Source of the DNA: Synechococcus sp. KORDI-52
GTDB lineage: Bacteria; Cyanobacteriota; Cyanobacteriia; PCC-6307; Cyanobiaceae
NCBI RefSeq assembly: GCF_000737595.1
Contig: NZ_CP006271.1
Coordinates: 1,736,001-1,800,000 of the forward strand
DNA length: 64,000 nt
Direction: 5' to 3'
The translations under genes were made by a program, and so were the position numbers. Shown here in pieces: positions 1 through 64,000 of this stretch. Position 1 is the first letter of the stretch; the number at the start of each line of letters is the position of its first letter. The notes beneath the pieces are model-generated. The model had not been told where the DNA came from and did no database searches. It was given only the letters and a program-made list of their open reading frames with translations.

Positions 1-1
1 C

Positions 2-721
2 AATGCTTTGCATATGGCGGTCATGAATCCAGCGGCACGGCTGCAACGGATTTTGGATTCCACGATTCGCCAGCAGGGCGGCCAGATCCGACTGCAGATG
101 GTGGATCAGCAGACTCGAGAAGCGGCACTGGAGCGGAGTGGTGCGCCGATGGTGGTGCTGCACCGCGAAGAGTCCGCGCCGATGCACGCTCTGCTCAGCC
201 TGGCCAACACCGAGAGTCACAACTTCACCGCTGAGGTGCTGATGCGAGAGGCAGCGGATGCCTGGGATGTGAACCGTGCGGCGCTGTCCACCACCCGTTG
301 GATGCAGGCCCAGGGAATACCCATGAAGGGGCTGAGGGTGCGTGACGGCAGCGGACTCTCGAGGGGTAACCGTCTCACCAGTCGTTCCCTTTCTGTTCTG
401 CTGTGGCGTATGGCACAACATCCTCTGGCGGCCTACTACCAGGCCTCGATGGCGATTGCCGGTCAGAGGGGAACACTGCGCAACTTTCTCCGCGGCACCT
501 CTGTTCAGGGTCGCTTCTGGGGCAAGACAGGAACCCTGACCGGGGTGCGTTCGATCTCTGGAATTCTCGCCACACCCCATGGTCCCCGCTACGTGAGCAT
601 GATCTCCAATGGCGCCTACGCGCCCAAACGGGTGATGGGTCAGATTCTGCTGGCAAGCCAGGGTGTCAGCCGTTGCCCCTCATGGAACGCAGGCGGGACG
701 CCGCACGGTGGGCCCGGCTGA
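2..721 (+). CDS. dacB: D-alanyl-D-alanine carboxypeptidase / PBP4-type endopeptidase, C-terminal part
   Basis: C-terminal two thirds or less of a class C low-molecular-weight penicillin-binding protein of the peptidase S13 family, which trims peptidoglycan cross-links in the periplasm. The frame is open to the left edge, so the start and the SxxK nucleophile motif lie outside the window. Visible here are the SxN motif (Ser-His-Asn, codons from base 215) and the KTG motif (in WGKTGTLTG, bases 524-532) followed by a typical S13 strand (GVRSISGILA). The last 56 bp overlap the end of the converging coiled-coil gene, and the last 20 or so residues (Gly, Pro and Ser rich) look unlike the family core. 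The family call is firm; the exact substrate is not known from sequence. Confidence 0.88.
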   Translation, partial: NALHMAVMNPAARLQRILDSTIRQQGGQIRLQMVDQQTREAALERSGAPMVVLHREESAPMHALLSLANTESHNFTAEVLMREAADAWDVNRAALSTTRWMQAQGIPMKGLRVRDGSGLSRGNRLTSRSLSVLLWRMAQHPLAAYYQASMAIAGQRGTLRNFLRGTSVQGRFWGKTGTLTGVRSISGILATPHGPRYVSMISNGAYAPKRVMGQILLASQGVSRCPSWNAGGTPHGGPG

Positions 722-1685
722 TGGGCACCGTCTTGGAATCGTCCCCTCCACTGGATGCAGGGGACGCTGATCGGATCGTCTGAATTTTGGACAGTTCCTG
801 CCGGCCGGCCATTACCACCTGAGCCATTTCCTTCAAACGCACTTCCAGCTCACCCAGCGTCTGTTCTGCATAACGGTTGGCGCCGTCCTGAACGCCAGCA
901 GCTTCTTGACGACTGCGTTGAATGAGCGACTCGCATTGCTGCTGAGTCTGCTGACGGAACTGCAGTGCATCGTTGTGGATCCGCTCGGCCTCGTCGCGGC
1001 CCTCCTTCTGTAGCCGAAGGGCCTCCAGGCGAATGGTCTCAAGATCCTGCAAGGCCTGCTGACGGTTGGCTTCATGCTGATCAGCATGTTGACGTTTCAG
1101 CTCAACAGCCGTTTTCTCAATCTGCTGGATCTGCTGTTGAGCCTGTTGGCGGGTGGCTTCGAGTCGCTCGGCGTGCTGACGCTTCAGCTCAATCGCTTCC
1201 TGATCCAGTTGCTGGCGACGCTCGAGGGCTTCCTGCTCCAGCTCCTGGCGACGGGCAGCGAACTGTTGCTCCAACTGCGCAAGCTTGCTCTGCATCTCCT
1301 GCTCCAACTTGGCACCCTGCTGTCGCGTGGTCTGCAGGAGTTGCTCACACTGCTGGCGGGTCTGATCACGCAACTCATTCACCTGCCGCTCCGCCTCCTG
1401 ACGAATGGCAGCGTTGTTCACCAGCTGTTCGCGCTGGCGCTGCGCCTGCTGAACAATGTCATCGGCACTTTTGCGGGCGGTGTTGATGAACTCATCACGC
1501 CGATCAATCAATTTCACGGCCCGCTCCAGTTCCTGGGGCAAAGCATCCCGAACGGCATCAAGAAGCTCGACGGCATCGGTTTCGTTCACCAGCCGTCCAC
1601 CGGTGAACGGCAGTCGACTGCCCTCGAGCACAACCTCCTCCAGCTGATCGAGTTGATCGAGAACGGTGAACCGGACGTCGTTCAT
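666..1685 (-). CDS. Coiled-coil protein, DivIVA/Cdv3-like
   Basis: A 339-residue protein dominated by one long Gln/Glu/Arg-rich coiled coil from about residue 70 to 300. A short N-terminal globular part (residues 1-65, with LLDAVRDALPQEL) and a basic tail (RAASRLRSMRGNG) flank it. The N-terminal segment followed by a coiled coil resembles the cyanobacterial DivIVA homologue Cdv3, which acts in cell division; that is a family-level inference. The ATG at 1685 is chosen because it starts just after the coaD stop at 1687; a longer in-frame version to 1769 would run into coaD. The coil holds a recognisable internal repeat, (I/V)ELKRQHA followed by EA.RQQA, at about residues 163-210. It is probably co-transcribed with coaD. 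Confidence 0.7.
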   Translation of the reverse strand: MNDVRFTVLDQLDQLEEVVLEGSRLPFTGGRLVNETDAVELLDAVRDALPQELERAVKLIDRRDEFINTARKSADDIVQQAQRQREQLVNNAAIRQEAERQVNELRDQTRQQCEQLLQTTRQQGAKLEQEMQSKLAQLEQQFAARRQELEQEALERRQQLDQEAIELKRQHAERLEATRQQAQQQIQQIEKTAVELKRQHADQHEANRQQALQDLETIRLEALRLQKEGRDEAERIHNDALQFRQQTQQQCESLIQRSRQEAAGVQDGANRYAEQTLGELEVRLKEMAQVVMAGRQELSKIQTIRSASPASSGGDDSKTVPISRAHRAASRLRSMRGNG

Positions 1686-1686
1686 C

Positions 1687-2178
1687 TCAGCTGGCGGAGA
1701 AAGCTGAATTAAAGAGCCTGTTGAGGTCCTTCGCCACCTCTGGCGGCACCATATGGTCGATCGATCCACCGAAACGGGCCACTTCCTTCACAACAGAGCT
1801 GCTGAGAAAGCTGTGGCGCGCCGTGGTGGCCATAAACACCGTCTCCAGATCCTCCGCTAAGGAGCGGTTGGTGTGGGCGATCTGCAGTTCGTATTCGAAG
1901 TCACTCATCGCTCGCAGGCCCCTCAGGATCAGGTCGGCGCGATGGGTGACGGCACAGTTGACGGTGAGGCCATCGAAACTGATCACCTCAACGCCGGAGA
2001 GATGGCGCGTCGCGGTGCGGATCTGTTCGATCCGTGCTTCGACGCTGAACGCAGGCCGCTTGCTCGGATTGCTGAGCACCGCAACGACCACCTCACCAAA
2101 CAGGCTCACGGCCCGCTCGATCAGGTCCATATGACCATTGGTGAGAGGGTCGAAACTGCCGGGGTAGAGAGCCCGCAT
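1687..2178 (-). CDS. coaD: Phosphopantetheine adenylyltransferase
   Basis: Catalyses the penultimate step of coenzyme A synthesis, adenylylating 4'-phosphopantetheine in the cytoplasm. The 163-residue length is normal for CoaD. The nucleotidyltransferase signature is at the N-terminus ([16 protein letters not shown], residues 5-20, with the GH dipeptide), and [11 protein letters not shown] stands at the place of the family's ISSTxxR motif. It heads a minus-strand pair with the coiled-coil gene (1 bp gap) and diverges from the flavin reductase-like gene across about 70 bp, which must hold both promoters. Confidence 0.96.
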
Positions 2179-2247
2179 CGGGAATCAGCGATGGGCGGAT
2201 CCTATGCAGCGGATCGCTGTTTAGATTTCAGCCAACGCATCCGTGCC

Positions 2248-2730
2248 ATGAGCCTCGACGTCGACGCCAAGAAGGTCCTGCTTCGCAAGATCCCCCACGG
2301 ACTCTTCATCTGCGGCGTGCGCAACGGCGATGAGGTGAACGGTTTCACGGCCAGCTGGGTGACCCAGGGATCGTTCGAACCGCCGTTGGTGGTGATGGGC
2401 GTTCGGGCTGACAGCAGCAGTCACGCCATCATCGAGGCCACCGGCAGTTTCTCCCTCAACGTGCTGCGGGCCGATCAGAAAGATCTGGCAGCCGTGTTTT
2501 TCAAGCCCCAGAAGGCGCTCGGTGGTCGCTTTGAAGCAGCACCCTTCGAGGAAGGTGAACTTGGTCTTCCCCTGCTCACCGATGCCGTCGGTGGTGTGGA
2601 GTGCGAGCTCGTGGGTTCGATCAAGCACGGTGACCACACCGTCTTTGTGGGAGAAGTGAAAACGGCGCGTCTGATCGCCGATGGCGAGGCTCTTAACCTG
2701 GCCAGCACTGGCTGGAACTACGGCGGCTGA
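2248..2730 (+). CDS. Flavin reductase-like FMN-binding protein
   Basis: A 160-residue protein of the flavin reductase-like (FMN-binding split barrel) family. It starts with a short lead and then the typical first strand and loop (LLRKIPHGLFICGVRNGDE), followed by NGFTASWVTQGSFEPP, where the family binds FMN, and a C-terminal strand VFVGEVKTARL. In cyanobacteria such domains occur alone or fused to diflavin flavoproteins; here it is stand-alone. The ATG at 2248 is preferred because residues upstream of it in the same frame do not look like the family. It lies 9 bp upstream of uvrC, so the two are probably one transcript. The physiological electron acceptor cannot be told from sequence. Confidence 0.85.
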   Translation: MSLDVDAKKVLLRKIPHGLFICGVRNGDEVNGFTASWVTQGSFEPPLVVMGVRADSSSHAIIEATGSFSLNVLRADQKDLAAVFFKPQKALGGRFEAAPFEEGELGLPLLTDAVGGVECELVGSIKHGDHTVFVGEVKTARLIADGEALNLASTGWNYGG

Positions 2731-2739
2731 GCTGTCCTG

Positions 2740-4725
2740 GTGGATGCCGCCTCCAGTGCACCGCTGCTGACGCAGCCCGAGCGTCTTGAATGCCGCCTGA
2801 AGGAGATCCCTGCTGAGCCGGGTTGCTATCTGATGCGGGACGGCGACGACCGGATCCTCTACGTCGGCAAATCGAAGGCTTTGCGCAGCCGCGTGCGCAG
2901 CTATTTCCGCAGCCGCCACGATCTGTCGCCAAGGATCCGGCTGATGACCCGCCAGGTCTGTGAGATCGAATTCATCGTCACCGACAGCGAGGCGGAGGCC
3001 CTCGTTCTCGAATCCAACCTGATCAAAAACCATCAGCCGCACTTCAACGTGTTGCTGAAAGACGACAAGAAATATCCCTACCTCTGCATTACCTGGAGTG
3101 AGGCCTACCCACGGATTTTCATCACCCGTCGCCGTCGCTTCCGCAGCCCTCTCGATCGCTTTTACGGTCCTTATGTCGATGTCGGCCTGCTGCGCCGCAC
3201 CCTGTTCCTGGTGAAGAGGGTGTTCCCGCTTCGGCAACGGCCACGACCGATGTACCCCGATCGCACGTGCCTCAACTACAGCATTGGGCGCTGTCCGGGG
3301 GTCTGCCAGGAAAAAATCAGCTCAGAGGACTATCACCGCACACTGCGCAAGGTGGCGATGGTGTTCCAGGGACGCAGTGATGAACTGCAGCAGCTGCTTC
3401 AGGAGCAAATGGAGCGGTATGCCGAGCGGATGGACTACGAATCCGCGGCCCGGGTTCGTGATCAACTTCAGGGGCTGGATCAGCTCACCGCCGACCAGAA
3501 GATGAGTTTGCCGGACTCCTCCGTGAGTCGGGATGTGCTGGCCCTTGCCTTCGATGAACGCTTGGCGGCCGTGCAGCTGTTTCAGATGCGCGCTGGGAAG
3601 TTGGTGGGACGTCTCGGCTACACCGCCGACGCTTCAGGCCTGGAACCGGGACTGATTCTGCAACGGGTGATCGAAGAGCACTACAGCCAGGTGGACTCCG
3701 TTGAGGTGCCCCCCCAGCTGTTGGTGCAGCACGCTCTGCCCCAGCAGACATTGATGGAGGAATGGCTCTCGGAACAGCGGGAGCGCCGGGTTCAGATCCA
3801 CTGCCCGCAGCGCCAGCAGAAGGCTGACCTGATTGAACTGGTGCAGCGCAATGCGGAGTTTGAGTTGCTCCGCGCCAAGCAGGGTCAGGAGAAGCAGTCG
3901 TTGGCCACGGAGGATCTGGCCCAACTGCTGGAGTTGCCGACCCCGCCGCGGCGGATCGAGGGGTACGACATCAGCCACATCCAGGGCAGTGATGCGGTGG
4001 CCTCCCAGGTGGTGTTCATCGACGGACTGCCCGCCAAGCAGCACTACCGCAAGTACAAGATCCGCAGCAGCAGCATCCGCGCCGGCCACAGCGACGACTT
4101 CATGGCGATGGCGGAGATCATGCGCCGCCGTTTTCGGCGCTGGGCCCGAGCCAAGGCGGAGGGGGTGGATGTGGGTGCCCTGCGTCACAAAGGCGGCAGT
4201 GCCTTGCAGACCGACGGCCTCAATGACTGGCCTGATGTGGTGATGATTGACGGCGGTAAAGGCCAGCTTTCGGCAGTGATGGAGGCCCTGCGGGAGTTGG
4301 ATCTTCACGAGGATCTCAACGTGTGCTCCCTTGCCAAGCAGCGTGAAGAGGTGTTTCTCCCCGGCGAAAGCCAGCCGCTGGAGAGTGAACCGGATCAGCT
4401 CGGGGTTGTGCTTCTTCGCCGCCTGCGGGACGAAGCCCACCGTTTCGCCGTCAGCTTCCACCGCCAGCAACGGGGTGAACGGATGAAGCGTTCACGCCTC
4501 TCGGACATCCCCGGGGTTGGGCCCAAGCGGGTCAAGGATCTCTTGGCTCACTTCCATTCGATTGATGCCATCCAACTGGCATCGGTTGAGACCTTGTCGA
4601 AGGCCCCTGGGGTGGGCCCGGCGCTGGCACGCGACATCCACGATTTCTTTCATCCTTCCGACGATGGCAGCGACGCTGATGCCAGGACTGCTTTAGAAGA
4701 GCAGCCTCAGGGACTCTCCGCATGA
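2740..4725 (+). CDS. uvrC: Excinuclease ABC subunit C
   Basis: Makes both incisions flanking a bulky DNA lesion in UvrABC nucleotide excision repair. The 661-residue protein has all expected parts: an N-terminal GIY-YIG nuclease (GCY at residues 28-30 and YVGKS at 41-45), a UVR motif binding UvrB near residues 210-240 ([19 protein letters not shown]), an RNase H-like second nuclease in the middle ([18 protein letters not shown]), and a C-terminal double helix-hairpin-helix ([13 protein letters not shown] and [12 protein letters not shown]). Translation seems to begin at a GTG. The stop overlaps the next gene's ATG (ATGA), which suggests translational coupling to the small secreted protein downstream. 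Confidence 0.97.
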
Positions 4726-5009
4726 TTCGTCATCTCTGCATGGCTCTGGCAGGAGTGCTTCTTTTCGCCACTCCGGTCTGGGCGTCTCCCGGCCTGTGCA
4801 CGGGGCCCGTGTGTGCCGATGGCATCACCCGCAGCGCCAAGAACCACTGGCAGTTGGTGTTGCGGCTCAATGACCAGCAGGGCCATCGCGAAAAAGTGGT
4901 GATGAATTGCCGTGCTGGCCAGCTAAGCCCCATGGCAGGACCCGTCGATCGCGCCTATGCCACAGCGCTTGGCCGTCGTGCCTGCCGTCTTGCTGGGGAG
5001 GGCAGCTGA
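4722..5009 (+). CDS. Small secreted protein of unknown function
   Basis: A 95-residue product with a clear signal peptide: basic start, hydrophobic core [14 protein letters not shown], then a likely cleavage before SPGLC. The mature part is about 70 residues and has four cysteines (two close together in LCTGPVC), which may form disulphides in the periplasm. No family is recognised. Its ATG lies within the uvrC stop (ATGA) and it ends 2 bp before the photolyase-family start, so it sits inside a DNA-repair operon. Whether it has anything to do with repair is unknown; tight packing may be the only link. Confidence 0.7.
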
Positions 5010-5011
5010 CG

Positions 5012-6508
5012 GTGGATCTCAGTCTTGTTTTTCCCCATCAGTTGTTTGAGCAGCATCCTGCGCTTCGGCCGGGGCGGGTCGTGGCCCTGATCGAGGATCC
5101 GCTGCTGTTCGGTTGCGATCCCCGCTGGCCGATCCAGGTGCATCGGCAGCGACTGCTTTTGCATCGGGCCTCGATGAATGCCTACGCCGAGATGCTTCAG
5201 GCCAGGGGCTTTACCGTGTTGCGGGTGCTGCAGGGGCAGGCGGCCAGCACGGCTGAGATCCTCGGTGATCTGCTCGAGCAGGGCTACCGGGCCTTTCATC
5301 TGGCGGATCCGGTGGACGATGTTCTGACCCGGCGGATCTCCGCCTTCGCGTCACGCCATGGCTGTGGTCTGGAGATCGTCGCCACCCCGATGCTGCTTAC
5401 CCCAGATGCCGTCATCGAGGACCATTTCGGTTCCGGCAAGAAGCCCCTAATGGGTCGCTTCTACGAGATGCAGCGCAAGCGACTGGACCTGCTGATCGAT
5501 CTTGATGGTGGTCCTGTCGGTGGCCGCTGGAGTTTCGATGCCGACAACCGCAAGAAGCTCCCCAAGGGAATCCTGGTTCCAGAGCCCCCTGCCGAACGCT
5601 CGAGCGGCTCGGTTGCCCTCGTTGAGGCTGCACGGCAGCAGCTGATCGGGGAGGGTGTGGCCGGCATCGGCAGCTGGGACGGGTTCCATTACCCCGTCAC
5701 CCATGGCGATGCAGCCCGTTGGTTGGATCAATTCCTCGAACAACGCCTGCGCCAGTTCGGGGCTTACGAAGATGCGATCAGCGCCCAGCACCAGGTGATG
5801 TGGCACAGCGTGCTCACGCCGATGCTCAACATCGGTCTGCTCACGCCGCAGCAGGTGCTGGATCGAACGCTGGAGCGGGCTGAAGCCGGTGACATCCCCT
5901 TCAATTCACTGGAGGGCTTTCTGCGTCAGATCGTCGGCTGGCGGGAGTTCATGGCGGCGATGTACCGACGCCATGGGGTGGAGATGCGCAAGGGCAATTT
6001 CTGGGGCTTCGACGATCGGCCGATCCCTTCCGCCTTCTACACCGCATCCACTGGTCTGGCCCCGATTGATGACGCCATCCGTCATGCCCTTGAGACCGGG
6101 TATTGCCATCACATCGAACGCCTGATGTTGCTGGGCAATGTGATGCTCCTCTGCGGATTCCATCCAACCCGGATCTACACCTGGTTCATGGAGCTGTTCG
6201 TGGATGCCTACGACTGGGTGATGGTGCCCAACGTCTACGGCATGAGTCAGTTCGCTGATGGTGGCATCTTCACCACCAAGCCCTATCTCTCCGGCTCGAA
6301 CTACGTGCGCAAGATGTCGGATTACCGCAAAGGTGAGTGGTGTGACACCTGGGATGGCCTGTTCTGGACGTTCATCCATCGCCATCAGGACTTCTTCCGG
6401 CGCCAATACCGCCTCGCGATGATGGCCCGCAACCTGGATCGCATGGCTCCCGACGTTCTGTTGGCCCATCAGCGCCGGGCCAGCGATTTTCTTGACGCGC
6501 TCACCTGA
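5012..6508 (+). CDS. Cryptochrome/photolyase family protein, PhrB-related
   Basis: A 498-residue flavoprotein of the cryptochrome/photolyase superfamily, closest in pattern to the prokaryotic (6-4) photolyase/FeS-BCP group. Visible are the N-terminal Rossmann-like antenna domain (DLSLVFPHQLF onward) and the FAD/DNA-binding helical domain with HHIERLMLLGN, VPNVYGMSQFADGG and KPYLSGSNYVRKMSDY. The stretch that carries clustered [4Fe-4S] cysteines in PhrB reads SDYRKGEWCDTWDGLFW here and has a single Cys, so the cluster is probably absent. The GTG at 5012, 2 bp after the previous stop, is chosen because the product then begins directly at the first strand. It could be a photolyase or a photoreceptor; sequence alone does not decide. 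Confidence 0.88.
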   Translation: MDLSLVFPHQLFEQHPALRPGRVVALIEDPLLFGCDPRWPIQVHRQRLLLHRASMNAYAEMLQARGFTVLRVLQGQAASTAEILGDLLEQGYRAFHLADPVDDVLTRRISAFASRHGCGLEIVATPMLLTPDAVIEDHFGSGKKPLMGRFYEMQRKRLDLLIDLDGGPVGGRWSFDADNRKKLPKGILVPEPPAERSSGSVALVEAARQQLIGEGVAGIGSWDGFHYPVTHGDAARWLDQFLEQRLRQFGAYEDAISAQHQVMWHSVLTPMLNIGLLTPQQVLDRTLERAEAGDIPFNSLEGFLRQIVGWREFMAAMYRRHGVEMRKGNFWGFDDRPIPSAFYTASTGLAPIDDAIRHALETGYCHHIERLMLLGNVMLLCGFHPTRIYTWFMELFVDAYDWVMVPNVYGMSQFADGGIFTTKPYLSGSNYVRKMSDYRKGEWCDTWDGLFWTFIHRHQDFFRRQYRLAMMARNLDRMAPDVLLAHQRRASDFLDALT

Positions 6509-6543
6509 GCCCTGCGTAAGGTCGCTCCAGATCAGTCGTGTTG

Positions 6544-7116
6544 ATGACGTTTTCGCCCGAGGCCTACCTCTGGTTCAAGACCCTGCACATCGTTGGGGTT
6601 GTGGTGTGGTTTGCGGGCCTGTTCTATCTGGTGCGCCTGTTCATTTATCACGTTGAAACCGAGGAACTGGCGCCGGAACTGCAGCAGCCGTTCCGCGATC
6701 AGTACACCTTGATGGAGAAACGCCTCGCCAACATCATCACCACGCCGGGAATGGCTGTGGCGGTGTCGATGGCCATCGGGTTGCTGTTGGCTCAGCCCTC
6801 CTGGCTTCAGCAGGGCTGGATGCACGCCAAGCTGGGTTTCGTGGCGGCCCTGCTGGCTTATCACGTCTTCTGTTACCGGCTGATGGGCCAACTCCAAGCC
6901 GGCACCTGTGCCTGGTCGGGCAAGCAGCTGCGCGCTCTGAATGAGCTGCCCACGCTGCTGCTGGTGATCGTGGTGATGCTGGTGGTGTTCAAAACGCAGT
7001 TCCCTACCAGCGCAGCGACCTGGTTCATTGTCGCCCTGGTGGTGTTCATGGCCGCATCAATTCAGTTCTATGCCCGCTGGCGCCGCCTGCGGGCCGAAGC
7101 CTCCGCCAAAGCCTGA
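6544..7116 (+). CDS. hemJ: Protoporphyrinogen IX oxidase HemJ
   Basis: Membrane enzyme that oxidises protoporphyrinogen IX to protoporphyrin IX, the last shared step of haem and chlorophyll synthesis in most cyanobacteria. The 190-residue protein has four or five transmembrane helices and conserved HemJ features: FKTLHIVGVVVWFAGLFYL with a helix-I His, MEKRLANIITTPGM, and WMHAKLGFV with another conserved His. The ATG at 6544 is preferred; a GTG two codons upstream is also possible. It is followed after 1 bp by the PHP-domain gene, so the two probably share a transcript. Confidence 0.93.
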   Translation: MTFSPEAYLWFKTLHIVGVVVWFAGLFYLVRLFIYHVETEELAPELQQPFRDQYTLMEKRLANIITTPGMAVAVSMAIGLLLAQPSWLQQGWMHAKLGFVAALLAYHVFCYRLMGQLQAGTCAWSGKQLRALNELPTLLLVIVVMLVVFKTQFPTSAATWFIVALVVFMAASIQFYARWRRLRAEASAKA

Positions 7117-7117
7117 G

Positions 7118-7777
7118 ATGACGGCTGAGATGCCCCACCCCCTCCAAGCTGTTCTCGAACAAGTGGGGCCGTCGAGCTGTCCCACGACGTATAACTTTCA
7201 CTGCCACACCGTTTGCAGTGACGGCAGCCTCGAACCGATCGAGCTCATCCAGCAGGCCACCGAGCGGGGGCTCAAGCACCTGGCGGTGACGGATCACCAC
7301 AGCAGCCATGCCCACCGTGAGATCCAGGGCTGGCTGGATCAGCGGCGTGCCAGTGGTGTTGAGGTGCCCACGGTCTGGAGCGGCATGGAAATCAGTGCAC
7401 TGCTGAAGGGGTGCCTCGTTCATGTGCTCGCCCTTGGCTTCGAGCTCAACCACCCTGCGCTCCAGCCCTACAACCGTGGTGATGCCGTCGTCGGTGAATC
7501 GCTAAGGGCTGAGGCGGTGGTTAAAGCCATCCATGACGCCGGTGGATTGGCAGTGTTGGCCCATCCCGCCCGTTACCGCCTTGGCCATGACGTGCTGATC
7601 GATGAGGCGGCCCGGCTTGGTTTCGATGGCGGTGAAGCCTGGTACGACTACGACATGCAACCAACCTGGTCCGCCAGCCCGTTGATCTGCGAGGCCATCG
7701 ATCGTCAGCTGAGCAACCTTGGCCTTTTGCGTACGTGTGGCACCGATACCCATGGAATTGACCTTTGCGGCCGCTAA
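7118..7777 (+). CDS. PHP domain metal-dependent phosphoesterase
   Basis: A 219-residue PHP-domain protein of the type related to nucleoside 3',5'-bisphosphate or RNA phosphoesterases such as YciV/TrpH. The metal-binding motifs are in order: FHCHTVCSDGS (HxH, residues 22-32), VTDHHSS, a Glu in WSGMEIS, VLAHPARY, and the C-terminal CGTDTHG. The start is the ATG 1 bp after the hemJ stop; another in-frame ATG lies four codons on. Substrate is not predictable from these motifs alone. Confidence 0.88.
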   Translation: MTAEMPHPLQAVLEQVGPSSCPTTYNFHCHTVCSDGSLEPIELIQQATERGLKHLAVTDHHSSHAHREIQGWLDQRRASGVEVPTVWSGMEISALLKGCLVHVLALGFELNHPALQPYNRGDAVVGESLRAEAVVKAIHDAGGLAVLAHPARYRLGHDVLIDEAARLGFDGGEAWYDYDMQPTWSASPLICEAIDRQLSNLGLLRTCGTDTHGIDLCGR

Positions 7778-7804
7778 GTTCATTCCATCTCAGTTCCGGT
7801 CGAC

Positions 7805-8359
7805 ATGGGCTTCTTGGATCGTCTGCTGAAAAAGGATTCCGCAGATTCCGACTCCACGATTCAGCCGCGCAAGCCAGCGAAGGAGAAGCCAGCCGAGTTC
7901 TTCCTTGATGCTGATGCTTCCTCTTCCCTGGGGGATGTGAATTACATGCGCGAGTCGAAGACGATTCGCCGCACCTTCCCCGGCACGGCCGCAAGCCCCG
8001 GAACGAAGGAACAGATCATGGAGGTGGCTGCCGAAACCGAGAAGCTTGAAAAGAGGAGCGATGGCCTTGGTGGTGTGGTCAAGAAGGAAGAATCAATCAC
8101 CCTCAACGCGGGCATCCCCACACCGGTGAAGAAAACCTTCGCTACGCAGGTGAGCACCGAAGAGATGAGCAAGCGCCTCAAGGGCACCGCCATCACCGGT
8201 GTGAACACGCCTGCTCCCGCAGATGCTGCTCCCGTCGGCCGCAAGGAACAGTTGAAGCCCAAGGAGGAACCGGTTGCCAAGGCGGGTTCCGCTGAGCCAT
8301 CTTCCAAGCCTGGATCCATCGATCCATTCCGTCAGATGGTCCGAGATCTCAACAAATAA
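7805..8359 (+). CDS. Conserved hypothetical protein, low complexity
   Basis: A 184-residue hydrophilic protein I cannot assign to a named family. It begins MGFLDRLLKKD, a short amphipathic helix. It then has a motif-like centre, NYMRESKTIRRTFPGT at about residues 47-62, and a Lys/Glu/Ala/Pro-rich, probably disordered second half that ends IDPFRQMVRDLNK. No signal peptide or membrane segment is seen. The last 11 bp overlap the end of cobN on the other strand. Length, own start region and lack of shadowing by a real gene support it as coding. Confidence 0.7.
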   Translation: MGFLDRLLKKDSADSDSTIQPRKPAKEKPAEFFLDADASSSLGDVNYMRESKTIRRTFPGTAASPGTKEQIMEVAAETEKLEKRSDGLGGVVKKEESITLNAGIPTPVKKTFATQVSTEEMSKRLKGTAITGVNTPAPADAAPVGRKEQLKPKEEPVAKAGSAEPSSKPGSIDPFRQMVRDLNK

Positions 8360-11300
8360 GGCTGCCCCGTTCAATCTGGGCTTCGCTGCTGTTCACCAGA
8401 GCTTGGAGGTGCTTCAGCTGGCGATCCGTCGCTGATATCCAGAGGCCTCGATTTGAGGCCTCTAGCAGCCTTTCGGCCATGTCCCGGAGCACCCAGGGGT
8501 TGCTCGCTTTCAGGAACTCCAGAATCCGCGAATCGCTCAGCCACTGGTCGCAGACCGCGCCGTAACACCAGTCGGGGACGCGATCGGTCGAAGCGTCGTA
8601 GGCAAAAAGGTAATCAAGGCTGGCCCCCATCTCGAAGGCACCCTTGTAGCCATGCTGCATCATTCCCTCGATCCAGCGGGGGTTCAGCATCCTGCTGCGC
8701 ATCACCTTGTCCAGTTCCTTCTCCAGCCGGTGCAGGCGAGGCCGTTCTGGTCGGGAATGATCTCCAAACCACAGTTGCGGCCGTGCTCCTGACACCTCTT
8801 CCACCGCGGCACTGAGGCCCCCCTGGAACTGGTAGTAGTCGTCGGAATCGAGCAGGTCGTGCTCGCGGTTGTCCTGGTTGTGGAGCACCACCTGCACCCT
8901 GCCCAGGGCCTGCTCGAGGCCGGAACGATCGAGGCTGGGGGCAGCGCTGCCGTCATAGGACCATTGGCTCCAACTGAGAAAGGCCTGGCCCAGGTCTGCT
9001 CGGGAGTCCCAGGCGCCACTGTCGATCAGGGCTTGCAGTCCGGCTCCGTAGGCACCGGGGGCGGATCCATAAATCCGGCCCTGGGGCCCACCTTGACGGG
9101 TGAGCTCGGCCAGGGGATTCAGTTCGTCCGGTTCATCGAGGGCCGCAACCATCGACTGGGCCTGATGCACCCAGCCCACCAGTTGGGGAAAGGCATCGCG
9201 AAACAGCCCGGAGATGCGCAGCACCACATCCACCCGCGGTCGCCCCAGCAAGCGGGCTGGAATCACCTCCAAGTCCACCAACCTTCGGGTGGGGCCATCC
9301 CAGACCGGTCGAACACCGATCAGGGCTAGCAGCTGAGCGATGTCTTCTCCGCCATTGCGCATCGTGGCTGTTCCCCAGACCGACAAAGCCAGATGGCGCA
9401 GGGGTTCTCCCTGCTCCAGCAGATGCAGATCCAACAACTGCTCCGCCGAGCGTCGCCCCAGGTCCCAGGCGGCTTCCGTGGGCAAGCCCCGCAGATCGAC
9501 GGAATAGAAATTTCGGCCGGTGGGCAGTACATCGGGGCGTCCGCGACTCGGTGCCCCTGAGGGCCCAGCAGCGATGCGCTGCCCCTGAATGCCCCGCAGG
9601 AATGCCTCTTCTTCGGCGGCGGCACAACCGTTCAAGCGGGGCCAGAGATCGTCGTGCAGGTTCTGCAGGCAGGGATCCTCCCGGCTCCAGGTCCGGAACG
9701 GTTCCGCCAGTCCGTCGGCTTGTTCCCCATGGATGATCCGCCTGATCAAGAGCAGGGCCTGCTGCTCCAGCCAGGCGCAACCATCCCCCACCCGTCGGCA
9801 GTCTTCGCCACTCAGCAACCTCAGACAGGCCTGATCCGCCTCCGAGAGCTTGTCGCCTTCGTCCTGCTGCCAGGGATCAAAGTCCAGACCTGCCTGCAGG
9901 GCCATGGCCTGCAGTAAACCGGGCTGCCCCTGCCGGGGGGGCCGGGCCAGGGCGATCAGCAGTTCATCGGCGGCTTCTGTCGACGGCGCGACGCCGAAGC
10001 GGTGAAGGCCTGTGCGGATCTGGGATTCCTTGAGTTCGCAGAGATAGGTCTCCGCCTGATCCAGACAGGTCTCCAGCAGCCCCGGTTGTCGGCGAATCTC
10101 CTCTTCGCTCGGGATTCCGGGCCAGTCGAGGGCCAACAAGCTGGCATGGACCGACTGTTCCAACACCTGGGCCCGCTTCCCTCCCAGCTGCCGCACCTCC
10201 ACCAGCTCATCCAGCAGGCCCTCCAAGCGTTGCAGCGGTCCATGCAACCCTGCCCGCCCCAAAGGCGGTGTGAGGTGGTCCAGCACCACGGCATGACCAC
10301 GTCGCTTGGCCTGAGATCCTTCGCCCGGGTCGTTGACGATGAAGGGGTACAGGTGGGGGATCGGGCCCAAGGCCAGCTCGGGGCCGCAGGCATCGCTCAA
10401 CCCCACCGACTTGCCCGGCAGCCATTCGGCACTGCCGTGCTTGCCCACATGCAGCATCACCTGGGTCTGATGCACGCTGCGCAGCCAGAGGTATTGGGCC
10501 AGATACCGGTGCGGTGGCGGCAGATCCGGTGAGTGGAGATCGGCGATCTGATCGGCGTCGTAGCCGCGATCCGGCTGGATCAGCACCACCACATGACCGA
10601 AGCGCAGGCCGTGGATGGCAAACCCCTTGTTTGGATCCAGATCGCAGGCAGCTTCTGGAGGTCCCCACCGGGATTCGATTAAGCGTCGAGCCGGCTCCGG
10701 GACAGTTCTCCACCACGTCTGATACGCGGTGAGGGGCAGATGATCCAGGGCTGGGCGGTGCTGTCCCTCCGGGGCATTGGTGCGACCAGCCAACAGCTGT
10801 TGCATCAAGCCATCGCCTGAACCCGGCAAGGTCTCCGTGCCCAGGTCATGGCCGGCGTCCGCCAGCCAGCGGAGCATCCGCGCCGTGCTGTCCGGCGTAT
10901 CCAGGCCAACGCCATTGGCCACGCGGCCATCGCGCACGGGATAGTTGGCCAGCACCATCGCGACGCGCCGCTCAGCGCATGGGGTCTTGCGGAGCTCCAC
11001 CCAGCGGCGGCTGTGCTCGGCCAGCCAGGCGATCCCCCGTTGATCCGGCTCCAGGCAAGGAATGGCCGTCGCCAGAGATCCACTGGTTTGCCGATGGTCG
11101 CGAAAACCACAGGGCCGCGTCGTGATTCGGGCATCCAGCTCAGGCATCACCACCTGCAGCGACAGATCCATCGGATTCAGCCCCTGGCTGCTCTCCAACC
11201 ACTGAGCTCGGCTGCGGCTGCTGCTGAGCAGTTGCAACACCGGTCGATCGAGCCGATCCCAGAGGGGGCTGCCCAGGCCGGCCTGTTCGGCCTGAACCGA

Positions 11301-12077
11301 GGCAAAAGACGTACCCGCAATCACCAGCTCAGCGTTTTGGTGCTGCAACAGGTCGTGAACGCCGGCCTGCACCGCTGGGTCTCTCAAGCTACTGACCCAG
11401 AGCAGACAGGGCCGCAGTTCCTCTCGCCGCAGGGCGGCCGTGAGGGCATCCGCCAGGGCCAGATCTCCGGCCTGAAACTGGGCCCGATACAGCACCACAC
11501 CCACTGCAGCCCCCGCTTCATCGCGCCAATCCCAGGGCATCGGATCCGGGCAAGGCACCACCGCAACGCTGTCGGGCGATGGGTGGGTGCCCTCCAGCAG
11601 GGCCTCGAGGGCCTTCAGCAGCTGCCCCATGTTGTCGATGCCACCTTCCCGCAGCAGTGCCGACAGCTGATCGGCCAGTTCAGCACTGCAGGAGCCCAGC
11701 CCGTGCAGTTCATTGCACTGATCGGCGGTTCCGGCAAGAACGATCAGTTGCCGCTGCGTCCCTTCGCCGCACCAGCGCTGCAGTTGCTCCAGGCCGTAAC
11801 TCCAGTGCCCACGGCTGCCGAGCAGCCGTACCATGATCAAGCGTGCGGCCTGAGCCGTGGTGTTGAGGTAGTGGTCCAGCTGGGCTGGGTGGTCCAGACA
11901 GCTGAGGGGCAATGCCCGGATCCGCTCGTTCCAGGCTGGGCAGTCCGCCAGGCAGGCGTCGAGGCAGCTGATGTCAGTGCCTGCACTGGTGAGGAACAGC
12001 ACATCAGCGCTCGGCTGCTCGACGAGCACCACATCTTCCGGTGGGTCCAGACCCGGACAGGTGGCAAGGCGATGCAT
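8349..12077 (-). CDS. cobN: Cobaltochelatase subunit CobN
   Basis: Large (1242 residues) subunit of the ATP-dependent cobalt chelatase, which inserts cobalt into the corrin ring (hydrogenobyrinate a,c-diamide) in cobalamin synthesis. It is homologous to magnesium chelatase subunit H. Family signatures include HVGKHGSAEWLPGKSVGLS near residue 545, the YPFIVNDPGEGSQAKRRGHA segment, and a C-terminal part with MLNPRWIEGMMQHGYKGA and the cobN-type ending. The usual CobS/CobT partners are not in this window; in cyanobacteria chelatase H partners ChlI/ChlD are thought to serve. It diverges from ilvE across about 65 bp, and the cobalamin-dependent metH lies just beyond ilvE. Confidence 0.95.
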   Translation of the reverse strand: MHRLATCPGLDPPEDVVLVEQPSADVLFLTSAGTDISCLDACLADCPAWNERIRALPLSCLDHPAQLDHYLNTTAQAARLIMVRLLGSRGHWSYGLEQLQRWCGEGTQRQLIVLAGTADQCNELHGLGSCSAELADQLSALLREGGIDNMGQLLKALEALLEGTHPSPDSVAVVPCPDPMPWDWRDEAGAAVGVVLYRAQFQAGDLALADALTAALRREELRPCLLWVSSLRDPAVQAGVHDLLQHQNAELVIAGTSFASVQAEQAGLGSPLWDRLDRPVLQLLSSSRSRAQWLESSQGLNPMDLSLQVVMPELDARITTRPCGFRDHRQTSGSLATAIPCLEPDQRGIAWLAEHSRRWVELRKTPCAERRVAMVLANYPVRDGRVANGVGLDTPDSTARMLRWLADAGHDLGTETLPGSGDGLMQQLLAGRTNAPEGQHRPALDHLPLTAYQTWWRTVPEPARRLIESRWGPPEAACDLDPNKGFAIHGLRFGHVVVLIQPDRGYDADQIADLHSPDLPPPHRYLAQYLWLRSVHQTQVMLHVGKHGSAEWLPGKSVGLSDACGPELALGPIPHLYPFIVNDPGEGSQAKRRGHAVVLDHLTPPLGRAGLHGPLQRLEGLLDELVEVRQLGGKRAQVLEQSVHASLLALDWPGIPSEEEIRRQPGLLETCLDQAETYLCELKESQIRTGLHRFGVAPSTEAADELLIALARPPRQGQPGLLQAMALQAGLDFDPWQQDEGDKLSEADQACLRLLSGEDCRRVGDGCAWLEQQALLLIRRIIHGEQADGLAEPFRTWSREDPCLQNLHDDLWPRLNGCAAAEEEAFLRGIQGQRIAAGPSGAPSRGRPDVLPTGRNFYSVDLRGLPTEAAWDLGRRSAEQLLDLHLLEQGEPLRHLALSVWGTATMRNGGEDIAQLLALIGVRPVWDGPTRRLVDLEVIPARLLGRPRVDVVLRISGLFRDAFPQLVGWVHQAQSMVAALDEPDELNPLAELTRQGGPQGRIYGSAPGAYGAGLQALIDSGAWDSRADLGQAFLSWSQWSYDGSAAPSLDRSGLEQALGRVQVVLHNQDNREHDLLDSDDYYQFQGGLSAAVEEVSGARPQLWFGDHSRPERPRLHRLEKELDKVMRSRMLNPRWIEGMMQHGYKGAFEMGASLDYLFAYDASTDRVPDWCYGAVCDQWLSDSRILEFLKASNPWVLRDMAERLLEASNRGLWISATDRQLKHLQALVNSSEAQIERGSLIC

Positions 12078-12142
12078 GGAACCATTCTCCGTGTTGCGGT
12101 GACCGGTGGTGAGAAGATTCAGCGATCGGATCCATCACGGTG

Positions 12143-13057
12143 ATGCATCAGTTCCTGCCCTATGCCTGGTTCCAGGGCCAGTGCGTTCCCTTCGAGGAGG
12201 CCAGGATCTCCATCGCCACCCATGCGCTGCACTACGGCACCGGTGCCTTCGGCGGCATGCGCGCCATTCCCGATCCTCAGAACAGCAACACCATGCTGTT
12301 GTTCCGTGCTGATCGGCACGCCCGCCGGCTGAGCCAGAGCGCGCGATTGCTGCTCACGGATCTGAGTGAAGACACGATTCTCTCAGCCCTCACCGCGATG
12401 CTGCAGGCCAACAAGCCTGACCAGCCGATTTATCTGCGGCCCTTCGTTTACACCAGCGATCTGGGCATCGCCCCGCGCCTGCACAACATCGAGACCGACT
12501 TTCTGATCTACGGACTCCCCCTGGGGGATTACCTCTCCCCAGAGGGGGTGAGCTGCCGGATAAGCAGCTGGACCCGCCAGGAAGACCGCTCCCTGCCGCT
12601 GCGCGGCAAGATTTCTGGCGCCTATATCACCAGTTCCCTGGCCAAGACGGAAGCCGTACAGAGCGGTTTTGATGAAGCCCTGCTGTTGAACAGTCGCGGC
12701 AAGATCAGTGAAGCCAGCGGCATGAACCTGTTCCTGGTGCGTGATGGCCAGCTGATCACGCCTGGTGTTGATCAGGACATCCTCGAGGGCATCACCCGCG
12801 CCAGTGTGATTGATCTGGCCAAAGCGATGGACATCCCTGTGATTGAACGTCCGGTCGACAAAACCGAGTTGTTCATCGCCGATGAAGTGTTCCTCTCCGG
12901 TACGGCCGCCAAGGTGACGCCGATCCGTCAGATCGAATCGACGGTGCTGAATGCCAAGCGTCCTGTGATGGATGCCCTGAAGGCCAAGCTTGTGGCGATC
13001 ACCGAAGGGCGAGACCCCGCCTATGAGCACTGGGTCACCCGCATTCCGCTTTCCTGA
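12143..13057 (+). CDS. ilvE: Branched-chain amino acid aminotransferase
   Basis: PLP-dependent fold-IV transaminase for the last step of valine, leucine and isoleucine synthesis. About 304 residues, the usual length. The catalytic lysine is in LRGKISGAYITSS (about residue 156), followed by the family pattern EALLLNSRGKISEASGMNLF and, near the C-terminus, ELFIADEVFLSGTAAKV, which binds the cofactor phosphate. A GTG directly precedes the chosen ATG. It is separated by about 60 bp from metH on the same strand. Confidence 0.95.
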   Translation: MHQFLPYAWFQGQCVPFEEARISIATHALHYGTGAFGGMRAIPDPQNSNTMLLFRADRHARRLSQSARLLLTDLSEDTILSALTAMLQANKPDQPIYLRPFVYTSDLGIAPRLHNIETDFLIYGLPLGDYLSPEGVSCRISSWTRQEDRSLPLRGKISGAYITSSLAKTEAVQSGFDEALLLNSRGKISEASGMNLFLVRDGQLITPGVDQDILEGITRASVIDLAKAMDIPVIERPVDKTELFIADEVFLSGTAAKVTPIRQIESTVLNAKRPVMDALKAKLVAITEGRDPAYEHWVTRIPLS

Positions 13058-13120
13058 AGGAACAGCCTGAAGTTCATCCTGAGCTTTTCTTAAGATCGGT
13101 GCTTCCCCGAGGGTGCATGG

Positions 13121-16100
13121 ATGGTGGTGACGCAGGCAGATCAGCAAGCCACCACCTCCGCATTCCTCGAGTACCTGCATGGCCCCGAGCGGCCTGTGCT
13201 CGTATTCGACGGCGCCACAGGCACCAGCCTCCAGGGTCTGGGGCTGACTGCAGATGATTTCGGTGGTCCTGATCTGGAGGGTTGCAACGAAAACCTGGCG
13301 GTCACCAAACCGGATGCGGTCAAGGCGGTGCATCGCCAGTTCCTCGAGGTGGGCTGCGATGTCATCGAGACCGACACCTTCGGCGCCGCATCGATCGTGC
13401 TGGCGGAATATGGCCTGGAAGACAAGGCCTTCGAGCTGAACAAGCGGGCAGCCGAGCTGGCTCGGGAAATGGCTGATGAATTCAGCACTCCTGAGAAGCC
13501 CCGTTTCGTGGCGGGCTCCATGGGGCCCACCACCAAGCTGCCCACGCTGGGCCACATCGATTTCGACACGATGCGGGATTCGTTCCGCGAGCAGGCTGAG
13601 GGGCTGATCGCCGGCAATGTCGACCTGTTCATCGTCGAAACCTGTCAGGACGTGTTGCAGATCAAGGCAGCGCTTCAGGGCATCGAAGAGGCCTTTGCCG
13701 CCACCGGTGAGCGGCGGGCTCTGATGGTGTCGGTGACGATGGAAACAACCGGCACCATGCTCGTCGGCACGGACATCGCTGCCGTGGTGTCGATCCTTGA
13801 GCCGTTCCCGATCGACATCCTCGGCCTCAACTGCGCCACCGGGCCCGAGCAGATGAAGGAGCACATTCGCTATCTCTCCGAGCATTCCCCCTTCACCGTC
13901 AGCTGCATTCCCAATGCCGGGCTGCCGGAAAACGTTGGTGGTGTGGCCCATTACCGCCTCACGCCGGTGGAGCTGAAGATGCAGCTCATGCACTTCGTTG
14001 AGGACCTCGGCGTGCAAGTAATCGGTGGCTGCTGCGGCACCACCCCCGCCCACATCGGCAGCCTGGCGGAACTGGCGCAGGAGCTGAAGCCAGCACAACG
14101 GCCCTCCCGCTGGGATCAGGCCAGCGCGGAGGATGTGCGGCCCAGCCTCAACTACGAGCCCGCCGCATCATCGATTTACGGTGTCACGCCTTACCACCAG
14201 GACAATTCCTTTCTGATCATTGGTGAGCGGCTCAATGCCAGCGGCAGCCGCAAGGTGCGTGAACTGCTGGCGGAGGAAGACTGGGACGGGCTGGTGTCCG
14301 TGGCCCGCGGCCAGGTGAAGGAAAATGCCCACGTGCTCGACGTCAACGTCGACTACGTCGGTCGTGATGGCGAGCGGGATATGCACGAGCTGGTGAGCCG
14401 TCTGGTCACCAACGTCAACCTGCCCCTGATGCTCGACTCCACCGAGTGGCAGAAGATGGAGGCGGGCCTCAAGGTGGCCGGAGGCAAATGCATCCTCAAC
14501 TCCACGAACTACGAAGACGGTGACGAGCGCTTCTTCAAGGTTTTGGAGCTGGCCCGTCGCTACGGCGCCGCTGTGGTGGTCGGCACGATCGATGAAGACG
14601 GCATGGCCAGAACGGCGGAGAAGAAGTTCGCCATCGCCCAGCGGGCCTATCGCGATGCCCTGGAGTTCGGCATCCCGGCCCACGAGATCTTCTACGACCC
14701 CTTGGCCCTTCCCATCTCCACTGGTATCGAGGAAGACCGGCTGAATGGGCGCGCCACCGTGGATGCCATCCGGATGATCCGGAAGAACCTCCCCGGCGTG
14801 CACGTGGTGCTCGGGGTCAGCAATGTGAGTTTCGGCCTGTCACCGGCGGCCCGGATCACCCTCAATTCGGTGTTCCTCCATGACTGCTGTGAAGCCGGCA
14901 TGGATTCGGCCATCGTCAGTCCCGCCAAGATTCTTCCGTTGATCAAGATCAGCGATGACCACCAGACGGTGTGTCGTGATCTGATCAACGACAACCGCCG
15001 TTTCGAGGACGGCATCTGCGTCTACGACCCGCTCACCGAACTCACCCAGCTGTTCGAGGGAGTCAGCACCAAGGAAGCGCGTGCTTCTGGTCCCTCGCTG
15101 GCGGATCTGCCGATTGAGGAACGTCTCAAGCAGCACATCATTGATGGGGAGCGCATCGGCCTGGAGCCATCCCTGGACGAGGCGCTACAGACCTATCCCC
15201 CTCTGCAGATCATCAACACCTTCCTCCTGGATGGCATGAAGGTGGTGGGTGAATTGTTCGGCAGCGGCCAGATGCAGCTCCCCTTCGTGCTGCAAAGCGC
15301 CGAGACGATGAAATCCGCCGTGGCTCACCTTGAGCCGCACATGGAAACAATCGAGGGTGAGAGCACGAGCAAGGGCAAGTTCCTGATCGCCACGGTGAAG
15401 GGCGATGTCCACGACATCGGAAAGAACCTGGTGGACATCATCCTCACCAACAACGGCTACGAGGTGATCAACCTGGGTATCAAGCAGAGCTGTGAAGCCA
15501 TCGTTGAAGCCCAGCGTGAACATCAGGCCGATTGCATCGCCATGAGCGGTCTGCTGGTGAAATCCACGGCCTTCATGAAGGACAACCTCCAGGCCTTCAA
15601 CGCTGCCGGGATCGATGTTCCTGTGATCCTCGGCGGTGCAGCGCTGACGCCACGCTTCGTGCAGAAGGACTGCCGCGAGGTCTACGACGGCAAGGTGATC
15701 TACGGCCGGGATGCCTTCGCTGATCTGCGCTTCATGGACGCGTTGATGGAGGCGAAGCGGAGCGATAACTGGACCAACACCAAGGGATTTCTGGCAGATG
15801 CTCCCGATGGGGTGAGCCTTGATGAAGAGTCGACAACCTCCGAGAACGCTGAAGAGACATCCGCCTCCGCGACGGATGGTCCAGCACCGGATCTGCCGCC
15901 GGTGAGCTCGGATCGTTCCGACGCCGTCCCCGCAGAAGCCGCACCGGTGCCCCCCTTCCTGGGCTCCGCTGTGATCACTGAGGCTGACATCGACATCGCT
16001 GAGGTCTTTCACTACCTCGACCGCAATGCTCTTTTTGCCGGCCAGTGGATGCTCCGCAAAACCAAGGAGCAGAGCCGGGACGACTACGAAGCGATGCTGG

Positions 16101-16747
16101 CGGAGAAAGCAGAGCCCGTATTGCAGGAGTGGATGCAGCGTTGCATCGATGAGTCGCTGTTGACCCCCCGGGCGGTGTACGGCTACTTCCATGCGGGACG
16201 CGATGGCAACAGCCTTCGGGTGTTCGATGCTGATGGCACGCGGGAACTCGGGCGTTTTGAACTGCCCCGTCAGCGGTCTGGCAAGCGCTACTGCATTGCC
16301 GACTTCTTCAACGATCTGGACCCTGATGGACGCCCCAGGGACGTGCTGCCGATGCAGGCCGTGACCATGGGCCAAAAGGCCTCTGTAGTGGCTCAGGAGT
16401 TGTTCAAGGGAGATCGCTACAGCGACTATCTGTACTTCCATGGCCTGGCGGTACAGATGGCCGAAGCGATGGCGGAATGGGTGCACGCACGCATTCGCGG
16501 CGAACTTGGCTTCGCTGATCCCGACGGCATGGCCCTGCGGGACGTGCTGGCGCAGCGTTATCGCGGTAGTCGCTACTCCTTCGGCTACCCCGCCTGCCCC
16601 AATGTGGCTGATTCCAGGCAACAGCTGGAATGGCTCGGCGCCGATCGGATCGGCCTCAGCATGGACGCGAGCGACCAGCTCGAACCGGAGCAGAGCACCA
16701 CAGCATTGGTGGCTCTCCACTCCCAGGCGCGTTACTTCAGCGCCTGA
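13121..16747 (+). CDS. metH: Cobalamin-dependent methionine synthase
   Basis: Transfers a methyl group from 5-methyltetrahydrofolate through methylcobalamin to homocysteine. All four modules are present in 1208 residues. First is the homocysteine domain with its zinc cysteines C238 (GLNCATGP) and C304/C305 (GGCCGTTP). Then come the pterin-binding barrel from about residue 360 ([16 protein letters not shown]) and the cap plus B12 domain, with the cobalt-ligating His764 in GDVHDIGKN. Last is the reactivation (AdoMet) domain from about residue 955. A Ser/Thr/Ala/Pro/Glu-rich linker of about 50 residues (roughly 900-950) precedes the reactivation domain. No B12 riboswitch fits in the 63-bp gap upstream. 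A hairpin follows the stop. Confidence 0.98.
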
Positions 16748-16754
16748 ACCCTCA

Positions 16755-16789
16755 GGGGCGTCCCATAGCCTGAGACGCCCTGTCTTTGC
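16755..16789 (+). terminator. Possible terminator after metH
   Basis: A perfect 7-bp stem, GGGCGTC at 16756-16762 with GACGCCC at 16774-16780, has an 11-base loop and is followed by a weak T-rich tail (TGTCTTT). A competing 6-bp stem (CTCAGG at 16751-16756 with CCTGAG at 16769-16774) overlaps it. It sits 8 bp after the metH stop and just before the next gene, so it may terminate or attenuate read-through. Confidence 0.4.
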
Positions 16790-16794
16790 TCACC

Positions 16795-17067
16795 ATGGCC
16801 ATTGCCGGACCCGATGGTGTCGATGCCGCCATCAAAGCGGGTGTCGATCTCGATGGAAGTCCAATCCCTGAAGCGATGCTCGTGCTCTACAACCAGGTGA
16901 TGGATCTGGAGAGTCAGCGCGCTCGCAGTGGTGTTCTGAAATCGATGCGCAACCGGGTGGTCAAGACCGGAGCCAAGCATTTCGACCAGGAAACGCTCAA
17001 TCAGAAGCTCCAGGAGGCGGGATGGGACGGTCTCAAGGCCAAGGAGATCGCCTTCTTCTACGGATGA
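16795..17067 (+). CDS. Conserved hypothetical protein, 90 residues
   Basis: A small soluble protein without signal peptide, membrane segment or recognised domain name. It is rich in predicted helix (PEAMLVLYNQVMDLESQRAR) followed by a basic patch, SGVLKSMRNRVVKTGAKHF, and ends LKAKEIAFFYG. The basic patch could bind nucleic acid, but that is only a guess from composition. The ATG at 16795 gives the natural start; it lies immediately downstream of the metH hairpin. It resembles conserved small proteins of picocyanobacteria of unknown role. Confidence 0.65.
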   Translation: MAIAGPDGVDAAIKAGVDLDGSPIPEAMLVLYNQVMDLESQRARSGVLKSMRNRVVKTGAKHFDQETLNQKLQEAGWDGLKAKEIAFFYG

Positions 17068-17101
17068 TCCTCCGCTGACAGAGAAGCAGTTTCTGCCTGG
17101 C

Positions 17102-17332
17102 TCAGTCCTGGCAGAGCTTCTCCATCGTGTCGATCACCTCTTGCTGGAACGATTCCAGGGCACTGGACTCGCTCAGATCAAGGCCCTCGCCAGCGGCGTT
17201 CTGAGCCAGGTCCTGGAAATGAAAGGCTCCCTCTCCATTGGCAAGGAACTCGATCGCCGAGCTTTCGCCGCTCTCGCGAAACGCATCACAGAGCGCAAGA
17301 AACGCAGCGTCTTCAGTGAACTCCCAATCCAT
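17102..17332 (-). CDS. Small acidic hypothetical protein
   Basis: A 76-residue, strongly acidic product (many Asp/Glu, few basic residues) with no recognised family. It converges on the preceding 90-residue gene and diverges from the DUF2237 gene across about 110 bp. The reverse strand is also open here, but its product is a basic, repetitive translation typical of a shadow frame, so the acidic frame is favoured. Evidence is composition and position only. Confidence 0.45.
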   Translation of the reverse strand: MDWEFTEDAAFLALCDAFRESGESSAIEFLANGEGAFHFQDLAQNAAGEGLDLSESSALESFQQEVIDTMEKLCQD

Positions 17333-17443
17333 CGAGTGGACATGACTGAATGACCTTTAACCCGCTCCCCCAGGGGTTCGTCAACCGTCTGAAGTCAAAA
17401 TGTGCCAGTCCTTGGGCAGACTCCCCCTTAATTGAGCCCTCAG

Positions 17444-17839
17444 ATGTCCAGCAGCAGCCCCGAATTTCCGCCGGCCAGGAACGTTCTTGGCGACCCACTG
17501 CAGAGTTGCAGTTGTGAGCCGATGACAGGTTGGTATCGCAATGGTCTCTGTCAAACCGATCCATCGGATCTCGGCCAACACAGCATCTGTTGCGTGATGA
17601 CTGAGCAATTTCTCAGTTACAGCAAGGCCCAGGGCAATGACCTGATCACCCCGATGCCCGCCTTTCAGTTCCCGGGCTTGAAACCAGGGGACCACTGGTG
17701 CGTCTGTGCACCACGCTGGAAGCAGGCTTACGAGGATGGCGTCGCACCACTGGTGCGCTTGGAGGCCACGGAAGACACGGCCCTGACCGTGGTGGGCCTT
17801 GAGCAGCTGAAGCAGCACGCTCACCAATCGATCGACTGA
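17444..17839 (+). CDS. DUF2237 family protein
   Basis: A 131-residue member of the DUF2237 family, whose biochemical role is unknown. The family pattern is clear: NVLGDPLQSCSCEPMTGWYR near the N-terminus, then DLGQHSICCVMTEQFLSYSKAQGNDL, the FPGLKPGDHWCVCAPRW block and LEATEDTAL near the end. Conserved cysteines in SCSCEP, HSICCVM and HWCVCAP could bind metal or form disulphides. The ATG at 17444 is used. Its last 19 bp overlap the end of the converging SDR gene. Confidence 0.85.
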   Translation: MSSSSPEFPPARNVLGDPLQSCSCEPMTGWYRNGLCQTDPSDLGQHSICCVMTEQFLSYSKAQGNDLITPMPAFQFPGLKPGDHWCVCAPRWKQAYEDGVAPLVRLEATEDTALTVVGLEQLKQHAHQSID

Positions 17840-18549
17840 CCGTCCCAGGCCAGAAAAGCCCCTGATTGTTCAGGGGTCTGCTGAAGCAACACCTCCACCA
17901 ACTGCTGAGCGGCCCGTTCTGGAGAGAAAAGTTTGTCCGGTGCCACGAAGCTCTGGAACGGACGGGACAGGTCTGTGTCCGTCGTGCCGGGATGCAACAG
18001 GCTCACGGTGGCTAAGGGCCAGCGGCGGGCCCATTCAATGCTCAGGCAGCGCAGCAGCTGGTTCTGTGCCGCCTTTGCTGCTCTGTAGCCGTACCAGCCC
18101 CCGCTGCGGTTGTCGCCGATGCTGCCCACGCGAGCGCTGAGGCTGGCGAAATGGAACGGTTGATCCCGCTGCAGTAAAGGCTCGATCGCCTTGGCCAGCA
18201 GGATCGGAGCCATGGCATTGATGCCGAATTGCTGCTCCAATTGGGATCGCTCGACCTGTTGAAGACGTTTTTCCGGTTGAAGCCCTGGCCCGTGCAGGCG
18301 TCCGCTGCAGTTGAACACCAAACGCAGGGGGAGACCCTCCGCATGCAGGCTTGAGCTCAGTTGATCCAGATCACTGTCCTTCTCGATATCCAGCTGCAGT
18401 GTGGATTCAGGCGGTCCATGACGTCCGGCCGTCAGCACCTTCAGATCAGGGCAGGTGCGCTTCAGTTCTGTTGCCACAGCCGATCCGATCCCGCCGGGGC
18501 CAACCACCAGGGCCAAGCCAACCCAAGTGGTCGAGGCTGCTTCGACCAT
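17821..18549 (-). CDS. SDR family NAD(P)-dependent oxidoreductase
   Basis: A 242-residue short-chain dehydrogenase. It has an N-terminal glycine-rich cofactor loop (VVGPGGIGSAVA), the NxxG-like strand end (VFNCSGRLHGPG), a Ser in FASLSARVGSIGDN and the active-site YxxxK (GYRAAKAAQNQLL), followed by LHPGTTDTDLSRPF, a loop typical of the C-factor/CsgA-like branch. The ATG at 18549 is preferred over an upstream TTG. It is a single gene diverging from the SpoIID-like gene. Substrate unknown. Confidence 0.88.
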   Translation of the reverse strand: MVEAASTTWVGLALVVGPGGIGSAVATELKRTCPDLKVLTAGRHGPPESTLQLDIEKDSDLDQLSSSLHAEGLPLRLVFNCSGRLHGPGLQPEKRLQQVERSQLEQQFGINAMAPILLAKAIEPLLQRDQPFHFASLSARVGSIGDNRSGGWYGYRAAKAAQNQLLRCLSIEWARRWPLATVSLLHPGTTDTDLSRPFQSFVAPDKLFSPERAAQQLVEVLLQQTPEQSGAFLAWDGQSIDW

Positions 18550-18624
18550 GTGATCTTGCAATGGAGTGAGGACCGTCTAGCGGAAATCGGGCATCATCGG
18601 CAGTGAGCCCCCGTACTACAGCTG

Positions 18625-19545
18625 GTGCCGAGTCACCGTCGTTTCTGGCCCCCAGCAGCTCTTGGTGCCCTGCTCATGGTCGGCTGGGTGATCTGGTCTG
18701 CTCGCCCTCTACCGCAACGGGTGGATGAGGAGCCCATCAGCCTCTTGAAACTCCTCGACAACGAAGCGTCCGGCAAGACTCAAGCATCACCCCGTTCATC
18801 GACGTCGCAACAGCCGCCCCATGTCGTGCCGAAGCTGCCACCGGCCGACGATGCAACTATCCCCTTGGCGATCCGTGTGGGTCTGATCAGCCAGAGCCCG
18901 GTAAGAACCTTCTCGCCTGGCCGTAACGTCCTCTGCCGAAACCAGGAGAACATGGAGATCCCCGCGCAGCAGCTGGGGAACACGATTGCCGAATCGAAAC
19001 ATAAGGAGATTCATTGCTCAGGTGGTCCTGTTCAGATCAACCAGCGGCGCTATTTGGGAGATGTATCGCTGTTCAGAGGTCAGCCAGACTGGCTTGCTGT
19101 GGTTTCACTTGATCTGGAGACCTATGTGGCTTCTGTGGTTGGTGCCGAAATGCCCAGCCAATGGCATCAGGAAGCCTTGAAGGCACAAGCCGTGGCAGCC
19201 CGGTCCTATGCCTTAGCGCATCTCGCGAGACCAGCCACGACGAGGTATCACCTGGGCGATACAACCCGCTGGCAAGTGTTCTCAGGAGAGTCAAGTGCCA
19301 CCGAGGCCAGTCGATCCGCAACCTGGGAGACCCGCGGACTCATCCTCAGTTACAACGGCGGCATTGTGGAGAGTCTCTACGCGTCGAACGCACAAATCAG
19401 TGCTGAAGCCCATGGTCATCTCGGCGCCAGCATGAGTCAAACCGGTGCACAGCAGCTCGCCCGTCAGGGGCAACCTTTCAATGCAATTCTCAGTAGATAC
19501 TACTCAGGAGCCTCGCTGGCACGGTTGAAATGGCATGACCAATGA
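18625..19545 (+). CDS. SpoIID/LytB domain protein, exported
   Basis: A 306-residue protein with an N-terminal membrane anchor or signal (LGALLMVGWVIWSA) and a SpoIID-type domain in the second half. Hallmarks are LDLETYVASVVGAEMPSQWHQ, EALKAQAVAARSYAL and a late segment with GLILSYNGGIVESLYASN. In sporulating bacteria SpoIID is a lytic transglycosylase acting on glycan stripped of peptides; cyanobacterial relatives are thought to act in the cell wall, but this is inference. Translation starts at a GTG. The end overlaps the start of the Ap4A phosphorylase-like gene by 11 bp. Confidence 0.83.
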   Translation: MPSHRRFWPPAALGALLMVGWVIWSARPLPQRVDEEPISLLKLLDNEASGKTQASPRSSTSQQPPHVVPKLPPADDATIPLAIRVGLISQSPVRTFSPGRNVLCRNQENMEIPAQQLGNTIAESKHKEIHCSGGPVQINQRRYLGDVSLFRGQPDWLAVVSLDLETYVASVVGAEMPSQWHQEALKAQAVAARSYALAHLARPATTRYHLGDTTRWQVFSGESSATEASRSATWETRGLILSYNGGIVESLYASNAQISAEAHGHLGASMSQTGAQQLARQGQPFNAILSRYYSGASLARLKWHDQ

Positions 19546-20380
19546 TCTGCTCCAAAAAGCGAAGGACGTCGCCACTGCAGCGCAGGCCAATGGATCCCTG
19601 GTACCGCTCGAAACCTCGCTCACACACCTGATAGGTCAGCAAGGTGCCCGCTTTGAACTGAGACATCTGCAGAGTGCAACCCCAAAACATCTGCAAGCGG
19701 AGGGACCCAAACCGAATCCATTCCTTCCCTGGGATCAACATCTCGAGGTGAAACGTATCGGGAATTCCCATGCAGTGATTCTCAACAAATACCCGGTTCA
19801 GTCCGCTCACATGCTGCTGATCACCAAAACCTGGCAACCTCAATCCGGTTGGTTGTCCATGGAGGATTGGAATGCCCTAGCTCTAGTCGATGCCATGACA
19901 ACAGGTCTGTGGTTCTTCAACAGTGGGCCAGATGCAGGTGCCAGTCAGCCACACCGTCATCTGCAGTTGTTACCTCGAGCGCCAGGAGAACCGATCTGTG
20001 CCCGGCAGACTTGGTTTCAACGCTGCGCGGAGGGCATCACCTCGGTTGAGGATGAACCTCTCTTACGGAGCAGTCGCGTTGTCAAGTTGGCGTCGAGCCT
20101 GACCGGTGAAAAACTCCATCAAGTCTATTTGACTCTTGCTGAAGAGCTTGAGCTGGGTACACCGGAGCAGAACGATCGTCCACAGGGGGCTTACAACCTC
20201 TTGATGTCGAGGGATTGGATGGCCCTCATTCGACGAAGAAGGGAAGGCATACACGGCTTCAACGTCAATGCACTGGGCTTCGCGGGTTCCTTACTGAGTA
20301 CGGATGCATCAGATCGTGCATGGATCGAGCGCAAGGGACCAGAGGCTCTGCTCCACGCAGTTGCTGACGCTGTTGGTTAA
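19535..20380 (+). CDS. ATP adenylyltransferase / Ap4A phosphorylase II-like
   Basis: A 281-residue HIT-superfamily enzyme that would cleave or form diadenosine tetraphosphate (Ap4A + Pi to ADP + ATP). It has the expected catalytic histidine motif in GASQPHRHLQLLP (about residues 131-143), preceded by HAVILNKYPVQSAHMLLITK and followed by YNLLMSRDWMALIRRRR in the C-terminal part. Length fits the Ap4A phosphorylase II family. It is translationally overlapped with the upstream SpoIID-like gene and ends 14 bp before the converging hypothetical gene. Confidence 0.88.
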   Translation: MTNDLLQKAKDVATAAQANGSLVPLETSLTHLIGQQGARFELRHLQSATPKHLQAEGPKPNPFLPWDQHLEVKRIGNSHAVILNKYPVQSAHMLLITKTWQPQSGWLSMEDWNALALVDAMTTGLWFFNSGPDAGASQPHRHLQLLPRAPGEPICARQTWFQRCAEGITSVEDEPLLRSSRVVKLASSLTGEKLHQVYLTLAEELELGTPEQNDRPQGAYNLLMSRDWMALIRRRREGIHGFNVNALGFAGSLLSTDASDRAWIERKGPEALLHAVADAVG

Positions 20381-20394
20381 TCGCGAAACCAGGC

Positions 20395-20871
20395 TCAAGC
20401 CCTGGCTTTCTCAAGTTGGCCGATGATGAAGTTCCGGTACTCGGAAGCGAGATCATGAAATCCCTGTTCGATTAAGCCGGCAATCACATCGATCGCGTCG
20501 TTTTCACATTCCGGAATCAGCATGATTCCACGTTTTCGACCCAAAATCATGTCCTGAATGATCGGTTGCATTCGTCTTGGCTTGCCTGAAGGTTCCTCAA
20601 GTACGTCTTGGGCTGGGATAAAACGTGCTCGGTGCTGATCATCGGAATTGATCTGTGCAATGAAGCAATACTGACTTCCATTAACTTCAACCAAGCCCCT
20701 GAATTCAGAGAGCTGTGCAGTGGCGTCGACACAACAGTAGTTGTTGCTTTGAGACGGAGATTCACCATTGAATCCACGAATTCTGGTGATGTCTACGTCG
20801 GTTTCGAACGACTCTCGAGCCAAGCGGATCACCAAGGATTCACAGAAAGCTTGCTTATTCAAAACATGCAT
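20395..20871 (-). CDS. Hypothetical protein, 158 residues
   Basis: No family recognised. The product is soluble and mixed in composition, with three cysteines and an inner stretch AQLSEFRGLVEVNGSQYCFIAQINSDD at which strand-like residues alternate. The C-terminal half (DVIAGLIEQGFHDLASEYRNFII) is probably helical. It has its own start and stop, with no overlapping real gene, and diverges from the sigma factor gene across about 95 bp, so the two could share a control region. Confidence 0.55.
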   Translation of the reverse strand: MHVLNKQAFCESLVIRLARESFETDVDITRIRGFNGESPSQSNNYCCVDATAQLSEFRGLVEVNGSQYCFIAQINSDDQHRARFIPAQDVLEEPSGKPRRMQPIIQDMILGRKRGIMLIPECENDAIDVIAGLIEQGFHDLASEYRNFIIGQLEKARA

Positions 20872-20964
20872 GACTCAAACGCCACTTCAACCCATTCCAA
20901 TACCTCTCGTTGTAGTGATCGGTACCGCTTCTGAAAGGGCACGAACAGTGCAGTGGCATCACGG

Positions 20965-21534
20965 ATGTCAAAGACAGGCTTGGGCTGCCAGAGCTGGGAA
21001 TGCCTCCGCAAGCATCCCGTGAACAAGGCCTGTCAGACGCGACGGAACCGACAGGTCCAGGACAACCTTTATTTGGTGAAACCCATTGCTCTGCATTACG
21101 CCCAACAGACGGGCCACGACCGCGATGACCTTCTCCAAGTGGGGTGCCTTGGACTGATCAAGGCCTCAAATCGCTTCCAGCCTCAGCGAGGGACCACATT
21201 TAGCAGCTTCGCCGAACCGCACATCCGAGGCGCCATTCTTCACTTCCTTCGGGACGGAGTTGGTTTGATTCGCCTACCGCGGGCCGTAGAGGAGCAAGCC
21301 ATGCGAATCAAGAATGGCAGTGAAGATGGCCTGAGTGCAGCAGATGCATTGGCTGTGCACCATTACAGAAACAAGCGCCAATGGGTCGAATTGAAGGATG
21401 ACATCGTCGATGACCAGCAGGAAGGAATCGGTCTTGTCGAACGATCTGAAACTTGGATGCAGGTCAGGGCGATGATTCAGAACATCGAATCAGAGGAACG
21501 ACATGCTCTTCAGATGGTTGTGATCGAGGGGTGA
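20965..21534 (+). CDS. Sigma-70 family factor (group 3-like), interrupted before the end of region 4
   Basis: An alternative sigma factor in which region 2 is clear: VQDNLYLVKPIALHYAQQ, then DRDDLLQVGCLGLIKA and TTFSSFAEPHIRGAILHFLRDG, followed by a short region 3. Region 4 begins (VRAMIQNIESEERHALQMVVIEG) but the frame stops with TGA at 21532-21534. The missing helix-turn-helix continues in the -1 frame. Without it the product (189 residues) could bind core polymerase and the -10 element but not the -35 element. The start is uncertain; ATG 20965 is used, with a GTG four codons upstream. See the separate entry for the detached region 4. Confidence 0.75.
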   Translation: MSKTGLGCQSWECLRKHPVNKACQTRRNRQVQDNLYLVKPIALHYAQQTGHDRDDLLQVGCLGLIKASNRFQPQRGTTFSSFAEPHIRGAILHFLRDGVGLIRLPRAVEEQAMRIKNGSEDGLSAADALAVHHYRNKRQWVELKDDIVDDQQEGIGLVERSETWMQVRAMIQNIESEERHALQMVVIEG

Positions 21535-21644
21535 GTCTGAGGCAGACAGCACAACAGCTTGGTGTCTCGGCAATGACCGTTCAACGGCGGGTCAAACGTG
21601 GGCTCAGCAGCCTTGCCCGCAGTTTGAAGGAAGCTCAGGACTGA
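21531..21644 (+). pseudogene. Detached region 4 (helix-turn-helix) of the sigma factor, in the -1 frame
   Basis: Reading from 21531 one base back from the upstream frame gives VSLRQTAQQLGVSAMTVQRRVKRG and a short tail, exactly the sigma region 4.2 helix-turn-helix that the upstream frame lacks. The join lies at GAG GGG TGA: rereading one G gives Glu-Gly-Val-Ser and a continuous region 4. It could be a true frameshift mutation, a missing G in a homopolymer run (sequencing error), or a -1 slip by Gly-tRNA on GGGG next to a stop. Confidence 0.7.
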
Positions 21645-21742
21645 CTCTGTGTGTCACGCTCCATCTGATCCTGAAGTGTTTTGATGGCGGCGTTCAAGGC
21701 GGCCAATTGACGTTCAGCACTGTCCCGCCAAAAACGAAGCAT
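21635..21742 (-). CDS. Possible 35-residue helical protein
   Basis: A short frame reading MLRFWRDSAERQLAALNAAI and on to a polar end; the heptad pattern suggests a small coiled coil. It overlaps the last bases of the detached sigma region 4 and lies opposite the leader of the signal-peptide gene. No clear ribosome binding site is visible. Kept as a possible gene because the composition is coherent, but it may be chance. Confidence 0.3.
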   Translation of the reverse strand: MLRFWRDSAERQLAALNAAIKTLQDQMERDTQSQS

Positions 21743-21760
21743 CGAGAGCTTTCGTTCCTG

Positions 21761-21979
21761 ATGTTGGCGATGACGTGTTGCTTGATCGCCGGTGGTGCTG
21801 CAGCAGAAGGGAGGAAGCATGTCAGCAAAAGAAATCTCTATGATCCTGACGGATTTTCAAGCGTGATGCGACCCGGCAAACGCTTGGCTGTGGGTGAAGG
21901 TGGAACTACGGTGTGGGCCCACGACAGTTCCACAGTGGTGTTGACGTCCAAACGCACACCACAACGCCCAGTCGCATGA
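21761..21979 (+). CDS. Small exported protein upstream of DUF3370 gene
   Basis: A 72-residue product starting with a short signal peptide (MLAMTCCLIAGGAAA, likely cleaved before EGRKH) and a basic, polar mature part of about 57 residues containing NLYDPDGFSSVMRPGKRL. It has no recognised domain. Its stop overlaps the ATG of the DUF3370 gene (ATGA), so the two are translationally coupled and probably work in the same compartment. An in-frame start further upstream (21707) would bury the signal peptide and is not used. Confidence 0.6.
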   Translation: MLAMTCCLIAGGAAAEGRKHVSKRNLYDPDGFSSVMRPGKRLAVGEGGTTVWAHDSSTVVLTSKRTPQRPVA

Positions 21980-23520
21980 GTATCAGGCGAGTCTCAGCAT
22001 TGGTCTTGACATGCGTCTCGCTGGCGGGGGGCGAGCTTCTTCTTCAAGGGTCTGCAGAGGCGTACGTCGCCTTGATGGCGGGGCAACGCGCTCGTCCTCT
22101 CAACGGAACCTTCAACAACGTTCCGGTCTTGCATTCCAACCAGCCGGAGATTGTCACCGGGCCAGGAATTCTGGTGAACACAGCCCCAGGTTCAGCCATC
22201 GCTGCCGAGTCCAACAGGCCACTTCGCAATGCCGCTTACACCTTCAACGGCGAGTTCGGCGTTCACATGCACCACAAGTATTACCCCCAGGATCAGGCCA
22301 AGCTGGGGGGACGTCGATCCAGGGGGTTGATGACCCTGGCGCTGATTGCTACGAATCCTGGATCACAGCCGATCACACTTGAATTCGACCGTGGGTCAGT
22401 CAAGAACAGCTTTGAGGCGCCTTACCACTCCAACCGTTTGATGGGCGTGAAACCCCTGGGCAAGCGTCCATGGAACACAGGGCCTGGGGATGCCACAGCT
22501 GTACAACTGTTGCGCGGTGAATTGGACCGCAAATTGCCTGAGCGACTCGTTATCCCTCCTCGCAGTCGACGCGTTGTCGTGCGGACTGAGCTCCCCGCCC
22601 GTGGCATCGCTAACGGACTTTTGAGGGGACGCAGTAATGGACCATTCACCATGGCTGTCGTTGCTGCAGAACAAGCTGGGCAGGATCCCGATCTCTTTGC
22701 GGTGCTTCAGTCCGGCCGCCTGGCACCGGGACGGATTTACCTCAACCGCATTCGTGAGATTCAGCTGGGTCGCGTCTTTTCCCGGGTGGCCGGCGTCGCG
22801 CTTGGCGACGCCTACAAGGCCGAAATCAACCACGATCTCCGCCAAGGTCCACTGCACGTACCCCTCACGAGCACAAAAAGACATCACTTCGGCACCCGTG
22901 ACATTCAGGTCAATCCGTTGACCACTCGAATGGTGGATTCAGCTCTCAACAACATCGGCACTTACGGGGTGCGTTACGACGTCACCCTCAATCTGACCGG
23001 TTCGGGCCCCCATCAATTGGTGCTGAGTCATCCAGTCGTTTCAGGGAAGAAAACATTCACTGCTTTTCGTGGATCACTTCAGATTGTTCAGGACCGCACC
23101 CTCCAGGAAGTTCATGTCGGCATGCGCTCAGGGGAGAGCCTGGCCCTGACGGATCTCAACCTGGCTCCAGGCACCAGCAAACCAATCAAGGTGAGTCTGG
23201 TGTATCCAGCCGATGCCACCCCAGGACACCTGCTCAGTGTTGTTCCCGTGCAGCAGCTCGCCATGCTGCACCGTCGCCAACAACAGCAGCGGGATGCCCA
23301 GTTGAAACTTGCGGAGACCAAGTCCCGCAAAGTGGGACCCAAAGCAGTCCCACCACCTCCACAAGCCATGCCCGTTGTTGTGAGGCCAGCCCCAGTCCAG
23401 CTGAGACCAACACCAGCTCCCGCATCTGCAAAACCTGTTGTCGTGCCTGCCACCACCCCGCGCTACGGAGAGGTGATCCGATCGCAACAGCAGTGGTTGA
23501 TGCAGCTGCAGGGTCGATAA
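21976..23520 (+). CDS. DUF3370 family exported protein
   Basis: A 514-residue member of the cyanobacterial DUF3370 family, function unknown. It has a signal peptide (ALVLTCVSLAGGELLLQGSAEA), then the family core: NVPVLHSNQPEIVTGPGILV, the FNGEFGVHMHHKYYP block, TLALIATNPGSQPITLEF and LPERLVIPPRSRRVVV. The fold is probably beta-rich and outside the cytoplasm. The last 90 residues are a Gln/Pro/Ala-rich tail with repeated PVV/PAP elements, perhaps a wall-spanning linker. Coupled to the small exported protein upstream. Confidence 0.83.
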   Translation: MSIRRVSALVLTCVSLAGGELLLQGSAEAYVALMAGQRARPLNGTFNNVPVLHSNQPEIVTGPGILVNTAPGSAIAAESNRPLRNAAYTFNGEFGVHMHHKYYPQDQAKLGGRRSRGLMTLALIATNPGSQPITLEFDRGSVKNSFEAPYHSNRLMGVKPLGKRPWNTGPGDATAVQLLRGELDRKLPERLVIPPRSRRVVVRTELPARGIANGLLRGRSNGPFTMAVVAAEQAGQDPDLFAVLQSGRLAPGRIYLNRIREIQLGRVFSRVAGVALGDAYKAEINHDLRQGPLHVPLTSTKRHHFGTRDIQVNPLTTRMVDSALNNIGTYGVRYDVTLNLTGSGPHQLVLSHPVVSGKKTFTAFRGSLQIVQDRTLQEVHVGMRSGESLALTDLNLAPGTSKPIKVSLVYPADATPGHLLSVVPVQQLAMLHRRQQQQRDAQLKLAETKSRKVGPKAVPPPPQAMPVVVRPAPVQLRPTPAPASAKPVVVPATTPRYGEVIRSQQQWLMQLQGR

Positions 23521-23544
23521 TCTGCCCTGAGGTGAACTGAACTT

Positions 23545-24549
23545 TTGAGCGGCGAGGACTCAAAACGTCAACGCATCTCTGTCGAGATGTCAGAGCCCAT
23601 GGTCGAGTTGATCGATCAGCTCAAGAGTGAATACGGTCTTCGATCTCGGGGTCGAGTGATCGAGAGGCTGTTGCAGGATCTGCTGCCACAGCTCGATGCA
23701 TCCACAGATGCTGAGGCAAGCCCCGTTGAGCACGATGCTGCACCGACGGAATCAGCCACCAGAAGCGAGGAAGTCACAAGCCTGGTTCTGATTGGTTCGC
23801 TCAGCCAGCAAAGCACGACGCCAGAGAGTTCAACGTATGAAGCAGGTAAGGCTGCAGCCAGCGGTCCACAGGGCATTGACCTTCCAGGGTTCGTCAGCAA
23901 GCGCACCAGTCAACTCAAAGCAACCCTACGGTCCCCCCAAGCACTGGATGCCGCTCAGAGCGATCCCTTGCTCTCAACTGTGGACCCCTCTGATTTGAAC
24001 AAGGCCAGTTCCGCAGCCGAAGAACACTGGAGATCGCTCTATGGCCAACCACCGGGCCCAACAGTGATCGAAGCTGCCATGACCTGGCTGGCGCGTGATG
24101 TTTGGTCCAGCACGGATGCCAGTGATGGGCGTCCATTCACATGGTCTGCTGCGAATGCGGCAGTTGAGACGCTCTGTGCCAGCTGGGAATCCCGGGATCC
24201 GTCACTGGGTCAGGTGATGGTGGTCGCTGGAACTCTCGAGGACCCCTTTGCCACATCCTCCCTGGCGGAACGGATGCCGACATTGATCCGTCGTTTTGTA
24301 AATCGGTTCCGTCGCAGCCGCCAGGTGACATCCTTCGAAACCCTCGAATCCACGATGACGGTTCATGGAGCTCTCAAATTGCTGGGCTTGTCCACGCAAG
24401 CGGGTACCTCAGTCACCCTGAGCTCAATTCGTGAGGCTTACAAGCAACGGGCCCTTGAAGAGCATCCCGATGCTGGTGGTTCCACCGATGCGATGCGCCG
24501 ACTCAATGAGGCCTATCGACTGCTGCGCGAGCTGTATCGGAACCGCTGA
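23545..24549 (+). CDS. J-domain protein with an RHH-like N-terminus
   Basis: A 334-residue protein of two recognisable ends. Residues 9-50 (RISVEMSEPMVELIDQLK, then RSRGRVIERLLQDLL) resemble a ribbon-helix-helix DNA-binding unit. Residues about 285-330 form a J domain's helices II and III with the HPD motif at 307-309 (ALEEHPDAGGS) that stimulates Hsp70 ATPase. The middle is Ser/Ala-rich and then helical (WLARDVWSSTDASDGRPF). Start is a TTG about 12 bases after a GAGGTG. It is a single gene between a DUF3370 gene and a hairpin. A role coupling DnaK to DNA is speculative. Confidence 0.7.
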   Translation: MSGEDSKRQRISVEMSEPMVELIDQLKSEYGLRSRGRVIERLLQDLLPQLDASTDAEASPVEHDAAPTESATRSEEVTSLVLIGSLSQQSTTPESSTYEAGKAAASGPQGIDLPGFVSKRTSQLKATLRSPQALDAAQSDPLLSTVDPSDLNKASSAAEEHWRSLYGQPPGPTVIEAAMTWLARDVWSSTDASDGRPFTWSAANAAVETLCASWESRDPSLGQVMVVAGTLEDPFATSSLAERMPTLIRRFVNRFRRSRQVTSFETLESTMTVHGALKLLGLSTQAGTSVTLSSIREAYKQRALEEHPDAGGSTDAMRRLNEAYRLLRELYRNR

Positions 24550-24579
24550 CTCAAAAGCCCGACTCAAGACTCGGAACTA

Positions 24580-24594
24580 GACTCGAAACGAGTC
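24580..24594. terminator. Palindromic hairpin between converging genes
   Basis: GACTCG AAA CGAGTC forms a perfect 6-bp stem with a 3-base loop in the 63-bp gap between two converging genes. Because it is symmetrical it could act on both strands, but no T-run follows on either side. GACTC recurs four times within 45 bp here. Confidence 0.35.
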
Positions 24595-24612
24595 CAGCCC
24601 GAGACATCAGAA

Positions 24613-25146
24613 TCACGTCTTGTGGTCCCTTCCGTGGCTGCGAACGATCAGCCATGCACTAAGGGCCAGGAGCGCCACCGAACCGCACAGCGCCAACAGA
24701 TCAGTGGCGCTGCTCACCTCGAATCCAATCGTTTTCTTGAATGCAGCGACAATCAATCCAACAACGATCACGTTGGATAAATTGTTCTTCAGGCTCTGAA
24801 GGCTGTTCACCGAAAGAATGTTGGTGTGCTGCTCAGCACCTCCTTCAAGGCGTGGATCAAGGTCTGAAATCACCAGCTCGTAGATGCCGTAGCCAAAGAT
24901 CAGCAAAGCAATGCCGATGACGAAATAATCAACACCTCCCACCATCTGAGCAATTGTCTTGGCCGCAATGCTTTTAGCGCTGAAAGGCATGCGCAGAATC
25001 ACGAGAAAAGCGCTCAACACTTCAACCGACCCAATAACGAAGCAGCCAACACTTCCAAGCAAGCTAAGCACCACCGGAACAATGCTGATCAACCGGAATT
25101 TCCAGATGAGTCGCTCAAACCGCCTTTCAATCCAACGCGCGGCCAT
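24613..25146 (-). CDS. YqhA/UPF0114 family membrane protein
   Basis: A 177-residue integral membrane protein with four predicted helices, matching the UPF0114 (YqhA) family. Seen are VPVVLSLLGSVGCFVIGSVE, the GGVDYFVIGIALLIFGYGIYEL block with the family's acidic residue after helix two, SLKNNLSNVIVVGLIVAAF and a final hydrophobic helix before a basic tail. The ATG at 25146 is preferred over a TTG two codons upstream. Function is unknown. The long untranscribed-looking interval upstream of it is described separately. Confidence 0.85.
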   Translation of the reverse strand: MAARWIERRFERLIWKFRLISIVPVVLSLLGSVGCFVIGSVEVLSAFLVILRMPFSAKSIAAKTIAQMVGGVDYFVIGIALLIFGYGIYELVISDLDPRLEGGAEQHTNILSVNSLQSLKNNLSNVIVVGLIVAAFKKTIGFEVSSATDLLALCGSVALLALSAWLIVRSHGRDHKT

Positions 25147-25642
25147 GAGCAATGTTCAGCAGAACCCATCGCTAGCACAGGCCGCAGAGTTGAATCATTA
25201 ATCTCATACACAACTCACGCCTGGACTAAAAACGCGTCTCAGCTGGTTCCGGAGCTAATGATCATTCTGCAAAAAATGCATCTTTTCAGTTGATGGAGCT
25301 AGCAAATACATGCTCATGAGCATCTCGCCAAAATGATGGATTCCACGGGTCGCGCCCAACGTCCACGGCCAGTCCAAGCCCAGAAGAATCTACCGGAAGT
25401 CAGTCGTATCAGGCTTTCTTGAAGCTGCGTACCTGCTGTAGACACAGGTACGCAACTAGATGCGCAGTTTTTCAGCCCTTACTGGCCAAGTCTGGGCTCA
25501 GTCACGGGCTAATCGCATGGGAATTGCATTGGGACCCATGCCTGGTCCCATCTTGGCTCACCAACACAAAAAGATAAATCGCTGGTCTTGGTTGAGACGC
25601 GCATCAAGCCTCGCTATTGGTCTCACTTGCGATGCTTGGCAA
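25147..25642. other. Gene-free interval with hairpins; candidate non-coding RNA
   Basis: No convincing protein gene is seen in this interval; a 61-codon frame from 25460 has no family resemblance. Two striking inverted repeats stand out. A perfect 10-bp stem with a 9-base loop (TGCGTACCTG at 25426-25435 with CAGGTACGCA at 25445-25454) is followed 13 bases later by TTTTT (25468-25472). A perfect 7-bp stem (TGGGACC at 25530-25536 with GGTCCCA at 25544-25550) comes next. The interval must also carry the promoter of the YqhA-type gene. Confidence 0.5.
25426..25472 (+). terminator. Strong hairpin with downstream T-run
   Basis: A perfect 10-bp inverted repeat, then CTAGATGCGCAG and five T residues. 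An alternative pairing of CTGCG (25425-25429) with CGCAG (25463-25467) would put a stem directly against the T-run, as in an intrinsic terminator. No protein gene on the plus strand ends here, so it may mark the 3' end of an untranslated RNA. Confidence 0.45.
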
Positions 25643-25667
25643 TAAAAAACCGGGCTCGAAGGCCCGG
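25643..25667 (-). terminator. Intrinsic terminator of apcD
   Basis: Read on the minus strand, CCGGGC and GCCCGG form a perfect 6-bp stem with a 6-base loop and are followed by six T residues. It begins 26 bp after the apcD stop, in the orientation expected for ending the apcD transcript. Confidence 0.85.
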
Positions 25668-25692
25668 ATCGTTGCTGATGTCGTTCTTTGAA

Positions 25693-26187
25693 TTAGGTCG
25701 ACGTCTGCATGCCCTGAATCAAGAAGTCGAAATAAGGAGACGCGAGCTTCACCTGCTGTTCCGACAACAACGAAAGGGACGCTTCCTTCATGCACTTCAT
25801 CGCCTCAACCATGCCAGGCATTGGAACACCGAGGCTGTTGTACATCTCGCGAGCACCCACCAGGCCAATCTCCTGGATCATTTCGGTGCTGCCGGCCAGC
25901 ACTCCGTAGGTGATCAGACGCAGATACCAGCTGTAATCGCGCAGGCACTGGGCACGCTGCCGCTGACCGTAAGCATTGCCGCCAGGGGCGACGTAGTCGG
26001 GCTTGCGACCAAAAAGTTGCTTGGCGGATTCGTCGACGATCTTCTTTTCGTTCTCGGTCAGAACCTTGACCACAGAAACGCGCATCGCGCCTTGGTCAAG
26101 GAAATCCACCATCGTGCGGAGTTCTCCGCTGGTGGGATACCGCAGATCGTCATCGGCCTGGAGGATGAGATCCCGGACAACGCTCAT
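25693..26187 (-). CDS. apcD: Allophycocyanin-B alpha subunit (terminal emitter)
   Basis: A 164-residue phycobiliprotein of the phycobilisome core, one of the terminal emitters passing excitation energy to the photosystems. The start ([23 protein letters not shown]) and AENEKK-like segment ([13 protein letters not shown]) are characteristic of ApcD rather than ApcA. The bilin-binding cysteine is C81 in [18 protein letters not shown], and the [10 protein letters not shown] and PYFDFLIQ blocks follow. It is monocistronic, with its own terminator, and diverges from rlmD across about 100 bp. Its presence indicates a phycobilisome-bearing cyanobacterium. Confidence 0.95.
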
Positions 26188-26287
26188 GGAACTGGGCAGG
26201 CTTTGTGGAGTTTAGTGGTCTCGACCCGTTCAACTGACCCATCACCGCCCGGGTGTTACGCCATTGCAATGGCAGGGAATCGAGAGC

Positions 26288-27685
26288 ATGACCAAAGTCG
26301 ACAGCCCGAACAGCAGTGAACCGCGGCCGGGGCTCACGATCGAGCTCGAGGCTGTTGACCTGGATCGCGACGGTAAGGGTCTGGCCCGTTGGAACAACTG
26401 GGTGATCGTCGTGCCTGATCTCTTGCCGGGGGAGCGCGCCAAGGTTCAGCTGCAGCAACGCCAGAGATCGCGCTGGTTGAGCCGTCGGGTTGATCAGATC
26501 ACGTTCTCTGCAGATCGTCGCCGTCCTCCCTGCATCCTTGCTGATGACTGCGGTGGCTGCACCCTGCAACGCCTGGATGACCCCGCCCAAACCCGTTGGA
26601 AAGCCCAGCAGATTCAACAGACCATGCAGCGCATTGGGGGGATTGACGTTGCCCCTGCGCCCACGCTTGTTGATGCTGAACGCTGCTTGGGTTATCGCAA
26701 CAGAGCCTTGATTCCGCTGAAGCGGGGCCAAGACGGACGAATGAAGGCCGGCTACTTCCGACCAAAGACCCACAAGATCGTCAACCTGAACCACTGCCCG
26801 GTGCTCGATCCACGCCTGGACGCGTTGGTGGAACCTCTCAAGCAAGACCTGGATGCAGGTGGGTGGCCGGCCGATCATGACCTGCTCGAAGCCCAGGGCC
26901 TGCGCCACCTCGGGCTACGGCTGGCCAGCGCCACCGGAGACGTGTTGATCACGCTGATCAGCAGCCATGCTCAACTTCGAGGCCTTGAGGACCTCGCTCA
27001 TAACTGGGTGCAGCGTTGGCCCGCGGTGAAAGGGGTCTGTCTCAACCTGCAGCCCAAGGCCAACAACCTTGTTCTCGGTCGAACCACCCATTGCCTCGCC
27101 GGTGTTCCAACCATTGAGGAACAGTTCTGCGGCATCAAGCTCTCGCTGAGCAGCACCACCTTTGTTCAGGTGAACACGCCGCAGGCGGAACGGATCGTTC
27201 AGCGGCTCACGGACTGGCTATCGGCTCAGTGCACCGGCGCACGTGTCGTTGACGGCTATTGCGGCGTCGGAACCATTGCCCTTCCCCTGGCCAAGGCCGG
27301 TTTTGATGTTCAGGGTCTGGAACTCAATCCCGACTCGGTGGAGCAGGCCCGGCTGAATGCCATGCACAACGGCCTCTCTTCACGTTGTGCATTTCATGCC
27401 GGGGATGTGGCAGACCTCCTCGCTGCGCATCTGGACGACTGTCAGGCGCTGGTGTTGGATCCACCTCGCCGAGGCCTTGATCGACGCGTGGTGGACAGCA
27501 TCCTTGAGCAGCCTCCGGCCGTTCTGGCCTACCTCAGCTGTGACCCCGCCACACAAGCACGCGATCTCAAAGCACTGCTCGCCCCATCAGGTCCCTACGA
27601 GCTGGAGATGCTCCAGCCCGTGGACTTCTTCCCCCAGACAACGCACCTTGAATCGTTGGCGCTGCTGAAACGGGTCAGCTCCTGA
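26288..27685 (+). CDS. rlmD: 23S rRNA (uracil-5-)-methyltransferase, RlmD/RumA family
   Basis: AdoMet-dependent RNA m5U methyltransferase of the TrmA/RlmD family. The 465-residue protein has an N-terminal TRAM-like domain (residues 14-70), iron-sulphur cysteines C82, C88 and C91 in PCILADDCGGC with a fourth in NHCPVLDP, the AdoMet site VVDGYCGVGTIALPLA, a VLDPPRRGLD motif, and the catalytic cysteine in YLSCDPATQARDL. It could target 23S rRNA U1939 or U747, or tRNA; family members are hard to separate. Start is the ATG at 26288. The end overlaps the converging pheT by 11 bp. Confidence 0.9.
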   Translation: MTKVDSPNSSEPRPGLTIELEAVDLDRDGKGLARWNNWVIVVPDLLPGERAKVQLQQRQRSRWLSRRVDQITFSADRRRPPCILADDCGGCTLQRLDDPAQTRWKAQQIQQTMQRIGGIDVAPAPTLVDAERCLGYRNRALIPLKRGQDGRMKAGYFRPKTHKIVNLNHCPVLDPRLDALVEPLKQDLDAGGWPADHDLLEAQGLRHLGLRLASATGDVLITLISSHAQLRGLEDLAHNWVQRWPAVKGVCLNLQPKANNLVLGRTTHCLAGVPTIEEQFCGIKLSLSSTTFVQVNTPQAERIVQRLTDWLSAQCTGARVVDGYCGVGTIALPLAKAGFDVQGLELNPDSVEQARLNAMHNGLSSRCAFHAGDVADLLAAHLDDCQALVLDPPRRGLDRRVVDSILEQPPAVLAYLSCDPATQARDLKALLAPSGPYELEMLQPVDFFPQTTHLESLALLKRVSS

Positions 27686-30098
27686 GCTCAGCCTGAAACT
27701 GCTTGCTCAAAGCGGCACGCACCTTGTCGTGAACAGGCTGAATTTTGTCGTCGGTGAGGGTTTCGTTCTTGCCGCGGTAGCGCAGACGGAAGGCCTGGCT
27801 CACTTTGTTGTCGCCCAGCTGCTCGCCCTCAAAGCGATCCACCAGTTCCACCTGCTCCAGAAGAGGTTTGCCCGCCTTGCGGATGGCTTGGATCAGATCG
27901 GCAGCTGCACTGGACCGGTCCACGATGACGGCAAGATCCCGCTCGCTGAAAGGCACGGTTGGGTAAGGCTTGAAGAATGGCGTCCAGCGGTTGCTTCGGG
28001 TGGCGGCATCCAGCAGTCGCGCAAGGTCGAGTTCGAACAGATAGGTGGCTTCAGGAAGATCGAGCTCCTCAGCCATGGCGGGGTGAAGCTGACCGAAACA
28101 GCCCAAGGGGCGTCCCTCCAACACCAGGGTGGCGGCCCGACCCGGATGTAGTCGTGCGTCGTCTGTCAGGCGACGGTCAGACAGCTCCAGCTGCAGGGCC
28201 TCCATCACCCTTGTGAGAACGCCACGGGCCTGGAAATAGTCGGGAGCCTGCGGCTTGCCGCTGGTGGCCCAGGTGGAGAGACGTCGATCTCCGCAGATCA
28301 CGCCAGCCAGAATGGCGGTCTGGCTGACGTCCTCCGGGGAGCCGCTATAGGTGTTGCCGATCTCGAAGACGGAGCAACCCCGCTGCGAGGCCTTCAGATT
28401 GCGAACACAGACCTGCAGATGCTCTTCCCAGAGGTTCGTGCGCAGATGGCTTGTGTCGGCCAACAACGGATTGCTGATGGCGATGCGCTGTTCCTGCTCG
28501 GAAGCCGGTACGAGCGACAGGGTGGTGATCTCCTGTAGCCCTGTGGAACAGAACAGCTGCCGCAGTCGCCGTTCGGCCTGCTGGCGCGGTGTGAGGGCAC
28601 CGGGCTCTAGCGGATCCGGCAGGTGGGCCTCAAACCGATCGAAGCCCACAAGACGAGCCACCTCCTCGATCAGATCAACTTCACGCTGGAGGTCTTGCCG
28701 TCTCGATGGCGGTGCAATCACCTGCCATCCCTGCTCATGGGGTGAGAGCTGGCAACCGAGGGCTGTCAGGCAGTTTTCGATGCTGGTGTCATCCAGATTC
28801 TCCGGGCCATCGGCAGCATCGAGGGGACCAAGCAGCTGATGGAGGGCACTCCGCCTCAACAGCACCGGTTCCGCTTCTGCGGGACCGTCACCGCCCACCC
28901 AACGCCCACTTTCAGAGCAGGAAAACTCCTGACTCAACAAGGCCGAAGCACGGGCCGAACAGGGCAGGGTCATTTCCACGGGTAGCCCTTTTTCGAAACG
29001 GCTGCTGGCATCCGTGCGCAATCCCAGGGCCCGGGCCGACTGACGAACCCTCGGAGGAGCAAACAGAGCGGATTCAAGCCAGATGTTCCTGGTGCTGGCG
29101 GTCACCCCACTCTCGAGACTCCCCATCACGCCAGCGACGGCGACAGGCCGGTCATGGCAAGTGACGACCTGCACACGGCTGTCGAGGGTTCGATTCTGAT
29201 CATCCAGACCCACAAAGGTTTCCCCATCGCGAGCGGAACGGACCGCAAAACTCTTGGCGTCCACCGGTTGCCCGGTCAGTTGTTCCAGCGCATCGGCATC
29301 AAAGGCGTGGAGGGGCTGCCCCTGTTCCAGCATCACCAGATTGGTGACGTCAACCACAGCATTGACGCTGTTCACGCCACCACGCTCAAGGCGCTGCTGC
29401 AACCAGGTTGGTGAGGGCTTGGAGCCGTCCACACCCTCGATCTTGGTGATCGAATAGAAGCAGCCGTCCAGTTCTGTGTTCAGCGGAGTGGTGCTGGGAT
29501 GCATATCCAGCTCGGGCAGGCTCAAGCTGCCACCGGTCAGGGCCGCCACCTCGCGAGCGATACCCACCATCGAGAGGCCGTCGGGGCGATTGGCGGTGAT
29601 GGCCAGCTCCAGAACGGTGTCGTCGAGTCCCAACAGCGGGGCCACAGGCGACCCGTTGGGCGACAAGGCTTCATCAAGCTCATCCAAGATGGCGATGCCG
29701 TCGGATTGCTCCGTCAGGCCCAGCTCGGTCAGGGAGCAGATCATTCCGTTGCTGGCAACACCCCGCAATTCACCGGCTTTGATTGTCAAACCAACGGCGG
29801 GGAGGGTGGCTCCGACCATGGCCACCGGCACATGGATGCCGGCACGCACGTTGCTGGCACCGCAGACGATCTGGATGGGGTCCTGAGCTCCAACATCCAC
29901 GCTGCAGACGCTGAGCTTGTCGGCGTTGGGGTGTTTCTCCCGTTCCAGCACATGGCCGACCACCACGCCCTGGGCCCGGGCGCTGAGGTCATCAACGTCG
30001 TCCACCTCAAAGCCCGCCATCGAAAGACGCTCGGAGAGATCGTCCACGGACTCATTCACCTGGACCAGCTGCTTCAGCCAGGAGATGGATACCCGCAT
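27675..30098 (-). CDS. pheT: Phenylalanyl-tRNA synthetase beta subunit
   Basis: Beta subunit of the alpha2-beta2 PheRS that charges tRNA-Phe. At 807 residues it is full length. It has the N-terminal tRNA-binding (OB) domain near residues 40-150 (VVGHVLEREKHPNADKLSVC), a B3/4 domain involved in editing (YSITKIEGVDG onward), a B5 domain, a catalytic-core-like domain, and the C-terminal ferredoxin-fold anticodon-binding domain (PTVPFSERDLAVIVD to the end). The alpha subunit pheS is not in this window. It diverges from rpmG across about 127 bp. Confidence 0.97.
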   Translation of the reverse strand: MRVSISWLKQLVQVNESVDDLSERLSMAGFEVDDVDDLSARAQGVVVGHVLEREKHPNADKLSVCSVDVGAQDPIQIVCGASNVRAGIHVPVAMVGATLPAVGLTIKAGELRGVASNGMICSLTELGLTEQSDGIAILDELDEALSPNGSPVAPLLGLDDTVLELAITANRPDGLSMVGIAREVAALTGGSLSLPELDMHPSTTPLNTELDGCFYSITKIEGVDGSKPSPTWLQQRLERGGVNSVNAVVDVTNLVMLEQGQPLHAFDADALEQLTGQPVDAKSFAVRSARDGETFVGLDDQNRTLDSRVQVVTCHDRPVAVAGVMGSLESGVTASTRNIWLESALFAPPRVRQSARALGLRTDASSRFEKGLPVEMTLPCSARASALLSQEFSCSESGRWVGGDGPAEAEPVLLRRSALHQLLGPLDAADGPENLDDTSIENCLTALGCQLSPHEQGWQVIAPPSRRQDLQREVDLIEEVARLVGFDRFEAHLPDPLEPGALTPRQQAERRLRQLFCSTGLQEITTLSLVPASEQEQRIAISNPLLADTSHLRTNLWEEHLQVCVRNLKASQRGCSVFEIGNTYSGSPEDVSQTAILAGVICGDRRLSTWATSGKPQAPDYFQARGVLTRVMEALQLELSDRRLTDDARLHPGRAATLVLEGRPLGCFGQLHPAMAEELDLPEATYLFELDLARLLDAATRSNRWTPFFKPYPTVPFSERDLAVIVDRSSAAADLIQAIRKAGKPLLEQVELVDRFEGEQLGDNKVSQAFRLRYRGKNETLTDDKIQPVHDKVRAALSKQFQAELRS

Positions 30099-30225
30099 CG
30101 GATCTAAGCCAGACAGCGCGCGATCTTAGGAAGTCCCCTCTGGGAGAGCTGCTCTGAACCTGTCGGGTCAGGGGGTAAGCTCGATGTTTGTCAATTCGCT
30201 TCGCACCTGCGGCGCAACGTCCTTT

Positions 30226-30420
30226 ATGGCCAAGAACAAGGGCGTCCGGATCGTGATCACTCTTGAGTGCACCGAATGCCGGTCCAATCCCGCCAAGCGT
30301 TCACCCGGCGTGTCTCGCTACACGACGGAAAAGAACCGCCGGAACACCACCGAACGGCTGGAGATCAAAAAGTTCTGTCCCCACTGCAACAAGTCCACGC
30401 TCCACAAGGAGATCAAGTGA
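30226..30420 (+). CDS. rpmG: 50S ribosomal protein L33
   Basis: A 64-residue L33 of the zinc-binding type, with cysteine pairs CTEC and CPHC that would hold one zinc. The core ITLECTEC and the ending [15 protein letters not shown] are diagnostic. The start is the ATG of MAKNKGVR; an in-frame start further upstream adds an unlikely extension. It is followed by rpsR after 38 bp, the common rpmG-rpsR order of cyanobacteria. Confidence 0.96.
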
Positions 30421-30458
30421 CCTTGCAGGTCCGTTTTTCCTCCATCCGTTCCTGAGTC

Positions 30459-30680
30459 ATGTCCAGCTCCTTCTTCAAGAAGCGTCTCTCGCCGATCAAG
30501 CCCGGTGATCCCATCGATTACAAGGATGTGGATCTTCTCAAGAAGTTCATCACCGAACGCGGCAAGATCCTTCCCCGTCGTCTCACAGGCCTCACCGCCA
30601 AGCAGCAGCGCGATCTCACCAACGCCGTCAAGCGTGCCCGCATCGTTGCTCTTCTGCCGTTCGTGAACCCCGAAGGTTGA
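30459..30680 (+). CDS. rpsR: 30S ribosomal protein S18
   Basis: A 73-residue S18. Family features include the start with [20 protein letters not shown], the core [20 protein letters not shown] and [22 protein letters not shown]. Part of the rpmG-rpsR-RNB nuclease transcription unit (10 bp to the next start). Confidence 0.97.
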
Positions 30681-30690
30681 TCCTCCGGCG

Positions 30691-32721
30691 TTGAACAATT
30701 CCGTCCAACCCGGAGATACCGTCGCGGTTGTTCTCAAGGGTTCTCCTCTTCTCGGCCGTCTTCTGTCCATCAAGGGCAGCAAGGCGGTTCTTTCTTTTGG
30801 TGGTCAACGTCGTGACCAGGGCCTTCCCCTGCGCGACCTGATTGCCATTGATCCCGAGCATCGCTTCGTTAACAGTGACCTTCCTGCACCTGAGCAGGTG
30901 CAGGACAGCGCTCCATCAGCACGGGCCGTCGTGGAGGCTTGGCAGCTGCTGGAAACGGATCAACCGGGGGGATTGACTCGACTGAGCCTCTGCGAGCTGG
31001 GCGAGTTGGTGTTGACCCCGTTCAACCTCGCTGGGTTGGCAGCGCTGTGGGCCTGGCTGCATAGCAACCAACAGTTGTTCCGCTGGCGTCGTGACCGTTT
31101 GATCCAGCCACTCCCCCGCGAGGAGAGGGCCAGCCTGCGGCGCCAACGCCGAGCTGAGCGGCAGGAGCAACAGCATGAACGACGACAGCTCGCCTTACTG
31201 CGGGCTGAGCGAGCCCTCAACGACGATGAACGCCTGGAGCTGGACCCTGTTTGGGACGAGCGCTTCAGCCACTGGATTCAGTTGCTGAAAGACAATCCAG
31301 CTGCGGTGGGTTCCGACCTTGATCTCCAGCAGTGGTCGACAGCGTTGTCGATGGGATCGGATGCCGCCGATCTAAGGCAGTGGTTGATCGTGCGTGGGTT
31401 GCTCGATCCCAATGAGCCCATTTGCTTGAGGGGCAGCGTCTGGTCTCGTCGTTTTGCCTCTGATCTGGTGGAGGAAGCGAATCGTCTTGTTGCTCTTTCG
31501 AATGAAGAGCTGCCTGGGGATGAGCAGCGCATCGACCTCACTCACCTGACCACCTACAGCCTGGACGATGCGGGCACCCGAGAAATTGATGACGCGCTCT
31601 CGCTGGAGCGTCGTGATGGCATGGATTGGATCTGGATCCACATCGCTGATCCAAACCGTCTGATCGACATTGACTCCCCCCTTGATCAGGAAGCTAGACG
31701 TCGGGCTACCAGTTTGTATCTGGCGGAAGGTGTGATGCCCATGCTCCCTCTGGAGCTGGCGGCTGGCCCCCTGAGCCTGCGGGCAGGGCATCGCTGTGCA
31801 GCCCTGAGTGTGGCCGTTCGCCTCGATGACGATGGTGCTGTGGCGGAACAACGGATTGCTCGCAGCTGGATCCGACCTCGCTATGGCCTCACGTACGGCG
31901 ATGGCGACGAGCTGATCGAACTGGCTCCCCCAGGGGATGAGGCCTTGTCGGATCTCTCGGGACTCTTGATGTTGCGCATGCGCTGGCGCCGCTCCAAAGG
32001 AGCCGTGATGTTTGACCGGCCTGAAGGACGCTTCCGCCGCAGCGATGGGGCCTTGACACTGCAGGTGATTGACCCGTCACCCTCCCGCCTGATGGTGAGT
32101 GAAGCGATGTTGCTGATGGGGGCTGTTGTGGCCAGCTTTGGGCAAAAGCACAGCCTGCCGTTGCCCTTCCGCAGTCAGCCTGCGGCGGAGCTTCCCTCCA
32201 GCGATGAACTCGATCGAATCCCCGAGGGACCAGCCCGTGATGCGGCGATCAAGCGCTGCCTGAGCCGTGGCGTGCAAGGCACGCGGGCCCTGCCCCATTT
32301 CAGTCTTGGCCTTGAGGCTTATGTGCAGGCAACGTCACCGATTCGACGCTATGCCGATCTCATCGCCCACCGGCAGATCATTGCCCAGCTGTCTGCTCTT
32401 GCACCGATGGATGAAGAGCGTCTTGGGGAGGTTATTGACGATCTCGATGATCCATTGCGCCAATCCATTCAAATCAGCCGAGAGGATCAGCGTCACTGGC
32501 AGCAGGTGTGGTTCGCCGAGCATCAGAGCACCGTCTGGACGGCCGTGTTCCTGCGCTGGTTGCGCCCGCAAGATCGCTTGGCCTTGGTTCATGTGAGCGA
32601 CCTGGCCATGGATCTGGTGGGTTGTGTTTCTGCAGACGACCCTGCCCCTGGCGACGTTCTTGAACTCAAGGTGGGTCGTGCTGACCCGGTACGCGGTGAG
32701 CTTCAGCTTCAGTTGGCTTGA
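30691..32721 (+). CDS. RNase II/R family 3'-5' exoribonuclease (RNB domain)
   Basis: A 676-residue processive exoribonuclease that degrades or trims RNA. The RNB active site is intact: SLDDAGTREIDDALSLE (about residues 290-306) holds the metal-binding aspartates, and the later ATSPIRRYADLIAHRQI motif has the RNA-contacting arginines. The N-terminal part is an OB-like domain and a helical segment rich in Arg/Gln; a short S1-like C-terminus follows. The start is a TTG 10 bp after rpsR. Its last 13 bp overlap the converging FAD oxidoreductase gene. A second, catalytically altered RNB protein lies at 53753-56074. Confidence 0.9.
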   Translation: MNNSVQPGDTVAVVLKGSPLLGRLLSIKGSKAVLSFGGQRRDQGLPLRDLIAIDPEHRFVNSDLPAPEQVQDSAPSARAVVEAWQLLETDQPGGLTRLSLCELGELVLTPFNLAGLAALWAWLHSNQQLFRWRRDRLIQPLPREERASLRRQRRAERQEQQHERRQLALLRAERALNDDERLELDPVWDERFSHWIQLLKDNPAAVGSDLDLQQWSTALSMGSDAADLRQWLIVRGLLDPNEPICLRGSVWSRRFASDLVEEANRLVALSNEELPGDEQRIDLTHLTTYSLDDAGTREIDDALSLERRDGMDWIWIHIADPNRLIDIDSPLDQEARRRATSLYLAEGVMPMLPLELAAGPLSLRAGHRCAALSVAVRLDDDGAVAEQRIARSWIRPRYGLTYGDGDELIELAPPGDEALSDLSGLLMLRMRWRRSKGAVMFDRPEGRFRRSDGALTLQVIDPSPSRLMVSEAMLLMGAVVASFGQKHSLPLPFRSQPAAELPSSDELDRIPEGPARDAAIKRCLSRGVQGTRALPHFSLGLEAYVQATSPIRRYADLIAHRQIIAQLSALAPMDEERLGEVIDDLDDPLRQSIQISREDQRHWQQVWFAEHQSTVWTAVFLRWLRPQDRLALVHVSDLAMDLVGCVSADDPAPGDVLELKVGRADPVRGELQLQLA

Positions 32722-34496
32722 TCCAGAACCCCGGTGATCCGCACCCAGGGACCCCATGGGTTGCGCACGCCGCGCAGGCTCACTCTTTGGCCGGCGTGAT
32801 CCGAAGCGGAGAGCCAGCGGTGAATGGCGGCTTCCAGGGTGATCAGAGGCCAGATCCCTTCAGGGGTCTGCAACTGGTACCCCTCCTGGAGGTTGCCTGT
32901 GAGCACGCCACTGAGACCGACCTCATGGAACTGGTGTGGCGCCTGGTTCATGCCAGGGGGCATCAGCATGGTGGTCCCAGAGCCTGAAAGGCAGCCCATG
33001 GCGTCTAGGTGTTCAGGATGAGCCAAGCCCTGCTCCTGTGCCTTGACCCAGTGCGGATGCCAGTGCGGCCAGTCCCAAATCGGGAGGACTGCTGCAGGGG
33101 CCTGGGGCTCGTGGATCAGGGCTGACTGGATCGCCTCAATTGAAAGATCGCCAAGGTCACAGCCCTGGCGAACGGCCATGGCCGCCGCCAGACCCGCCAC
33201 CTGGCCAAGATTGAGGATCAAAGGCTGCAACCGCGTGGCCCCGTTGGCCATGTGGCTGACGCTGAAGCCTTTCTCCGCCATCACAAGGTTGGAGATGGAC
33301 TCTGAGATCAGGGCATCGAAGGGGATGCAGAAGGGTGTACCGGTCCAACGCCCTCCCCAGCGCACACTTTTCGGCGCGAGGGGCCAGTCCTCACCGGGGT
33401 AGTGATGGTCATTGGCGTAGGTGCCCACCGCGATGCTGGTGCAGCGTCCGGAGGCATCAGTCGGGAGCGGTCCCCGCAGAGCTCCCGTGGAGATCGGCAA
33501 GAGGTCGTTTTCCGTGACCGTTGTGCGACCCATCAGCCGCCGACTTTCGCGCCAGTACGGCATCAACGCCAGGCTGGGATCTGCTCCCGGGAAGGCCTCT
33601 CCGGCCGTGATCCAACCATCGCTGCATTCCTCCAGCGCCGCCAGGAAATCTTTGCTGTGTCGCTGCATCTCCTGGGCCAGCTCCGCACGAACCTCGACAT
33701 CAGCGCTGAGACATCGATCGAGGCCGTTGTGCCAGTCGTTGCCCTCGAGGGGCCAGTTCAGCATGACCAGGCCCCTGGGGAGACGGCCATAGGTGATGGT
33801 TTTCTCGAGGCCGAAGCTGGCGGTGCTCCGGTCAAAGGGAAAGCGCGGGATCGCACTGGCTCGGTTCGGAGCGAGTTCTCCATGCAGTTGCCCCATCACC
33901 ACCCAGGTGGGTGACTGAGTGGGTTGCTGCTGAAAGAACGCTTCGCTTTCGAGCCGTGACTGATCAGGGGCGCTGGGTTCATCCCACATCTCCTTGGCTT
34001 CCCAACCCCAGCGGAAGGCAGCTAACGAGAAGGCAAGCAGATCACCCAGGTCGCTTCCGTCAACAAAAACGTCAGCCACAAAGGTCTCAACGCCTTCAGC
34101 GCTCTGGATTTCAACAGAAGTAATGCGTCCCTGCTGACTGCGGACCTGTTCCAGCCTGCAGTGGGAACGCCACTCCAGCTTTGCTTCCTCCGCCACCCAG
34201 CGTTGCAGGATCCGTTCAGCCGTTTGCGGCCTGTATCCGAAGCAGCTCACCCAGTTGTGGTCGAGCCCGCTGGGCTCCTCCATCTCCAGCTCCCGCAGAA
34301 AGGCACCCCAGAGCCCGGTCTGCCAACAGGTCAATTCATGGCCATCCGGCGCACAGACACCCGCCGAACTCACCATGCCCCCCAGCCAGGGGCCCGGGGT
34401 TAACAGCGTGGTGTCCGCCCCTGACCTGGCGCTCTGCAGGGCAGCGGCGACACCGCCACAACCTCCGCCCCAAACCACCACGTCGCGCTTGGTCAT
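32709..34496 (-). CDS. FAD-dependent oxidoreductase (FAD_oxidored type)
   Basis: A 595-residue flavoprotein with a GxGxxG-type dinucleotide fold at its start (VVVWGGGCGGVAAALQSAR) and the typical early GPWLGGMVSSAGVCAPDG block. Later come VADVFVDGSDLGDLLAF and a C-terminal FAD segment (LVMAEKGFSVSHMANGATRLQ, then LGQVAGLAAAMAV). This matches the FAD-dependent oxidoreductase family that includes xanthan lyase-like annotations, for which substrates are mostly unknown. Single gene, converging with the RNB nuclease and diverging from metG. Confidence 0.83.
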   Translation of the reverse strand: MTKRDVVVWGGGCGGVAAALQSARSGADTTLLTPGPWLGGMVSSAGVCAPDGHELTCWQTGLWGAFLRELEMEEPSGLDHNWVSCFGYRPQTAERILQRWVAEEAKLEWRSHCRLEQVRSQQGRITSVEIQSAEGVETFVADVFVDGSDLGDLLAFSLAAFRWGWEAKEMWDEPSAPDQSRLESEAFFQQQPTQSPTWVVMGQLHGELAPNRASAIPRFPFDRSTASFGLEKTITYGRLPRGLVMLNWPLEGNDWHNGLDRCLSADVEVRAELAQEMQRHSKDFLAALEECSDGWITAGEAFPGADPSLALMPYWRESRRLMGRTTVTENDLLPISTGALRGPLPTDASGRCTSIAVGTYANDHHYPGEDWPLAPKSVRWGGRWTGTPFCIPFDALISESISNLVMAEKGFSVSHMANGATRLQPLILNLGQVAGLAAAMAVRQGCDLGDLSIEAIQSALIHEPQAPAAVLPIWDWPHWHPHWVKAQEQGLAHPEHLDAMGCLSGSGTTMLMPPGMNQAPHQFHEVGLSGVLTGNLQEGYQLQTPEGIWPLITLEAAIHRWLSASDHAGQRVSLRGVRNPWGPWVRITGVLDQAN

Positions 34497-34583
34497 GAAT
34501 GTAGGGAATCAGGTGAGGTTCTCGACGGCCTTGATCGTTAGAGTCTGGCGTCGCTGCGGTGCAGCGGAGTTCCAATTTTTCCG

Positions 34584-36128
34584 ATGCATTACACCCTCAC
34601 GACTCCGCTCTACTACGTCAACGCCCGGCCTCACCTTGGAAGCACTTACACGACGCTGGCCTGTGATGCCCTGGCGCGGTTCGAACGCCTCTGCCGTAAG
34701 GAGGTGACCTTCGTCACCGGTGTTGATGAGCACGGTCAGAAGATTCAACGTACGGCTGAACGGCAGCAACTCAGTCCTCAGGACCACTGTGATCGTGTCA
34801 GCAGCCGCTACCGCGACCTCTGGAAGCAGTGGGGAATTTCAGACGATCGCTTCGTGCGGACGACCAATCCGAGGCACCTGAAGCTTGTCGAGCAGTTCTA
34901 TGAACGGGTGAAGGCATCAGGCGACATCGTTGTCGGCAAACAGACCGGCTGGTATTGCGTTGATTGCGAGGAATACAAGGACGACCCGGCCGAAGCTGAG
35001 TCACCCTCCTGTTCAATCCACCGCAAGCCTCTCGAATGGCGCGATGAGGAGAACCTGTTCTTTCGTCTGTCCCGCTATCAATCCGCCATAGAGGAGTTGG
35101 TGGCTCGGGATGACTTCATCGCCCCTGCCAGCAGACGACAGGAAGTGCGCAATTTCGTCGCCCAAGGTCTGCGCGACTTCTCCATTTCACGGGTGAATGT
35201 GTCCTGGGGGCTTCCAGTCCCAGACCATCCCGGTCACACCTTCTACGTCTGGTTTGATGCCCTGCTGGGCTATCTCACAGCGCTTCTTGATGACGGCGAA
35301 GCGGTATCACTTGATCGACTTGCCTCCTGCGGTTGGCCCGCCTCCGTGCACGTGATCGGCAAGGACATCCTTCGCTTCCATGCAGTGTTCTGGCCTGCCA
35401 TGTGCATGTCTGCCGGACTGCCGGTGCCGCAAAAGGTTTTCGGCCACGGCTTTCTCACCCGTGAGGGCCAGAAGATGGGCAAATCCCTCGGCAATGTGCT
35501 GGACCCGGAACTGTTGCTGGAGCGATGCGGCACCGATGCCGTTCGTTGGTATCTCCTGCGCGACATCCAATTCGGAGACGACGGTGATTTTCAACAACAA
35601 CGCTTCGTGGATCTGGTGAACAACGACCTGGCCAACACCATTGGCAACCTGCTGAATCGCACCTCGTCGATGGCCCGCAAGTGGTTTGATCAGGGCGTTC
35701 CGCCAGCAGGAGATGCCTCAAGTGCTGACCATCCCCTGGCACGCAAAGCCGCGGAAACCGTCAGCACGGTGATGGAGGCGATGCCGCAGCTCGCGTTCAA
35801 GACCGCGGCCGAGTCGATCCTTCAGTTGGCGATTGCCGCGAATGGCCATTTGAACGACACCGCTCCCTGGAGTCGCATGAAGGAACCCGGGCAGGAAGCA
35901 GCCGTGGCCGAAGATTTGTTTGCCGTACTGGAAACCACCCGCATGGTTGGACTCCTGCTTGCCCCGTTGCTGCCCGACCTCAGCGATCGGATCCTGTCCC
36001 AACTTGGAGAAAGCTTGGATCCAGACAACTGGTCGAAACAGCTGAATTGGGGCAGGCTGAGCAGCGGTTCTGCGCTGCCGAAGCCAACACCGGTGATGCA
36101 GCGGTTGGAACTGGATGAACCGCTCTGA
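34584..36128 (+). CDS. metG: Methionyl-tRNA synthetase
   Basis: Class I synthetase charging initiator and elongator tRNA-Met. The 514-residue length fits the short form without the C-terminal EMAP-like domain. The HIGH-type motif is HLGS at residues 17-20 and the KMSKS-type motif is KMGKS in TREGQKMGKSLGN. The connective-peptide cysteines CVDCEEY and CSIH look like one zinc knuckle. The 3' end overlaps the lptC start by 14 bp. The related fmt lies near the right end of the window. Confidence 0.97.
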   Translation: MHYTLTTPLYYVNARPHLGSTYTTLACDALARFERLCRKEVTFVTGVDEHGQKIQRTAERQQLSPQDHCDRVSSRYRDLWKQWGISDDRFVRTTNPRHLKLVEQFYERVKASGDIVVGKQTGWYCVDCEEYKDDPAEAESPSCSIHRKPLEWRDEENLFFRLSRYQSAIEELVARDDFIAPASRRQEVRNFVAQGLRDFSISRVNVSWGLPVPDHPGHTFYVWFDALLGYLTALLDDGEAVSLDRLASCGWPASVHVIGKDILRFHAVFWPAMCMSAGLPVPQKVFGHGFLTREGQKMGKSLGNVLDPELLLERCGTDAVRWYLLRDIQFGDDGDFQQQRFVDLVNNDLANTIGNLLNRTSSMARKWFDQGVPPAGDASSADHPLARKAAETVSTVMEAMPQLAFKTAAESILQLAIAANGHLNDTAPWSRMKEPGQEAAVAEDLFAVLETTRMVGLLLAPLLPDLSDRILSQLGESLDPDNWSKQLNWGRLSSGSALPKPTPVMQRLELDEPL

Positions 36129-37281
36129 ACAAAGCATGCTGGGTCGCTTGTCACGATGTGGTCTGACGGCAGTTCTTGTGGCGAGTGCATTGCTCACCGC
36201 TTGCACAACGAGGCGGCCCGTCGCGGTTGAACCCACGCCGTCCTTCATTTTCCGAGCTCTGGATTTGAGTCAGCGCAGCGACGATGGTGATCGAGACTGG
36301 GATCTGAAAAGCCCTGAAGCGCGTTACGACCTCACCAGTCGGACCATCCGTGCTCGAGGTCCCGAGGGCATTCTCTACCGCAACAATCAACCGCACTATC
36401 GGATCACCGCCGACCTCGCCACGGTCCTGCGGGATGGCGAGCTCGTTGTACTTGAAGGATCAGTCCAGCTTCGCCAGCTCAACCAACGGGGGGTCACCAT
36501 CGCTGGAGACAACTTGATTTGGACGCCGGCTCAGTCCCGAATGGTCATCAATCAGCGCCCCACAGCCGATGATGGGGAGACTCAGATTCGTTCCCGCGAA
36601 CTGGCATTCGAGCAAGACACCGAGCTGCTGGCTTTCGTAGGCCCAACACAGTTGACCCGCGTCGACGAAGCCAGTGATGAGTCAACGGTTGTACGGGGTG
36701 GCAGCGGAAGCTGGAATCTGAGCAGCGGTTTTCTGCAGGTGCCTGGTCCGGTGGAGGCCGTGCGCAGCGATGATCGGACCCTCAACGCTTCAGGGCTCGA
36801 TGGCAACACCCGAGAGGGATACATCGATCTGCAACAGCCGGTCAGGTTGAAGCTCGAGAACGACCGTGGACACATCACCGCAGGCCGGACACGTTGGCTG
36901 TTTTCAGAGAAGCAGCTCCGATCCGAGCAACCCGTTCAGGCTGATTTGAAAAACGGCACAGTGAGCGGCCAGGGATTCAGGCTTGATCAGCGCAGCGGCA
37001 CCGTGGTCATTCCCGGTAACTGCCGTCTGCAACAGCCAACTGAGACGCTGACAGCCCGGCGATGCAGTTGGAACTGGCGCCGTGAAAGGGTTGTGGCCGA
37101 TGGAGATGTGATTCTGCGGCGGACCAATCCACAGCAAATCACAAGGGCTGCACGGATGGAGGCGAAGATCACCGACGACGGGGAGGTCCGTTTCGGCCAG
37201 CCCGGAGCGCGCGTTGAATCGACGATCAAGCTGAATCCGGATACACAGGAGAAACGACGCCAGCCTCAAGTGTCGTTCTGA
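36115..37281 (+). CDS. lptC: LptC-type LPS export lipoprotein
   Basis: A 388-residue envelope protein with a lipoprotein signal (LTAVLVASALLTACTTRR; the lipobox Cys follows LLTA). It has a beta-jellyroll LptC-like core (ARYDLTSRTIRARGPEGILY and EGSVQLRQL) that would relay lipopolysaccharide across the periplasm. It is longer than enterobacterial LptC because the jellyroll-like repeats continue, as in other cyanobacteria. ATG 36136 is an alternative start just past the metG stop and would still give a full signal peptide. The end overlaps the converging CCB gene by 56 bp. Confidence 0.85.
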   Translation: MNRSEQSMLGRLSRCGLTAVLVASALLTACTTRRPVAVEPTPSFIFRALDLSQRSDDGDRDWDLKSPEARYDLTSRTIRARGPEGILYRNNQPHYRITADLATVLRDGELVVLEGSVQLRQLNQRGVTIAGDNLIWTPAQSRMVINQRPTADDGETQIRSRELAFEQDTELLAFVGPTQLTRVDEASDESTVVRGGSGSWNLSSGFLQVPGPVEAVRSDDRTLNASGLDGNTREGYIDLQQPVRLKLENDRGHITAGRTRWLFSEKQLRSEQPVQADLKNGTVSGQGFRLDQRSGTVVIPGNCRLQQPTETLTARRCSWNWRRERVVADGDVILRRTNPQQITRAARMEAKITDDGEVRFGQPGARVESTIKLNPDTQEKRRQPQVSF

Positions 37282-37876
37282 GCCTCTGGCTCCATCCCTC
37301 CAGCCATCGCTCATCCGAGCGGCTGAAACAACGGGGGGACCAGCCCCCCACAATCACAACCCCCTCTTCACCCATAGGGCACACAAGGATTGCGGGCAGC
37401 GACGGAAGCATGGCGTCAAATTCCTCTCGTCCAGGAAAAAGAGATGAATTCACCAGGGAGATGGTTTGACCACGTTCCATGGCCCGTTTGCTGATGGCTC
37501 CTGGTCGAAAAGGCTCCTGACTGATCAGGCCCCGACGCAGCACGACCTGCTGCCGCCACAGCACGAGAACCGAAGCCGCTGGCGTCGCCGTCAGAAACAT
37601 GTGACTGCCCCAGGCCAGTTCCTGTTGTTGATCAGCGTTGAGCTGATCTGAGATCGCCAGTCCCTGCTCGCCTGTTAGCGCAACCTTCTCCGCTGACCTT
37701 GGATTCGCCCGTGTCCAGAGAACGGCCACCAGCATCAACCCCACTGATGCCATCCCCGCCAGAACCTCTGCCCTTTGCAGGTCTGGCGTCACGGCCTCAG
37801 CGACACTCGCATTCGTCACGGTCAGACCCAGCAGCAGAAGTGCACAGATCAGAACGGCCCGGGCGGGAACTGGCAT
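37226..37876 (-). CDS. Cofactor assembly of complex C subunit B (CCB family)
   Basis: A 216-residue membrane protein of the CCB2/CCB4 family, whose plant members attach the haem c_n to cytochrome b6. It has two N-terminal membrane helices (VLICALLLLGLTV and VLAGMASVGLMLVAVLWT). The soluble part contains LTGEQGLAISDQL, LVLWRQQVVLRRGLI, LVNSSLFPGREEF and EGVVIVGGWSPRCFSRSDERW. The last is typical of the family. It diverges from the TerB-like gene by about 60 bp. Confidence 0.8.
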   Translation of the reverse strand: MPVPARAVLICALLLLGLTVTNASVAEAVTPDLQRAEVLAGMASVGLMLVAVLWTRANPRSAEKVALTGEQGLAISDQLNADQQQELAWGSHMFLTATPAASVLVLWRQQVVLRRGLISQEPFRPGAISKRAMERGQTISLVNSSLFPGREEFDAMLPSLPAILVCPMGEEGVVIVGGWSPRCFSRSDERWLEGWSQRLRTTLEAGVVSPVYPDSA

Positions 37877-37938
37877 CGACGATGGGTGCTGTCAGAACGC
37901 AATCATCCTGCTCAAATACGGAAACGTGCGTCCAAGCC

Positions 37939-38346
37939 ATGACCACCGCCGAGGCCTTTGCCGCCATTGCCCTTGCCGCTGTTGCCTGTGATGGAAAGCT
38001 CGGGAGGGACGAAGCCCATGCCCTGCGTCTTCAACTGGAGTATCGATCGCTCTACAACGACTGTTCTGAGGCATCGATGGGTGAACTGTTCGATCGGCTT
38101 CTACTGCTTCTGCGAGATCAAGGGATTCAGGGCCTGATTGCATCCGCCCTTCCGCAGCTCAATCAGACCCAGCAGCAGTCGGCTCTTGCCGTTGCTGCAC
38201 ATCTCGTCCATGCCGACCGCAGGGTCACGCAAGAGGAGACCGAACTCCTGAATCAACTCACCCGTCAGATGTCGTTGCCGAACAACGAGGCATGCATGGT
38301 CGTTCGAGCAATTGAAGCCCTGAACCGCGACATGCTGGACAGCTAA
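37939..38346 (+). CDS. TerB-like tellurite resistance family protein
   Basis: A 135-residue helical protein of the TerB-like fold: TTAEAFAAIALAAVACDGKL at the N-terminus and LAVAAHLVHADRRVTQEETELL in the second half form the two acidic metal-binding-like helical repeats with conserved Asp/Glu. In cyanobacteria this fold often stands alone and its role is unknown. ATG 37939 is used; the frame is open upstream but would read through the divergent promoter. Confidence 0.8.
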   Translation: MTTAEAFAAIALAAVACDGKLGRDEAHALRLQLEYRSLYNDCSEASMGELFDRLLLLLRDQGIQGLIASALPQLNQTQQQSALAVAAHLVHADRRVTQEETELLNQLTRQMSLPNNEACMVVRAIEALNRDMLDS

Positions 38347-38379
38347 CGGCAGACTGAGGAGGTCATAACGCTTAATGGG

Positions 38380-39051
38380 ATGTCCCTTTTCGCCCGACGC
38401 CTGTTGGCCAGTTTGCTCAGTTTCGGGATCTGTCTTCTTCTGTGGGCTCCTCCCAGCATCGCCACCTCACCTGCCGCCTTGGGAGGAACCCTGCCGGAAT
38501 CACTGGTGATCGACGATGCGGATGTGCTCAGCCGTGCAAGCCGTGGGGAATTGGAAAGCAAGCTGCGCAGTTTCGATGATCAACGGGTGGATGCCCGTCT
38601 GATCACCATTCGCCGTCTGGATTACGGCATCACTCTCAACAGCTTCGGCGAGGAACTTCTCGACATCTGGAGTTCCCCGACTGGTAATCCCTTGCTCCTG
38701 ATGCTGATCGAAACCCAGAACAAGCGTTCCGCCGTGGTCGCGGATTCTGACCTGGAACCCCAACTGCCGTCTTCTCTGCTCTCCAGCACCGCCCGTACGA
38801 CGATGACGGTGCCTCTGCGGGACGGGGATCGCTACCGTCAGGCGTCTGTGGATGGCCTGACCCGTCTGGCCACTGTTCTCTCAGGTGGAGAAGACCCCGG
38901 CCCCCCACAGGAGATTGAACGGGTCACCCTGCCCACCAACATTCCAACCAAGGCGGAAACAGAGGAAAGCGACGCCACCAAATGGGTCATCATCCTTTTG
39001 GTGCTGGGAACCATCATTCCGATGGCGACGTGGTGGGTGTTCTCACGCTGA
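38380..39051 (+). CDS. psb32: TPM domain protein, Psb32 (photosystem II repair)
   Basis: A 223-residue thylakoid or periplasmic protein with a signal sequence (LLASLLSFGICLLLWAPPSIA), a TPM domain (residues about 35-165, starting LPESLVIDDADVLSRASR and including NPLLLMLIETQNKRSAVV), and one C-terminal membrane helix (WVIILLVLGTIIPMATWWVF). This architecture matches Psb32, the cyanobacterial counterpart of plant TLP18.3, which protects and helps repair photosystem II. It is 13 bp upstream of pxcA. Confidence 0.85.
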   Translation: MSLFARRLLASLLSFGICLLLWAPPSIATSPAALGGTLPESLVIDDADVLSRASRGELESKLRSFDDQRVDARLITIRRLDYGITLNSFGEELLDIWSSPTGNPLLLMLIETQNKRSAVVADSDLEPQLPSSLLSSTARTTMTVPLRDGDRYRQASVDGLTRLATVLSGGEDPGPPQEIERVTLPTNIPTKAETEESDATKWVIILLVLGTIIPMATWWVFSR

Positions 39052-39064
39052 TTGAACGATTGCG

Positions 39065-40213
39065 ATGAGCCGCCGTAACTGGATCAACTTGTTCAGCACC
39101 AATCAATCCATTGAATTGTCCAGTGATCTGGAGCGTGGCTATGAAGCCGCGCTGCTGATTCAAAGTCTTGAGCTTGAGTATTACGGCGATCGCCTGATTC
39201 GCCCGGACCTCAAGCTCTCCGTACCTCGTGCTGTTCAGGCCACGATTCTGCGCCGGTTCAAGACGGCACTGGCCATCTGCCGCAATTCAGCTGCCAATCT
39301 TTCTGATCAACGGGGACAACTGGATTCCCAGGAGCTGCGACAACTCCAACTGATCGAATCCGTGGTCAGCCGCTATGGATCACGGCGGTCCAGCGTCTCG
39401 CCCACGATCAGTCGTTCACCGGATGCGCTACCTCGCTCACTCCTGGGCGTGTTTGACCGCATTCGTCTGCAGTTGGACCCCTCGACTGAAGATAACGTTG
39501 TCGCCGGTTATCGACGCCGTCGTGACAGCACGCTGATCTCATTGCGAGTTCTGCTTCTGCTCATCCTCGTGCCCTTGCTGGTTCAGCAGATTGCTGGAAC
39601 TTATCTGATTTCACCTGCGGTGAATCACTTTTCACCTGAACTTCCCTTCCTCAGTTATCCCAAACCGAAGCTGGAGGAGAGGGCGACTGAAAAGCTTCGT
39701 CTCTACAAACAAGAACTCGAATTCGATGCATTCCTGAACGGTGGTCAGCCCCTGGATGATCTCCAATTGCGCGACAAACTCACGGAGAAGGCAACGGAGC
39801 TGAAGCACGACGCCGATGAAGAGAGTCTCAAGGCGATCAAAAATGTCTTTGCTGATTTCGCAGGTCTGATCGCCTTTGCTGTGGTCTGCCTGGTGAGCCG
39901 CGAAGAATTGCGCGTTCTGCGGGGATTTATCGATGAGGCCGTTTATGGCCTGAGTGATTCGGCCAAGGCCTTCGCCATCATCCTATTTACGGACATCTTC
40001 GTGGGGTACCACAGCCCAGAAGGCTGGAGAGTTTTACTGGATGGCGTTGCGGAACATTTCGGGCTCCCTTCCAGCGAGAGTTTTGTCGATCTCTTCATCG
40101 CAACATTCCCCGTCATTCTGGCGACCATCTTCAAGTACTGGATCTTCAGATACCTCAACCGGGTTTCTCCATCGTCCGTTGCAACGCTCAAGGGGATGAA
40201 TGGCGGTGGATAA
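39065..40213 (+). CDS. pxcA: Proton extrusion protein PxcA (CemA/CotA family)
   Basis: A 382-residue membrane protein homologous to plastid CemA. Cyanobacterial PxcA is required for light-induced proton extrusion. The N-terminal half is soluble (RRNWINLFSTNQSIELSSDLERGYEAA), followed by membrane helices: RVLLLLILVPLLVQQIAGTYL, LIAFAVVCLVS, and the conserved FAIILFTDIFVGYHSPEGW, then FPVILATIFKYWIFRYLNR near the end. It overlaps cobU by 14 bp and is downstream of psb32. Confidence 0.93.
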   Translation: MSRRNWINLFSTNQSIELSSDLERGYEAALLIQSLELEYYGDRLIRPDLKLSVPRAVQATILRRFKTALAICRNSAANLSDQRGQLDSQELRQLQLIESVVSRYGSRRSSVSPTISRSPDALPRSLLGVFDRIRLQLDPSTEDNVVAGYRRRRDSTLISLRVLLLLILVPLLVQQIAGTYLISPAVNHFSPELPFLSYPKPKLEERATEKLRLYKQELEFDAFLNGGQPLDDLQLRDKLTEKATELKHDADEESLKAIKNVFADFAGLIAFAVVCLVSREELRVLRGFIDEAVYGLSDSAKAFAIILFTDIFVGYHSPEGWRVLLDGVAEHFGLPSSESFVDLFIATFPVILATIFKYWIFRYLNRVSPSSVATLKGMNGGG

Positions 40214-40784
40214 TCCAGAAACACCGGTGAATCCACCCGCTTCTGGCTTCGATCGCAGCTTGATTCTGGTCAGTGGGCCTGCCCGGAGTGGCAAGAGTCG
40301 TTGGGCAGAGCATCTGCTCCGGAGCCACCCTGTTGTGACCTACATCGCCACCGGGGCATCGCGTCCGGACGACCTTGAGTGGCAGAAACGTCTTCAAGCA
40401 CATCGAGACCGTCGCCCTACCCACTGGAGTGTGGCTGAATCCGGTGGTGAGCTGGTGCAGCTTCTCGAGACCCTTGCACCTGGTCAATCCGTGCTGATCG
40501 ATGCCCTTGGTGGATTCGTCGCCCATCACCTTGAGCTCGAAGCCACGGAATGGACGCTGCTGTGTGAGCGTCTCGTTGCATCCATCGCGAAATCGAACTG
40601 CACCTGTGTGCTGGTGGTGGAAGAGACAGGCTGGGGTGTTGTTCCTCCAACACGGATTGGCGGATTGTTTCGCGATCGCCTGGGAGCTTTGGCCCAACAA
40701 CTTGACCGCATTGCTGACGCTGCCTGGCTTGTGGTGCAGGGCCGCGCTCTTGACCTTCATTCCTTGAGTCACGTGGTGCCATGA
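40200..40784 (+). CDS. cobU: Adenosylcobinamide kinase / guanylyltransferase
   Basis: A 194-residue bifunctional enzyme that phosphorylates adenosylcobinamide and attaches GMP, preparing it for the lower ligand in cobalamin synthesis. The P-loop GPARSGKSRWAE (about residues 26-37) is the CobU/CobP signature, followed by YIATGAS and the LIDALGGFVAHHL block with the guanylylation region nearby. It starts inside pxcA's end and overlaps trmL by 4 bp (ATGA), making one transcription unit. Confidence 0.92.
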   Translation: MAVDNPETPVNPPASGFDRSLILVSGPARSGKSRWAEHLLRSHPVVTYIATGASRPDDLEWQKRLQAHRDRRPTHWSVAESGGELVQLLETLAPGQSVLIDALGGFVAHHLELEATEWTLLCERLVASIAKSNCTCVLVVEETGWGVVPPTRIGGLFRDRLGALAQQLDRIADAAWLVVQGRALDLHSLSHVVP

Positions 40785-41272
40785 CTGGGATCGAACCACT
40801 GCGCATCGCCCTGTTTGAACCTCAGATTCCACCGAACACCGGGAATATTGCGCGCACATCTGCGGCATTCAGGGTCCCGCTGACCTTGATCGAACCTCTC
40901 GGTTTCAAGGTGGATGACCGCAGCGTTCGCCGTGCAGGTCTCGACTACTGGCCCCACGTTCAGCTTTCGATCGCTCCAAATTTCCCGGCCTTCCAGAACG
41001 AACTCGAGCCTGGACAACGATTGATCGGTTGCAGCCGTCGCGGTGGTTCGTCGCTTTCATCCTTTGGATTCCAGCGGGGTGATGTCCTGCTGTTCGGCCG
41101 TGAAGACACTGGTCTGCCGGACACAGTGCGTGAGGCTTGCGACACGATCCTCACCATCCCCATGCCCGGTGCCGCTGACGACGCAGGGCAGGGTGGCGTA
41201 CGAAGCCTCAATCTCTCTGTGGCCTGCGCCCTGGTGACCTATGCGGCTGGACAGCAGTTGCTCTTGTGGTGA
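40781..41272 (+). CDS. trmL: tRNA (cytidine/uridine-34 2'-O)-methyltransferase
   Basis: A 163-residue SPOUT-class RNA methyltransferase. Motifs: the N-terminal FEPQIPPNTGNIARTSAA, LIEPLGFKVDD, the knot loop LFGREDTGLP, and the late IPMPGAADDAGQGGVRSLNLSVACAL. These match TrmL, which modifies wobble base 34 of certain leucine tRNAs. The ATG overlaps the cobU stop. Confidence 0.93.
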   Translation: MTGIEPLRIALFEPQIPPNTGNIARTSAAFRVPLTLIEPLGFKVDDRSVRRAGLDYWPHVQLSIAPNFPAFQNELEPGQRLIGCSRRGGSSLSSFGFQRGDVLLFGREDTGLPDTVREACDTILTIPMPGAADDAGQGGVRSLNLSVACALVTYAAGQQLLLW

Positions 41273-41344
41273 TCCCCTTAGTGCTCCAACCCCACTTGCA
41301 TCGGGATGTTCGGGTCGTTACCTTCAACGCGTCTTAGGGATTTC

Positions 41345-42400
41345 ATGCGCGCATTGCTTGCTCTCGCAACGGCAGTTACCCCCGTTGTCGCGGTTGGCGC
41401 ATGGAGCTCGCTGCCAGGCATCGCAGACAACAGCACCTTCGAGCTTGCTGAGCTGCCACCGCTTCCAGCAGTTGAATCCCTGGATTCTGATCCCCCTTCG
41501 AACAATTCAGACACAGAGTTAACAAGTCGACTTTGGTTCACCGTTTCTGCGTCGACACCACTGAAACGATTTGCTGAATTGCTCCGCCTGGACACGACTG
41601 CCCTGACGAACTTGAACAAGGTTCCCGCCTCCCATGTCTTTGCGGCTGGGAGTTGGATTGCTCTTCCTGATTCAGCCCGGGTTGTCGCCGTGACACTGTC
41701 GTCACTCGATCGGGACAGTGAGCGTCAGACACCCCCCCTTTCAGTGCCGCCGCCGCTAAGCAACGTTGCCAGGATTCAGCGGGGAGACTCCCTCGCTGCT
41801 TTTCTCAAGCGTCACGGTGTGACTCAGGAGCAGCTCAAGGACTTCAATCCCGGCCTTGAACTCAATGCATTGACAGTTGGCCGAGAACTTCAGATCGCAA
41901 AAGCGTCGTCAGGTCAGTCTGTTCTTGCGGTTCGCCCCCTTGGCAGTGGTGGGGCAGCGTGGCCTGAGCGCAAGCCTTTGCCAACGGCCGACCAGCCCGA
42001 CCTCCTCAAACCACCCATCGTCGGTTATCAATGGCCGACCAAGGGTGTGTTCACATCCGGCTATGGCTGGCGTTGGGGAAGGATGCACAAAGGCATCGAC
42101 ATCGCCAACAACACTGGTACTCCAATTGTGGCGGCAAGAGATGGCGTTGTTTCGTTCTCAGGCTGGAGAGGTGCTTACGGCTATCTGGTCGAAATCAAGC
42201 ACAGCGATGGTGAATCCACTCGATATGCCCACAACAGTCGCCTCCTTGTCAAGAAAGGCCAAATTGTTCCTCGCGGTGCCCGTATTTCATTAATGGGAAG
42301 CACTGGACGAAGCACAGGCCCCCACCTCCACTTTGAAATCCGTCGCTCCGGTGGAGCTGCCTTGAACCCGTTGATCAAATTGCCCGCCCGTCAGGCTTGA
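41345..42400 (+). CDS. LysM and M23 (lysostaphin-type) peptidase
   Basis: A 351-residue exported murein-directed protein. It has a signal peptide (MRALLALATAVTPVVAVGAW), two LysM-like repeats (LWFTVSASTPLKRFAELL and IQRGDSLAAFLKRHGVTQEQL), and a C-terminal peptidase family M23 domain. The zinc ligands are HKGIDIA (HxxxD) and HLHFEIR (HxH), so it could be an active endopeptidase or an EnvC/NlpD-like cell-division activator. The ATG at 41345 gives a canonical signal peptide. Confidence 0.9.
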   Translation: MRALLALATAVTPVVAVGAWSSLPGIADNSTFELAELPPLPAVESLDSDPPSNNSDTELTSRLWFTVSASTPLKRFAELLRLDTTALTNLNKVPASHVFAAGSWIALPDSARVVAVTLSSLDRDSERQTPPLSVPPPLSNVARIQRGDSLAAFLKRHGVTQEQLKDFNPGLELNALTVGRELQIAKASSGQSVLAVRPLGSGGAAWPERKPLPTADQPDLLKPPIVGYQWPTKGVFTSGYGWRWGRMHKGIDIANNTGTPIVAARDGVVSFSGWRGAYGYLVEIKHSDGESTRYAHNSRLLVKKGQIVPRGARISLMGSTGRSTGPHLHFEIRRSGGAALNPLIKLPARQA

Positions 42401-42483
42401 ATCTGGAGTCATACGTCAACCGACGCCTTCGAGTCGTGTTCCCCAAACGAGGGAATTGGTTGCTCAGAAGCTGGACATTTCAA

Positions 42484-42557
42484 TGTCAGAGGGGAGACTT
42501 GAACTCCCGACCTCAGGGTTATGAATCCTGTGCTCTAACCAGCTGAGCTACTCTGAC
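42484..42557 (-). tRNA. tRNA-Met (CAU), elongator type
   Basis: A complete cloverleaf on the minus strand: acceptor arms GTCAGAG and CTCTGAC pair over all 7 bp, the D stem is GCTC/GAGC, the anticodon loop is TTCATAA with anticodon CAT, and the T arm is GGGAG TTCAAGT CTCCC. The discriminator base is A. The 31-39 pair is an A-C mismatch. The paired first acceptor base pair argues against the initiator. It could in principle be tRNA-Ile2, which also has CAU before modification. No 3' CCA is encoded. Confidence 0.93.
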
Positions 42558-42604
42558 ACAGGCCTCTCGGGCCAGTCGCCATCATACATCTCGGTGGTTG
42601 GGGC

Positions 42605-42889
42605 TCAGCGCATTTCGATCGCACCAAGCCTGTCCCGGAATGTTCTTGGCTGCTCTTCCTTGACGGGAGGTGCTGCCATCTTGATTGCGGGATCGGGCAG
42701 CCTCGAGGGGGTCGAACGATGGCTTGATCCACGGTTGGCAGCCAAGCTTTTCAATTGACCGGAACGTTGATCCCGTTCCAAAGGCTTTTTGCGTAAATCC
42801 CCCTTCAATTGGTTGAGGAGTCGGAAATGACCGGTGGTACTGAACTTGCGCAGCAGCGCTGGGTCCCAGCTGGTGATTTGATCAGTCAT
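42605..42889 (-). CDS. Conserved hypothetical protein, 94 residues
   Basis: A small basic protein opening MTDQITSWDPALLRKFSTTG followed by HFRLLNQLKGDLRKKPL, and then a low-complexity basic middle (SSHRSTPSRLPDP). The N-terminal 35 residues look like a conserved picocyanobacterial motif of unknown role. It lies between the tRNA-Met gene and the peroxiredoxin, from which it diverges across 120 bp. Confidence 0.65.
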   Translation of the reverse strand: MTDQITSWDPALLRKFSTTGHFRLLNQLKGDLRKKPLERDQRSGQLKSLAANRGSSHRSTPSRLPDPAIKMAAPPVKEEQPRTFRDRLGAIEMR

Positions 42890-43009
42890 GACAGAATTTT
42901 ATGGGGAAGGACGGCCTGAGCCGTGATAAATTGAAGATGAAACTGGAAGTCGATTCGACTACGTGATAAGTCGTTTACGTCCTTCAGCTCACTCATTCAC
43001 CTCCCGATC

Positions 43010-43612
43010 ATGACCGACACCGGTTGCTTGCGTGTGGGCCAGCAGGCCCCTGATTTCACAGCCACCGCAGTGGTGGACCAGGAGTTCAAGGAAGTCACCC
43101 TGTCCCAGTACCGCGGCAAGTACGTGGTGCTGTTCTTCTATCCACTGGACTTCACCTTCGTCTGTCCGACAGAAATCACAGCGTTCAGCGACCGCTACGC
43201 CGATTTCTCAAGTAAGAACACCGAAGTCCTCGGCGTTTCTGTCGATAGTCAGTTCAGCCACCTGGCCTGGATTCAGACTCCTCGCAACCAGGGTGGTCTT
43301 GGCGATATCAACTATCCCCTCGTCGCCGACCTGAAGAAAGAGATCTCCACGGCGTACAACGTGCTCGATGACGCTGAGGGTGTCGCCCTTCGCGGTTTGT
43401 TCATCATCGATCCCGATGGCGTGATCATGCACGCCACAATCAACAACCTTCCGGTCGGTCGCAACGTTGATGAAACCCTGCGGGTTCTGCAGGCCTTCCA
43501 GTACGTTCAGTCCAACCCTGATGAAGTTTGCCCTGCCAACTGGACTCCCGGCGAAAAGACCATGAAGCCAGATCCAAAGGGCTCCAAGGAATACTTCTCC
43601 GCCATCGGCTGA
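43010..43612 (+). CDS. 2-Cys peroxiredoxin
   Basis: A 200-residue typical 2-Cys peroxiredoxin that reduces hydrogen peroxide and alkyl hydroperoxides with electrons from thioredoxin. The peroxidatic cysteine is C52 (DFTFVCPTE) and the resolving cysteine is C174 (DEVCPANW). It also has the GGLG loop and the C-terminal YF pair (KEYFSAIG), features tied in the family to easy over-oxidation. It is a single gene ended by a strong terminator. Confidence 0.96.
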
Positions 43613-43640
43613 TCAGCCCACTTAGCACCCATACGCCTGC

Positions 43641-43672
43641 AGCCCTGCCCGTTAAACGGGTGGGGCTTTTTT
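43641..43672 (+). terminator. Intrinsic terminator of the peroxiredoxin gene
   Basis: A 12-bp stem with two G-T wobbles (43641-43652 with 43656-43667), a 3-base loop and a run of T residues. It follows the peroxiredoxin stop by 28 bp. It also overlaps the last codons and stop (43652-43654) of the converging UPF0182 gene. Confidence 0.92.
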
Positions 43673-46399
43673 CATGAGCTGATCCAAGGCAAGAGACAAG
43701 CTCTGGTCCATGGCAATGGAACGACCATCACTGACGACAATTCGCGCAAGCGAGGGCAGGCCCACTTTGCTGGTGCGAAGGTAGACGGGCTCAACATATA
43801 GAAGAGCTGAGCCAACGGGAAGAACCAGCAGATTGCCTTGAACGAGTTCAAGATCGCCCTGATCCCATAGGCCGAACACTTTGCTGACCTCTGGATCTTG
43901 ATGAATCAGAGCTTGGACTTGTTCTGGACCGAGAATATTTTTGTCTTTAGGGAAATCGATCAGTTCCAATTGCCCGTAATGATCGCCATCATTTCGGGCA
44001 GCCAACCATGCGGTGAGGTTTGGCCTTTCCAAGGGAGTCAATGGCTGCAGCAATAAAAATTCTGAGTTGGTATTGTCCTGCAGTTGGGCCGTAACGTGGT
44101 ATGGCTCAACATCAACTTTTTGACCACCGTAGATCTCACTTGGAACCTGCCAAACATCATCACCGCTGTAGAAGACCCTGGGATCTTCGACGTGGTATCG
44201 CTTCAGCTGACTGACCTGAACGTTAAAAAAGTCCTCAGGAACTCTCCGGTGATCACGAACCAATGAGGGCATCGACTGCATCGGTTCAAACAAGCCCGGG
44301 AAAGCGCGATTCCAGGCAATCACTATCGGATCCTGAGGTTCCGAGATAAAAAAGCGAACACTGCCGTTGTAAGCATCGACAATCGCTTTCACCGAGTTTC
44401 TTAGATACCGATCAGGATCTTCTGGTGATACTGCTGCGCTATAGGCCAAGGTGGAACTGTGGGTGTAACCCTCGACAACCCAATACTGGTGTTGGTTCCG
44501 TTGATCAGAATCTCCTTGCTTCGTCGTCATGAATCCGGGAGGAGGATTCGGTATCGAAATCAGGTAAGGGTCACCACGGAAATCAATGAACGGGGCGATG
44601 GCAGCCACTCGACTTCGCACTTCACGCCGAATCAAGATTTTGGAGTCAGTATTGATTGCACTAGTTGTGAGCAGACGTAGCTCTCGAAGATAAACAGCAG
44701 CTGCACATCGTTGAAGCCAAGACCCAATTGATACCCCACCCGATCCTCGATAGTGAGTCATCACATTGAGATCTCCCTCGGGATAATCGAATTCCGGGAT
44801 CTGTGTTGGAACAACGGCGTAGGGGGAAGGCAGCATGCCGTAGTACAGCGCGGCATCGCCAACAGGAATCGCCTGTTCGACCTCTGATCGATCAATTCCC
44901 AGCCCTTCATTTCCCGTGATTCGAGTATCCGTCCCGAGATCACTGATGAAATAGGAAGGCAAGCCGTCATAACTACGCTCATTCACGGGACTGACGGTGA
45001 AGCCATATCCGTGGGTGAAGATGAAATGACGGTTCTGCCAGGTTCTGGATCGGCGCGGCAAGGCGGACTGATCCAATTCACGGGCCGAGAGAATCACCTG
45101 TTGTGCCGAATCGCTCTGTTGATTGAGCGGATAACGATCAACGGCCGCATTGGAAAAGCGGTAGTAGACCCGCAGTTGCTGCAGTTGTCGGTTGGCTTCC
45201 AGTAAGGGGGCGCTGTCCCACAGGCGCACATTCTCAAGCGTGCTGGCGCCTTGGTCCAGATCAGTTTCGCTGAGCCTTGTCTGCGGTTCGATGACTTGAC
45301 GTTTGATCAGATCCAGCTGAAAGCCCCTTCGCGTGGCATCAATGGCGTAGGTGAGATAACGAGATTGAAGATTGATCTCCTGCGGCCGGACCACAAGCCA
45401 TCGGGTCAATGGTGTGGCGACCATCTCGAGTGCCAGAAGCGATGCCAAAGTCACCACCAGTCCTCGACGCAGCCTTCGCCGACAGGGAAACAGAAGCGCC
45501 AGAGCAATCAGAACAAGCAGCAGTGTTGTGCCAGCTCGGAACGGAAGGGTGAGGTGTTCCTGGAGCCATCCAGCCCCAGCCACAAGGCCGTGTTGGGTCC
45601 AAAGCAGCTGATGTCTTGACAGCCAGACCAGGCCGGCCAATCCCAGCACCAGAAGCGCCGACAGGGATCTGATCAGCTGAACCTGTCGCGGAGCAAAGGC
45701 AGGACTGGTCCAGTCAGAGACGGCTTTCGACCGGGCCAGGCAACACCAGAGTTCAAAGCAGAGCGTGAAGGTGGCGCCTAAAACCCAAAGCTCCAGGGCC
45801 AGATGCAATCCAGCGAAGCGCCCTAATCCGAAGCTCAGATCAGTTCCAAGCAATGGGTCGTCCAGGCCTTGGTCGGGGATCCAGAGGGCTAACGACCAGA
45901 TTCCCCAGGCGCGGCTGACGACAACCACCAGCGACCCTGCAACGATCCTTGCCAACCAAGGCCTCAGGCGCGGCCAGCCCATCGCCAGGGCAATCCCCCC
46001 TGCCTGGATGAGCATCGCAACTGTGCTGATCCGCTGATGAGGCCAAAGATGCTGATCCCAATCGCCCAACTCAAAGGGATCACGGATGGCCAACGCCAGG
46101 AGATCAAGCGTCAGCAATCCACTGATCAGCACCGCTGCAGAACAGAGGGTCAGAGCTGCTCCGTAGGACCAGCCGCTCAGGCTCATCCCCTGGGATGAAC
46201 TCGGCTTCTGTTCTCTGAATTGTCTGCACCAGAGACGAGCTGCCAACAACGGCAACATCGCCAAGCCCGCGAACAGAAGCTGAAGAAGCCAGCGCTTCAA
46301 GAGAACGTGGGTCCATTCGAACTGCTCAAACCAGAGCCACTCGATCTGCATCCGGGCTGCAAAAACAACCAGCGGAAGCAGAAGGAGAAGGCGTCTCAT
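43652..46399 (-). CDS. UPF0182 family membrane protein
   Basis: A 915-residue UPF0182 protein. It has about seven membrane helices in the first 330 residues (for example LLLLPLVVFAARM, FAGLAMLPLLAARLW and TTLLLVLIALALLFPC) and a large soluble domain, probably outside the cytoplasm. Family landmarks include TRRGFQLDLIKRQVIEPQT, FIFTHGYGFTVSPVNE, YYGMLPSPYAVVPT and FPGLFEPMQSMPS. Function unknown. Its ATG overlaps the ftsH stop (TGA at 46396-46398), so it is translationally coupled to FtsH. Its 3' end lies in the peroxiredoxin terminator. Confidence 0.9.
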   Translation of the reverse strand: MRRLLLLLPLVVFAARMQIEWLWFEQFEWTHVLLKRWLLQLLFAGLAMLPLLAARLWCRQFREQKPSSSQGMSLSGWSYGAALTLCSAAVLISGLLTLDLLALAIRDPFELGDWDQHLWPHQRISTVAMLIQAGGIALAMGWPRLRPWLARIVAGSLVVVVSRAWGIWSLALWIPDQGLDDPLLGTDLSFGLGRFAGLHLALELWVLGATFTLCFELWCCLARSKAVSDWTSPAFAPRQVQLIRSLSALLVLGLAGLVWLSRHQLLWTQHGLVAGAGWLQEHLTLPFRAGTTLLLVLIALALLFPCRRRLRRGLVVTLASLLALEMVATPLTRWLVVRPQEINLQSRYLTYAIDATRRGFQLDLIKRQVIEPQTRLSETDLDQGASTLENVRLWDSAPLLEANRQLQQLRVYYRFSNAAVDRYPLNQQSDSAQQVILSARELDQSALPRRSRTWQNRHFIFTHGYGFTVSPVNERSYDGLPSYFISDLGTDTRITGNEGLGIDRSEVEQAIPVGDAALYYGMLPSPYAVVPTQIPEFDYPEGDLNVMTHYRGSGGVSIGSWLQRCAAAVYLRELRLLTTSAINTDSKILIRREVRSRVAAIAPFIDFRGDPYLISIPNPPPGFMTTKQGDSDQRNQHQYWVVEGYTHSSTLAYSAAVSPEDPDRYLRNSVKAIVDAYNGSVRFFISEPQDPIVIAWNRAFPGLFEPMQSMPSLVRDHRRVPEDFFNVQVSQLKRYHVEDPRVFYSGDDVWQVPSEIYGGQKVDVEPYHVTAQLQDNTNSEFLLLQPLTPLERPNLTAWLAARNDGDHYGQLELIDFPKDKNILGPEQVQALIHQDPEVSKVFGLWDQGDLELVQGNLLVLPVGSALLYVEPVYLRTSKVGLPSLARIVVSDGRSIAMDQSLSLALDQLMKKAPPV

Positions 46400-48213
46400 G
46401 GGAGGCCGGCGATGTCTCGGAACCGATCACCGCTGATCGTTTCCTCGGTGATCAAAACGTCTACCAGTTGATCCATCAACTCACGACGCGGTTCAAGCAG
46501 TGCAATGGCTTGCGCCAGAGCATTCTTGGCCAGCTGACGGATCTGAACATCAATGGCCTGGCCTGTGGATTCGGCATAGCCAGGCCGTTGGTTGAACCAA
46601 TCGCGACCCAGAAAAACCTCTGCTCCCGGGCCCTCAAGCGCCATTGGTCCGAGGTTGGAGAATCCGAAGCGGGTCACCATCTCCCTTGCCAGTTGCGCAA
46701 CCATCTGCAGATCTCCACTGGCCCCCTGGGTGATCTCAAGCGATCCGAAGACCACCTGCTCCGCAGCTCGTCCGCCCAGGGCCACCACCAGATCAGCGAG
46801 GCAGGAGGAACGTGTGATCAGCCCGGAATCCAGAACCTCCTCGTCGGGCATGAAGCGGGTGTATCCACCGGCTCCTCCCCGGGGAAGGATCGTTACTTTG
46901 TCCACCTCATTCGCAGCCGGCAGAAGGCTGGCCACCAGGGCATGGCCCACCTCGTGGTAGGCAATGAGACGTTTTTTGGCGCTGTCCTGCAGCGGGCGGT
47001 TGCTCAGGCCCATGGTGATCCGTTCCAAGGCCCCCTCCAGCTGGAACTGACCGATGCGGAGCATGTTCTGGCGAGCGGTCAAAATAGCCGCTTCATTCAG
47101 CAGATTCGCCAGGTCCGCTCCTGAAAAACCAGGCGTCCGGCTCGCCCAATCCGACAATGAGACGGAATCATCGAGGGGCCTTGTTCTGGCGTGCACGGCG
47201 AGGATGGCCTCACGACCACGGCGATCGGGCAGGCCCACATCAATGCGGCGGTCGAAGCGTCCAGGACGCAATAAAGCCGCATCGAGTACGTCGGCACGGT
47301 TCGTTGCGGCAAGAAGGATGACGCCGGAGTTCTCCTCGAATCCATCCATCTCCGTCAGAAGCTGGTTGAGGGTCTGTTCACGTTCATCGTTGCCACCGCC
47401 GATACCCGCTCCACGCTGGCGGCCCACCGCGTCAATCTCATCGATGAAGACGATGCAGGGAGATTTGTCCTTGGCTTGGCGGAAGAGATCGCGGACTCGG
47501 CTGGCACCAACACCAACAAAAAGCTCCACAAACTCAGAGGCCGCCATCGAGAAGAAGGGAACTCCCGCTTCCCCTGCAATGGCCTTGGCAAGAAGGGTTT
47601 TTCCGGTTCCGGGAGGACCGACAAGAAGCACGCCGCGCGGAATCTTGGCGCCGAGCCGAATGAACGCCTCAGGCTGTTTGAGGAAGGTAACCACCTCCTC
47701 GAGTTCCAGCCGTGCATCATTGATGCCAGCCACATCTTCAAAACGAAGCTGCAGGTCTTCCTGGGGTTTCAACCGGGGCTGACTACGGCCAAAACCCAGA
47801 GCACGATTGGCCATCTGGGCTGAACGCTTCAGCAGCAGCGACAGACCAACAACCACGAGGAGGACCAGAACAAGGGTTCCGGCAAGTTCACGCCCTGCCT
47901 CTTCACGACGGATGTCGACCACCGTCAACGGTGTCCCCGAGCTTTCGGCTGCGCGAAGGATCTGGTTGTCGTTGGCGAAAACAGGGACTGTGACCCTTTT
48001 GCCATCGTTGTATTGGACCCGGACCTCCCTTCGCCCAGGAACAAGATCCAGCTGCTTGACCTTTTTCGCGTCAATGTCGCGCAGCAGGGTGGAGTAACTC
48101 ACCGTCTCCCGCTTTGTCCAGAACCCCTGCTTCGGGGAGGGTTCAATCTTCGGAGGGGTCGCTGAACCTTTGGAGCTGTCCGAACCTGCTGCCACGTCAA
48201 CGCTGCGCTTCAT
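46396..48213 (-). CDS. ftsH: FtsH-type ATP-dependent zinc metalloprotease with one membrane segment
   Basis: AAA+ membrane protease, 605 residues. The Walker A is GPPGTGKT (199-206), Walker [11 protein letters not shown] (253-262), the second region of homology includes [10 protein letters not shown] and RPGRFDRRI, and the zinc motif is HEVGH (420-424). Unusually, only one hydrophobic segment is visible (about 111-128, [19 protein letters not shown]); the first helix of standard FtsH is replaced by a polar start ([14 protein letters not shown]). The ATG at 48213 is chosen because further upstream the frame runs opposite rpmF. Its stop overlaps the UPF0182 start. Confidence 0.92.
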
Positions 48214-48282
48214 GAAGCCTAGCGATTTGACGCAAGGGGGTTCCAAACGAGACAATCTCGGTTTGGAAATACACCAGGCGCA

Positions 48283-48459
48283 ATGGCCGTCCCGAAGAAG
48301 AAAACATCCAAGGCCAAGCGCAACCAGCGCAGCGCCACATGGAAGGCCAAGGCGGCCGTTGCCGCCCAACGTGCAATGTCGATCGGCAAGTCCGTGTTGA
48401 GTGGTCGCGCTCAGGGATTCGTCTACCCGGTCAGCGAGGCTGAAGAGAGCGAATCCTGA
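48283..48459 (+). CDS. rpmF: 50S ribosomal protein L32
   Basis: A 58-residue L32, too short for many gene callers: it begins [20 protein letters not shown], continues [13 protein letters not shown], and ends in an acidic tail (SEAEESES). It diverges from ftsH across 69 bp. The last 37 bp overlap the end of the converging glycerate kinase gene, an unusually long overlap for a ribosomal protein gene. Confidence 0.95.
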
Positions 48460-49397
48460 ATCGCACGTGGGAGGTGGATTCGCCGCAAGCTTCGATCTGG
48501 ATCCACCTCCACAACAACATCTGCACGCATCTGTTGAAAACTGCTCGATGGCAGCGAGCAAAGAATCATGCGGATGAAACGTTCCAATTCGGAATCAGAT
48601 AGGGATGCTCCCCTCTCTGCCAACAGCGTTTGTTCCTGTTGCCGTTTCCACAACAACGGGGCATTGAAGTCCTTCGGCCTCAATTGCCAGAGCTGATCGA
48701 AGCATCTCCAGACAACTTCGTAGCTGGCCAGGAGTGGTTGAAGTCTGTGGCGCCATTCCAGCTCCTCGGGCGTGAGTGGACTCTCGAGATGGGGCTCGTC
48801 TGCTGCAGGCTCCACTGGTGTACATCCGACAAACCAGCCTTCAAGTATCAGCAGATCGGCCTGGCAGCGGCGCCATCCGTCACGATCACCCCGCCCCTGT
48901 CGTTTGGCTTTATCGAAACAGGGCATCAACACCTCCTGGCCCTGGCGCCACTGCCTGATGCAACTGATCAGCAGATCCAGATCATGGCTGCCTGGAAGGG
49001 CGCGCGGAACGTCCCAGGGGTTGCCGCACATCGCTGCATCAAGCCGTTGAGCCTCGTAATAGAAATCGTCAAGTGACACCACCTGGATCGAGAGCCCAAG
49101 GACCTCTGCGGCAGCTTCGATCCATAGCCCCAGGGTGGTCTTTCCGCATCCCGGCAGAGCACTGAACCCGAGCAGTCGGCGTTCTCCCTGCCATTGCTCC
49201 GCCAGGCTCAGCACTGGCAGACCAATCGACCACAACCAATCAGGCGCAGCTCTGGGGTGCCATTGATCGAGGGCCACCTGGTGGCGCTTCGTCCTGCGCT
49301 GCTCAGCGAACCAGGACTTGAGATCACCCAAATCAAGGTGCTGGAGCAAACGTTCCTGATCGCAGCTCGGAATCAGACGTGGGCCCTCAGGATCCAA
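48423..49397 (-). CDS. D-glycerate 3-kinase (photorespiratory)
   Basis: A 324-residue P-loop kinase of the plant/cyanobacterial GLYK type that phosphorylates D-glycerate to 3-phosphoglycerate, the last step of photorespiration. The Walker A is [14 protein letters not shown] (about residues 77-90). Further signs are [48 protein letters not shown] and [13 protein letters not shown]. Its first 11 bp overlap the end of the ycf20 gene. Confidence 0.9.
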
Positions 49398-49698
49398 CTT
49401 TGAACGCCTCCAGAACTACGGCATAAACAAATCCGAGGCGCAGGTTGTCGAGCCAGGGGACTCGGCGACGCCCAAGCACCATGAGCTCACAGGCCACGAG
49501 GGCGTACAACGCTGTGAATGTTCTGACCCCAACGGCATTCGCAAGGTGCACTGTGAGATTGCCACCGATGAAAAAACCGACAAGAAGCAGGAGCAAGGAA
49601 GTACTCCGTCGCCACCATGGGCCAGACCAGGACTGGCGCAGGTCTGCACCCCAATGGCTCTGAAGGCCCGCCAGTCGAGTGCGCTGGATTGAGCTCAT
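49387..49698 (-). CDS. ycf20: Ycf20/DUF565 membrane protein
   Basis: A 103-residue protein of the DUF565 (Ycf20) family, known from cyanobacteria and plastids and linked in algae to photoprotection, though its mechanism is unknown. Two membrane helices are seen (LLLLLVGFFIGGNL and ALYALVACELMVL) and the ending [18 protein letters not shown] matches the family. It overlaps both the HAD gene upstream (ATG at its stop) and glycerate kinase downstream. Confidence 0.82.
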   Translation of the reverse strand: MSSIQRTRLAGLQSHWGADLRQSWSGPWWRRSTSLLLLLVGFFIGGNLTVHLANAVGVRTFTALYALVACELMVLGRRRVPWLDNLRLGFVYAVVLEAFKVGS

Positions 49699-50453
49699 CG
49701 ATCCGGCACCGAAAGCAGATTCTCCAGATACTTCAGCGTCACTGTTCCGTCATGGCAAGAGGCGCCGGAAAGCACGGTCGCCTGTTCCCCAGGGTCACCC
49801 AGGTGATCCAACATCGCAGTGGCCTTGTCATAGGAATCACGCAAAGCATCGGCATCCCAAGGGGAAGGGGTCAGCAGACACCGCAGACCTGCGGCTCTTG
49901 CCGCCGACAGACCTGCAGCGGAATCTTCGACTGCGAGGCTGGCAGCACTGTTGGCCCCACTGCGTTCGAGAGCGAGAAGGTAGCCGTCCGGTGCTGGCTT
50001 TCCCGAAGCAACGTCATCCGATGTCACCACCCCATCGAAGCTGGGGATTTGCGTTTGGATCTGTTCCAGCAGAGCCATCACCGACGCCGATCCGCTGGAG
50101 GTGACGATCCACTGCTGCACGCCGGCGCTGCTCAACTCCTGCAAAAGCCTCTTCACACCGGGACGGAGATGCACATGCCCTTGACGGACCCGTTCCAGGT
50201 AATGGACCCGTTTCCGATCACGCACCTGGTCCAGTTGGTCCTGGCTGAGGGGCACCCCACAGGTTTCAGCATGAAGTTTCACCCTGCGGAGTCCGCCGGG
50301 GATCGCCAGAAGTCTGTTGTACAGCTCTTCATCCCAAACAAAGGGGAGATCCAGCTCCTTGAAGGCCATGTTGAAGGCCGGTCGATGACCGTCCATTTCC
50401 GTATCGGCCAAGGTGCCATCCACATCCCAAAAGACCGCTGAAAGCCTGTTCAC
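49695..50453 (-). CDS. HAD-superfamily phosphatase, CbbY-like
   Basis: A 252-residue HAD hydrolase of the CbbY/beta-phosphoglucomutase-like group. Motif I is FWDVDGTLADTE, motif II lies in IVTSSGSAS, motif III uses the Lys in SGKPAPDGYL, and motif IV is AVEDSAAGLSAARAAG. CbbY proteins dephosphorylate xylulose-1,5-bisphosphate, an inhibitor of Rubisco, but other sugar phosphates are possible. The GTG at 50453 starts the product five residues before the first strand; a GTG at 50474 is also possible. It precedes ycf20 and glycerate kinase in one transcript. Confidence 0.87.
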   Translation of the reverse strand: MNRLSAVFWDVDGTLADTEMDGHRPAFNMAFKELDLPFVWDEELYNRLLAIPGGLRRVKLHAETCGVPLSQDQLDQVRDRKRVHYLERVRQGHVHLRPGVKRLLQELSSAGVQQWIVTSSGSASVMALLEQIQTQIPSFDGVVTSDDVASGKPAPDGYLLALERSGANSAASLAVEDSAAGLSAARAAGLRCLLTPSPWDADALRDSYDKATAMLDHLGDPGEQATVLSGASCHDGTVTLKYLENLLSVPDR

Positions 50454-50506
50454 CTTGAGGAGCAGCAACGGCACAATGCTGGAACATCACCGACTGTTGC
50501 GTTCCC

Positions 50507-52405
50507 TTGCCGGCCGTTCCGCTCCACTGGTCCTGGTCCCTTCCAGCCGTGGTGGAACCATCGCCATTGCGAGGGCTTGATTTGCCGCTGTCGCTGCGTT
50601 GTCTTCTCCGGCGCCGGGGATTCAGCTCGACAGTCGAGGCCGAAACGTTTCTCTCCCCTGGTGATTTACCACCCACCCGCGATCATTTCCCCGATCTCCA
50701 GCAGGCCTGTGCCCGATTGGTGGAGGCCTGCCGATCCCGTGAACGTATCGCCATTTGTGGTGACTACGACGCCGATGGGATGACCAGCACAGCGTTGCTG
50801 TTGCGGGCGTTGGCCCCGCTTGGCGCTGATCCACAGCCAGCGATTCCATCGCGGATGGAGGAGGGATATGGCCTCAATACCGTCATGGTGAAGAGGCTCT
50901 ACGACGATGGAGTGCGACTGCTGGTCACCGTCGACAACGGTGTTGCCGCAAGGGAAGCCCTTGAACTGGCCGCGAGTTTGACCATGGAGGTGATCGTCAC
51001 CGATCACCACACCATCCCGGCGGAACGGCCACCGATGACCGCGCTCATTCATCCGGCCACCACGCCGGAGGGCTCGCCTTACCGCGGACTCGCCGGTGTG
51101 GGGCTGGCCTATGTCCTGGCCCATGCCGTAGCAGAGGCGCTGAACAAACCAGAAGCCATCCGCGTGGCCCGGGATCTGTTTTGCATCGGCACGGTGGCCG
51201 ATATGGCTCCTCTGGTGGGGGCCAACCGCAGCTGGTTGCTGGAGGGGCTGAACCACCTGCATCGCTCCGAGTGCAAGGGCGTGCAAGCGCTTCAGCGCCT
51301 GGCGGGTCTCGGGGAACGTCCGTTGACAGCCGAAGACATCGGGTTTCAGCTTGCACCACGAATCAATGCCGTCGGCCGCCTTGGCGAACCGAAATTGGTG
51401 GTGGATCTGCTCACGGCTGAGGATCCTGATTCAGCCATGGCCCTGGCACGCCGTTGCGATGATTACAACCGCCAGCGACGGGATCTCTGCGACGCAATTG
51501 AAGCGGAGGCCGTGGCGCTCGTCGAAGCGGAGACCAGTGATGCCATCCCATCCTTTTTGCTGCTGGCACAAAGTCACTGGCACCACGGGGTAATTGGCAT
51601 TGTTGCTGCGCGGCTGATGGAGCGATATCACCGCCCCACGGCTCTTCTGGCCGGAGATGGGAATGGAACCCTGCGGGCTTCGGTACGAGGGCCCATCGGT
51701 TTCGCGGTGGATCGTGCCCTCTCCAATTGCAGTGATCTGTTGACCCGTTTTGGAGGCCATCCCGCTGCGGGGGGATTCACCGTCAAAGCGGAGTTTGTGC
51801 ATGACCTGCATGAGCGCCTCTGCGCCGAGGCCGATGGCTGGTTGATGACCCAGGCCGAGGGGCGTCCCGTGCAACCCGACGCTCTGCTGCAGTTGAAGGA
51901 TGTGAACTGGGATCTGTGGCGCCACCTGCAATCCCTGGCCCCCTTCGGCATCGGTCATCCGAAACCTCTCTTCTGGTCGAGGGGAGTGAGCGTTGAGGAT
52001 CGGCGCGACCTCAAGGGAGGGCACCTGGCCCTGACGCTGCGCCAAGGAGACAGTGAGCGTCGCGCCATCGCCTGGCGATGGGATCCATCGGTGCCTGTTC
52101 CCGAGCGTTGTGACGTGGCTTACAGCATTGCGATCAACCGTTGGCAGGGCGAACAGCGTCTGCAGCTGGAGCTCAAGGCCATCCGTGCCCACACAGAGTT
52201 GGTGTTGATCGACCGCGGCTCACGGCAGTACACCGCCCAGTTGACGGAAACCTCAGGCCTGAAGCTCACCAATGGCGAAGGTGAGACGCTTCAGGCGAGC
52301 ATTGAACAAGAAAAATCCCTCACCAGCGATAACGACCTGGCAAGGGATCTTCGGGTGATTCAGTTGATTGAGGAAGCCTCACTGGGATTGGGGCTTCGTC
52401 CTTGA
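50507..52405 (+). CDS. recJ: Single-strand DNA exonuclease RecJ
   Basis: A 632-residue 5'-3' exonuclease of the DHH family used in recombination and mismatch repair. DHH motifs: IAICGDYDADGMTSTALL (motif I), VTVDNGVAA, the eponymous VIVTDHHTIP, then FCIGTVADMAPLVGANR. The DHHA1 part (HHGVIGIVAARLMERYHRPT and RFGGHPAAGGFTV) and a C-terminal OB domain complete it. A TTG start is likely. It diverges from the HAD gene across about 50 bp. Confidence 0.94.
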   Translation: MPAVPLHWSWSLPAVVEPSPLRGLDLPLSLRCLLRRRGFSSTVEAETFLSPGDLPPTRDHFPDLQQACARLVEACRSRERIAICGDYDADGMTSTALLLRALAPLGADPQPAIPSRMEEGYGLNTVMVKRLYDDGVRLLVTVDNGVAAREALELAASLTMEVIVTDHHTIPAERPPMTALIHPATTPEGSPYRGLAGVGLAYVLAHAVAEALNKPEAIRVARDLFCIGTVADMAPLVGANRSWLLEGLNHLHRSECKGVQALQRLAGLGERPLTAEDIGFQLAPRINAVGRLGEPKLVVDLLTAEDPDSAMALARRCDDYNRQRRDLCDAIEAEAVALVEAETSDAIPSFLLLAQSHWHHGVIGIVAARLMERYHRPTALLAGDGNGTLRASVRGPIGFAVDRALSNCSDLLTRFGGHPAAGGFTVKAEFVHDLHERLCAEADGWLMTQAEGRPVQPDALLQLKDVNWDLWRHLQSLAPFGIGHPKPLFWSRGVSVEDRRDLKGGHLALTLRQGDSERRAIAWRWDPSVPVPERCDVAYSIAINRWQGEQRLQLELKAIRAHTELVLIDRGSRQYTAQLTETSGLKLTNGEGETLQASIEQEKSLTSDNDLARDLRVIQLIEEASLGLGLRP

Positions 52406-52416
52406 AAGCGAGGCGA

Positions 52417-52524
52417 TCAGAGTGCGCCGCGTCGGTAGAAGAGAATGAAGATGACAGCTGGACCGGCAATGGTGATCATCGCCAGGGCGGCAAAGTTGGC
52501 GATCAGGTGAATGTCAAAGCCCAT
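52417..52524 (-). CDS. psb30: Photosystem II protein Psb30 (Ycf12)
   Basis: A 35-residue single-helix membrane protein, easily missed by gene callers. It begins [20 protein letters not shown] and ends with ILFYRRGAL; length and pattern are those of Psb30/Ycf12, a small subunit of the photosystem II reaction centre near PsbJ/PsbK. The plus strand encodes nothing convincing here. It lies between recJ, with which it converges, and the Cys-cluster gene, from which it diverges. Confidence 0.95.
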
Positions 52525-52632
52525 GGCGATGCAGCGCTGTCCAAAATCGTTACGCCACCCAGGCTACGGGGCTCTGTCCCAAGAGCGACGGATTTGTTCT
52601 GATCTCTGTGATGGCTTGTCACAGCTTCAATC

Positions 52633-53007
52633 ATGAGTCGAGCGACGCCGCAATGGACCTGCATCAAACACTGTGGAGCCTGTTGCCGACTCGCTCCGGA
52701 GGAACGCGCTGATGCCCTGGCGGCCTTGAGCGAAGACCAACAACGCACGTACCTGGCCATGGTTGGACCAGACGGCTGGTGCATCCACTACGACACGGGC
52801 AGTCAGCGCTGCACGATTTATGAGGAGCGTCCGGATTTCTGTCGCGTCAGTGGCTTAGGTCGTCTGTTTGATGTTCCCGATGATGAGTTCGATGCCTTCG
52901 CCATCGCCTGTTGCCATCAGCAGATTCGCAGCACCTATGGCGGTCGAAGTGGTGTGATGCGTAGGTTCAAGCGCGCTCAGACCGCAGGAGGTTCTGTTGA
53001 GCAGTGA
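52633..53007 (+). CDS. YkgJ-type cysteine cluster protein
   Basis: A 124-residue protein of the YkgJ/CxxCxxCC family, which is thought to bind zinc or iron. The cysteine cluster is CIKHCGACC near residue 10. Other cysteines are in DGWCIHYD, RCTIYEERPDFCRVSG and ACCHQQI. The RCTIYEERPDFCR block is the family's second motif. Function unknown. The start of the first GDT1 gene lies inside its last codons, so it is part of the same transcript. Confidence 0.88.
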   Translation: MSRATPQWTCIKHCGACCRLAPEERADALAALSEDQQRTYLAMVGPDGWCIHYDTGSQRCTIYEERPDFCRVSGLGRLFDVPDDEFDAFAIACCHQQIRSTYGGRSGVMRRFKRAQTAGGSVEQ

Positions 53008-53329
53008 GCCAACCAGCAGCGAGTCACGCAGCTTTGCTGCCGTTCTCTTCAGCACATTCACCACGGTGTTTGTGGCTGAGCTGGGCGACAAAACACAGTT
53101 GGCGACGTTGTTGCTCTCCGCCCAGTCCGGCTCACCGGTTCTGGTGTTTGTCGGTGCCGCGCTGGCTTTGATTTCCTCCAGCCTTGTCGGGGTTCTGGTG
53201 GGTCAATGGTTGGCCAGAACTCTTCCGCCTGAACGGCTGGAACTCATGGCGGGAGTGCTGATGGTGGCCCTTGGCGTCTGGCTGGGCCTTCAGGCCGCAC
53301 GTTCTCTATGGATCACGTCCGGAAGCTGA
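52997..53329 (+). CDS. TMEM165/GDT1 half-transporter, first copy
   Basis: A 110-residue membrane protein with three helices and the family motif E-L-G-D-K-T (VFVAELGDKTQLATLL), which binds cation in GDT1 proteins. It is half the length of the two-repeat manganese exporters. Translation starts at a TTG preceded 6 bp upstream by AGGAGG (52986-52991), which decides the start. It is followed at once by a second half-sized copy, so the two probably form a hetero-oligomer exporting Mn2+ or exchanging cations for H+. Confidence 0.88.
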   Translation: MSSEPTSSESRSFAAVLFSTFTTVFVAELGDKTQLATLLLSAQSGSPVLVFVGAALALISSSLVGVLVGQWLARTLPPERLELMAGVLMVALGVWLGLQAARSLWITSGS

Positions 53330-53331
53330 CG

Positions 53332-53649
53332 ATGGATTTTCCTCTTCTAATTTCCACGTTCTTGACTGTGTTCCTGGCTGAACTCGGTGACAAGACACAA
53401 CTCGCGACTGTTGCCATCAGTGGGACTTCCAATCGACCCCTGGCTGTTTTTCTCGGATCCTCGTCAGCGTTGGTTCTTGCCAGCTTGCTGGGAGCCTTCG
53501 CGGGAGGATCTGTCGCCACGGTGATTCCCAGCGACCTTCTTCAGTTAGTGGCCTCCTTTGGTTTTCTCGTGATCGGTGGTCGTCTTCTGGTCCCCATCTT
53601 CAGCAAGGCTGAACAAGCGACAGATGGAGATCAGACTCCTGAGCTTTAA
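53332..53649 (+). CDS. TMEM165/GDT1 half-transporter, second copy
   Basis: A 105-residue membrane protein with the same ELGDKT motif (FLAELGDKTQLATVAI) and three helices. Sequence outside the motif differs clearly from the first copy, as expected for subunits with opposite topology. The ATG at 53332 is 2 bp after the first copy's stop; an earlier in-frame ATG at 53308 would overlap it. In related cyanobacteria such split pairs have been described as hemi manganese exporters. Confidence 0.88.
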   Translation: MDFPLLISTFLTVFLAELGDKTQLATVAISGTSNRPLAVFLGSSSALVLASLLGAFAGGSVATVIPSDLLQLVASFGFLVIGGRLLVPIFSKAEQATDGDQTPEL

Positions 53650-53660
53650 AGTGTCCTGAG

Positions 53661-53727
53661 GAGGGTTGACTCAGCAGGGCCGGATGTACAACGTCGGCCA
53701 ACCCTCACTACGTCTCTCCCGGCCCTG
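53661..53727 (+). promoter_or_regulatory. Structured leader with interleaved perfect stems (pseudoknot order)
   Basis: Two perfect inverted repeats interleave in the leader of the RNB-paralogue gene. Stem A pairs GAGGGTTG (53661-53668) with CAACCCTC (53699-53706). Stem B pairs CAGGGCCGG (53675-53683) with CCGGCCCTG (53719-53727). The order A-B-A'-B' is that of an H-type pseudoknot. A third, competing 5-bp stem is GGCCG (53678-53682) with CGGCC (53695-53699). The frame of the downstream gene has a stop at 53726-53728, so this DNA is untranslated there. Confidence 0.5.
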
Positions 53728-53752
53728 ACGGTCGGTTTCTGCCCACGCCACG

Positions 53753-56074
53753 ATGAAATTCTCGGTTGCCGATCTGCTGGATCAGCTCTCCTCTGAGCAA
53801 CCCTCCCAGGTGGATCAACTGGCCAAGATCCTGAAGCTCAGCAACAAGTCGGACAAAGCCTCGCTTGATCTCGCTGTTTCATCACTGGTCAAAATCGGTG
53901 TGGTCGAACAGTCCAACGAGGGTGGACTCACTCGACCCACTAAGAGTGCTCTGATTGACGCGCGACTGAGATGCAGCAGCAAAGGCTTCTGCTTCGCCAT
54001 ACCCGAGGACGGCGGTGAGGACATTTACATCCGCGACCATCAGCTCAACCATGCCTGGCATGGTGATCGCGTTCTCGTGCGAGTAACCCGAGAAGGCGGT
54101 CGTCGCCGTTCTCCCGAAGGTGGCGTTCAGTGCATCCTTGAACGGGCCACCCGGTCACTCCTGGCACAGGTTGAGCAACAAAGCGAGCAGTTGCTGGCAG
54201 CCCCACTTGACGACAGGATTCTGGCCGGGATCAAACTGCCTCCCGAGGACTCCCAACATCTGCCGGGCGAAACGGCAGCAAGCGTTGTTGAGGTACGCAT
54301 TGACCGCTATCCGGTGGCCCAGCACGCCGCCGCCGGACATGTCGTGCGTTCACTGCCACTCAACGGAGGTCCCGCTGCTGATCGGGATCTGCTGCTCACC
54401 AAGGCGGGACTCCAGGACCGTGCAGCGGCCCCCCGTAGTTCCGGTAAAACGCCCACGACCAGGGGTCGGGTCGATCTGACGGCACAACCAAGCCTGCTGC
54501 TCAAGGGTTGGAAGCAAGAGGATGCACCTGGGTTGCCTGCCGTGCATGTTGAAGCCAAGGATGGCGGTTGTCGTCTCTGGGTCCATGTGCCCAGCGTGGG
54601 CGAACGGATCGGTTTGGGCAGCAGCCTCGATGCCTGCCTGCGCGACCGCGGTGAAGCCCTCTGCCTCGGTGAAGTCTGGCAACCCCTGCTGACACCTGCC
54701 CTCAACAAAGCGACAACGTTTTCACCCGGCACGGAGGCAGATGCCGTCACTGTTCGTTTGGACATCGCAGCCAATGGTGAGCTCATCGACTGGGAGTTCA
54801 TGCTGAGCTCGGTTCGTCCCGTCGCTGATGTGAGCGCCGATCAGTTGATCGCCCTTGCGGAACGCAAACCAAAGGCGCGCAGCATTCCAACGGCACTAAA
54901 ACCCATCAAAGACCAGCTCGGCCAACTGGAAACCCTGCGGTTTTGCAGCACCCTGCTGCTGGAGCACGAGCGCAGCAGCGGGGCTGTGCAACTCGACCTC
55001 TGTCCTCCCCAGCTGGAGGCACTTGGGGACCTCCGCAGCGCGGATCCCTCCGGTCTGCGGCATCGCTGGGTTGATGCCTTCAACCCGGTGGACCCTCATG
55101 CTTTTCTTCAACCTCTGCTGAGGGCTGCCGACCGTGCATGGACGGCGCACAGAATCGATCTTCAACTGCCTGGGATCATCACGCAAACCGATGAACCTGA
55201 TAGCAACCTTCTGACCGATGTGGCGAAGACCGCCATCGCCCTGGATCTCCCCCTTGAACTGGATGACGAGGGTTGTCCGTCCGCCTGCGAACTCAGCCAG
55301 GTTTTTCAAGCCAGCAATCAGCGTCGCGTGCTTGAACAACAGCTCAGCCACGCCCTGCCTCCAATCCAACTGGTGGCATGCCCACAGATGCCCTCTACCG
55401 CAGCTGATTCCGATGCGGAGGAGGCTGTTTCGAGCAGCGCCAACACGTCACTCACGCCTTGGACCTGTGCCACCCAGCACTATTCACACCTGGTGAATCA
55501 ACAGCTGCTCGTTGCCCTGCTGACAGATGGCAAAGACCGCCCGACAGTGCGTCAGAAGAACCGTTTGAAGCTGGGTCTCAAGGGAGCGGGCGCTGATCTG
55601 ACCTGGCCCCTCTTCACGGCAACCCAGGACGAAAAGCTGAATGGCCTGGTGAGCGACCGCATTGTGCATCGACTCAACAGCCGTCGACGTCAGGTTTTAG
55701 AACTTGAGAAGGATCTTCTTTCGATGATCCAGGCCCGATCAGCTCAGCCGTTGATCGGCCAGCCGGTTGAAGGCCGCATCAGTGGTGTGCAGAGCTACGG
55801 CTTCTTCGTTGAAGTTGGCGAAAGTCGTGTTGAAGGACTTGTTCACGTGAGCTCCCTCAACGATGACTGGTACGAATACAGATCCCGCCAGAATCGTTTG
55901 GTCGGACGGAAGAACCGTCAGACCTATCAACTTGGCGACGCCGTTCAGGTGCGCGTCATCAATGTTGATGTGCTGCGCAACCAGATCGACCTTGATGTGA
56001 TTGGCCAGGGATCTGGTGAATCCACAGAGCCTGAATCGTCTGAACCACTGCCCGTTGCCCTCAGCGAGCGCTGA
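53753..56074 (+). CDS. RNB-fold (RNase II/R-like) protein with altered active site
   Basis: A 773-residue protein with RNase R-like layout: winged-helix N-terminus (residues 1-70), cold-shock-like domain (LRCSSKGFCFAIPEDGG), RNB domain, and a good C-terminal S1 domain (VEGRISGVQSYGFFVEVGE). In the RNB domain the usual DxxGxxDxDDA metal-binding segment is replaced (region around residues 248-268, KQEDAPGLPAVHVEA) although the next block (CRLWVHVPSVGERI) aligns. The SPIRRY RNA-contact motif reads CATQHY. It therefore looks like a catalytically dead relative that may still bind RNA. The intact paralogue is at 30691-32721. A structured leader precedes it. Confidence 0.8.
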   Translation: MKFSVADLLDQLSSEQPSQVDQLAKILKLSNKSDKASLDLAVSSLVKIGVVEQSNEGGLTRPTKSALIDARLRCSSKGFCFAIPEDGGEDIYIRDHQLNHAWHGDRVLVRVTREGGRRRSPEGGVQCILERATRSLLAQVEQQSEQLLAAPLDDRILAGIKLPPEDSQHLPGETAASVVEVRIDRYPVAQHAAAGHVVRSLPLNGGPAADRDLLLTKAGLQDRAAAPRSSGKTPTTRGRVDLTAQPSLLLKGWKQEDAPGLPAVHVEAKDGGCRLWVHVPSVGERIGLGSSLDACLRDRGEALCLGEVWQPLLTPALNKATTFSPGTEADAVTVRLDIAANGELIDWEFMLSSVRPVADVSADQLIALAERKPKARSIPTALKPIKDQLGQLETLRFCSTLLLEHERSSGAVQLDLCPPQLEALGDLRSADPSGLRHRWVDAFNPVDPHAFLQPLLRAADRAWTAHRIDLQLPGIITQTDEPDSNLLTDVAKTAIALDLPLELDDEGCPSACELSQVFQASNQRRVLEQQLSHALPPIQLVACPQMPSTAADSDAEEAVSSSANTSLTPWTCATQHYSHLVNQQLLVALLTDGKDRPTVRQKNRLKLGLKGAGADLTWPLFTATQDEKLNGLVSDRIVHRLNSRRRQVLELEKDLLSMIQARSAQPLIGQPVEGRISGVQSYGFFVEVGESRVEGLVHVSSLNDDWYEYRSRQNRLVGRKNRQTYQLGDAVQVRVINVDVLRNQIDLDVIGQGSGESTEPESSEPLPVALSER

Positions 56075-56077
56075 TTG

Positions 56078-56686
56078 ATGCATCCATACGTTTTGGCCGT
56101 CACCGGTGCATCGGCCCAACCCCTCGCCGAGCGTGCCCTTCAGTTGCTGTTGCTGCGAGGACGCTCAGTGCATCTTGTGCTGAGCCACGGCGCCCATGAG
56201 GTCTTTCGCGCGGAACAGGGCTTGTCCATCCCCGTGGATCCTCTGAAGCAACGGGAGTTCTGGAGAGCCAGGCTTGCGGTGGAGAGCGGCGATCTGACCT
56301 GTCATCGCTGGAATGATCAAGCCGCCTGCATCGCAAGTGGGAGCTACAAAACCAGGGCGATGGTCATCGTTCCCTGCAGCATGGGAACCGTTGGGCGGAT
56401 CCATGCCGGCATTGCTGCTGATCTGATTGAACGCTGCGCTGACGTACACCTGAAGGAGCGGCGCCCTTTGGTGGTCGCTCCTCGGGAGATGCCCTTCAAC
56501 TTGATTCATCTTCGTAATCTCACCGGTCTGGCGGAAGCAGGCGCCACCATTGCCGCCCCGATTCCTGCTTGGTACACCCGGCCAGAGACACTCCAGGACA
56601 TGGTTGATTTTTTAGTGGTGCGTCTCTTCGATGGGCTGGAAGATGACCTTGCACCACTGAACCGCTGGAGCGGACCTCTGGAATGA
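56078..56686 (+). CDS. ubiX: Flavin prenyltransferase UbiX-like
   Basis: A 202-residue flavoprotein of the UbiX/Pad1 family, which makes prenylated FMN for UbiD decarboxylases; in cyanobacteria this serves plastoquinone synthesis. Motifs are the N-terminal VLAVTGASAQPLAERAL, VIVPCSMGTVGRIHAGIA, LVVAPREMPFNLIHL and IPAWYTRPETLQDMVDFL. The ATG at 56078 is preferred to a TTG just before it. Its stop overlaps the next gene (ATGA). Confidence 0.92.
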   Translation: MHPYVLAVTGASAQPLAERALQLLLLRGRSVHLVLSHGAHEVFRAEQGLSIPVDPLKQREFWRARLAVESGDLTCHRWNDQAACIASGSYKTRAMVIVPCSMGTVGRIHAGIAADLIERCADVHLKERRPLVVAPREMPFNLIHLRNLTGLAEAGATIAAPIPAWYTRPETLQDMVDFLVVRLFDGLEDDLAPLNRWSGPLE

Positions 56687-57156
56687 GCACCGTTCAGCGG
56701 CTGCTGCTGATCCCCTGCCTGGCACCTTTGCTGGCCGTGCTGGCGTTGTGTGCAACCAACATCGGAGCCAAGACCCGACTTCGTTTGCTGGCTTGGACGA
56801 GCCCTCCGCTGCCCCTGGGGGCGTGGACAGCTCTCACCGCAAGTGGTGGTGCTGCCGGAGCCGCCCTAACAGCGTTTCTCTTGATTCCAGCGGAACGTCC
56901 CCTCAGACGCACACGCCATTCTCCTGCCCCATCCCACGCCCACGAACCGGAATCCGCTGTCAACGAAGCAGCAAGCCGATCCACGACAAGGCAAGGCCCA
57001 GAAAGGGATGTAAGGGAACCGGCTCCGACGGTCTCCGTCGCTTACCGCGTGATTCAGCCTCCTCCCTCCGCATCTCGGCAGCAACAGGCTTCATCTAGTG
57101 GATCTGGTCCGCAAAACAGCACTGACTGGGGAGATGATCCGGAAGCCAACTGGTAA
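56683..57156 (+). CDS. Hypothetical membrane protein with disordered tail
   Basis: A 157-residue protein with two hydrophobic segments (LIPCLAPLLAVLALCATNIG and GGAAGAALTAFLLIPAE) in the first 75 residues, then a low-complexity Ser/Pro/Gln/Arg-rich cytoplasmic-looking tail that contains VAYRVIQPPPSA and ends STDWGDDPEANW. It is not recognised as a named family. It is translationally coupled to ubiX and lies 45 bp before the DUF2996 gene. Confidence 0.65.
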   Translation: MSTVQRLLLIPCLAPLLAVLALCATNIGAKTRLRLLAWTSPPLPLGAWTALTASGGAAGAALTAFLLIPAERPLRRTRHSPAPSHAHEPESAVNEAASRSTTRQGPERDVREPAPTVSVAYRVIQPPPSASRQQQASSSGSGPQNSTDWGDDPEANW

Positions 57157-57201
57157 GGCCACCACAAGGCTGCTTACAGTTGCCCAAGAAATCCTGGATC
57201 G

Positions 57202-57639
57202 GTGAGCGAAACCCCTGTCGAGAAGCAGCCTTCGGCTCAACAGCCTCCTGCCAAGCCGGCGGCAAAAGCGAAACCACCCAAGCCGGAAGACAAGCCCTTC
57301 CCGGAATTTATTGACACGCTGTTTTTGCCAGCTGTCGCCAAACAGCTAGCCGAGCACGACATCACAGCTGACCGGTTGGAGCGAGTGGACGGGCAGCGTC
57401 CGGTTGTCGGAGGAGAATGCCCGATGGTGATCGGCGAGCTGCCTGGGGGACGTCGCTTCTGGGTCTGCTTTTCCAAGGCTGATATCAACAGCTCCAAGGT
57501 GATTGCCCTGGCAGACCCTGGCAGTGAGCCCACCCTGTTGGAAAGCTTTCTGATCGACGAGAAACGCATGTCCCTGCCGCTTCTGGTGTCAAGACTGCTG
57601 CAACGACTCAACGGCCAAAAATGGCTCGGAAGTAACTAA
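57202..57639 (+). CDS. DUF2996 family protein
   Basis: A 145-residue cyanobacterial and plastid DUF2996 protein, function unknown. After a Pro/Ala/Lys-rich N-terminal 30 residues comes the family core FPEFIDTLFLPAVAKQLAEH, RRFWVCFSKADIN and the typical ending ESFLIDEKRMSLPLL, VSRLLQRLNGQKWLGSN. Starts at a GTG. It lies 66 bp upstream of acsF. Confidence 0.85.
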   Translation: MSETPVEKQPSAQQPPAKPAAKAKPPKPEDKPFPEFIDTLFLPAVAKQLAEHDITADRLERVDGQRPVVGGECPMVIGELPGGRRFWVCFSKADINSSKVIALADPGSEPTLLESFLIDEKRMSLPLLVSRLLQRLNGQKWLGSN

Positions 57640-57705
57640 CCAGTCGCGTTGGCCTCGGGGGTTGGACTGGCGCGCCTACATTGGCAGGATCGTGAACCGC
57701 AACTG

Positions 57706-58776
57706 ATGGTCCCTCCCACCGCCGTGGCCGAAGGCAGCGCTGTAGCCATCAAAGATCCTGTAAAGGACACAATCCTGACGCCTCGCTTCTACACGACCGA
57801 CTTCGAAGCGATGGCGGCGATGGATCTTCAGCCCAATGAGGCTGAATTGGAAGCCATCTGTGAAGAGTTCAGGAAGGATTACAACCGTCACCACTTCGTT
57901 CGGAACGACGAGTTTGAGGGGGCTGCGGACAAGCTTGATCCCGAAACCCGCAAGGTGTTCGTCGAATTCCTTGAGCAGAGCTGCACGTCCGAATTTTCAG
58001 GATTCCTCCTTTACAAGGAGCTGAGCCGCCGGATCAAGGCCAAAAACCCGCTTCTAGCCGAGTGCTTTGCTCACATGGCTCGCGACGAAGCTCGCCATGC
58101 AGGCTTCCTTAACAAGTCGATGAGCGATTTCGGCATGCAGCTGGATCTCGGATTTCTGACGGCCAACAAGGACTACACCTTCTTCAAGCCGAAATTCATC
58201 TTCTACGCCACCTACCTTTCTGAAAAGATCGGCTATTGGCGTTACATCGCCATTTACCGCCACCTCGAAAAGAACCCCGACAGCAAGATCTTCCCGATCT
58301 TCAACTTCTTCGAGAACTGGTGTCAGGACGAAAACCGCCACGGCGATTTCTTCGACGCCCTGATGAAAGCCCAACCCGACACGGTCCGTGGCCCGATCGC
58401 CAAACTCTGGTGCCGCTTCTTCCTGCTCGCGGTGTTCGCCACCATGTATGTGCGTGATGTGGCCCGCAAGGAGTTTTACGAGGCTCTTGGATTGGACGCC
58501 CGCACCTACGACAAGATGGTGATCGAGAAGACCAATGAAACCTCTGCGCGCGTTTTCCCCGTTGTCCTCGACGTGAACAACGCCAAGTTCTGGACGCGCC
58601 TTGAACGTCTCGTGTCCAACAACGCCGCCTTGGAAAAGGCTGATGCCAGCGATGCCATCGCTCCTGTGAAGTTGCTGCGGAAGCTGCCCTTCTGGATCGG
58701 GAACGGTGCCGAAATGGCCAAGCTTTTCCTCATGCCTGCGATCGATAGCGATCGTTTCCAGCCAGCTGTGCGCTGA
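57706..58776 (+). CDS. acsF: Mg-protoporphyrin IX monomethyl ester oxidative cyclase
   Basis: Di-iron oxygenase that forms the isocyclic ring of chlorophyll under aerobic conditions. The 356-residue protein shows the AcsF signatures: [50 protein letters not shown] with a ligand Glu, [14 protein letters not shown] (ExxRH-type iron ligands) and the second [17 protein letters not shown] 57706 is used; the frame is open farther up but would include nonconserved residues. A hairpin follows the stop. Confidence 0.97.
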
Positions 58777-58791
58777 GGGGACTCCCCCAGC
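58772..58791 (+). promoter_or_regulatory. Hairpin spanning the acsF stop codon
   Basis: GCTG-A-GGGG with CCCC-CAGC forms an 8-bp stem with one bulged A and a 3-base loop, covering the stop codon of acsF at 58774-58776. There is no T-run, so it is not a classical terminator; it could stabilise the acsF mRNA end or reduce read-through to tldD. Confidence 0.35.
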
Positions 58792-58808
58792 TCAATCGAG
58801 GAGATTTC

Positions 58809-60218
58809 TTGACCAACGCCTTTTCGAATCAGTGGCGAGGACTCTTGGAGTCTTTGCTGCACCGCGGCAGTACTGCAGGAGCCGACCTGGTGGAGGTGTT
58901 CCTTGAGGGCACCGATCACATCGGTTTGCTTGCTGAACAGGATCGGATTACCAGCGTCACTCCATCCTTTGCCCGGGGCGCAGGTCTCAGGGTGTTCCGT
59001 GATGGCCGAGATGGCTTCGTGAGCACCAACGACCTCAGCGAAGCTGGACTCCAGCGGGCCCTCGATCAGGCCCTTGCCATGCTCGGCCTTGAGGCGCAAC
59101 AGCTCACTTCGGCGGCAGCCTTTGAGGGGTTAAAGCAGCTGACCGACCACGGTCTGACCAAAGCCGACTGGCTGGGACGCTGTCCATCTCTGGATCAAGC
59201 CAGCCAGTGCCTGCTCCAGGGCACAGCCCATCTCGATCGACTGGGTCAGCACTTGCAAGTACGACGCGGCAGCTACGCCCGCGACTGGCAGGAGGTAATG
59301 GTGGCAGCCTCTGATGGCACGTTCGCCCGCGACATCCGCCTGCATCAGTCGACTGGCCTCTCCGTGCTTGCCGCCGATGGCGATCACCGCTCCAGCATTG
59401 GCAGGCGCTACGGCAGTTCCGATCGTCCGGACGATCTTCGGGACTGGGATTCCGAAGCCAGCGCAGCTGAGGTCTGCACCAGCGCTGGAACGATGTTGCG
59501 TGCCGACTACGTGGATGCTGGACAGATGCCGGCTGTTCTCGCCAACCGCTTTGGTGGCGTGATTTTCCACGAGGCCTGTGGCCACCTGCTCGAAACAACC
59601 CAGATTGAACGGGGCACCACTCCCTTCGCTGACCGCGTTGGTGAACTGATCGCTCACCCTGCTGTCACCGCTATCGATGAAGGGCTTAGTGGTGGGTCCT
59701 TCGGTTCCCTTTCGATGGACGACGAAGGAATGGAACCGGAGCGAACCGTTCTAATCAAAGATGGGGTGCTCCAACGGTTCATCAGTGACCGGGCAGGTGA
59801 ACTGCGCACAGGCCACAAACGCACCGGAAGTGGCCGGCGTCAGAGCCATGCCTTCGCCGCTGCGAGCCGGATGCGCAACACCTTCATCGACGCCGGATCG
59901 CATACCCCTGAGCAGTTGATTGAATCCGTCGACCAAGGCCTGTATTGCAAGGCCATGGGTGGTGGAAGCGTCGGCCCGACAGGTCAGTTCAATTTCTCCG
60001 TTGAAGAGGGGTATCTGATTGAAAACGGCAAACTCACCAAACCGGTGAAAGGCGCAACGTTGATCGGTGATGCCAAGGAGGTGATGCCTCGCATTTCGAT
60101 GTGCGCCAATGATCTGGAACTGGCAGCCGGGTTCTGCGGATCCGTCAGTGGAAGTGTGTTCGTCACCGTGGGCCAACCCCACATCAAGGTTGATTCGATC
60201 ACGGTGGGGGGCCGTTGA
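58809..60218 (+). CDS. tldD: Metalloprotease TldD
   Basis: A 469-residue TldD-type peptidase that, with TldE/PmbA, degrades or processes peptides such as microcin precursors or the CcdA antitoxin in other bacteria. The zinc motif is HEACGH (residues 254-259), with the following LLETTQIERG and the late TGQFNFSVEEGYLIENG. Begins at a TTG preceded by a GAGGAG-type ribosome site (58799-58804). The stop overlaps the tldE start by one base (TGATG). Confidence 0.95.
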   Translation: MTNAFSNQWRGLLESLLHRGSTAGADLVEVFLEGTDHIGLLAEQDRITSVTPSFARGAGLRVFRDGRDGFVSTNDLSEAGLQRALDQALAMLGLEAQQLTSAAAFEGLKQLTDHGLTKADWLGRCPSLDQASQCLLQGTAHLDRLGQHLQVRRGSYARDWQEVMVAASDGTFARDIRLHQSTGLSVLAADGDHRSSIGRRYGSSDRPDDLRDWDSEASAAEVCTSAGTMLRADYVDAGQMPAVLANRFGGVIFHEACGHLLETTQIERGTTPFADRVGELIAHPAVTAIDEGLSGGSFGSLSMDDEGMEPERTVLIKDGVLQRFISDRAGELRTGHKRTGSGRRQSHAFAAASRMRNTFIDAGSHTPEQLIESVDQGLYCKAMGGGSVGPTGQFNFSVEEGYLIENGKLTKPVKGATLIGDAKEVMPRISMCANDLELAAGFCGSVSGSVFVTVGQPHIKVDSITVGGR

Positions 60219-61588
60219 TGATGTCCAACAACAACAGCCTCAACGCCTCAGATCTCAGGGACCGCCTGCAGGCTCTCGCCTCCCGCGAAGGAATTCGTCG
60301 TTGGGACCTTGGCGCCGCCTGCAGTGACGACTGCTCCGTTCAGGTTGATCGCGGTGAAGCCAAACAACTCAAGGCTTCGCAACGCAGCTCCATCACGGTT
60401 CGGGTCTGGAACAACGATGGCCTGGTGGGCATCACCAGCACCACCGACCTCTCGGATGGCGGCTTGGAACAAGCTCTGGTAGGAGCACATACGGCCAGCC
60501 GTTTTGGCAATCCCGAGGAGATCCCTCAGTTCTCACCACTTGCCACCGCACCACTTCCGGAGCTCGATCGACCGCTTCAACCACGCCAGGGAATCCTCCC
60601 CCTGCTGGACACCCTGCGGGATGCGGAAGCCGATCTTCTGGGTCGCCACCCAGCAATCCAGACCGTCCCCTACAACGGACTGTCGGAATCCCTTTCCCAG
60701 AGCCTCTATCTCAACAGCGATGGAGCACTGCGCCAGATGGAGCGCACCCAAGCCAGCCTGTATCTCTACGCAAGAGCGGAAGAAGCGGGTCGAAAGCCCC
60801 GCAGTGGAGGTGCTGTTCGTCTGGGTCTTGGCAGCAGCGAACTGGACGTTCAAGGCTGTATCAGCGAAGCGGTTGATCGCACCGTCAGCCATCTGGACTA
60901 TCGACCGATCGAAACCGGGAGCTACAGGGTTTGCTTCACCCCTGAGGCTTTTCTTTCTCTGCTCGGTGCCTTCAGCAGCATGTTCAATGCGCGTTCGGTG
61001 CTTGATGGGGTGAGCTTGAGCCAGAGGGATTCGATTGGATCCGATGTGTCGGTGCCCTTCCTCAACCTCCACGATGACGGCCTCCACCCCGGACACATCA
61101 GTGCGGCGGCCTTTGATGGCGAGGGAACTCCGACCCGGCGGCTTTCCTTGATTGAGGGCGGAACCCTGCAGAACTTCCTCCACTCGGAAGCCACGGCCCG
61201 AGCCTTTAGTGTTGAACCCACCGGCCATGCTGGGCTTGGAGCCAAGGTTTCGGTTGGGCCTGACTGGTTTGTTGTCGGTTCCAATCCACAGGTGAGCAGC
61301 GGCAACAGCCTCAATCACCGCACAGAGTCAGGTCCGTTCGTTCTGATTGAGGATCTGTCGGCTCTTCATGCCGGTGTGAAGGCCACCCAGGGCTCCTTCT
61401 CCTTGCCCTTCGATGGCTGGTTGGTGAACAACGGCGAACGGGTGTCCGTTGAAGCGGCAACAGTGGCTGGCGACATACGGTCTGTTCTCAGCGGAATAGC
61501 TCATCTGGAAGCGGAGTCTGAAGTCACCCACCGCGGGGTTTCTCCGCATGTTTGGGTGGATGAACTCTCCATCACCGGCGAAGCCTGA
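60218..61588 (+). CDS. tldE: TldE/PmbA, partner of TldD
   Basis: A 456-residue homologue of TldD that lacks the HExxxH zinc motif and forms the heterodimer partner. Family features are QVDRGEAKQLKASQRSSITVRVW at the N-terminus, LGLGSSELDVQGCISEAVDR, and the late FVLIEDLSALHAGVKATQGSFSLPF with its Gly-rich run. It directly follows tldD and is followed after 2 bp by fmt. No ribosomally made peptide precursor is visible in the window. Confidence 0.93.
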   Translation: MMSNNNSLNASDLRDRLQALASREGIRRWDLGAACSDDCSVQVDRGEAKQLKASQRSSITVRVWNNDGLVGITSTTDLSDGGLEQALVGAHTASRFGNPEEIPQFSPLATAPLPELDRPLQPRQGILPLLDTLRDAEADLLGRHPAIQTVPYNGLSESLSQSLYLNSDGALRQMERTQASLYLYARAEEAGRKPRSGGAVRLGLGSSELDVQGCISEAVDRTVSHLDYRPIETGSYRVCFTPEAFLSLLGAFSSMFNARSVLDGVSLSQRDSIGSDVSVPFLNLHDDGLHPGHISAAAFDGEGTPTRRLSLIEGGTLQNFLHSEATARAFSVEPTGHAGLGAKVSVGPDWFVVGSNPQVSSGNSLNHRTESGPFVLIEDLSALHAGVKATQGSFSLPFDGWLVNNGERVSVEAATVAGDIRSVLSGIAHLEAESEVTHRGVSPHVWVDELSITGEA

Positions 61589-61590
61589 CG

Positions 61591-62607
61591 TTGAACATTC
61601 TGTTCTGGGGAACACCGGTCTATTCGGTGCCGACCCTTGATGCATTGCATGGGACGGGTCACAACATCGTTGGGGTGGTGACTCAGCCTGATCGACGGCG
61701 GGGTCGGGGCAAACAGCTGGTTCCATCACCGGTGAAGGCGAGGGCGGAAGAACTCGGTCTTCAAGTATTCACCCCTGAACGGATCCGACGGGATGACGAT
61801 TGCAAAGCCAAGCTCGCTGCCCTCGGTGCTGATGTTTCGGTGGTGGTGGCCTTCGGACAGATCCTGCCAAAGGATGTGTTGGAACAACCTCCTCTGGGCT
61901 GCTGGAACGGCCACGGATCACTTCTACCGCGTTGGCGCGGTGCTGGTCCCATCCAGTGGGCCCTGCTCGAAGGGGATCAGGAAACGGGTGTGGGGATCAT
62001 GGCCATGGAAGAAGGGCTGGATACTGGTCCTGTGCTGCTCGAGCAACGCACACCGATCCAACTGCTGGATACGTCCTTCGCCTTGGCCGAACGGCTCAGC
62101 ACCCTCACTGCAGAGCTGATGGTCCAGGCCATGCCACTGATTGAAGACGCGGGTCCTGGCAGCGAAGAGGAGCGATTAGCAAGACTCAACGTGCGCGCTC
62201 AGACCGAGGAGACAACCTATGCCCGCATGTTGAAAAAGCAGGATTACGAATTGGATTGGTCAGCCCCTGCGCTCAACATTCATCGAAAAGTTATGGGGCT
62301 TCATCCTGGAGCGTTCACCCATTGGCAGGGCAAACGTTTAAAGGTGCTGCGGACGGAGCCACTGATCGAGCGCTTGCGGGATCAACTCAGCCCTGAAGTG
62401 CGGCAACTCTTGGGCCAATGGCCCACCGGGGGACATCCACCAGGGACAATCCTGGCCGTGATTGAGGACATGGGACTTGTGGTGAGCAGTACCGGCTGTC
62501 CTCTTCTGATTCGGGAGGCGCAGCTGGAAGGGAAAGTACGCTGCACTCCACCCATTCTGTTGCAGCATCTCAAGGCCACTCCGGGAGACCGCTTCAACAA
62601 GTGTTGA
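61591..62607 (+). CDS. fmt: Methionyl-tRNA formyltransferase
   Basis: A 338-residue enzyme that formylates initiator Met-tRNA. Its N-terminal formyltransferase domain begins FWGTPVYSVPTLDAL. The catalytic NGHGSLLPRWRGAGPIQWAL block (about residues 110-128) has the conserved His and Ser, and the later C-terminal domain ends with KVRCTPPILLQ. The TTG at 61591 is the likely start, 2 bp after tldE. Related in function to metG and tRNA-Met in this window. It converges with the hypothetical gene downstream. Confidence 0.95.
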   Translation: MNILFWGTPVYSVPTLDALHGTGHNIVGVVTQPDRRRGRGKQLVPSPVKARAEELGLQVFTPERIRRDDDCKAKLAALGADVSVVVAFGQILPKDVLEQPPLGCWNGHGSLLPRWRGAGPIQWALLEGDQETGVGIMAMEEGLDTGPVLLEQRTPIQLLDTSFALAERLSTLTAELMVQAMPLIEDAGPGSEEERLARLNVRAQTEETTYARMLKKQDYELDWSAPALNIHRKVMGLHPGAFTHWQGKRLKVLRTEPLIERLRDQLSPEVRQLLGQWPTGGHPPGTILAVIEDMGLVVSSTGCPLLIREAQLEGKVRCTPPILLQHLKATPGDRFNKC

Positions 62608-62608
62608 T

Positions 62609-62827
62609 TCAGAATTCGGTGTATAACCAACGCGCCTGTGACCAGACCTGATCAAGTTCCTTCTCGGAAAGCTGAAGAGCTTCAGGGAACATCGTCGAGA
62701 GCCATTGTTGGCGATTGGACAGGGTATCGACTTCAAAAAAGGTTTGCTGAGATGCCAGCACCCTGAATTTAAGAAACTCGAGCAAACGATGACGCACCCT
62801 GATCCTTTGCTCGTAGCTCAATGCCAT
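62609..62827 (-). CDS. Small hypothetical protein, 72 residues
   Basis: A small soluble, helix-rich product starting MALSYEQRIRVRHRLLEFLK and ending LDQVWSQARWLYTEF. No recognised domain. ATG 62827 gives a clean start; the frame extends upstream, but the added residues lie in A+T-rich DNA. It converges with fmt with 1 bp between stops. Weak support from composition only. Confidence 0.5.
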   Translation of the reverse strand: MALSYEQRIRVRHRLLEFLKFRVLASQQTFFEVDTLSNRQQWLSTMFPEALQLSEKELDQVWSQARWLYTEF

Positions 62828-63917
62828 GGAGAATTGCAGAGAATTCAAACGCCAATGGAGACAGTACCTGTTTCTCGGTTGGACTCGAGCCAAGAGCGGA
62901 ACAGTAGTAAGGGAATAGTGCATAAAGAACAAGCGGGAAACGACATGCGGATGCGTGCTGAGATGACGTGATGGCGCAACGCAGCGAACAAGAAAGAGTA
63001 TGGAATGAACGCTTACTTTCAGAGCACTAAATCACGATGGTCGCCATTCAATCGCATCTGGCTAGTGGCAGATGTGATGGATGCGGTGGCAATCGAGTGG
63101 GAATAAGCAGCCAGACCAATGATTCAACAGAGCAGGATCAACAAAGCGGTATGGATAGGATTCCGTTCGGACGTTGGTCAGGTGGAGTTGAGATAGCATA
63201 GATGGTCGTGAAACCTTGATGCTGGCTATAGCGGCTGGAAGCCTTCGTTTCTAAAAGAGAACGGGAAAGGCAGGACTGGCGGTTCGGGGCATGTAAAGTT
63301 CTCAGTAGATAGATACGTTTGCAGATCAATCACCAATGCCAACTGAAATCTTCAGCGCACTCACCCAAAAACACTCTGGGACCTGATAAAAGAATAAAGA
63401 CATAGTGCCAAATGAGTGACATGATGAATCGACCCAGTTGAACGATTATCTGAAACAGAGGAAAGGACAATGAAACGCTTACGAAAAGAAGGGAAGGTCC
63501 AACTCGTGTGCCTGCAAAGAAAACGGAATGCAGATCTTTTGAAAGCGCAGAACCACGAAGCGGAAAATAAATGGGAGACACCCAAGCCATGCAATCATTG
63601 CAACACAGTCGAAAGCAGGCAAAATATCTTGCAATCCATGCATGTGCAATAATTGCAACTTATAAACTCGATGATTTTGCAAGTGAGTGAAGTAAAGCCA
63701 TATGTTCATTTCTAGAAGATATAGGGACTGAATATATAATTAGACAGTTAAATTATTGCTTAGACGCAACCTCGATCGAGTAAGCTACTTGGCTTATTTA
63801 TGATAGTCGGTGGGTGGGGGTTCTTCATGGTCTTTGACCTAGATTAATGCTAAACCAGAGAGAATCAGGAAAGCAGCACAGAATGAAGTCAAAAGTTAAT
63901 TACACAAGATATCTTCG
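62828..63917. other. A+T-richer gene-poor region at the right edge
   Basis: About 1.1 kb without a convincing gene and visibly richer in A+T than the rest of the window. Several short open frames on both strands are chance-length and overlap each other. Two near-identical palindromes (GCAATCATTGCAAC at 63591-63604 and GCAATAATTGCAAC at 63646-63659) are the only repeat structure noticed. The change of base composition suggests foreign or relaxed DNA, perhaps the border of a genomic island or a long intergenic region ahead of a large gene. Confidence 0.6.
63470..63652 (+). CDS. Doubtful 60-residue frame with a good ribosome site
   Basis: An open frame with a plausible ribosome binding site directly upstream (GAGGAAAGGACA before the ATG). 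The product is basic (MKRLRKEGKVQLVCLQRK) and has one Cys pair (CNHC), which might bind metal. It carries the two palindromes in its last third, which argues against a conserved protein. No family recognised; listed only because of the ribosome site. Confidence 0.2.
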   Translation: MKRLRKEGKVQLVCLQRKRNADLLKAQNHEAENKWETPKPCNHCNTVESRQNILQSMHVQ

Positions 63918-64000
63918 TTACTCATTTTCCGGACAGCAGCGCCAGAAACCAATATTGCCATTGGCACTGCTGCGTGCAACACGCTTGCATTTCAAGCCAG
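63918..64000 (-). CDS. Possible C-terminal tail of a gene running in from the right edge
   Basis: The minus strand is open from the edge to a TAA at 63918-63920 and gives about 27 codons ending SSANGNIGFWRCCPENE. The NIGF(W/R)xCC pattern close to a C-terminus resembles formylglycine-generating-enzyme (SUMF1)-type domain proteins, which in cyanobacteria often end NNIGFRVCC. The stretch is too short to be sure, and the plus strand is open as well from an ATG at 63883. Confidence 0.3.
   Translation of the reverse strand, partial: GLKCKRVARSSANGNIGFWRCCPENE

Follow-up and report, generated by a model that had tools for sequence, protein, structure and literature searches.

Within the window, by which we mean the whole 64,000-nucleotide stretch of Synechococcus sp. 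KORDI-52 DNA that was analysed, an open reading frame at positions 53753-56074 of the + strand starts with ATG and encodes a protein of 773 amino acids with 0 internal stops. Pfam placed an OB_RNB domain, hereafter CSD1, at residues 71-126 (71.6 bits; 53963..54130), an RNB domain at residues 239-591 (113.5 bits; 54467..55525) and an S1 RNA-binding domain at residues 668-748 (50.1 bits; 55754..55996), all read from the + strand as are the other features described below. The match to CSD2 was weak (34.9 bits), its best stretch (residues 89-130) overlapping CSD1. The cold-shock, RNB and S1 layout described in a first-pass annotation of this DNA was thereby recovered, and its winged helix was recovered in part. 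No separate winged-helix domain was obtained from Pfam, the support coming from the RNase_R profile and from N-terminal helices of the structure model (residues 5-10, 20-26 and 32-48), which lie in the region occupying the winged-helix position of RNase R (residues 1-65; 53753..53947). RNase_R (TIGR02063) was the best NCBIfam family, aligned from residue 10, with a score of 197.8 bits that remains far below the cut-off of 597.85.

The AlphaFold2 model, calculated from 53 aligned sequences (the window protein and 52 sequences drawn from the 80 named loci), reached a pLDDT of 87.4 and a pTM of 0.87. Comparison with solved structures using Foldseek and VIA-align yielded RNase R as the best match (8cdu, 5xgu, 7did; Z 33.7-35.0), with RNase II at Z 33.3 and an rmsd of 7.0 (2ix1) and the yeast pseudonuclease Ssd1 at Z 28.8 and 3.7 Å over 602 residues (7am1). 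Ssd1, a non-enzymatic RNA-binding protein of the RNase II family with a fold like that of the 773-residue protein, is fungal and close to Dis3L2 (PMC8934651). The fold match as such is uninformative on activity.

Catalytic site and identity of the protein

We aligned the protein with E. coli RNase II and RNase R, both RNB proteins of the window and 201 loci. D201, D207, D209 and D210 are the metal-binding acids of E. coli RNase II, and Y253 and R500 are further site residues; the letters at all six positions were confirmed in K-12 rnb. The four acids aligned to K251, P259, L261 and P262 within the former metal-binding segment (residues 251-263; 54503..54541), Tyr253 to C304 (54662..54664) and Arg500 to Q575. 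The sequence KQEDAPGL begins at residue 254, and PWTCATQHY (residues 569-577; 55457..55483) replaces the SPIRRY-type motif, with CATQHY starting at residue 572 and C572 falling at the Ser497 position. The mapping at 207-210 is firm, because the two RNB proteins of the window align by eye without gaps between the former DDA motif and the strand that follows it, and that at position 201 is the aligner's placement; metal-site acids were judged by aligned position rather than by distance in the model. All four acids were kept in 14/14 canonical RNB proteins of the same alignment. E. coli RNase R (Rnr), which has the fold and domain order in common with the 773-residue protein (Z 33.7 to 5xgu), likewise has the four acids, the Tyr and the Arg, all of which are replaced here. 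These data bear out the first-pass annotation where it described lost catalytic residues, a missing DxxGxxDxDDA segment and the reading CATQHY, and the comparison with RNase R and RNase II that it had proposed leaves no acid at the four metal positions. Its statement that RNA-contact residues had also been lost holds for the catalytic channel, where the contacts are replaced, but not for CSD1, where R73, K77 and F81 are invariant in 53 aligned rows and position 79 is F or Y.

An RNB search of the KORDI-52 genome (2.57 Mb, one contig) returned two genes, the one at 53753-56074 and a canonical paralogue of the Rnb/RNase II type at 30691..32721. As the annotation had stated, the latter is intact: its motifs (DxxxxxExDD and SPIRRY) and the alignment show the active site to be kept, and it scored 227.8 bits in the RNB search.

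By its sequence, the product of 53753-56074 is Zam, a cyanobacterial RNB pseudo-nuclease named for resistance to acetazolamide and encoded by sll1910 in Synechocystis PCC 6803 and by A1543 in PCC 7002 (PMC9145284). The link to the studied Zams is drawn from the shared domain order, the lost RNB site, the spacing of the cysteines and the gene content, the genomes of PCC 6803, PCC 7002 and KORDI-52 alike having a second, canonical Rnb gene, so that the KORDI-52 protein is a presumed ortholog. Two cysteines six residues apart in the CSD1 L12 loop, a Zam trait, are present as C74 and C80 of the CSSKGFC loop (53972..53992), equivalent to C73/C79 of PCC 7002 Zam. In the model they lie at the facing ends of the strands that border this loop (residues 67-74 and 80-84), a predicted placement that would suit a disulfide.

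A tree of 62 rows, comprising 48 Zam proteins (25 from the KORDI-52 lineage defined below) and 14 canonical RNB proteins, united 48/48 Zam rows in one group with an SH-aLRT support of 99, apart from 14/14 canonical proteins. This was a quick tree with an arbitrary root and many rows of unusual composition, in which the Zam rows had been picked by motif and similarity; the Anabaena, Synechocystis and PCC 7002 Zams are outside both the tree and the alignments. Within the Zams, the 25 lineage proteins formed one group (support 100) on a stem of 1.42 changes per column, which is not special to Zam since the canonical Rnb rows of the lineage also sit on long branches. Taken together, we consider it highly probable that the protein is a Zam ortholog devoid of canonical exonuclease activity. 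The pseudonuclease reading of the first-pass annotation, which did not name Zam, fits the sequence evidence as well as the published Zam work (PMC9145284); it is correct, but it has already been published for the Zam family and is not new, as is the case for the suggested RNase E partnership, already reported for Anabaena Zam in the same source.

Course of the site loss in the KORDI-52 lineage

For comparison across families, a lineage set of 132 rows (121 distinct) was assembled from the window protein, L002-L051 and L113 (own family) and L122-L201, the last being the nearest named loci, that is, the best 80 of 549 relatives, which entered by nearness rather than by confirmed family. The outside set contained 58 rows, one per genome, from the 61 other-family genomes of the class with an RNB match, the remaining three being added later. 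Some rows of either set are partial, and since the rows are related the following counts do not represent independent events.

The four acids occurred together in 0/121 lineage Zams and 0/61 outside Zams. Of the 58 outside rows, 3 had acids at three of the four positions, 26 at two, 28 at one and 1 at none, with Tyr253 kept in 36 and Arg500 in 28. At the key position, that of D209, 49 of these rows have E, 8 have D and 1 has Q, and two of the three added genomes have E, giving an acid in 59/61. In contrast, 0/121 lineage Zams were acidic at 207, 209 or 210, the residues there being mostly P (118), L (111) and P (110), respectively. Cys occupied the Tyr253 position in 109/121, with Tyr in none, and the Ser497 position in 94/121; Arg was left at the 500 position in 1/121, and Glu was found at the aligned 201 position in 28/121. 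The RNB domain of the lineage contains 11 positions that are at least 90% acidic, 0 of them in columns 201, 207, 209 or 210. W253 and W570 (window numbering) were present in 119/121 and 117/121, and C127 (54131..54133) in 121/121 lineage Zams against 0/58 outsiders, which have Leu or Val there. As the replacements at 207-210 are mostly fixed, the site does not appear to have been left to drift but to have been exchanged for a largely fixed new motif. Judged by aligned residues, loss of the site is more complete in the picocyanobacterial Zam than in most other Zams, and this course of the loss is what we add to the published Zam picture.

Lineage-specific fixed residues amounted to 24 sites, 14 of them within the RNB domain; this domain covers 47% of the 750 columns examined, so the fixed sites are not clearly enriched there. 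C304 and C572 occurred together in 84 of the 121 lineage Zams, C304 by itself in 25, C572 by itself in 10 and neither in 2. A C304-C572 disulfide, considered on the basis of co-variation, was rejected for lack of strict coupling. C304 was accompanied by Cys at either 571 or 572 in 103/121, the KORDI-52 protein having Thr at 571. Speculatively, and in our estimate with rather low probability, the pocket rebuilt in picocyanobacteria (Pro/Leu/Pro, new Trp, C304, C571/C572 and C127) may constitute a second site for thiol chemistry or a ligand, in which case this Zam would be a sensor different from that of other cyanobacteria, while the outside Zams with the key acid might retain binding of metal or of RNA 3'-ends. 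Our literature search, whose limited coverage does not prove absence, found no papers or experiments on picocyanobacterial Zam, and the words 'Prochlorococcus', 'WH8102' and 'marine' are absent from the main text of PMC9145284.

The redox cysteines C74 and C80 were each kept in 120/121 lineage Zams and in 58/58 outside Zams, the pair being present in 60/61 of the latter once the added genomes were included. In L167 (Synechococcus RCC307) and in L175, Ser replaces one of the two cysteines. The third added genome encodes a distant Zam, L215 (G302:C1:1865763-1867775), in which the catalytic loop is missing altogether, as are the two CSD1 cysteines; the pair is hence not universal.

Constraint on the gene and proposed function

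Within the genus, strong zam matches without stops were found in 33/34 genomes, two of them partial, the remaining genome being 77% complete. Among 201 genomes sampled from the family, 180 had a match with E < 1e-60, 14 weak matches only and 7 none; restricted to near-complete genomes, a strong match was present in 130/131, the exception being G104, for which the profile search gave just weak partial matches. An apparent reading-frame break, an in-frame TGA in four genomes of one genus, was dismissed, the TGA being the natural stop codon and the gene after it lying in the same frame. The whole-gene dN/dS was 0.072-0.094 in 8/8 comparisons, which covered 8 genus members chosen from the 33, indicating purifying selection. 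By domain, values were 0.010-0.051 for S1, 0.021-0.051 for CSD1, 0.092-0.143 for RNB and highest, 0.150-0.305, for the N-terminal region, these being rough because several domain dS values exceed 1 and one is undefined. Mean column conservation in the lineage was 0.90 for CSD1, 0.82 for S1 and 0.57 for RNB, identifying CSD1 and S1 as the most conserved parts; taken as a whole, the RNB domain is no less conserved in the lineage than among the outside Zams (0.58).

Directly upstream of zam, at 52633-53649, a small cysteine-rich ORF is followed by two overlapping half-size ORFs sharing ELGDKTQLAT, a pair we take to be of the GDT1/UPF0016 type; downstream, a UbiX-type gene (56075-56686) starts at the zam stop codon. 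Gene order was compared for those of the 80 named loci that span at least 9 kb, 59 in all, the gene names GDT1, UbiX and acsF being presumptive. Two separate GDT1-type genes preceded zam in 59/59 loci, and a UbiX-type gene followed it in 58/59, with an estimated start -7 to +23 bases from the zam stop, a close spacing which suggests that the two are co-transcribed. This conserved order, the genome counts and the dN/dS values refute a pseudogene in decay; the lost catalytic site and the low RNase_R profile score would fit such a gene, yet we regard decay as next to inconceivable.

Reportedly, Zhou et al. 2020 described Alr1240 of Anabaena PCC 7120 as an 'RNase II' and partner of RNase E. Alr1240 has been identified as Zam (PMC9145284), and it is reported to bind RNase E and raise its activity (PMC9145284, PMC10989914). 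In PCC 7002 and PCC 6803, Zam forms a redox-responsive disulfide and its deletion changes pigments and acetazolamide tolerance; in PCC 7002 its mobility is redox-responsive, both cysteines are required in vivo, deletion or change of either cysteine alters growth and pigments, and deletion of zam gives a PSI:PSII phenotype (PMC9145284). The purified PCC 7002 protein displayed no nuclease activity, a result for which that article records its authors' own caution, and no RNA binding, in an aggregation-prone preparation with the data not shown there. The two sources conflict, because PMC9145284 treats Zam as inactive and the review PMC10989914 has Alr1240 digesting unstructured RNA.

By sequence, the KORDI-52 protein combines an RNase R fold lacking a canonical metal site with strongly conserved CSD1 and S1 domains and the Zam cysteine pair, and we think it likely that it acts as a modulator of RNA decay that is non-catalytic and binds RNA in a redox-gated manner. 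Zam itself would not digest RNA; CSD1 and S1 would bind RNA, RNase E or both, and this binding would be switched as the C74-C80 disulfide in the CSD1 loop closes in response to redox conditions, coupling RNA turnover to the redox state of photosynthesis. In this view the RNB domain would be kept as a scaffold that positions the two RNA-binding rims. Redox-gating of the binding we hold to be moderately probable, and action through RNase E, by analogy with Anabaena, to have a chance slightly short of even. RNase E would be the likeliest partner because this contact has been described for Anabaena (PMC9145284 and PMC10989914) and because the KORDI-52 genome encodes both RNase E and PNPase. Against the mechanism stand the failure of purified, aggregation-prone PCC 7002 Zam to bind RNA (PMC9145284), the restriction of the reported RNase E contact to Anabaena in both sources, the absence of one cysteine of the pair from L167 and L175 and of both from L215, and the Glu at the aligned 201 position of 28/121 lineage Zams; the degradation of unstructured RNA reported for Alr1240 (PMC10989914) counts against a general loss of activity.

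That report would also suit a divergent yet active exoribonuclease that uses other residues, and since position 209 is acidic in 59/61 outside Zams, these may still have some function involving metal or the 3'-end. For the KORDI-52 lineage we nevertheless judge such an enzyme improbable, as acids are absent from 207, 209 and 210, and Tyr from the 253 position, in 121/121 Zams, Arg500 persists in a single one, and purified PCC 7002 Zam showed no activity, with the caution noted above (PMC9145284). An acid at 209, which most Zams outside the lineage keep, could explain why the reports on activity disagree, and the conflict between PMC9145284 and PMC10989914 becomes testable by comparing Zams with and without this acid.

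A regulator of translation or stability that, in the manner of yeast Ssd1, uses its OB-fold surfaces to bind selected mRNAs and does without RNase E is possible although we lean against it. The fold in common with Ssd1 (7am1, Z 28.8) and the conservation of CSD1 and S1 speak for it, but Ssd1 belongs to fungi and is related to Dis3L2 (PMC8934651), the Anabaena work points to RNase E, and no target RNA of Zam appears in the Zam literature consulted (PMC9145284, PMC10989914). The first-pass annotation had also raised a partnership with the active enzyme. A role for Zam as a pseudoenzyme subunit of the intact Rnb at 30691-32721, or as its regulator, would fit the presence of both RNB genes, the only two, in one genome; it strikes us as quite unlikely, given that the genes lie ~21 kb apart and that E. 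coli RNase II and RNase R act as monomers. The analysis links an odd-looking gene to a regulator that acts on photosynthesis and RNA decay in abundant marine phototrophs and is known but little understood, and the comparison separates Zams that lost the last catalytic acid from Zams that kept it.

Two further observations were made among the aligned loci. A picocyanobacterial zam contig (L172) occurs in a record titled Bifidobacterium breve, which is probably mislabelled or a mixed assembly. Four loci of one cyanobacterial family (L115, L116, L117 and L120) encode a third RNB protein, which has the four acids in the motif DxxxxxDRDD and branches as a separate group in the tree.
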